NCBI GenBank assembly: GCA_025350445.1 | Contig: JANXXV010000340.1 | Location: forward strand, 1 to 25,436 | DNA: 25,436 nucleotides | From: Bryobacteraceae bacterium | Lineage (GTDB): Bacteria; Acidobacteriota; Terriglobia; Bryobacterales; Bryobacteraceae | Reading direction: 5' to 3' | Shown here: piece by piece, positions 1-25,436 of the stretch | Layout of the letters: the number at the start of each line of letters is the position of its first letter | Numbering within the stretch: the stretch's first letter is position 1 | The notes under the pieces: generated by a model | Seen by the model: only the letters and a program-made list of their open reading frames with translations | The model's database searches: none | Told to the model about the DNA's origin: nothing | Translations under genes and position numbers: made by a program

Positions 1-2
1 CG

Positions 3-293
3 ACGACACCCGCAGGCCGAACGATGATGCAGATGGTTGGGGCATTCGCGGAGTTCGAGCGGGCCATGCTTAAAGAGCGGACCAAGGCCGGATTGGATGC
101 CGCCCGCGAAGAGGGGCGCATCGGCGGACGCCGTCCGAAGCTATCCGATCAGCAGCAATCCGAAATTCGAAAGATGATAACCAAGGGCGACAAGACTGCC
201 GCCGATGCAGCCCGGTTGTTCAAGGTTCACCCCGCGACGGTCTCGCGGCTACTGGCGCGGCTCAGTTCCAAGAGGGTCAGCCGTGCCAAATAG
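3..293 (+). CDS. Serine recombinase (resolvase/invertase), C-terminal part only
   Basis: This is the 3' end of a gene that starts before the window; the frame is open to the left edge, so the ATGs at 24 and 27 are internal. The first residues read TTPAGR, then a stretch ending AEFERAM. That is the end of the catalytic domain and start of the long E helix of small serine recombinases. A basic segment (GGRRPKL) follows, then a helix-turn-helix of the Hin/HTH_7 kind (AADAARLF, then HPATVSRLL), which binds the crossover site. The family catalyses site-specific inversion or resolution through a phosphoserine intermediate; the catalytic serine lies outside the window. The protein ends normally at TAG 291-293. 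It may belong to a transposon or integrated element lying mostly upstream. The family call is firm; the subtype is not. Confidence 0.9.
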   Translation, partial: TTPAGRTMMQMVGAFAEFERAMLKERTKAGLDAAREEGRIGGRRPKLSDQQQSEIRKMITKGDKTAADAARLFKVHPATVSRLLARLSSKRVSRAK

Positions 294-318
294 CGTGCAA
301 AGGTTTACTCCAGATAAT

Positions 319-349
319 TTGCGAAGTGACAGAAAAGGTGTAGGATAAT
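319..349 (+). promoter_or_regulatory. Candidate sigma-70-like promoter
   Basis: TTGCGA (319-324) resembles a -35 box. TAGGAT (341-346, 16-bp spacer) or GATAAT (344-349, 19-bp spacer) resembles a -10 box. Transcription would start near 356, right before the first hairpin of the following structured stretch. The call rests on motif resemblance and placement only. Confidence 0.35.
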
Positions 350-355
350 GATCAG

Positions 356-534
356 AGGCCCAGCGAGGTTCTAACTCGCCAGGCCCGGTTAGCTTACCTC
401 ATCTTTCGGATGAGGACGGCCAACTCAATCGTACCGATGAGAATCAGTACAATTCTGATCTTGAGAGTGATCAATAGAACCACCCCTTTTGCTTCTTAAT
501 GTATGGAAGGCCCGGGTGTCAACCCCGGGCTTTT
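356..534 (+). ncRNA. Candidate structured small RNA or leader (may encode a 29-aa peptide)
   Basis: No ordinary gene lies between 294 and 652, but the middle is structured. Hairpin 1 is GGCC (357-360) with GGCC (382-385), enclosing GCGAG (363-367) with CTCGC (375-379). Hairpin 2 is CCTCATC (397-403) with GATGAGG (409-415) around a TTTCG loop. A weaker 5-bp stem pairs 443-447 with 455-459. The unit ends in the strong terminator at 510-534 and is preceded by a promoter-like pair. A small ORF (ATG 410 to TAA 499, 29 aa, internal ATG at 437) has a hydrophobic core (ISTILILRVI), but no ribosome binding site is visible and its first ATG sits in the stem of hairpin 2. It could be a small RNA, a small-peptide gene or a relic linked to the adjacent recombinase. 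I recognise no Rfam family. Confidence 0.35.
507..534 (+). terminator. Rho-independent terminator
   Basis: GCCCGGG (510-516) and CCCGGGC (524-530) form a perfect 7-bp GC stem around a 7-nt loop. A-T pairs and a G-U wobble from AAG (507-509) extend it, and TTTT follows (531-534). It ends transcription running rightward from the 319-356 region or from the recombinase. Confidence 0.75.
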
Positions 535-652
535 CCCTTTGAAGCTCTTGTGCTTCATTGAGATCACCCGCGAACCGCCGTTCCATACGAAGCAAAACTT
601 GTTTCTTTGTTAGTAGTGAAGAATGGGTGAAGATATTCTTGCGGTGATTTGC

Positions 653-1993
653 TTAATTCACGGGCAGGTAGAGGCGGAAAATGCTTCCGTTCCCCGGCTC
701 GCTCTCGATCGAAATCGTCCCGTTGTGCTCATCGACAATTTTCGACACAATGGCGAGCCCCATGCCTACGCCGTCCGATTTCGTGGTGAAGAAGGGATTG
801 AATATATTTTCCAGATGCTCCTTTTTGATGCCGGAGCCGCGGTCGATCACTGAGATTTCAACCTGATTCTCAATCAGCCGGGTCTTGACCGTGACCGTGC
901 CGCCGGGACTGGTCGCCTGGGCGGCATTGAGCAACAGGTTATAGATTACACGCTCCATCCACTCGCCATCGATCTCGATGGGCGGAATTTCGGGCGAATA
1001 GTTCCGGTATACGGTCACTTCATAGGGCGGGTTGTGCCGCGCCAGTTCCGTGATGGCTTCGTCGATCATCTCCGCCACATTGGTTTTCTCCAGCCGCAGG
1101 TGCATGGGACGCGCGAAATCGAGAAACCGCGTGATCAGGGAGTTGGTACGGTCCACTTCGGAGGCGATGAATCCGGCGAGTTCGCGAGTTACGCTATCCT
1201 TCTCACTGGTATTCTTGAGCAGCATTTCGGCCGATGCCCGCATGGTGCCCATGGGGTTACGGAGTTCGTGGGCCAAGCCGGCGGTGAGTTGCCCCAGGGC
1301 GGCCAGACGGTCGGAACGGCGTACCGCGGCCTCGGCCTCCTGTAAGCTCTTATTTGCCTCCGCCAGTTGTTCGGCGGCGGCCTGATAGCGGCGCGCTTCC
1401 ACGCGGTTGGCCTCCGCCAGTTGGTGTGTCAGAAAGCCGACGACGGGCAGGAAAATGATCCTCAGGCTAATCTCACCGATGGCCTGCGGATCGAGTTCGG
1501 ATTTGCCCCAGTCGATATATACGGGGAGTAAGAAAGAGAGATAAGAAAGTATCGCGAGGGCGGTGAATCCCGCTGTGGCGAGCAGGCCCAAAGTGGTGGC
1601 GGCGGAAACCACGGGCAGCAAAAGGATCAGATAGTAGGTACTGCTGATGCCGTTCGTCAACCCGATAGCGGCGTAGCAGACGGCGAATTTCAACAGGACG
1701 GAAAGCACAGTACCGCGCTTGCTGGCGAAGAGTTCCACGCGCGGTTCGACGACCTGGAATAACCCCAGGCCCACCAGCAGTCCGATGGTGAGCGGTGTGC
1801 GGTGCGGGCTGACAGCGGCCAGCGCGGAAAACAACAGCAGCCAAACGAAATCCTGCGGACGCACAAGGCGGATTGCCTGCGGATTGGACACAAGTGCTAT
1901 CTTATCCGCGATTGTGTCAAAATAGATTTCTAGCCCCACATTCCATGAAGCATCCACGACAAGTCGATATGGACGAGCAAGCTGCGTCCACAC
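653..1993 (-). CDS. Membrane-bound sensor histidine kinase
   Basis: This is a two-component sensor kinase that autophosphorylates on histidine and would pass phosphate to a response regulator not present here. About six hydrophobic segments occupy roughly residues 45-190 with no recognisable sensor domain. A coiled-coil linker (about 193-228) leads to the HisKA H-box HELRNP with phospho-acceptor H242. The HATPase_c domain shows an N-box (YNLLLNAAQA, N356), a G1 box (DRGSGI, D384) and a G2 box (GVGMGLAIV). The class resembles NtrB/AtoS-type kinases. The start is uncertain. GTG at 1993 has an excellent AAGGAG seven bases upstream but overlaps the divergent S1 gene by 49 bp. A later GTG at 1891 would leave a short intergenic gap and costs only non-conserved residues. 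Confidence 0.9.
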   Translation of the reverse strand: MWTQLARPYRLVVDASWNVGLEIYFDTIADKIALVSNPQAIRLVRPQDFVWLLLFSALAAVSPHRTPLTIGLLVGLGLFQVVEPRVELFASKRGTVLSVLLKFAVCYAAIGLTNGISSTYYLILLLPVVSAATTLGLLATAGFTALAILSYLSFLLPVYIDWGKSELDPQAIGEISLRIIFLPVVGFLTHQLAEANRVEARRYQAAAEQLAEANKSLQEAEAAVRRSDRLAALGQLTAGLAHELRNPMGTMRASAEMLLKNTSEKDSVTRELAGFIASEVDRTNSLITRFLDFARPMHLRLEKTNVAEMIDEAITELARHNPPYEVTVYRNYSPEIPPIEIDGEWMERVIYNLLLNAAQATSPGGTVTVKTRLIENQVEISVIDRGSGIKKEHLENIFNPFFTTKSDGVGMGLAIVSKIVDEHNGTISIESEPGNGSIFRLYLPVN

Positions 1994-3648
1994 AAGATAA
2001 CTCCTTCGCAGACATCCTTTCGCAGTTCGAGCACACGCACCGGGGCGATTCCGGGCGTGGCGAACCGGTGCAAGGCACGGTAATCGCCGTGAATGCCGAT
2101 TCGATATTCGTCAATATCGGCAGGAAAACCGAGGGTGTTATCCCCGCTGAGAAGCTGCGCGACGTCTCCGTAAAGCCCGGCGATCTGATCACCGTGAATA
2201 TCGGACCGCGGAATGACGAAGGTTACTACGAGCTGTCGACAATCCGGGTGGAGCGGCCGCGGGACTGGAGCGGCTTGGAAGCTGCTTTCGCGGCTCAAAG
2301 CACCATCGGCGGAACCGTAACGGAAGTGGTGAAGGGCGGGCTTCGCGTGGACGTCGGTGTCCGGGCGTTTCTGCCGGCTTCGCGAAGCGGCGCCAAAGAC
2401 GCGGCCGAGATGGAACGGTTGATCGGCCAGCCGATTCAGTGCCGCATCACTAAACTTGATACCGCCAACGAAGATGTGGTGGTGGACCGCCGGGTGATTC
2501 TGGAAGAGGAAGAGAAGAAGAATCGGGATTCCGCCTTCGAAGGTTTGCAGGAAGGCTCGGTGGTTCGCGGCACCGTCCGCAGCCTGATGGACTTTGGCGC
2601 GTTCGTCGATCTGGGCGGCGTGGATGGGTTGCTGCACGTCACCGACATGTCGTGGACGCGGATCGGCAAACCGGCCGATGTGCTGAAGCAGGGCGAATCG
2701 GTCGAAGTAAAAGTGTTGAAGATTAACCGCGACACGCGCAAGGTGTCTCTGGGGATGAAGCAGCTACTGCCGGACCCCTGGACGCTGGCCAGCGAGAAAT
2801 ACAAGGTAGGCGACCGCGTGACCGGAACCGTTTCGCGATTGCAGGATTTCGGCGCGTTCATCACGCTGGAACCGGGTATCGACGGCTTGGTTCATATCTC
2901 CGAAATGTCGTGGTCGAAGAAGATCCGCAAACCTTCCGATGTCGTGAAGGTGGGCGGGCAAGTGGAAGTGGTGGTTTTAGGCGTCAACATCGGCGAGCAC
3001 CGTATTTCCCTCGGCCTGAAACAGGCGCTGGGCGATCCGTGGGAGCAAGTGGAACAGAAGTTCACCACGGGCAGTATGGTGGAAGGTCCGATCACCAGCA
3101 TCACCGGCTTCGGCGCATTTGTCGACTTGGGCGATGGCCTCGAAGGGATGATCCACGTTGGCGACATCACCCGCGAGAAGCGGCTCGATCACCCGCGGGA
3201 CATGCTGAAGACCGGCCAGTCTGTAAAGGCTACCGTGCTGGAACTCGATCGCGAGAAGCGCCGCATCCGGTTGGGCATGAAGCAACTGGAGCCGACCAGT
3301 GCCGACGAATACATCTCCGAGCATCAGCCGGGCGAAACTGTGACCGGCCGTGTAGTCGAGGTGAAGCAGGAGAAGGCCAAAGTGGAACTCGGTGAGGGCG
3401 TGTTCGCCATTTGCCGCATCCAGGTGGACGCTCCGGCTGAGCGGAAGTCTTCAGGGAGCGGCGGTTCGAACAAGGCCGATCTTTCATCCATGAGCGCGAT
3501 GTTGAATGCCAAGTGGAAGCAGGGTGCGGTGGAATCGTCGTTGGCTGCTCCGCAACAGGCACCGGCCAAAGCTGGACAGGTCCGCACGTTCCGGATTGTC
3601 TCGATTGACGCCGGCCAGAAGAAAATCCAGCTCGAACTGGTGAACTAG
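1945..3648 (+). CDS. rpsA: S1 RNA-binding repeat protein, ribosomal protein S1-like
   Basis: This 567-aa protein is made almost entirely of S1 (OB-fold) RNA-binding repeats. Six are visible, at about residues 40-105, 125-190, 205-275, 292-362, 378-448 and 463 to the end. Repeats 3-5 carry the classic signatures (DFGAFVDLG then GLLHVTDMSW; DFGAFITL then GLVHISEMSW; GFGAFVDLG then GMIHVGDIT), each closing with SLGMKQL-like strands. The last repeat is interrupted by a Gly/Ser-rich insertion (about residues 513-560). The length and six repeats match bacterial S1, which helps mRNA bind the 30S subunit. The N-terminus (SFADILSQFE) looks genuine, so the start is ATG 1945 or 1969; neither has a clear Shine-Dalgarno. 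Another S1-like paralog elsewhere in the genome cannot be excluded, so the symbol is tentative. Confidence 0.9.
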   Translation: MKHPRQVDMDEQAASTQDNSFADILSQFEHTHRGDSGRGEPVQGTVIAVNADSIFVNIGRKTEGVIPAEKLRDVSVKPGDLITVNIGPRNDEGYYELSTIRVERPRDWSGLEAAFAAQSTIGGTVTEVVKGGLRVDVGVRAFLPASRSGAKDAAEMERLIGQPIQCRITKLDTANEDVVVDRRVILEEEEKKNRDSAFEGLQEGSVVRGTVRSLMDFGAFVDLGGVDGLLHVTDMSWTRIGKPADVLKQGESVEVKVLKINRDTRKVSLGMKQLLPDPWTLASEKYKVGDRVTGTVSRLQDFGAFITLEPGIDGLVHISEMSWSKKIRKPSDVVKVGGQVEVVVLGVNIGEHRISLGLKQALGDPWEQVEQKFTTGSMVEGPITSITGFGAFVDLGDGLEGMIHVGDITREKRLDHPRDMLKTGQSVKATVLELDREKRRIRLGMKQLEPTSADEYISEHQPGETVTGRVVEVKQEKAKVELGEGVFAICRIQVDAPAERKSSGSGGSNKADLSSMSAMLNAKWKQGAVESSLAAPQQAPAKAGQVRTFRIVSIDAGQKKIQLELVN

Positions 3649-3974
3649 TATAACTTTTCGGTAAAACATATTCGTATAATTTGTTTGGTGCCGGGCGCAA
3701 TGGTCCGCGCGGCGGCGTGCGGGGATGTTGAATTTTCAGCATCCATGCGCGTTGTTCACCGGACAATATCTTCCTGCCAATCGCAACCCGAATTATCGGC
3801 GCGCCCGATCAACGCCGATGTACACGGATCGGCGAGAACGGGGGCCGCCGGGGTCTCTCGCCGGGAAGGATGTATTTCAGTGAAACGATCTACCAGTACC
3901 GGCTTACAGAAGCCAGCGGATCGTGGCTTGCCGGACCGCTCACGGGTCCACGAAAGAATCCGCTATCTGGAAAG
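3649..3974 (+). other. Gene-free stretch between the S1 gene and the transposase relic
   Basis: No convincing gene lies here. There is a perfect TATAAT (3675-3680) without a good -35. A 9-bp hairpin (3723-3731 with 3736-3744, loop ATTT, one G-U pair) has no T-tract and might be a weak terminator for the S1 gene. The left end of the IS relic probably lies within or just after this stretch, but I could not see its terminal repeat. Confidence 0.4.
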
Positions 3975-4236
3975 GTGAGCCAAGAGCCGCCAAACAGCGA
4001 AGAGAAGCCAAGCTATGTGGAAATAGATCGGGCGGGGATGAGCTGGAGAGTGTTCGATGTGGACCGGTTGATCGGTCCCGGTCACCGCGCGCGAGCGATT
4101 TGAACGTTGGTTGGCAAGCCGAATCTGTCCGGTTTTGAAGAAGATATCCCAGCGTGAAGTATCACGCGTTTGGATCTACGGCGATAGTCTGGGGATTTCC
4201 TCGGAGCATTTGCTGGAGCGCACGATGGCGTATAAA

Positions 4237-4469
4237 CCTAAAAACGGCAGTTGACTGGCGGCAATTCGGTCAACGTCTTGAGTATCAAGCCGATGCGAGA
4301 AAAACAGTTGTCACCAGATTGGTGAGGTGCGGAGCAATTGCTTTTCGTTACCGCTCGCTGACGCGCGCGGCTCGGTAACGTACTGATTTTACTGAACCGT
4401 GACCGTCAGGGAGCGGTAACGAAAAGCTGGGATTACGGCAAAATCACAAGGTGAACTGCCGTTTTTAGG
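4237..4469. mobile_element. MITE-like non-autonomous element (233 bp) with 16-bp TIRs and 5-bp TSD
   Basis: The left end CCTAAAAACGGCAGTT (4237-4252) and its exact reverse complement (4454-4469) form a perfect 16-bp terminal inverted repeat. ATAAA stands directly outside both ends (4232-4236 and 4470-4474), as expected for a 5-bp target-site duplication. Removing the element plus one ATAAA rejoins the flanking transposase relic in frame (AYK then PGRRW), so this is an insertion into a former coding sequence. The interior holds no ORF but has nested palindromes, including a 24-bp inverted repeat with one mismatch. Ends starting CCT and an AT-rich 5-bp duplication resemble IS1380-family elements such as ISEcp1, so a related autonomous element may have mobilised it. 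That link is inference. Confidence 0.85.
4340..4427. repeat. REP-like inverted repeat pair inside the MITE
   Basis: Bases 4340-4363 and 4404-4427 are reverse complements over 24 bp with one mismatch. The left arm runs into its own palindrome (TTACCG at 4349-4354 with CGGTAA at 4373-4378), giving a compact GC-rich double-hairpin layout like REP/BIME elements. Confidence 0.75.
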
Positions 4470-4780
4470 ATAAACCAGGGCGGCGATGGTTGCGCGCGAC
4501 CGAAATCGTCAATCACCACAAATTGTCCGATTTTCATCAGAGCCAGAAGGAAGCGTTGCGGACGCTGTTCGCAGAGGTTCTGGAGTTGCCGGACGAGAAA
4601 GGGCTGAGGGGCTTAGATATGGTGATGGACGACGGCGCCAAGATGCGGGCGGTGGCCTGCAAACAGCCGTTCCGGCGGAAGCAGCTAATCGGCGAGCGGC
4701 TGGCGGCGGCCAAAGAGCTGGTCAAGGAAATGGATAAGCGATAGTAACAACTGGTAGCTACGTTATTTCCGGACCAAGCC

Positions 4781-5155
4781 CTAGTGTGCCGAATACTGTG
4801 GTTGGGGAGGGTTGAGTTTGATTTGGAGCGTCTTCTCCTCCTCGTCCACATCGAAGACCTGGCCGAACGTCTGGTGCCCTTTAGCAATCACTTGAATGCG
4901 AATCTTTCCCTGGGGGATAGCGGGAATCTTGGCGATCCCTTCCTGGTTCGTCCGCACTTCCCAGCGGGTCTGAATCTTCTTCCCAAGTTTGAGGACGGAC
5001 CGGCCTTCGACAAATTGCACGATGACCGCGGCTCGGTCCACCGGTTTATCCGACAGCGAACGCACATCGATCTTCAGCTTCGTCATTGGCGCTGCCGCAA
5101 GGCTGGCAGGGACGGACAGCAGGACAGCAAGTACGGCAACAAGTCTCAACGGCAT
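4781..5155 (-). CDS. Secreted carboxypeptidase-regulatory-like (transthyretin-fold) protein
   Basis: This 124-aa protein has a clear signal peptide (about residues 1-22: basic MPLR, hydrophobic core, LAAAP). The mature part resembles one carboxypeptidase regulatory-like Ig/TTR fold. It shows alternating beta strands, a TNQEGIAKIPAIPQGKIRI segment typical of the family's extension/repair-type loop, and a final strand TLQIKLNPP. Such domains are non-catalytic and act in surface or extracellular adhesion or folding. It lies 12 bp after hpnE and is probably co-transcribed with it, though no functional link is evident. No strong Shine-Dalgarno precedes ATG 5155. The fold assignment is moderately sure; the function is unknown. 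Confidence 0.75.
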   Translation of the reverse strand: MPLRLVAVLAVLLSVPASLAAAPMTKLKIDVRSLSDKPVDRAAVIVQFVEGRSVLKLGKKIQTRWEVRTNQEGIAKIPAIPQGKIRIQVIAKGHQTFGQVFDVDEEEKTLQIKLNPPQPQYSAH

Positions 5156-5167
5156 GATCCAATTATC

Positions 5168-6472
5168 CTATGCAATGTCCGGCAGAAGGAAGTTTTCCGG
5201 TTTGCCGGACGCCGCAGTCACCGCTTCCGCTGCCAGATAACCGCTGCGGACGGCGCCTTCCATGGTGGCGGGCCAACCGGACCGGGTCCAATCGCCTGCC
5301 AGAAAGACGTTCGGGAAGCGGGTACGGTTCCCTGGGCGCTGCGATTCCAGGCCCGGCGCGGCGGAGAACGTGGCGCGAACCTCTTTGATCACGTGTGCCT
5401 TCACCAGAGTGGCGCGGCTGACCTCCGGGAAGAATTCGGCGAGTTCCTTGATCGCCAGCTCGATGACGCCGGCGCGGCTCTTTTCGATGAGGCTGCGCGA
5501 GGCGCTGACCACCAATTGCAAGTACGTTCCACCGCTTTTATTGAACATCCACTGCACCGTGCGATCGAGAAGAACCGCGTGCGGCAGCGCAGTGATCGGG
5601 CGGTCGAACCAAAGGTGGATGCCGGTGATGGGGGAGTGTGCGAACTGCGGAGCGCCCAGATCCGGCGCCATGGCGGAAAGCTTTTCGAAGGGTAACGCGC
5701 TGACGTAGTAGTCAGCGGTGTGGAGTTCCCCGCGGATCACCACGCCGTCCGCGCTCAACCGTTCGACGCCTGATCGAAGATGAATGCGAACACCCGGGAA
5801 CTGCTGCCAGGCATCCGAACTATAGAGGGCCCCCAGAGGCACGTTCGGGATTCCCATTTCGTACGAGGTGCTACTGGCGAGGAAGCCCAGCCAGAATACT
5901 TGAAATCCATGGATGGCCGACATCTTGTCCAGGTCTTCGTTGATGGCGCTGACCAGCACCTGCGCCCAGAAGCGCTCGATGGCGCGCTTCGACTGACCTT
6001 TTTCTATCAGCCATTGCATCATTGTGATCCGGTCCAGATCCGTGCGCGTGGTCCGTTCGCGTTGCAGCGCTAAAAGCGCACGTCCCAGCGAGAGCTTGTC
6101 GCCCAGACTCAGGCAGCGCATTTTGAGAAACGAACCGGCGAAATGGAAGGGGCGCGGGAGGGAACCTGCTTTCAAGATCGACACGCGGCCGCCCGGTTCG
6201 ATGAAGAAGAATTCTTTGTGGAAGGTGATGTCGCCTGCTACATCGAGCCTCCGATAGAGGTCCAGAAGGTTGACGCAGCAGCGTAGCAGAACGTGCTGGC
6301 AGTTGTCGATGACTTCGGATTGATCGTTCGCCGGAGCTAACGGGAAAGAAGTAGCGCGGCCGCCGAGGAAGCCGCGGGATTCATACAGATCGACCTGATA
6401 ACCGGCGCTTCCGAGTGCAGCCGCAGTGGCCAGACCAGCTAAGCCTCCGCCCGCTACGATGACCGAAGACAT
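5168..6472 (-). CDS. hpnE: Hydroxysqualene dehydroxylase, FAD-dependent amine-oxidase fold
   Basis: This 434-aa flavoprotein opens with a dinucleotide-binding motif (VAGGGLAGLATAAAL, then an acidic strand end DLYES and GGRATSF). It ends with the FAD-binding C-terminal block NVFLAGDWTRSGWPATMEGA followed by VRSGYLAAEA. This pattern and length match HpnE, which reduces hydroxysqualene to squalene in the HpnC-HpnD-HpnE route to hopanoids. No hpnC, hpnD or squalene-hopene cyclase is in this window, so the assignment rests on the sequence alone. A phytoene desaturase-like or other amine-oxidase-fold enzyme is the alternative. It follows the 40-aa membrane ORF by 12 bp and precedes the TTR-fold gene by 12 bp, which suggests one transcript. 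Confidence 0.82.
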   Translation of the reverse strand: MSSVIVAGGGLAGLATAAALGSAGYQVDLYESRGFLGGRATSFPLAPANDQSEVIDNCQHVLLRCCVNLLDLYRRLDVAGDITFHKEFFFIEPGGRVSILKAGSLPRPFHFAGSFLKMRCLSLGDKLSLGRALLALQRERTTRTDLDRITMMQWLIEKGQSKRAIERFWAQVLVSAINEDLDKMSAIHGFQVFWLGFLASSTSYEMGIPNVPLGALYSSDAWQQFPGVRIHLRSGVERLSADGVVIRGELHTADYYVSALPFEKLSAMAPDLGAPQFAHSPITGIHLWFDRPITALPHAVLLDRTVQWMFNKSGGTYLQLVVSASRSLIEKSRAGVIELAIKELAEFFPEVSRATLVKAHVIKEVRATFSAAPGLESQRPGNRTRFPNVFLAGDWTRSGWPATMEGAVRSGYLAAEAVTAASGKPENFLLPDIA

Positions 6473-6484
6473 CCAGGCAGCGGG

Positions 6485-6607
6485 TCAGGACTTCGTAGGA
6501 ACCAGGACGCGCTTGCGCAGTCCACCGCCGCCTCCACCGGAAATTTCGGTGGCGATCCAAAAACAGATGACTGCGAACAGCACGAGTATCATGTCAGAAG
6601 AGTCCAT
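6485..6607 (-). CDS. 40-aa single-pass membrane peptide upstream of hpnE
   Basis: ATG at 6607 and TGA ending at 6485 enclose 40 codons. The peptide starts MDSSDMILVLFAVICFWIAT, one hydrophobic helix (about residues 5-20). A run of six glycines and a basic tail (LRKRVLVPTKS) follow, an architecture typical of small membrane proteins with the tail in the cytoplasm. It ends 12 bp before the hpnE start and on the same strand, so it may be translated from the same mRNA and sit with hopanoid or membrane-lipid functions. No strong ribosome binding site is visible. I know no named family; conservation upstream of hpnE in relatives would settle whether it is real. Confidence 0.55.
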   Translation of the reverse strand: MDSSDMILVLFAVICFWIATEISGGGGGGLRKRVLVPTKS

Positions 6608-6935
6608 GGTCTAATTTCAATTATCGCCTAGAACGCCTGTTACTGCAAGCCCCAGGGTACTAGTGTGCTTCCCGGCTAATTCTTTACAACATGCTGCTGG
6701 GCGCAAAGTGGGGCAGACACTTTGTCTGCCCGCGACCCCTCGGCGAGCGCTCTTGCTCCCGTCGTCAACTCTTACGGGGGACAGGACACGAGTGAACTTC
6801 CCGCTTGTAGCCAATGGCCGCTATGACTCTACAATTGGCAGCCGGCGCTTTGGCCGATTCTCCGAAGCCCCCGGAATGCGCCCGGTCCGCCCTTCGCGAT
6901 ATCGAATCATTCCTGAACGCGGATGCAGGAAGTCA
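6608..6935. other. Gene-free stretch with a palindrome
   Basis: No supported gene lies here. The stretch contains the short palindromic repeat at 6708-6731 and presumably the promoter for the leftward 40-aa/hpnE unit, though no clear boxes were found. A 52-codon plus-strand frame (6814-6972) runs into the 3' end of the next gene and is not supported. Confidence 0.5.
6708..6731. repeat. Short intergenic palindrome (REP-like)
   Basis: GGGCAGAC (6711-6718) and GTCTGCCC (6724-6731) form a perfect 8-bp stem with a 5-nt loop, introduced by GTG (6708). The layout GTGGGGC-stem followed by a C-rich block (CGCGACCCCT) resembles the second palindromic tract at 24217-24258, suggesting a dispersed intergenic repeat family. 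Confidence 0.6.
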
Positions 6936-7589
6936 TCAAGACTCTGGAACTGTTGAATCTGCTCGAATCTGATCTCGAAGCGCCTTGAGAGCAGTAGTCA
7001 GCACATCCACGCCCACCACGTTGATCAACTCAATCCCAAGCAGTTTCACCTTTACGCTGGAATCCATCTCGCGCTTGTCCAACGCTTCCAGCGCCCGCAC
7101 AAGTTGCTGCTGGTCCTCCTGGGGGACATTCTGCATCAGTCCCAGGCAGTACAGAGCAAGAACCTGCTTGGCTTTATCGTAGTCGATTCCGTTCATCACC
7201 TTGCCGACGGCGTCCGAACGCGCAGCGCCACGCTTACGGTCCACTGCCCTGTCCGCCGCGGATAGAAATATCTGCAGAAAGCCGCTGGGCCCCACGCCTA
7301 CGTCCCGGTCTCCGGCGCGGATCACAAACAGCGACGTGCGGAAGAATGCCATTGCGCTTACACCTGCCAGCAGGATTCGCGTGAGGCCTCCTTGCGCAAG
7401 CCAGCCGTTTGTTTCAATAAGCGCCAGTGCACCCACCGATGCGAGGCTGTTGATCGAAATATATAGGATGGCGGGCCAAGTTTTCAGCGCCGCATCCGGG
7501 GCGTCCCGGTACCGTGAGATCAGTTCGCTGGCCCCAACCACGCCGCCCAATACTGCCACCGACATCCAGTCCAGCCAGCCCGAATCCAT
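6936..7589 (-). CDS. Uncharacterised three-helix membrane protein with helical cytoplasmic tail
   Basis: This 217-aa protein has three hydrophobic segments (about residues 7-24, 39-59 and 69-91) and no cleavable signal. A soluble, charged, probably all-helical tail of about 120 residues follows. The tail has recognisable blocks (GPSGFLQIFLSAADRAVDRK, LALYCLGLMQNVPQEDQQQL, ELINVVGVDVLTTAL) that look conserved rather than random, but I cannot name the family. The helical region may oligomerise or bind a partner. It starts 17 bp after the small winged-helix-like gene, on the same strand and at the end of the trpEG-led run, so the two may work as a pair. Function unknown. Confidence 0.75.
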   Translation of the reverse strand: MDSGWLDWMSVAVLGGVVGASELISRYRDAPDAALKTWPAILYISINSLASVGALALIETNGWLAQGGLTRILLAGVSAMAFFRTSLFVIRAGDRDVGVGPSGFLQIFLSAADRAVDRKRGAARSDAVGKVMNGIDYDKAKQVLALYCLGLMQNVPQEDQQQLVRALEALDKREMDSSVKVKLLGIELINVVGVDVLTTALKALRDQIRADSTVPES

Positions 7590-7606
7590 GATGCTCCGAT
7601 GAAAGA

Positions 7607-7936
7607 CTAAGCCGGGCGCGTCAGCTTCGCGACCTTGGCGCCGGCATCGGTGATGCGCACGATTTCCTCGAGCGCGGGTCCATCGACTTCGATGTACCCT
7701 TCTTCCCGCAGGCTCTTCAGCGCCGTGCGATAACGCTCAGGTTCCATCTGGCTGACCTTCATCAGGTCGTCAATGGGTAGCGCCTGTGCCACCTGGCGCG
7801 CCAGTATCTCCAGCAGCGCTACAGGGCTAACCGGTCCGGCAACGTCAGCCGCCGAACTTCCACGCTGCGAATACTCGAGGTATGGCAAGAAGCTGCCCGG
7901 CTTAGACTTGAATTCCGACATATGGACCGCATTCAT
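7607..7936 (-). CDS. Small winged-helix-like protein of unknown function
   Basis: This 109-aa soluble protein (ATG 7936; ATG 7921 is an alternative start) ends in a segment with the helix-helix-helix-wing order of MarR- or ArsR-like winged helices. The blocks are PIDDLMKVSQMEPERYRTAL (about residues 54-73), LREEGYIEVDG and IVRITDAGAKVAKL. The phrase GYIEVDGP...VRITDAGA is the usual wing hairpin and closing helix. The N-terminal 35 residues are polar and probably disordered. It could be a DNA-binding regulator or a protein-interaction adaptor for the adjacent membrane protein, 17 bp downstream. It begins 21 bp after the VOC gene, so co-transcription is likely. No metal or ligand site is evident. 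Confidence 0.7.
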   Translation of the reverse strand: MNAVHMSEFKSKPGSFLPYLEYSQRGSSAADVAGPVSPVALLEILARQVAQALPIDDLMKVSQMEPERYRTALKSLREEGYIEVDGPALEEIVRITDAGAKVAKLTRPA

Positions 7937-7957
7937 TATAGCTTTTGTCCCTTCGTG

Positions 7958-8881
7958 CTAGCGCGCGTGCGGCGGTGGCGCGCTGGACGGCGGCGTGGGT
8001 TTTCCGTCAATGGTGACCGGCTCCATCAACTCGATCCGCGTTCCGTCGGGGTCGTATAAATTCAACTGGCGTTTCCGGTTGATGCCGGTTCTGGGCTCCA
8101 TCGGCCTGGCATATTGCGAACGGTACGGATTCATCTCCAGCGCGGCCGCGCTTGCGGCGACACTGGGGACTTCCAGGGCGATGTGATGCTGCGTGCCGCG
8201 TTTATCCGGCGCGGGTATTTCATCGTAAAGCATGAACTCGATATAGTCTTCGCCATCTGGAACCTTCAGGTTGATCCAGGAAAGTTGCGTGCCCTTGGAA
8301 CTGCCGCGCCAAATTTCGGTGAAGCCCAGGATGTCGCGGTAAAACTTCATCGCCGGATCCACGGCTCCGACAATAATGCCGAGGTGCATCATCCGCGCCG
8401 ACACGCGGTTGGGCCCGATGGCTTTTCCTTTATCGCGCATAGTCCAGCCGGCTGGTTCGTATTGCACAATTTCCACGGTGTGCCCATCGGGGTCTTTGAC
8501 GTTGAAATTCGAATTGCCGATGCGGCCCTTGGGAACTTTGTCCGGCACCTTGATGCCCTTCGATCCCAGGTAGGCGCGCATGGCTTCGGCGTCGTCCGTT
8601 TCAATGGAGATGTGATTCAGGCGGTCCGTGCCGGCCTCGGTTTGAGGGAACAGTTCAATGTATTGGCGGTCGTTGATTTTGAGGAACGTCAGCGAAAGTG
8701 CGCCGTCCGGTTTGTTCAGCGAGAATACTTCGCCGTAGCCAAGGAAGTCCTTGTAGAACGCGCGGGATTTTTCGATGTCGCTCACGAAGAGTGCGATGTG
8801 CGCGACGCCGAGTATGCGCGGCCGCTTCAGTTCCTGGCTGAAGAGCAGTGTCGTGAAGAGCAGTGCGGTGAGTAGCTTCAT
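7958..8881 (-). CDS. Secreted protein with two VOC (glyoxalase-like) domains
   Basis: From ATG 8881 the product has 307 aa. It begins with a signal peptide (MKLLTALLFTTLLFSQ), then two vicinal-oxygen-chelate modules at about residues 23-140 and 163-290. Each shows the beta-alpha-beta start (LGVAHIALFVSDIEKSRAFY; MHLGIIVGAVDPAMKFYRDI) and the closing DPDG motif (KDPDGHTVEIV; YDPDGTRIELM). His and Glu typical of VOC metal sites are present (VAHI with VEIV; MHLG with IELM). VOC enzymes include lyases, dioxygenases and resistance proteins; the substrate cannot be told. The frame runs on upstream to 9067 but that part is the neighbour's shadow. An ATGA overlap with the upstream gene (8878-8881) implies coupled translation, and AAGGA stands 11 bases before the start. 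Confidence 0.85.
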   Translation of the reverse strand: MKLLTALLFTTLLFSQELKRPRILGVAHIALFVSDIEKSRAFYKDFLGYGEVFSLNKPDGALSLTFLKINDRQYIELFPQTEAGTDRLNHISIETDDAEAMRAYLGSKGIKVPDKVPKGRIGNSNFNVKDPDGHTVEIVQYEPAGWTMRDKGKAIGPNRVSARMMHLGIIVGAVDPAMKFYRDILGFTEIWRGSSKGTQLSWINLKVPDGEDYIEFMLYDEIPAPDKRGTQHHIALEVPSVAASAAALEMNPYRSQYARPMEPRTGINRKRQLNLYDPDGTRIELMEPVTIDGKPTPPSSAPPPHAR

Positions 8882-9228
8882 TTCCAGTATCCTTGCAACA
8901 ATCCCAGCGCGAGGGCGATGGCAGCGCCAGATACCGGAAATGCTATCAGACTCGACAGCAGCCGCGCGGCGATGGCAAACCGGTGAGGGCCGAAGCTGAG
9001 CGCCGCCTGTACGGCAACAATCGCCAGCACGACCGCCGCAAAGCCTTCGGCGCCAATGCTGCACCACGGGCAGTGGTGCATTTCATAGCTGTGAATGTTG
9101 CACTCATCCGCGGCGCCCGCCCAAAAAGAATGGCAACCGCAGCGATAGATCAGCGCGCAGAAGTTGATTACGAACACGCAGGTGATGGCGGCCGAAACCA
9201 GGAAAACAGCAGTTCTTTTTTTGTGCAC
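8878..9228 (-). CDS. Cys/His-rich three-helix membrane protein of unknown function
   Basis: This 116-aa protein starts at GTG 9228, three bases after the trpEG stop, and its own stop overlaps the next start. Three hydrophobic helices lie at about residues 7-27, 60-79 and 87-110. The loop between the first two is dense in metal- or redox-capable residues: C24, C30, C32, C43, C53 and C56, with H33, H46, H51 and H52, including CGCH and HHCPWC motifs. The loop is probably periplasmic. It could bind copper, haem or iron-sulfur, or form disulfides; CPWC resembles a thioredoxin-like redox pair, though no thioredoxin fold is present. I do not recognise a named family. Coupling to the neighbours suggests co-expression with anthranilate synthase and the VOC protein. 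Confidence 0.75.
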   Translation of the reverse strand: MHKKRTAVFLVSAAITCVFVINFCALIYRCGCHSFWAGAADECNIHSYEMHHCPWCSIGAEGFAAVVLAIVAVQAALSFGPHRFAIAARLLSSLIAFPVSGAAIALALGLLQGYWK

Positions 9229-9231
9229 GAT

Positions 9232-11400
9232 CTATTCGCGGGCGAGTAGCGCTGCCCGCCGGACGCCGCCGTACAGCCGGACGGCGTTGCGCATCAGGCG
9301 CAACCCGCATTGATCGTCCAGGCTCAGCAGCGACTCGGGATGGAACTGCACCGCTTCAATGGGAAGGGTTCGATGGCGCACGCCCATGATGATGCCATCT
9401 TCTGTTTCCGCGGTGATCTCAAGGCAATCCGGCAAAGCATCCCGCTTGGCAAAAAGCGAATGGTAGCGACCCACCTGGAAGCGTTCGGGCAGGCCGGCAA
9501 ACACGCCCTTTCCGTCATGATTCACAGTGGACGGTTTACCATGCATCGGATAGTCCAGAACGCCAAGCCCGCCGCCGAAAGCTTCGACGATTCCCTGCAG
9601 CCCGAGGCAAACGCCGAACACGGGGATCTCGCGCGCGGCTGCGTAGCGAACCACGCCGGGCACTCCAAAGTCTTCGGGCCGGCCCGGGCCGGGAGAAATG
9701 AGAATCAGGCTGGGGGCGATTTCATCGATCAGGTGCAGCGGAAAACCGGCGCGGTAGGTAACGACAGTGGCTCCGGCCTGGCGTGCGTAATTACCCAGAG
9801 TATGGATGAAGCAATCGTCGTTGTCGATCAGCAGCATGCGTGCGCCGGCGCCGGCTTTGGCCACGGTTGAAGCCATGGCAGGCACCGCTTTCGGCTTGGG
9901 ATGAAAGGCTCGGAAGAACCCGGTGGCTTTGAGCCGCGTTTCACGCTCTTCCATTTCGGGGACCGAATCGTACAGCAGCGTCGCGCCAACCGGATACTCG
10001 GCCACGCCATCGCGCAAATGCACCGTGCGGATCAGAATGCCGGTGTTGATATCGCCATTGAGAGACAACATGCCAACCGCGCCGCCGTACCAGCCGCGCG
10101 CGTTTTTCTCCATGTTCTCAATCGCCTGCGCCGCGGCTTTCTTCGGCGCGCCAATCACGGTGACGGCCCACATGTGCGCAAGGAATGCGTCCAGCGAATC
10201 GAACTTATCCTGCAACGTTCCTTCCACGTGATCCACGGTGTGAAAGACGCCGGCGTACGATTCGATTAACCTGCGGCCGATCACTTGCACCGAGCCCGGT
10301 ACGCAGACGCGCGACTTATCGTTGCGGTCCACATCGGTACACATGGTGAGTTCCGACTCTTCCTTCTTCGAGTTGAGCAGCTCGCGAATGTTGTCGGCGT
10401 CTTTCAGCGGATCGCCGGTGCGGATGGCAGTGCCCGAGATGGGGCAGGTTTCCACGCGCGAGCCTTCCACGCGGACGAACATTTCCGGAGAGGCGCCCAC
10501 CAATTGCTCATCGCCGAGTTGCAGGAAGAATTCGTACGGGCTGGGGCTGGCCTGTTGCACGCGTTCGAACAGCTTCGCGATGCTGCCGGAATACGGCGCG
10601 GAGAAAGTCTGGCGCAGCACCACTTCGTAGTAGTCGCCGCGCTTCATGCCTTCGCGCACTTTCTCCACGTTGGCCATGTACTGTTCTTTGGTGTGATCGG
10701 AAACAATCTCGCCGGACGGAGCCTTGGGAACGCGCGGGATGGCAGCGCCTTCGCGAACAAGGCCGACGGTGGTGAGATCGCCGCGGGTGAAATTGTATTG
10801 AACGCGTTCGATTGTTTCCTTCTTGCGGTCCATCAGATAGATCTCATCGCAGAGGAACAGATGCAGGTCTTTGCGGTGGCCGCGCGGAAGCTTTAACTCG
10901 ATGGGGTCGAACTGGAAGAGCAGATCGAATCCGAATGCGCCAACGAAGGCCAGTGAAGAATCCCGTCCGGTTTCGAAATCGCGGATGAGCGCGCGCAGGA
11001 TGGAGAATACCGATGGCTGCTTGCTGCGGTCTTCTTCAGAGAAGATGCCGGATAGAGGCTTCAGCCGGCCGCGCAATGCGCCGTTTTCCAGTTCCAGATA
11101 TTCCCAGTGCGGATGGTTCTGTAGAACCGGAAACAGAATCTGGTTGATGATTTCGCCGCGCTTGTTGAGCGGCCGAAATTCAACGTGGCGGCCATAGGCA
11201 ACCACTTCGAGGGGCGGGCATATCGATCCGAAATCCCAGCGCGAATATCGCCCCGGAAATTCATAACCGGAGGAGAGGTAGATGCCTCTCTGCGTATCGA
11301 GTGCGTTCAGCAGTTTCTGCAATCCCCGTTGGTAGGGAATTTTGGATGTGCTGCGCGTAACCTCAATGCCGCTGCGAGTGAAGTACTTGAGTTGGCGCAT
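9232..11400 (-). CDS. trpEG: Fused anthranilate synthase (TrpE-TrpG)
   Basis: This 722-aa fusion combines both subunits. Residues about 1-500 are the chorismate-binding TrpE part: the N-terminal SSGYEFPGRYSRWDFGS corresponds to the tryptophan feedback region of rhizobial TrpE(G). Later come EFFLQLGDEQLVGASPEMFV, TCPISGTAIRTG, and the VIGAPKKAA and YGGAVGMLS blocks. From residue 519 a TrpG class-I glutamine amidotransferase follows, with the triad C598 (GVCLGLQG), H687 and E689 (QFHPES). Together they convert chorismate plus glutamine to anthranilate in the cytoplasm. The start is ATG 11400 (MRQLKYFTRSG), since upstream residues are not conserved. No other trp genes are in the window. A PhzE-like ADIC synthase is an alternative, but the feedback-site match favours the tryptophan pathway. 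No leader attenuator could be recognised. Confidence 0.92.
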   Translation of the reverse strand: MRQLKYFTRSGIEVTRSTSKIPYQRGLQKLLNALDTQRGIYLSSGYEFPGRYSRWDFGSICPPLEVVAYGRHVEFRPLNKRGEIINQILFPVLQNHPHWEYLELENGALRGRLKPLSGIFSEEDRSKQPSVFSILRALIRDFETGRDSSLAFVGAFGFDLLFQFDPIELKLPRGHRKDLHLFLCDEIYLMDRKKETIERVQYNFTRGDLTTVGLVREGAAIPRVPKAPSGEIVSDHTKEQYMANVEKVREGMKRGDYYEVVLRQTFSAPYSGSIAKLFERVQQASPSPYEFFLQLGDEQLVGASPEMFVRVEGSRVETCPISGTAIRTGDPLKDADNIRELLNSKKEESELTMCTDVDRNDKSRVCVPGSVQVIGRRLIESYAGVFHTVDHVEGTLQDKFDSLDAFLAHMWAVTVIGAPKKAAAQAIENMEKNARGWYGGAVGMLSLNGDINTGILIRTVHLRDGVAEYPVGATLLYDSVPEMEERETRLKATGFFRAFHPKPKAVPAMASTVAKAGAGARMLLIDNDDCFIHTLGNYARQAGATVVTYRAGFPLHLIDEIAPSLILISPGPGRPEDFGVPGVVRYAAAREIPVFGVCLGLQGIVEAFGGGLGVLDYPMHGKPSTVNHDGKGVFAGLPERFQVGRYHSLFAKRDALPDCLEITAETEDGIIMGVRHRTLPIEAVQFHPESLLSLDDQCGLRLMRNAVRLYGGVRRAALLARE

Positions 11401-11422
11401 GGGGAACCTGGAAGTCCCAAGA

Positions 11423-11432
11423 TAACATGTTA
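11423..11432. promoter_or_regulatory. 10-bp palindrome between divergent genes
   Basis: TAACATGTTA is a perfect palindrome in the 43-bp gap between trpEG (minus, ATG 11400) and the DUF6282-type gene (plus, ATG 11444). It could be an operator serving both, or a chance match overlapping AT-rich promoter sequence. Confidence 0.25.
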
Positions 11433-11443
11433 GAGTCCAATTC

Positions 11444-12319
11444 ATGAGAACGTTGTGGTTGTTTTCCATGACCGGCGCGCTGCTGGCGCAGTCCTTGACC
11501 GGAGTGGTGGACATCCATGTTCATAGCGACCCGGACAGCGTGCCGCGTTCGATAGATGCCATCGACATTGCGAAGTTGGCGAAGGCGCGGGGCATGCGCG
11601 CGCTGCTGCTGAAGAACCATTATGAACCGACCGCCTCATTGGCTTATCTGGTGCGCAAGGAGGTGCCCGGCATCGAGCTTTTCGGCGGGATTGCGCTGAA
11701 CCGCACGGTGGGCGGAATCAATCCGGCCGCGGTGGAGCGCATGACGAAAGTGAAAGGCGGTTGGGGCCGCGTGGTGTGGATGCCCACCTTTGATGCCGAG
11801 AATCAGGTCCGTTTCTCAAAAGAAAATCGTCCGTTTGTTTCCGTTTCGCGAGGGGGCGCGCTGCTGCCGGAAGTGAAGGAAGTGATTGCGCTGATTGCGA
11901 AACATCAACTGACGCTGGCCACCGGACATTCCACTCCGGAAGAAGTGTTGATGCTTATCCGCGAGGCGCGCTCACAGGGGGTCCAACGAATTGTGGTTAC
12001 CCACGCCATGCTGGCGCCGGTGCGGATGTCAGTGGCGCAGATGAGGGAAGCAGTGCAGCTGGGCGCAAAGTTGGAGTTTGTATACAACGCCTTGATTGGC
12101 CCCAACAAGATGTTCGATATTGGCCAATACGCGGAAGCGATCCGCCAGGTGGGCGTGGACGCATGCGTGCTTTCAAGCGATTTGGGGCAAGCGGGGAATC
12201 CGCTGCATCCGGATGGCCTGATGGCTTTCTTTGCCGGACTGCGAGGCCAGGGTTTTAGCGCGGCGGAAATCGAAACCATGTCGAAACGGAATCCGGCGAA
12301 ATTGTTGGGCTTAGAATGA
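11444..12319 (+). CDS. Secreted metal-dependent hydrolase, DUF6282/amidohydrolase-like
   Basis: This 291-aa protein has a short signal peptide (about residues 1-16, ending LLAQ). The mature domain starts with VDIHVHSDPDSVPRSIDA, a DxHxH metal motif (D23, H25, H27). Further candidate ligands are the His residues in LKNHYEP, LATGHSTPEE, VVTHAML, and an Asp in LSSDLGQ near the end. This order is that of a TIM-barrel amidohydrolase-superfamily enzyme and resembles the DUF6282 family. The substrate is unknown; an exported location suggests breakdown of an external compound. It opens the rightward run; the MATE gene starts 22 bp after its stop. Confidence 0.8.
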   Translation: MRTLWLFSMTGALLAQSLTGVVDIHVHSDPDSVPRSIDAIDIAKLAKARGMRALLLKNHYEPTASLAYLVRKEVPGIELFGGIALNRTVGGINPAAVERMTKVKGGWGRVVWMPTFDAENQVRFSKENRPFVSVSRGGALLPEVKEVIALIAKHQLTLATGHSTPEEVLMLIREARSQGVQRIVVTHAMLAPVRMSVAQMREAVQLGAKLEFVYNALIGPNKMFDIGQYAEAIRQVGVDACVLSSDLGQAGNPLHPDGLMAFFAGLRGQGFSAAEIETMSKRNPAKLLGLE

Positions 12320-12341
12320 AGCGATAAGGTTAGTCAAAGTT

Positions 12342-13739
12342 TTGCATCCACCTGAGCCGGCCTCATTTTGGACGGCTATCGCCGATTCACTGAGAGGAAA
12401 ACAGCACGACTACACCACCGGCAGCCTGGGCCGGGCGATTCTGTTGCTGTCGGTTCCGATGGTTCTGGAAATGGCCATGGAGTCGCTGTTCGGCTTAGTG
12501 GATGTCTTCTTCGTGGCGCATTTGGGATCGGATGCGACGGCCACCGTCGGCATCACCGAATCGATCTTCACGCTGGTGTTCGCCGCGGCCCTCGGCTTGG
12601 GGATGGCCACCACGGCGATGGTTGCGCGAAGGGTAGGCGAGAAGAATCGCGAAGCCGCGGCGGTGGCGGCGGTGCAATCCATCGCGCTTGGCGTTGTGAT
12701 CTCGATCGTTGTGGGAATTTTGGGCGTGTTGAACGCGCCGCAACTGCTGCACTTGATGGGGGCGAACGCGGAGATCGTGCGCACCGGCAGCGTGTATACG
12801 CGCATCATGCTAGGGGGCTGCGGGACGGTGTTCATGCTGTTCCTGATCAACGCGATTTTCCGCGGCTCGGGCGATCCGGCCATCGCGATGCGCGTGCTCT
12901 GGATAGCGAATGCGATCAACATCGTGCTGGACCCGTGCCTGATTTTGGGGCTCGGTCCGTTCCCGCGGCTGGGCGTGACAGGCGCCGCGGTTTCCACCAC
13001 CATTGGACGATCCATCGGCGTGATGCTGCAGCTCTGGTATCTGTTCAGCCCGCGTAACACGGTGACCATCCGGCGCAGTCAATTAGTTTTGGACGTGGAT
13101 GTGATGAAGCGGTTGGTGCGCACCGGCGTCAACGGAATGTTTCAATACCTTGTGGCGACGGCAAGCTGGCTGGCGCTAGTGCGTCTGGTGGCCCGTTTCG
13201 GCGCCGATGCGCTGGCTGGGTACACCATCGCGATACGCATTATCATTTTCGCCATTCTTCCATCGTGGGGTATGAGCAATGCGGCCGCGACCCTGGTGGG
13301 GCAGAATCTTGGAGCGAAGCGGCCGGACCGCGCCGAGCAGGCGGTGTGGCGAACCGGGTTCTACAACATGGCGTTTCTTGGCTGCGTGGCAATCGTATCC
13401 ATCACGTTTGCGCGGCCGATTGTTTCGCAGTTTTCCAACGAGCTCGCGGTGCAGACGGTGGCTGCGGATTGTTTGCGCTTCGTCAGCTATGGGTACGTCT
13501 TTTACGCATGGGGTATGGTGATGGTGCAGGCGTTCAATGGCGCGGGGGATACGGCGACGCCCACCTTAATCAACATCGGCTGTTACTGGCTTTGGCAAAT
13601 TCCATTGGCGTATGTGCTTTCGGGTACCGCAATGGGGCCTCGCGGCATATTTCTGGCGATCGTAATTTCGGAATCGACGCTCGCCGTGGTGGGCCTGCTC
13701 GCATTCCGGCGCGGAGGATGGAAGAATCAGAAGGTATGA
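12342..13739 (+). CDS. MATE-family multidrug/metabolite exporter
   Basis: This 465-aa inner-membrane protein has about 12 transmembrane helices in two similar halves. Family signs are the opening [35 protein letters not shown] in helix 2, [11 protein letters not shown], and the second-half [24 protein letters not shown] proteins export drugs or metabolites using a Na+ or H+ gradient. The start is TTG 12342, giving the usual cytoplasmic N-terminus ([14 protein letters not shown]); AAGG lies about 14 bases upstream. Its stop overlaps the ATG of the next gene (ATGA at 13736-13739). The substrate cannot be inferred from the sequence. Confidence 0.92.
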
Positions 13740-14392
13740 ACAAACGAGTGGCGGTTACGTTTAACGAACCCGACAGAGTGGTCGCCTATGAAGCCGCGCT
13801 CACCGGCGTGGGGCTTGTACCTGTTCGCAATCCGGAATCGCTGGATGGGCTTGCCGGATTACTGTTAACCGGCGGCACCGATGTGAACCCGGCCCTTTAT
13901 GGAGAGGCTCCGCATCCGGAGACGCAACCAGCCGACGATGGGCGCGACGCGTTGGAGATCCGCTTGTTGAAACAGGCGCTGCAAATCAATCTGCCCGTTT
14001 TGGCCATCTGCCGCGGACTTCAACTGTTCAATGTGGTGCACGGCGGCACGCTGATTCAGCATCTGGATAACCGCAATCATGAGAAGCGAACCGATCTGCC
14101 GGTGTCGGCCGATAACCACACGGCGACCGTGGAGCCGGAGACGAAACTGGCGGCGATTGTTGGCTCCGGCAAGATTGCGGTGAACTCCAGGCATCATCAG
14201 GCAATCGGGCAACTGGGGGAAGGCTTGCGCGTATCCGCCGTATCGGAAGACGATGTGATAGAAGCGGTGGAGCGGCCGGACAAAGCATTCGCGCTGGCGG
14301 TACAGTGGCATCCGGAAGACCGCTGCATGGTGGATGCACGGGATCGCCGGCTGTTTGAGAGTTTCGCCAGGGCTGTAGAACAACATCGGTAA
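13736..14392 (+). CDS. Class-I glutamine amidotransferase-like hydrolase (peptidase C26, PuuD-like)
   Basis: This 218-aa protein has the full triad of the C26 family: nucleophile C92 (ICRGLQLFNV), H192 and E194 (VQWHPED). LLLTGGTDVNPALYGE (about residues 42-57) is the family's oxyanion/substrate region. Relatives cleave gamma-glutamyl bonds, for instance gamma-glutamyl-GABA in putrescine breakdown; other members act on different gamma-glutamyl amides. At 218 aa it is a little shorter than E. coli PuuD (about 254 aa), with a compact N-terminus. ATG 13736 overlaps the MATE stop and follows AGAAGG. The longer open frame upstream is antisense-free shadow inside the MATE gene. No other putrescine genes are nearby, so the substrate stays open. 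Confidence 0.88.
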   Translation: MNKRVAVTFNEPDRVVAYEAALTGVGLVPVRNPESLDGLAGLLLTGGTDVNPALYGEAPHPETQPADDGRDALEIRLLKQALQINLPVLAICRGLQLFNVVHGGTLIQHLDNRNHEKRTDLPVSADNHTATVEPETKLAAIVGSGKIAVNSRHHQAIGQLGEGLRVSAVSEDDVIEAVERPDKAFALAVQWHPEDRCMVDARDRRLFESFARAVEQHR

Positions 14393-16321
14393 ATGGCCGT
14401 CCCGACCAAGATCCTGAACTCGAAGCAGTTTTTCTCCCGCCACGGAGTGCTTTCAAAATGGCATCCGAACTACGAGCACCGGCTCGGCCAGTTGCAGATG
14501 GCGGAGGCGGTGGAATCCGCACTGGCGGACAAGCAACATCTGATTGTGGAAGCGGGGACGGGGACAGGCAAGACGCTGGCGTACTTGATTCCGGCGATTC
14601 TTTCCGGCAAGCGGGTAATCATCTCTACGGGAACGAAGAATCTGCAGGAGCAGTTGTTCTACAAGGACATTCCATTCTTACAGAAGCACCTGCCGTCACC
14701 CATCGCGGTCTGTTACATGAAAGGGCGCGGTAACTTTGCGTGCCGGCAAAAAATCTACGACGCCGAGAAGACGCCGGTACTGAGCGGCATGGAAGAAGTG
14801 GCCGATTTCGAGATCATCCGGGAGTGGGAGAAGACCACGCTTACCGGCGATCGAGCTGAGATTAAGACCCTGCCCGAACAGAGTATGACGTGGGCCAAAC
14901 TGGACGCGCGGCGCGATTTATGCGCTGGAGCGAAATGCCCGCAGTTCGACCGCTGCTTTCTTACGCTGATGCACCAGCGCGCGGTGGAAAGCAACATCAT
15001 CATCGTGAACCATCACCTGTTCTTCGCCGACCTTGCGCTGCGCGAGGAAGATTTTGGTTCCATTATTCCCGAATACGCGGCGGTGATTTTCGATGAGGCG
15101 CATGAGATTGAAGATATCGCCGGCCAATACTTTGGTGTCTCGGTTAGCAGCCACCAGTTGCACGATTTAACGCGCGACGTGGCGGCGCTGGCGCGTGTAA
15201 AGAAGTTTGGCGGTGTGGAGCTTGACGAGATTTTGAACGTCGCCGGGCAGGCAGCGGACATGTTCTTCGTACTCTTCGGCATGTCTGAGGGCCGCACCGG
15301 CTTTCGCGAACATGAGGCTTTCCGCGAAAAGTACGAAGAGCAATATCACAACTTTCTGCGCGCCATTGAGTTGATCGGCCTGCAGTTGCAGTCGATCAAG
15401 AATGCCCCCGAAGAAGTGAATCCGCTGTACAGAAGGAGCCGCGAGTATTCCGAAAAGTTGCGTTTTTGGATGGAGATGGCCGAGAAATCTTTCGTGTACT
15501 GGATAGAGCGGCGCGGACGGGGGCTCTTTCTACAAGCCACTCCGATTGATGTTTCTTCGCATTTGCGACAGAAGCTATTTAGCACCGTGCACAGCGTGAT
15601 TCTAACTTCCGCCACGCTGGCCGTGGCTGGAAAGTTCGAGTTCACAGAAACGCGGCTGGGATTGAAGAATGCGCGGACGCTGATTGTGGACGGACAGTTC
15701 GACTATCAGAAACAGGCGCTGCTGTACGTTCCACAGCATCTGCCGGACCCTCGCAGTCCGGTGTTCTTCAGGGCCGCGGCGGAGGAGATCGTCAAGATTC
15801 TGAACCACAGCCGCGGGCGCGCGTTTGTGCTGTTCACCAGCTATCAGCAAATGCGCATGGTTCACGATCTGGTATCCATGGAGATTGAATACCCAACGCT
15901 GCTGCAAGGCACCGGGCCGCGAAGCGCGCTGCTGGAAGAGTTCCGCGGCACTCCGAATTGCGTGCTGTTCGCGACGTCTTCTTTCTGGCAGGGCGTCGAT
16001 GTGCAGGGGGAACAGTTAAGCTGCGTGATCATCGACAAGCTTCCGTTCGCGGTGCCAAGCGATCCGGTGGTGGAGGCGCGCGTGACCAGTATCCGCCAGG
16101 AAGGAGGCAATCCGTTTTACGACTACCAGATTCCACAGGCCGCGCTGGCTTTGAAGCAAGGTTTCGGCCGCCTGATTCGCAGCCGCTCAGACCGGGGCGT
16201 GCTGGTTATGCTCGATAATAGGATCACGAAGCAGCGTTACGGACAGGTGTTCTTCGATAGCCTTCCAGACTACGCTTTCACAACGGAGATAGAAGACGTG
16301 GAGAAATTTTTCGATGTATGA
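14393..16321 (+). CDS. dinG: DinG/XPD-family superfamily 2 DNA helicase
   Basis: This 642-aa helicase has Walker A AGTGTGKT (K60), Walker B DEAH (234-237), STGTKNLQEQL (motif Ia region) and, near the C-terminus, the motif VI-like stretch QGFGRLIRSRSDRG. Four cysteines, C117, C177, C182 and C188 (GNFACRQK, then LCAGAKCPQFDRC), match the iron-sulfur cluster of XPD/DinG helicases. These unwind 5'-3' duplexes, R-loops or D-loops during repair. Its ATG directly follows the preceding TAA (TAAATG), so translation is likely coupled. It overlaps queD by 8 bp. DinG versus YoaA cannot be separated here. Confidence 0.92.
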   Translation: MAVPTKILNSKQFFSRHGVLSKWHPNYEHRLGQLQMAEAVESALADKQHLIVEAGTGTGKTLAYLIPAILSGKRVIISTGTKNLQEQLFYKDIPFLQKHLPSPIAVCYMKGRGNFACRQKIYDAEKTPVLSGMEEVADFEIIREWEKTTLTGDRAEIKTLPEQSMTWAKLDARRDLCAGAKCPQFDRCFLTLMHQRAVESNIIIVNHHLFFADLALREEDFGSIIPEYAAVIFDEAHEIEDIAGQYFGVSVSSHQLHDLTRDVAALARVKKFGGVELDEILNVAGQAADMFFVLFGMSEGRTGFREHEAFREKYEEQYHNFLRAIELIGLQLQSIKNAPEEVNPLYRRSREYSEKLRFWMEMAEKSFVYWIERRGRGLFLQATPIDVSSHLRQKLFSTVHSVILTSATLAVAGKFEFTETRLGLKNARTLIVDGQFDYQKQALLYVPQHLPDPRSPVFFRAAAEEIVKILNHSRGRAFVLFTSYQQMRMVHDLVSMEIEYPTLLQGTGPRSALLEEFRGTPNCVLFATSSFWQGVDVQGEQLSCVIIDKLPFAVPSDPVVEARVTSIRQEGGNPFYDYQIPQAALALKQGFGRLIRSRSDRGVLVMLDNRITKQRYGQVFFDSLPDYAFTTEIEDVEKFFDV

Positions 16322-16667
16322 AGTGATTGTAGAGCAGACGTTCGCGGCCGCCCATGCCTTGCGGAACTATCACGGAAACTGCGAGAAAACGCACGGACAC
16401 AATTTCCGGGTGGAGATTACGGTGGTTGGCAATGCGGTGGATCAAGCCGGGATGCTGGTGGACTTTCTGGACCTTAAGCGTCACATGGATACAGTGGTGA
16501 TGCGTTTGGACCACACCTTTCTGAACGAGATTGAGCCGTTCACAACGGTAAGCCCTTCGGCGGAGAACATCGCGAAACATTTATATGAGGAGATGGGAAA
16601 GCTCACGCCAGTGGCTCGAGTGAGGGTTTGGGAAACGAACGAGATGAGCGCGGTTTACTATGAATAA
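16314..16667 (+). CDS. queD: 6-carboxytetrahydropterin synthase / PTPS-family enzyme
   Basis: This 117-aa T-fold enzyme has the zinc triad H14, H27 and H29 (AAAHALR; KTHGHNF), catalytic C23, the D66-H67 pair (RLDHTFLN) and the substrate-anchoring E107 (WETNEMSA). It converts 7,8-dihydroneopterin triphosphate to 6-carboxy-tetrahydropterin, the second step toward queuosine. The CxxxTHGH spacing (C23 to H27) is that of QueD-type proteins rather than the PTPS-III type. No other que genes are in view, so a pterin role is a minor alternative. It overlaps the helicase by 8 bp and the DinB-fold gene by 8 bp. Confidence 0.9.
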   Translation: MYEVIVEQTFAAAHALRNYHGNCEKTHGHNFRVEITVVGNAVDQAGMLVDFLDLKRHMDTVVMRLDHTFLNEIEPFTTVSPSAENIAKHLYEEMGKLTPVARVRVWETNEMSAVYYE

Positions 16668-17169
16668 TCCCTACGCAAAGAATCTTGCGGCAATAGGCGA
16701 TCGCGATCCGGTGAGTGTGCTGGAGACTACGGTGGATCGCTTGGCGGCGTTGACTGCGGGCTTGAGTGCGGAACAGCTTGCCGCGCCCATCGCGCCCGGA
16801 AAGTGGTCCATCCACGAAATCGTTGCGCACTTGGCGGATCTGGAACTGGTGACTTCCGCCCGCTGCCGCTGGATCTTATTTCAGGACAATCCAACGCTGA
16901 TCGGTTACGATCAGGATCCGTGGATCGACGGCTGGCGGCGCGAACAGGAGCCGTTTCTGGAAACTCTTCAGCGGCTTCGGGTGTTGCGGCAAGCGCAGCT
17001 TCGTCTGTTCCGGAAATGTTCCGAAGCGGAGCTTGAGCGGACCGCGACTCATCAGGACCTGGGGCCGGTTACGCTGGGGCTTTTGCGTTCGCTGGTTGCC
17101 GGGCACGACTTGCATCACCTGCAGCAACTTGGACTAACCCATGGGCAAAGTAAATCGGCAAACGATTGA
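16660..17169 (+). CDS. DinB/YfiT-fold putative metal-dependent enzyme
   Basis: This 169-aa four-helix protein has the family opening GKWSIHEIVAHLADLE, which supplies H57, and the closing AGHDLHHLQQL, which supplies H149 and H153. Together these form the usual three-His nickel/zinc site of the DinB superfamily. Family members include thiol-dependent transferases and damage-inducible proteins with unclear reactions. Despite sitting two genes after a DinG-type helicase, nothing here shows DNA-damage control. It overlaps queD by 8 bp and the DUF4188 gene by 29 bp. Confidence 0.85.
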   Translation: MNNPYAKNLAAIGDRDPVSVLETTVDRLAALTAGLSAEQLAAPIAPGKWSIHEIVAHLADLELVTSARCRWILFQDNPTLIGYDQDPWIDGWRREQEPFLETLQRLRVLRQAQLRLFRKCSEAELERTATHQDLGPVTLGLLRSLVAGHDLHHLQQLGLTHGQSKSAND

Positions 17170-17644
17170 TCTCTCCGGCTTTCCGAACCTGGTGGTGATC
17201 TACCTGGGCATGCGCGTGAACGCGCTGACGGGGTTGAAGACAGCGTTTCGATTGGGTCCGCAAATCGCGAGCAGTGCCGCATCCAAACCGGATGGTTTAC
17301 TCCTTCATGAAGACATACTCTGGGGCTTGTTTCCGCCTCATGTCGGCATGCGGCAATACTGGCGCGATTTCGAATCGCTGGAAGTTTGGACGCGATCTGA
17401 ACCGCACCGCACCTGGTGGACCAACTTTCTGCGGAATTCCGGAGGCACCGGATTCTGGCATGAGACCTATTCACGACAGGGCGTTTTTGAGGCGATCTAC
17501 GACGACCTGCCGGTGCCCGTCGGGATGATGAAATTCGCGCCGGTCAAACAAGCACGTGGACCAATGTTCTCCGCACGCGACCGTGCCGGCATGAAGGGCG
17601 GCGCAGATTCGCCGGTGCCGGAACGCGATCTCTACGGTAGTTAA
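17141..17644 (+). CDS. DUF4188 family protein (heme/monooxygenase-like)
   Basis: This 167-aa protein resembles the DUF4188 family: VVIYLGMRVNALTGLKTAF near the start, then GLLLHEDILWG, RQYWRDFESLEVWTRSEPH, RTWWTNFLRN and TGFWHETYSRQG, with VYDD-like AIYDDLPVPVGMMKFAP. The family is related by fold to dimeric alpha-beta barrel monooxygenases and aldoxime dehydratases; its reaction is not established. It starts inside the DinB-fold gene (29-bp overlap). It ends the rightward run, one base from the stop of the convergent DUF1501 gene, with no room for a separate terminator. Confidence 0.75.
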   Translation: MGKVNRQTIDLSGFPNLVVIYLGMRVNALTGLKTAFRLGPQIASSAASKPDGLLLHEDILWGLFPPHVGMRQYWRDFESLEVWTRSEPHRTWWTNFLRNSGGTGFWHETYSRQGVFEAIYDDLPVPVGMMKFAPVKQARGPMFSARDRAGMKGGADSPVPERDLYGS

Positions 17645-17645
17645 G

Positions 17646-19037
17646 TCAGGCGAGCGCCTTTTCAATCACGTTGCCGCGCACACCGGTCAAGCGCTGATTA
17701 AATCCCTGGTAGAAGTACGTCAGCTTCGTGTGGTCCAGCCCCATGATGCGAAGGATGGTCGCGTGCAAATCCGAAACATGCCACGGGTCTTCCACGGCCT
17801 TGAAGCCAAGCTCATCGGTTGAGCCAATCGCTTGCCCGCCCTTCACGCCGCCGCCGGCCAGCCACATGCTGAAGCCGTGCCAATCGTGATCGCGGCCGAA
17901 TTTTCCGATACCTTCGCTGGTGGGCGTGCGGCCGAATTCCCCGCCCCACACCAGCAGCGTGTCGGCCCAAAGACCGGTACGTTTCAAATCGGCGATTAGC
18001 GCCCCAATCGGCTGATCGGTTTCCGCTGCGTGCAGTTTGTGATTCGAGATGCAGTCGTTGTGGCCGTCCCAGGTGTCCTCGATATGACCACCGCCGGAAT
18101 AGAGTTGCACGAAGCGGACGCCGCGTTCCAGCAGCCGCCGGGTGGTGAGGCATTTGCGCCCGAAGTCGGCCGTCACCTTCCGATCCAGCCCGTACATTTC
18201 GCGAGTGGCCGTGCTTTCCAGTTCCAGATTCACCGTCTCCGCGGCGGTGGTTTGCATGTTGTAGGCGAGCTCGTAGGACTTGATGCGCGCGGCGAGTTCC
18301 GATTCATCCGGGTGCAAGGATTCGTGCTGGTGATTCAGCTTGGCGAGCAGATCAAGAGACGTCCGCTGCTGCTTCGAAGTAACGCCTTCGGGCGTGGTGA
18401 GATCAAGCACCGGCGCGCCCGTGCTGCGGAACAGCGTTCCCTGATAAGCGGCGGGCATGTAACCGGCCGTCCAGTTGCTGGCGCCGCTGATGGGGCCCCC
18501 GCGCGGATCGGTCATCACCACGAAGCTGGGAAGGTTCTCATTCATCGCGCCCAACCCGTAGCTGAGCCAGGTTCCCAGGCACGGCTTGCCGATCAGCACG
18601 CTGCCGGTATTCATCTGCAGGCAGCCGGAGGCGTGCGCGGCGGTGTCTGTATACATTGACCGGATCACGCAAAGATCGTCGGCGTGTTTCGCGGTGTGCG
18701 GAAACAGGCTGCTGATTTCCAGACCGCTCTGGCCGTGCTTGGTGAACTCAAACGGCGACTGCATCAGATTGCCGATGGCGCGTCCGTTCGATCCGACGAC
18801 CGCATCGCCCTTGTACGGCGTGTTGTTGAATTTGGTGAGCGCGGGCTTGGGATCGAAGGTGTCCACCTGGCTGGGTGCGCCATTCATGAAGAGGAAGACG
18901 ACGCGCTTCGCCTTGGCCGGGAACTGCGTGGTGGCGGCGTTGGCCGCGAAGAAGCCATCGCGTGAGAGCAGGTCAATCAGCGCCAGCGCGGGAAAGCCGG
19001 CGCCCACTTTCGATAGAAATTTACGGCGGTTCGTCAT
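17646..19037 (-). CDS. DUF1501 family secreted sulfatase-like protein
   Basis: From ATG 19037 the protein has 463 aa. It begins MTNRRKFLSKVGAGFPALAL, a twin-arginine-like signal. The body follows the DUF1501 pattern: VVFLFMNGAPSQVDTFDPKP, GLEISSLFPHTAKHADDLCV, FVVMTDPRGGP, RGVRFVQLYSGGGHIEDTWDG and the C-terminal WGGEFGRTPTSEG, then GRDHDWHGFSMWLAGGGVKG and DLHATILRIMGLDH. The family has an alkaline-phosphatase/sulfatase-related fold and nearly always accompanies DUF1549/DUF1553 proteins, as here, one base downstream of that gene. The pair is common in Planctomycetes and Acidobacteria and is thought to act on external polysaccharides, without a proven reaction. An earlier ATG at 19055 lies within the upstream gene and adds non-signal residues. 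Confidence 0.9.
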   Translation of the reverse strand: MTNRRKFLSKVGAGFPALALIDLLSRDGFFAANAATTQFPAKAKRVVFLFMNGAPSQVDTFDPKPALTKFNNTPYKGDAVVGSNGRAIGNLMQSPFEFTKHGQSGLEISSLFPHTAKHADDLCVIRSMYTDTAAHASGCLQMNTGSVLIGKPCLGTWLSYGLGAMNENLPSFVVMTDPRGGPISGASNWTAGYMPAAYQGTLFRSTGAPVLDLTTPEGVTSKQQRTSLDLLAKLNHQHESLHPDESELAARIKSYELAYNMQTTAAETVNLELESTATREMYGLDRKVTADFGRKCLTTRRLLERGVRFVQLYSGGGHIEDTWDGHNDCISNHKLHAAETDQPIGALIADLKRTGLWADTLLVWGGEFGRTPTSEGIGKFGRDHDWHGFSMWLAGGGVKGGQAIGSTDELGFKAVEDPWHVSDLHATILRIMGLDHTKLTYFYQGFNQRLTGVRGNVIEKALA

Positions 19038-19038
19038 G

Positions 19039-21273
19039 TTAATCCGGATAGACAAATTCGTTGAGATTGAAAATCACGCGGCACATTTGCCGCACGGAAG
19101 ACGTTTTCAGAAATTCGAGCATCGTATTCGTTTCGGCCTTTGTTGGAGGACGCGCCAGGGCCAGCCGGTAAGCTAGTTCGATCGTCTTGGCGGGATCGGA
19201 ATTCCTGCCCAGGCGTTCCGCTAAATGATCGGCTTGCCGGTTCACAAAATCGCCGTTGAACAGAGTAAGTGCCTGCGTCGAGACCGAAGTATTCACGCGC
19301 TTGGCTGAGCTGCGCGACGTATCGCAGAAATCCAGAACCTCAAGCATCGGAACCACCATCGACCTTTTGATGAACGCGTAGATGGTCCGGCGCGACGCTT
19401 CTTCTTCCTCGGAATTGGTCCAGATTTTGTCAGGATCGCTGCTGCCTTCCAGCGCCGCTTTGGGAACAAACGGATACATGCTGGGTCCGTACATCTTGGT
19501 GTTGAGGCGGCCACTGACGGCGAGCATCGAATCGCGAATCGCCTCCACTTCCAAACGGGTGTACGGGAAGCGCCACAACAGCAGGTCGTCCGGGTCCCCG
19601 GCAGCATAAGTGGCGTTGCGCTGTTTGCTCATGCGGTACGTGTTACTGGCCATGATGAGCCGGTGCAGCTTCTTTATGGACCACCCATTCTCTATAAACC
19701 AATTCGCCAGATAGTCGAGAAGTTCCGGATGACTGGGCTTCTGGCCCATCACGCCGAAATCGCTGGGAGTGCGCACCAGGCCCTCGCCGAAGTGGAACTG
19801 CCAGATGCGGTTCACAATCACGCGCGCCACCACCGGATTGTCAGGGCTCACCAGCCAGCGCGCCAACCCTAACCTGGGCGTTTCAAACTCGGGCTGCTGC
19901 TTCACCAGAATGGCCGGGACAGCGGGCTGCACCTCCGGTCCGGGGTTCAAGGCGCTACCGCGAATCAGTAAATTGGTTTTGGGAAATGGCTTCGTTTCGT
20001 AGAGGTAGTAAGCTAGCGGCACGGCGGGCACCGCCGCGCGCAGAGTCTTCATCTCGCTCTCAAGATCCCGCACATCGTCCTTCGCTTTTTTCGCGGCAGC
20101 GATGCGCCCCTCCAGCGCGTCCACTTTGGCTCTATGTTCCAGATAGACTGCGTTGTCCGCCGCGGAGCCCACGGGCAGGTCCAGTTCGGTGCGGCCGTTT
20201 CGCGGACGCTCCAGGCCGTTAAACACAGCTACCATGCTGTAGTAATCCTTCGCGGTCAGCGGCTCAAACTTGTGATTGTGGCAGCGCGCGCAGCCCAGTG
20301 TCAGGCCCAGGTAGACCTGCGATGTTGTGCTTACAATGTCATCGAGCTGATCGAAGCGGTCGGTCTTCGGATCGGAAGGCTCGTCGTCCCAGGGGCCAAG
20401 CCGGTTGTAGCCGGTGGCGATGATGGTTTCCGGCGAAGCATCACGAAGCTGATCGCCCGCGAGTTGCTCCAGCGTGAACCGGTTGAATGGTTTGTCATCA
20501 TTGAACGCGTGGATCACATAGTCGCGATAGCGCCAGGCCGACGGCTTGGTGGCGTCGCGTTCATAACCGTTCGTCTCGGCGAAGCGAACAAGGTCCAGCC
20601 AGTGCCGCGCCCAACGTTCGCCGTAGGTGGGCCGGGCGAGAAGTTCCTCCACCAGACGGTTCAAATCCTGACTCTTCAGAAACGCCTCTTGCTCGGCAAG
20701 CGTTGGCGGAAGGCCAGTGAGATCGAGATACGTACGCCGCATCAGCTGCCGTGGACTTGCCTCCGCGGCCGGCTTCCAACCGCGGGCTTCCAGCTTCGCC
20801 AGCACGAACGCATCAATCGGATTACGCACCCAAACGAGATTCTTCACCATTGGCGGCATCACTCTGCCGCGTGGCTGAAAGGCCCAGTGGTCGCGTCCTG
20901 ATTTCTTCGCGGGCTCCGCCGCGGCGGTTGATTCGTCCGGCCATGCGGCGCCCTTGTCGATCCACGCAGCAATGATCGCGATCTGTTCCGTGGAAAGCCG
21001 GTCACCGGCCGGCGGCATCACGGTTTTCGCATTCGCGCCTGAAATGTACTTCACCAGCAAGCTGTCTTTGCTGTTGCCCGGAACTATCGCGGGCACGCCG
21101 GAACCGCCGCCGCGAAGCGCGTCCGCTTTTTGATCCAGGCGGAACCCGCTCATGTGCATCTTGCCGCCGTGGCACCCATAGCACCGCTTAGCGAAGATGG
21201 GCTGCACCTCGCGAGCGTAGTCCTGCGCGGCGAGCGTCGCGGCGAATAGCAGTAATCCGGCTGTCAGTTTCAC
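19039..21273 (-). CDS. Secreted cytochrome C-type / DUF1549 / DUF1553 protein (PSD1-type)
   Basis: This 744-aa exported protein has a signal peptide (about residues 1-16) and a cytochrome-type haem site C31-x-x-C34-H35 (RCYGCHGG), with VMPPAGDRLS supplying a likely axial Met. DUF1549 follows (about residues 145-350: VRNPIDAFVLAKLEARGW, RRTYLDLTGLPPT, RWARHWLDLVRFAETNGYE), then DUF1553 (about 460-720: RLGLARWLVSPDNPVVARV, VNRIWQFHFGEGLVRTPSDF, FCDTSRSSAKRVNTSVSTQA). Its order and length are those of the planctomycete-type PSCyt1-DUF1549-DUF1553 proteins. An outer or periplasmic location is expected. It is the first gene of the pair with DUF1501 and diverges from the APH-fold gene. Confidence 0.92.
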   Translation of the reverse strand: MKLTAGLLLFAATLAAQDYAREVQPIFAKRCYGCHGGKMHMSGFRLDQKADALRGGGSGVPAIVPGNSKDSLLVKYISGANAKTVMPPAGDRLSTEQIAIIAAWIDKGAAWPDESTAAAEPAKKSGRDHWAFQPRGRVMPPMVKNLVWVRNPIDAFVLAKLEARGWKPAAEASPRQLMRRTYLDLTGLPPTLAEQEAFLKSQDLNRLVEELLARPTYGERWARHWLDLVRFAETNGYERDATKPSAWRYRDYVIHAFNDDKPFNRFTLEQLAGDQLRDASPETIIATGYNRLGPWDDEPSDPKTDRFDQLDDIVSTTSQVYLGLTLGCARCHNHKFEPLTAKDYYSMVAVFNGLERPRNGRTELDLPVGSAADNAVYLEHRAKVDALEGRIAAAKKAKDDVRDLESEMKTLRAAVPAVPLAYYLYETKPFPKTNLLIRGSALNPGPEVQPAVPAILVKQQPEFETPRLGLARWLVSPDNPVVARVIVNRIWQFHFGEGLVRTPSDFGVMGQKPSHPELLDYLANWFIENGWSIKKLHRLIMASNTYRMSKQRNATYAAGDPDDLLLWRFPYTRLEVEAIRDSMLAVSGRLNTKMYGPSMYPFVPKAALEGSSDPDKIWTNSEEEEASRRTIYAFIKRSMVVPMLEVLDFCDTSRSSAKRVNTSVSTQALTLFNGDFVNRQADHLAERLGRNSDPAKTIELAYRLALARPPTKAETNTMLEFLKTSSVRQMCRVIFNLNEFVYPD

Positions 21274-21278
21274 GTTGC

Positions 21279-21312
21279 AGCCATTTTATACTTCCTATCA
21301 GTCAAAATGGCT
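21279..21312. promoter_or_regulatory. 9-bp inverted repeat in a divergent intergenic gap
   Basis: AGCCATTTT (21279-21287) and AAAATGGCT (21304-21312) are perfect reverse complements separated by 16 bp. They fill most of the 41-bp gap between the divergent starts at 21273 and 21315. TATACT (21287-21292) may be a rightward -10 box. The placement suits a dimeric regulator's operator or a hairpin at the 5' end of the rightward message. Confidence 0.4.
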
Positions 21313-21314
21313 TA

Positions 21315-22316
21315 GTGCTCGAATTAGACGAATTGGCAACTCCGGCGTACATCGCGGAAAGTCTTGGAATTGACGCCGCATCCATCACTGCTTCTTCCCT
21401 TGGAGGCGGCATCAGCAATCACGTAGTTCTGGTGGAAACGCCGGAACTGCGCTTCGTGCTGAAGCAGTCTTTGCCGAAGCTGCGTGTCGAAGAAGACTGG
21501 TATTCCGACCGCGAACGTATTTTCCGCGAGTCCGGTTCGCTCTCAAAGTTGACCCCGCTTCTGCCGGATGGATGGCTGCCCAAAGTGCTGTTCGAAGATC
21601 GCCGTAACTTTGCTTATGCGATGACGGCCGCGCCCGCCAGCGCCGTAACGTGGAAGGATCAATTAATGGCGGGCGTAGCCGATCCGGCGATTGCTGAAAA
21701 GGTCGCGCTCATCCAAGCGGCAATCATGCAAGTGAGCTGGCATTCGCAAGAATGGGCTGCGGAGTTCGGGGACTTGACGGCATTCCATCAGCTTCGTCTG
21801 AATCCGTATTACGAAGTTACGGCTACGCGGCACCCGGATCTCGCGGGCAAATTCAGAAGCGCGATTGATCGATGCACCAGGCAGGCGGTTTGTCTGGTGC
21901 ACGGCGACTGGAGCCCGAAGAACATGATGGTGGATTCCGGCTCCGTAACGGCCATCGATTTTGAAGTGATCCATTTTGGCGATCCGTCGTTCGATTCGGC
22001 GTTTCTGTTGAATCACCTGGTGCTGAAGGCATTTCATCGGCCCGCCGATACAGTGCGATATCAACAGGCTGCGGAGGCTTACTGGAATGCGCTGTTGCAG
22101 TCCGTCCCGCAGGCTGCGGCAATTCTGAAATCGGGCACGTTCGAACAGCTCCCGTTGTTGCTGCTGGCGCGAATCGACGGGAAGTCTCCGGCGGAGTACA
22201 TTCAAGATCCCGCGACGAAGCAGAGTATCCGGCAGTTTGCGCGGAGCCTTCTGGATGAGCCCGCGACGAGGCCCAGTGAGGTTTTCGAACGTCTTTCGAA
22301 GCTGCGGCATAGGTAA
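21315..22316 (+). CDS. APH-fold small-molecule kinase/phosphotransferase
   Basis: This 333-aa protein has the protein-kinase-like phosphotransferase motifs: a glycine-rich GGGISNHVVLV, lysine K50 (RFVLKQSL), the catalytic loop VHGDWSPKNMMV (D198, N203) and the metal-binding AIDFEVIHFGDPSFDSAF (D215). The style resembles 5-methylthioribose kinase and fructosamine- or choline-kinase-like members rather than true aminoglycoside resistance enzymes. The substrate cannot be read from the sequence. The start is GTG 21315 because the nearby ATG at 21307 meets a stop within two codons; no clear Shine-Dalgarno is present. It stands alone, divergent from the DUF1549/1553 gene. Confidence 0.85.
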   Translation: MLELDELATPAYIAESLGIDAASITASSLGGGISNHVVLVETPELRFVLKQSLPKLRVEEDWYSDRERIFRESGSLSKLTPLLPDGWLPKVLFEDRRNFAYAMTAAPASAVTWKDQLMAGVADPAIAEKVALIQAAIMQVSWHSQEWAAEFGDLTAFHQLRLNPYYEVTATRHPDLAGKFRSAIDRCTRQAVCLVHGDWSPKNMMVDSGSVTAIDFEVIHFGDPSFDSAFLLNHLVLKAFHRPADTVRYQQAAEAYWNALLQSVPQAAAILKSGTFEQLPLLLLARIDGKSPAEYIQDPATKQSIRQFARSLLDEPATRPSEVFERLSKLRHR

Positions 22317-22360
22317 AACAATCCGCGGGTGACTTGTCTAGCGCCTCACAGAGAGGATTG

Positions 22361-23170
22361 CTACACCCCATGCCCGGTGAAGCGCGCAACTTCGCCGATC
22401 GGGACCATAAAGCCGAACGAGGAAGAAGCACCGGCACCCAACGTGAAGCCTGTCTCCACGAAAGTCTGAACACCGCTCGGAAGACCGGCAATAAAGAAAA
22501 CTTGCAAGATGTTACGAGTGGAAGGCCCACCGCCAAGCGAGGTCCAATGGGCGGGACCGGCAAAGATTCCAACCGGGACGGGTTTGATGGTCGCAAAATC
22601 GGTGAATGGCCCCGAGAACGTTCCGACGACTGGCACCTTGGGAAGCCCGAAGCCGGCTCCAACGCCTGCATAGCGATATTTGAGGCCGAGGTTATTCTTG
22701 ATGTCCCAGATGCGGAAAAAGAGCACGTCTCCGGCAACGCCCGCACCGGCATTCAAGCCTCCGATAAACCTGATGCGGAAATTGCTGCTCACGGGCGAAG
22801 GGGCTGGGCCGGGTGGAATTGGTATATCAGGAGGAAAAAACGGCCCGTCGTTGGGACCCAAAGGCCCAATCTGGCGAGCTGTTCGGTTGAGACGGGCAAG
22901 CGTCATCCCGCCGGGATCGACGTGTCCGTCCACCGAGAGACGAGGAGTGTGGCCCAGGGTATTCTGCACCTGTTGAAATTTCAAGATGGCTTGGTAGAGT
23001 TCCAACGGCGAGGCATGCGCCCGCAGCGGGTTGTTGCTCCTGCCACCTTCCGCAGCGCCGGACAGGTTCAGAAGTTTAGTAATAGTGGCTACGTCGGCGG
23101 GCAGGTTGTAACAATTCTTCTTGCCGTTATCGTGCATGCCAACGGAAGCTTGGATGGTATCGTCAGGCAT
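22361..23170 (-). CDS. Peptidoglycan-binding-like N-terminus with unknown beta-rich C-terminus
   Basis: From ATG 23170, with AAGGG eight bases upstream, this is a 269-aa protein. Residues about 7-95 look like a peptidoglycan-binding-like module: SVGMHDNGKKNCYNLPADVA, then ITKLLN, AILKFQQVQN and VDGHVDPGGMTLARLN. That matches the pattern of an N-terminal VG(x)GGxNxxxDV start, a helix, an FQ helix and a VDPGG turn. A Pro/Gly linker (about 101-125) leads to a Gly-rich, beta-like 140-residue domain (FRIRFIGGLNAGAGVAGDVL; ETGFTLGAGASSSFGF). No signal peptide is evident. Similar N-terminal modules occur in contractile-injection and type VI-linked proteins, so a cell-wall or particle-delivered role is possible but unproven. 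The open frame upstream of 23170 lacks conserved character. Confidence 0.65.
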   Translation of the reverse strand: MPDDTIQASVGMHDNGKKNCYNLPADVATITKLLNLSGAAEGGRSNNPLRAHASPLELYQAILKFQQVQNTLGHTPRLSVDGHVDPGGMTLARLNRTARQIGPLGPNDGPFFPPDIPIPPGPAPSPVSSNFRIRFIGGLNAGAGVAGDVLFFRIWDIKNNLGLKYRYAGVGAGFGLPKVPVVGTFSGPFTDFATIKPVPVGIFAGPAHWTSLGGGPSTRNILQVFFIAGLPSGVQTFVETGFTLGAGASSSFGFMVPIGEVARFTGHGV

Positions 23171-23603
23171 AATTTTTCCCTTCGACGGCACTGGAATCGC
23201 CAAACCGCGTGTCAAAGTGCGGCGGCATAAGAATTCACCTCGCGCAGGTAAAATTCGTAGTCTCGAACTCAGAGGGTGGGTGCTCTCCGGAATTGGAGGG
23301 CAACGCTCTTTGTTGGTTACGAGTTTCACATTGCACGTGGCGACTGTACCGCATTGGCCCGCCGCGTTCCTAGAAGCTACCCTCTGAGGGATCAACGGCG
23401 AAGCTGACGGACACGGAAACTCAACCGTCCTCCATCAAATGCCGGGGTAGGGTAAATATGCGGACGAGCACAACGGGTACCCAAAGCCGTTCCTTGCGGC
23501 GGGAAAGGGTCATGACATCCGCGCCGGGATCATGCGCGTTCACACCGCCCTTCGTAACGGCTATTGTGGACGAAGCATTACACTAGTGTCTGGAGCAATC
23601 AAT
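23171..23603. other. Gene-free divergent region before msrA
   Basis: No gene is supported here. The stretch should hold the leftward promoter for the gene ending at 22361 and the rightward promoter for msrA, but I found no convincing -35/-10 pair. A 10-bp inverted repeat (23268-23277 with 23379-23388) is present without target duplication. Confidence 0.45.
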
Positions 23604-24077
23604 ATGGCTATTGCGACGTTTGGCGCAGGTTGTTTTTGGGGTGTGGAAGCTGCATTCCGTCAGTTGGCAGGCGTTATCAGTACTGCTGTTGGCTACCTCG
23701 GCGGTTCCCTGAAGAACCCCACCTACAAAGATGTTTGCGCGGGTGACACGGGTCACGCCGAAGTGGTTCAGGTGGAGTATGACCCGGCGAAGGTGTCCTT
23801 CGACGATCTTCTCAACGTTTTCTGGACCAATCACGATCCGACAACGCTGAATCGTCAGGGGCCGGATGTGGGCGCCCAGTACCGCTCGGCCATCTTCTTC
23901 CACACTCCGGAACAGGACGCGGCCGCGCGGGCATCGAAGGACAGTCTGCAGGCGTCGGGCAAAATCCGCAGACCCATCGTGACGGAGATCACACCGGCTT
24001 CCGAGTTTTACCGCGCCGAAGAATACCACCAGCAGTATCTGGAAAAGCGCGGCCTGTCGCACTGTCATATTGGTTAG
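23604..24077 (+). CDS. msrA: Peptide-methionine (S)-S-oxide reductase
   Basis: This 157-aa enzyme begins [20 protein letters not shown]. The GCFWG motif supplies catalytic C10. [26 protein letters not shown] and YDPAKVSF follow the standard order, and the C-terminal HCHIG supplies C154, a likely resolving cysteine. It reduces methionine-S-sulfoxide in oxidised proteins with thioredoxin. The length is typical for bacterial MsrA without an MsrB fusion. ATG 23604 follows GGAG by eight bases; the longer frame from 23532 is not supported. It appears monocistronic. A 7-bp stem (24077-24083 with 24102-24108) just past the stop could be a weak terminator lacking a T-tract. Confidence 0.95.
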
Positions 24078-24216
24078 GGCTTGCTGAAGCGAGCTACGTA
24101 TCAAGCCCCACCTAATTGTTGACAATGCAAACGTGGCTCAAAGCAAAGCTAGTATTACAAGTTGTCTGAAGGCTCTCACGGTGCGAAGATCTGTTCGCTT
24201 GGGGCAATGTTGCCCG

Positions 24217-24258
24217 GTGGGGCGGACGCCCTCGCCGGCGCGGGTCCCCCTGGACCCG
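24217..24258. repeat. Second short GC-rich palindromic tract
   Basis: GTGGGGC (24217-24223) leads into GC-rich sequence and then a perfect 7-bp stem, CGGGTCC (24241-24247) with GGACCCG (24252-24258), loop CCCT. It shares its GTGGGGC opening and overall plan with the tract at 6708-6731. The surrounding stretch 24078-24351 shows no gene. Confidence 0.5.
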
Positions 24259-24351
24259 AAGTCCATGGATACAAGGCTGTCCTGAACGTTGACCCGGCAC
24301 AACCGTGATCCGCGAAAGATCGGCCTGATCGGCACTGACCTTAGGATCTCC

Positions 24352-24846
24352 TTATTCACGATTCCGAATGGCAACCCGGCTGCCACCGGCCCGGTCTGTC
24401 GGCATCTCGAATAGGTGTCCGAGCTCGGGCTGCAAGTGAATTCTACGCCGGGACCACAATAGCCAATCCCTCGATTCGACCAAAACCTTGTCCCTGCTCA
24501 CCAGCGTTGCGTCCAAGGCAAGTGCCGTAGCCGCAACCCAGAGATCATTTTCATCCAATGCCAGTCCTCGGCTATGACGAGTGAGTTTGATCGCTGCGTA
24601 GAAATCCCCCGCTATTTCCGGGATGGGCTCGCAATGGAAAGCGTTCAGAAGTTGGTTTCCCGCCTGCTCCAATTCAGACCGCCGCCTGCCTACGGGAAGG
24701 CGGGAACTTCCAAAGAGAATCTCGCCGCGAACAATCGGGCAGGTGACGATACGGTCTCCTTCGTTCAATCCGAACATCCACTTCTCAACTCGCGGATCCG
24801 CCCTCATTAGTTCGCTGATGGCGTTCGTATCCAGCAGGCATGTCAC
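24352..24846 (-). CDS. vapC: PIN-domain ribonuclease toxin, VapC-like
   Basis: This 164-aa protein starts MTCLLDTNAISELMRADPRV. The PIN acidic residues are in place: D6 (with N8), E42 (VRGEILFG), D98/D101 (LALDENDLWVAATAL) and D119 (LVSRDK). Such toxins cut tRNA or other RNA using Mg2+ or Mn2+. The C-terminus is unusual: after LVSRDK most relatives end within about 15-20 residues, but here about 44 residues continue (SRDWLLWSRRRIHLQ then a polar tail). That suggests a late frameshift or a lineage extension; the nuclease core itself looks complete. It starts 8 bp after the antitoxin stop. Confidence 0.88.
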   Translation of the reverse strand: MTCLLDTNAISELMRADPRVEKWMFGLNEGDRIVTCPIVRGEILFGSSRLPVGRRRSELEQAGNQLLNAFHCEPIPEIAGDFYAAIKLTRHSRGLALDENDLWVAATALALDATLVSRDKVLVESRDWLLWSRRRIHLQPELGHLFEMPTDRAGGSRVAIRNRE

Positions 24847-24854
24847 GGCTCCGT

Positions 24855-25103
24855 TTACCTGTCAAACGGCCCGTGGCCGCGCACAGGGAGTCGTGCTGCG
24901 GCAATGGCGGCGTCCAGGTCATCCACTGCTGCGGGACTCGGGTGAGGTAGTGCCTGAATGGTTCGAAGCACGGATTGAGGGGATGTCGCCCGATCGAGGA
25001 GAGATCGCAAACGTTCCAGCGCCAGTTGTTCCACGCTCTTCTGTTGTGCCGCCGCAACCCGCTCCAAACTACGTGCAAGATCATCTGGAATTTGGGTCGT
25101 CAT
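24855..25103 (-). CDS. Antitoxin of the VapC-like toxin
   Basis: This 82-aa acidic, soluble protein begins MTTQIPDDLARSLERVAAAQ, then KSVEQLALERLRSLLD. That is a strand-helix-helix start like ribbon-helix-helix or other VapB-class antitoxins that bind their own operator. The C-terminal half (SPAAVDDLDAAIAAARLPVR) suits the flexible toxin-neutralising tail. It is upstream of and in tandem with the toxin (8-bp gap), the usual antitoxin-first order. AGGAG stands very close to ATG 25103, a short spacing. Antitoxin subtype not settled. Confidence 0.82.
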   Translation of the reverse strand: MTTQIPDDLARSLERVAAAQQKSVEQLALERLRSLLDRATSPQSVLRTIQALPHPSPAAVDDLDAAIAAARLPVRGHGPFDR

Positions 25104-25370
25104 TTCTCCTATTGTCTCAAGACCCCGCCGCTGTTACATCTGCTCTCAACATTGGTCCCAGGATTGGCCACCGCACAGTCCTCGGCGCTCGATAAAAGAA
25201 CCACCCGAAAAAAGCATAATATCCTCCCCGCCCCTCGGTTCCAAACATGGGCCGCTTAACGATCACAAAAAAATTCAAACTATCTTCCCCACGCCAACAA
25301 CAACTTAACCTAAAATTCTCCTCACCGCCGTAAGCCTCGCCGCTACTCTCAACGCAGGAGTAACGTGAAA

Positions 25371-25436
25371 ATGTCTTCAAGACAGCTACGGAAACAAGCG
25401 CGCCTGAATGGCGCAAAAGCAGCCGGGACGAAGTCG
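25371..25436 (+). CDS. N-terminus of a basic protein cut by the window edge
   Basis: ATG 25371 (or GTG 25365, six bases earlier in frame) opens a frame that is still open at the last base. A good AGGAG (25356-25360) lies four bases before the GTG and ten before the ATG. The 22 visible residues begin MSSRQLRKQARLNGAKAAGT, followed by KS, and are rich in Lys, Arg, Ala and Gly. They resemble the start of a family of short Acidobacteria proteins with an N-A-x-K-S/T-x-G-P-x-T-x-E-G-K pattern, but too little is visible to be sure. The upstream 25104-25364 stretch shows no other gene. Confidence 0.5.
   Translation, partial: MSSRQLRKQARLNGAKAAGTKS

What the first reader, a model, noticed from the sequence alone, without database searches (positions are those of the whole stretch)
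4232..4474. A 233-bp MITE-like element with perfect 16-bp TIRs and an ATAAA target duplication
The ends are exact reverse complements (CCTAAAAACGGCAGTT). The 5-bp duplication lies directly outside both. Excision restores the interrupted codon frame, which independently confirms the boundaries. CCT ends and an AT-rich 5-bp duplication suggest mobilisation by an IS1380-like transposase. This may be an undescribed non-autonomous element of this lineage.
Basis: partly seen in the sequence, partly recalled or inferred. Interest (0 to 1): 0.78.

Follow-up and report, generated by a model that had tools for sequence, protein, structure and literature searches.

The report
Miniature IS1380-type transposon with nested hairpin
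A 233-base transposon remnant without its own enzyme sits in a soil bacterium's gene; its ends and an inner palindrome at a nearly fixed distance match a bacterial transposon family found in several phyla, which suggests an undescribed control site in that family.

Summary
In detail: 4237-4469 is a 233-bp element with perfect 16-bp inverted ends between ATAAA duplications. It is a MITE. The same ends bound similar elements in Proteobacteria, Desulfovibrionaceae, Puniceicoccales and Acidobacteriota, and full-length IS1380-type insertion sequences (1630-1638 bp, 5-bp duplications). The IS1380 guess is therefore well supported, but the element is not lineage-specific. Another acidobacterial genome has three close relatives (163-164 bp); the window copy differs by a nested ~70-bp REP-like hairpin dimer. 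The more interesting result is a palindrome, TCACC-N5-GGTGA (4311-4325), 74 bp from the left end. In end-selected MITEs that carry it exactly it lies 71-77 bp from one end; in related ISs or IS left ends at 74-77 or 87 bp; in ISEcp1 at 75 bp. It often overlaps the transposase start codon, but not in ISEcp1 or an Alicyclobacillus IS. This suggests a left-end cis site of the IS1380 family, perhaps bound by the transposase. Some elements lack it and close relatives have it degraded. Binding and mobility are inferred. The host genome is not held, so copies there and an empty site could not be checked.

The parts
4232..4236 (.). left 5-bp target duplication ATAAA
4470..4474 (.). right 5-bp target duplication ATAAA
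4237..4469 (+). 233-bp IS1380-type MITE
4237..4252 (+). left terminal inverted repeat CCTAAAAACGGCAGTT
   Evidence: shared with IS1380-type ISs
4454..4469 (-). right terminal inverted repeat, exact reverse complement of the left
4311..4325 (+). inner palindrome TCACC-AGATT-GGTGA, 74 bp from the left end; in ISs or IS left ends of the group it lies 74-77 or 87 bp from the left end, usually over the transposase start codon
4328..4336 (+). TGCGGAGCA motif, shared with several acidobacterial relatives; in ISs the same letters encode A-E-Q near the transposase C-terminus (possible relic of internal deletion)
4342..4411 (.). about 70 bp absent from the 163-164 bp relatives: nested REP-like dimer (hairpin arms 4340-4378 and 4389-4427)
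   Evidence: REP-like units elsewhere
4351..4373 (+). REP-like unit core CCGCTCGCTGACGCGCGCGGCTC
4403..4418 (-). part of the second, inverted REP-like unit (TACCGCTCCCTGACGG)
4225..4744 (+). interrupted 93-codon gene of unknown function (4225-4236 plus 4475-4744); the element sits after codon 4

Best explanation
The element is a MITE of the IS1380 family: two transposase-recognised ends and a left-end palindrome, without a transposase gene. It entered after codon 4 of a small gene at an AT-rich 5-bp site, which was duplicated (shown by the duplication; the enzyme's identity is inferred from ISs that share the ends). Its left ~90 bp probably correspond to the left end of such an IS up to the transposase start, with most of the gene lost (likely, not proven). 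A ~70-bp REP-like dimer is nested in this copy (shown by comparison with relatives that lack it). The palindrome TCACC-N5-GGTGA, about 76 bp from one end, is most likely a second binding site. The transposase, or a host factor, would bind it together with the left end, marking that end as the fixed end and perhaps repressing the transposase gene (inferred).
For: End-pair scan: 32 stretches, in 12 genomes; 11 of the 12 carry the end, and the reversed-pattern control gives 0 in all 12. Of 36 elements with CCY...RGG ends, 21 have exact 5-bp duplications and 9 match at 4 of 5; re-paired flanks give 1.7 on average, at most 7. Full ISs with the same kind of ends: L002 1638 bp, TSD ATTAG; Polaromonas 1630 bp, TSD TTAAA, with a MITE 357 bp away; G697 1630 bp, TSD CTAAT. 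The L002 transposase hits PF13701 at 86.8 bits (cut-off 34.7) and NF033539 IS1380 at E 7e-45. Relatives without the REP-like dimer in G1009: 163, 164 and 163 bp, TSDs TTCAT and ATAAA exact, the third not. Palindrome exact in 21 of 43 candidate elements against 0 of 1720 shuffles; exact in 20 of the 36 cleaned elements, each 71-77 bp from one end. In the family of G003 (32 of 250 genomes match), of 31 matches in the 30 loci fetched, 22 of 23 with CCY ends have it at 75-77 bp, against 1 of 8 without. It is 75 bp from the left end of ISEcp1 and 76 bp in an Alicyclobacillus IS, in both about 110 and 90 bp upstream of the annotated start. In MITE group B (11 elements) the arms are more conserved (0.964) than loop (0.673) or interior (0.811); 3 of 161 same-shaped windows do as well.
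Against: No IS could be sought in the host genome. The L002 transposase scores below NCBI's curated IS1380 cut-off (153.4 against 180). Of the 43 candidates, 12 lack the palindrome even with one mismatch, among them real-looking copies (L009, L016, L025, L035, L142) and the Puniceicoccales copies L033 and L051. In the nearest relatives it is exact in one of the three G1009 copies and has one mismatch in the other two; G442 has one mismatch, G634 more. In MITE group A (18 elements) its arms are no more conserved than the rest (0.939 against 0.930; 101 of 163 windows as good). Streptomyces, Kocuria and R. opacus ISs lack this form at the start. Many MITE copies are related by descent, so counts are not independent. 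No binding or movement was tested.
Confidence: 0.8

Rival explanations
1. The palindrome is only a regulatory relic: an operator or RNA hairpin over the transposase start codon that MITEs inherited and have not yet lost; it has no role in movement.
For: In many ISs it overlaps the start codon (L126, L006, G442, G697, G544, A. cibarius). Group A copies show no special conservation of the arms, and the nearest acidobacterial relatives have it partly degraded.
Against: In ISEcp1 and Alicyclobacillus SO9 it lies far upstream of the start codon but still 75-76 bp from the end. In group B MITEs the arms are kept while the loop, where the ATG lies in ISs, varies.
Confidence: 0.3
2. The element is an immobile REP/BIME-type hairpin cluster or an RNA structure rather than a transposon.
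For: Strong folding and a REP-like dimer at its centre whose units occur alone elsewhere.
Against: Relatives without the dimer, with the same ends and exact duplications at two different sites; end-bounded relatives in several phyla.
Confidence: 0.03
3. A transposase of another family moves it and the shared ends with IS1380-type ISs are coincidence.
For: No IS is visible in the window and the host genome is not held.
Against: The end, the 5-bp duplications and the inner palindrome at a similar distance are all shared with ISs whose transposase is of the IS1380 kind. A MITE sits 357 bp from such an IS in Polaromonas.
Confidence: 0.04
4. The MITE is not an internal-deletion derivative of an IS but a pair of ends around unrelated DNA; the palindrome and the TGCGGAGCA motif arose or were kept for other reasons.
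For: BLAST aligns the window element with the ISs held over at most 35 bp at the ends; no full-length acidobacterial parent was recovered.
Against: Palindrome at the IS distance; the motif GCGGAGCA in 6 of 9 acidobacterial candidates (L041 not counted as it repeats L026) and 2 of the 33 others, against 31 of 2150 shuffles; a 695-bp deleted IS in G442 with such ends.
Confidence: 0.25

Closest known systems
IS1380 family insertion sequences (ISEcp1, ISPme1, IS1247)
   Same: CC-starting ends, ISs of about 1.6 kb, 5-bp duplications in several relatives; the inner palindrome core is exact in ISEcp1 at 75 bp, ISPme1 at 99 bp and IS1247 at 98 bp (the last two ends are placed only to about 1 bp).
   Different: The window element has no transposase gene. 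Its end CCTAAAAACGGCAGTT differs from ISEcp1's CCTAGATTCTACGT. L002's transposase is below the NCBI family cut-off.
163-164 bp MITEs of genomes G1009, G442 and G634 (Acidobacteriota, unnamed)
   Same: Same ends; a palindrome (exact in one of five copies, one mismatch in three, more degraded in G634) 74-75 bp from the left end, followed by TGCG(G/A)AGCA.
   Different: They lack the nested REP-like dimer. G442 and G634 copies have no exact duplication.
Chunjie MITE of Geobacter uraniireducens (passages of review PMC10969869 seen; original paper not held)
   Same: Size up to 235 bp, conserved TIRs and direct repeats, one copy in an operon, as the review states.
TIMEs, Tn3-derived MITEs (PMC4133298, passages seen)
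   Same: Short non-autonomous elements with IRs and 5-6 bp duplications in AT-rich DNA.
   Different: 38-bp Tn3-type ends; a different transposase family.
REP/BIME palindromes (PMC3733652, passages seen)
   Same: Two inverted hairpin units as a dimer; such units repeated in related genomes.
   Different: Here the dimer is nested in a MITE; the GTAG/CGTC class was not assigned.

Membership tests
MITE | short, with terminal inverted repeats | tested here: met
   233 bp, perfect 16-bp TIRs
MITE | target-site duplication | tested here: met
   ATAAA on both sides
MITE | no transposase or coding capacity | tested here: met
   stops in each of six frames
MITE | several copies in the host genome | not testable with these tools
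   host genome not held; relatives can be multicopy, e.g. three in G1009
MITE | ends shared with an autonomous IS | tested here: met
   one end of L002 identical over 16 bp; Polaromonas P1-6 and G697 ISs with variants of it
IS1380 family (of the presumed mobilising IS) | transposase of the family | tested here: inconclusive
   L002: PF13701 86.8 bits, above its 34.7 cut-off; NF033539 E 7e-45 but 153.4 bits, below its 180 cut-off
IS1380 family (of the presumed mobilising IS) | CC(T) ends and 4-5 bp duplications (defining feature recalled) | tested here: met
REP/BIME | palindromic units dispersed and often paired | tested here: met
REP/BIME | GTAG or CGTC tag and RAYT association | not tested

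The most novel reading that the evidence does not exclude
The IS1380 family, including ISEcp1, carries a left-end-only cis site, TCACC-N5-GGTGA, held at about 76 bp from the end or at about 11-bp steps beyond it (74-77, 87, 98-99, 109-111 bp in the elements examined). The transposase would bind it on the same face of the helix as the end itself, fixing the left end while the right end stays permissive. That would explain one-sided gene capture by ISEcp1 and ISPme1, and why many MITEs keep the site.
Probability: 0.35. Interest if true: 0.82.

Novelty: new variant of a known kind. Interest (0 to 1): 0.62.

Why it matters
It ties one end sequence to IS1380-type ISs and their miniature derivatives across several phyla. 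It also exposes an inner site at nearly fixed spacing, shared with ISEcp1, an IS that captures neighbouring resistance genes. If the site is needed for left-end function, the unexplained one-sidedness of this family becomes directly testable. It also shows a MITE that carries a REP-like dimer.

Tried and rejected
Own-genome copies: not possible. Exact-end hits in viral contigs: 8 loci. L001 and L002 carry the same IS (in L001 it ends at the contig edge), L007 matches its last 127 bp, L006 is the left part of another IS; L003, L004, L005 and L008 showed no partner end within 2 mismatches and were not pursued. A CCTG variant gave 3 viral loci, in which no full element was recognised. Transposase searches of viral contigs found only L001/L002 again. 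Acidobacteriota by end with up to 1 mismatch: 45 of 396 genomes, mostly single hits, with control hits in many genomes too (not summed). Of L085-L112 (28 loci) none has an element-like pair; G361 (L113) and G008 (L041) do, but the right end of L041 lacks the RGG. L039 (Faecalispora) is chance: no CCT end, and no such end in its genome. Rfam: no match. Interrupted gene: no Pfam family and no homologue. Interior similarity of the window element (shuffles at least as good, of 500; whole interior, left part): L152 0 and 2; G008 9 and 0; L142 34 and 14; L113 236 and 92; L118 228 and 103; Polaromonas MITE 233 and 85; L032 80 and 40. The first conservation script mis-oriented the elements and was redone. 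Rows dropped before the count: 7 of 43 (ends not CCY...RGG, and L041 as duplicate of L026).

Literature: searches listed no paper that I recognised as describing IS1380-derived MITEs or this palindrome; most entries were seen as listings only. ISfinder and subscription papers were not searched; two papers wanted were not held.

Full report
What is there. The window element is as described: 233 bp (4237-4469), perfect 16-bp ends CCTAAAAACGGCAGTT, ATAAA on both sides. Each of its six frames has stops, and it folds far better than shuffles. It interrupts, after codon 4, a 93-codon frame that starts at ATG 4225 behind GGAG. The downstream part has gene-like codon usage (0 of 290 non-coding frames score higher), but the protein has no Pfam family and the search found no homologue besides the window. 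The target is probably a real small gene of unknown function, and no empty site could be compared. The host genome is not held. The gene content suggests an acidobacterium (recalled impression). The best DinG match among 60 Acidobacteriota genomes that I chose by size is 58% identical (G269).

The end sequence is not lineage-specific. One scan for two inverted ends 186-216 bp apart gave 32 stretches from Gammaproteobacteria, Comamonas and other Burkholderiales, Desulfovibrionaceae, an acidobacterium, Puniceicoccales and one Faecalispora. The last is chance: it lacks the CCT end and its genome has no such end. In the 12 genomes behind these loci, 11 carry the end, from 1 to 216 copies, with none for the reversed control. 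Of 36 cleaned elements, 21 have exact 5-bp duplications and 9 match at 4 of 5 positions; shuffled pairing of flanks gives 1.7 on average and at most 7. Of the 21 duplications, 16 are palindromic around their middle base (such as TTGAA, ATTAT), ATAAA not (my count).

The parent type is IS1380-like. Two viral-contig records hold the same 1638-bp IS (TSD ATTAG seen in L002), one end of which is identical to the window's 16 bp. Its 514-aa transposase matches PF13701 well above cut-off and NCBIfam's IS1380 model at E 7e-45, though below that model's curated cut-off. Polaromonas sp. P1-6 carries a 1630-bp relative (46% identical protein, TSD TTAAA), and 357 bp away a 234-bp MITE with the same kind of ends, duplication matching at 4 of 5. 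A third full IS, 1630 bp with TSD CTAAT, lies in G697. In Acidobacteriota, G442 holds fragments of such transposases and a 695-bp deleted IS flanked by ATTAA, and G361 a transposase 3' end beside a one-letter variant of the end. With the alignment of two transposases 7725 proteins reach E <= 1e-20 among the 8000 candidates scored.

Nearest relatives and the nested dimer. This part is a REP-like dimer that occurs alone; G199 itself has one without MITE ends. G1009 has three MITEs of 163, 164 and 163 bp, 74-76% identical to the window's first 100-105 bp, without the dimer. Two have exact duplications (TTCAT, ATAAA); the third does not (TTTAT/CTGAT). G1040 has two places where a REP-like dimer follows a palindrome-and-motif region like the window's: L250 keeps an exact palindrome and one degenerate end, L251 a decayed palindrome and no recognisable end. 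The window element is best read as a ~164-bp MITE with a ~70-bp REP-like dimer inside (4342-4411). The G1040 places suggest that the composite is an older lineage and not a single accident (inferred, weak).

The inner palindrome. TCACC-N5-GGTGA is exact in 21 of 43 candidate elements bounded by such ends, against 0 of 1720 dinucleotide shuffles; with one mismatch it is in 31 of 43 against 10 of 1720. In the 36 cleaned elements it is exact in 20, each 71-77 bp from one end. In ISs or IS left ends of the group it is 76-77 bp (L126, G442, G697, G872, G810, G830), 74 bp (G503, G544) or 87 bp (L002, L006) from the end, with the start ATG in its loop except in L002. Of these only L002, L126 and G697 are full-length; the others are deleted, truncated or cut by contig ends. 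A second sweep, end core plus 45-75 bp plus palindrome, matched 32 of 250 genomes of the family of G003. Of 31 matches in the 30 loci fetched, 22 of 23 with CCY ends lie at 75-77 bp (the exception, 68 bp, is the other end of an element that also has 76), against 1 of 8 without, that one having a degenerate end. In the order of G269, 10 of 298 genomes match: the four places with CCT ends are at 74-76 bp, the eight others at 64-88 bp, two of these at 75. These sweeps required exact arms, so they say nothing about arm conservation. Counts include copies related by descent. In the nearest acidobacterial relatives the palindrome is often imperfect.

Beyond this group. I examined 19 further IS1380-family transposase loci from plasmids: 17, A. 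acidoterrestris and ISEcp1. For 14 a left end was accepted. Six of these have the exact CACC-N5-GGTG: Aliarcobacter cibarius at 77 bp, Alicyclobacillus SO9 at 76, ISEcp1 at 75, IS1247 at 98, ISPme1 at 99, A. dauci at 109. Five actinobacterial ISs have a one-mismatch form at 109-111 bp (Pseudonocardia, Frondihabitans, Nocardioides, Pseudarthrobacter, R. aetherivorans); one-mismatch forms also turn up elsewhere in these ends (7, 133, 158, 172 bp), so this form alone is weak evidence. Streptomyces, Kocuria and R. opacus have none of that form at the start. For A. faecis, A. acidoterrestris, Persicobacter, Microvirga and Pseudosulfitobacter no left end was resolved; A. acidoterrestris has the exact form and A. 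faecis a one-mismatch form at the start. Left ends without an exact 5-bp duplication (ISPme1, IS1247, A. dauci, ISEcp1, SO9, Frondihabitans) are less certain. In ISEcp1 and SO9 the palindrome is 110 and 90 bp upstream of the annotated start, so the distance to the end is kept while the link to the start codon is not. ISEcp1's palindrome is extended (CTTTCACCCATTGGGTGAAAG).

How it probably works. Shown: ends, duplication, shared ends with IS1380-type ISs, the inner palindrome at similar distance, the nested dimer. Inferred: an IS1380-type transposase acting in trans moved the element, and the palindrome is a second recognition site that marks the left end. The spacing classes 74-77, 87, 98-99 and 109-111 bp suggest steps of one helical turn, but they were noticed after the fact and rest on few independent lineages. 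A review (PMC9330008, passages) states that ISPme1 and ISEcp1 take up DNA next to their 3' end or downstream by misrecognition of a terminal structure; a left-end-only site would fit this. Against: the palindrome is missing from some elements, and in MITE group A it is no better conserved than the rest.

Relation to known things. It is a MITE by every feature that could be tested; copy number in the host could not be. It works like an IS1380-family element; the parent-type transposase that I tested (L002) passes Pfam's domain cut-off but not NCBI's IS1380 cut-off. Searches of the held papers showed no description that I recognised of IS1380-derived MITEs or of the palindrome. ISfinder was not available, and MITEs reported in Polaromonas (cited in the review; paper not held) may be the same family.

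Noticed in passing
L274:355-375 (E. coli plasmid NZ_CP062213.1, ISEcp1): ISEcp1 carries CTTTCACCCATTGGGTGAAAG, with the TCACC-N5-GGTGA core 75 bp from its left end and about 110 bp upstream of its transposase start.
   Followed up: partly
G011 (Puniceicoccales bacterium Pq454_bin37; loci L033, L051, L061, L069): 216 exact copies of the end CCTRAAAACGGCAGTT in a 2.7-Mb genome; the two short candidate elements read, L033 (171 bp) and L051 (162 bp), lack the inner palindrome.
   Followed up: no
order of G199 (e.g. L217-L228): REP-like dimers like the one in the window element occur in many genomes of this order (76 of 200 match; up to 331 first-look candidates in one genome).
   Followed up: partly
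L161:1457-2151 (G442): 695-bp IS1380-type element that keeps both ends (flanked by ATTAA), the start region and a 3' part of the transposase gene: an intermediate between IS and MITE.
   Followed up: partly
G685, G687 (family of G003): 75 and 45 matches to the end-plus-palindrome pattern in one genome each: very large MITE families.
   Followed up: no
L001:5953-7590 and L002:1180-2817: The 1638-bp IS1380-type IS sits 8 bp from a gene that looks like a DNA methyltransferase (recalled motif, no family search) in two viral contigs.
   Followed up: no
window 9232-11514 (-): Chorismate-binding enzyme fused to a glutamine amidotransferase (760 aa); in 30 large Acidobacteriota genomes the best matches cover parts at 50% identity or less.
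   Followed up: no
flanks of the 36 cleaned elements: Of 21 exact 5-bp duplications 16 are palindromic around the middle base (TTGAA, TTCAA, TTTAA, ATTAT, ATAAT and others), suggesting a symmetric target site (counted).
   Followed up: partly
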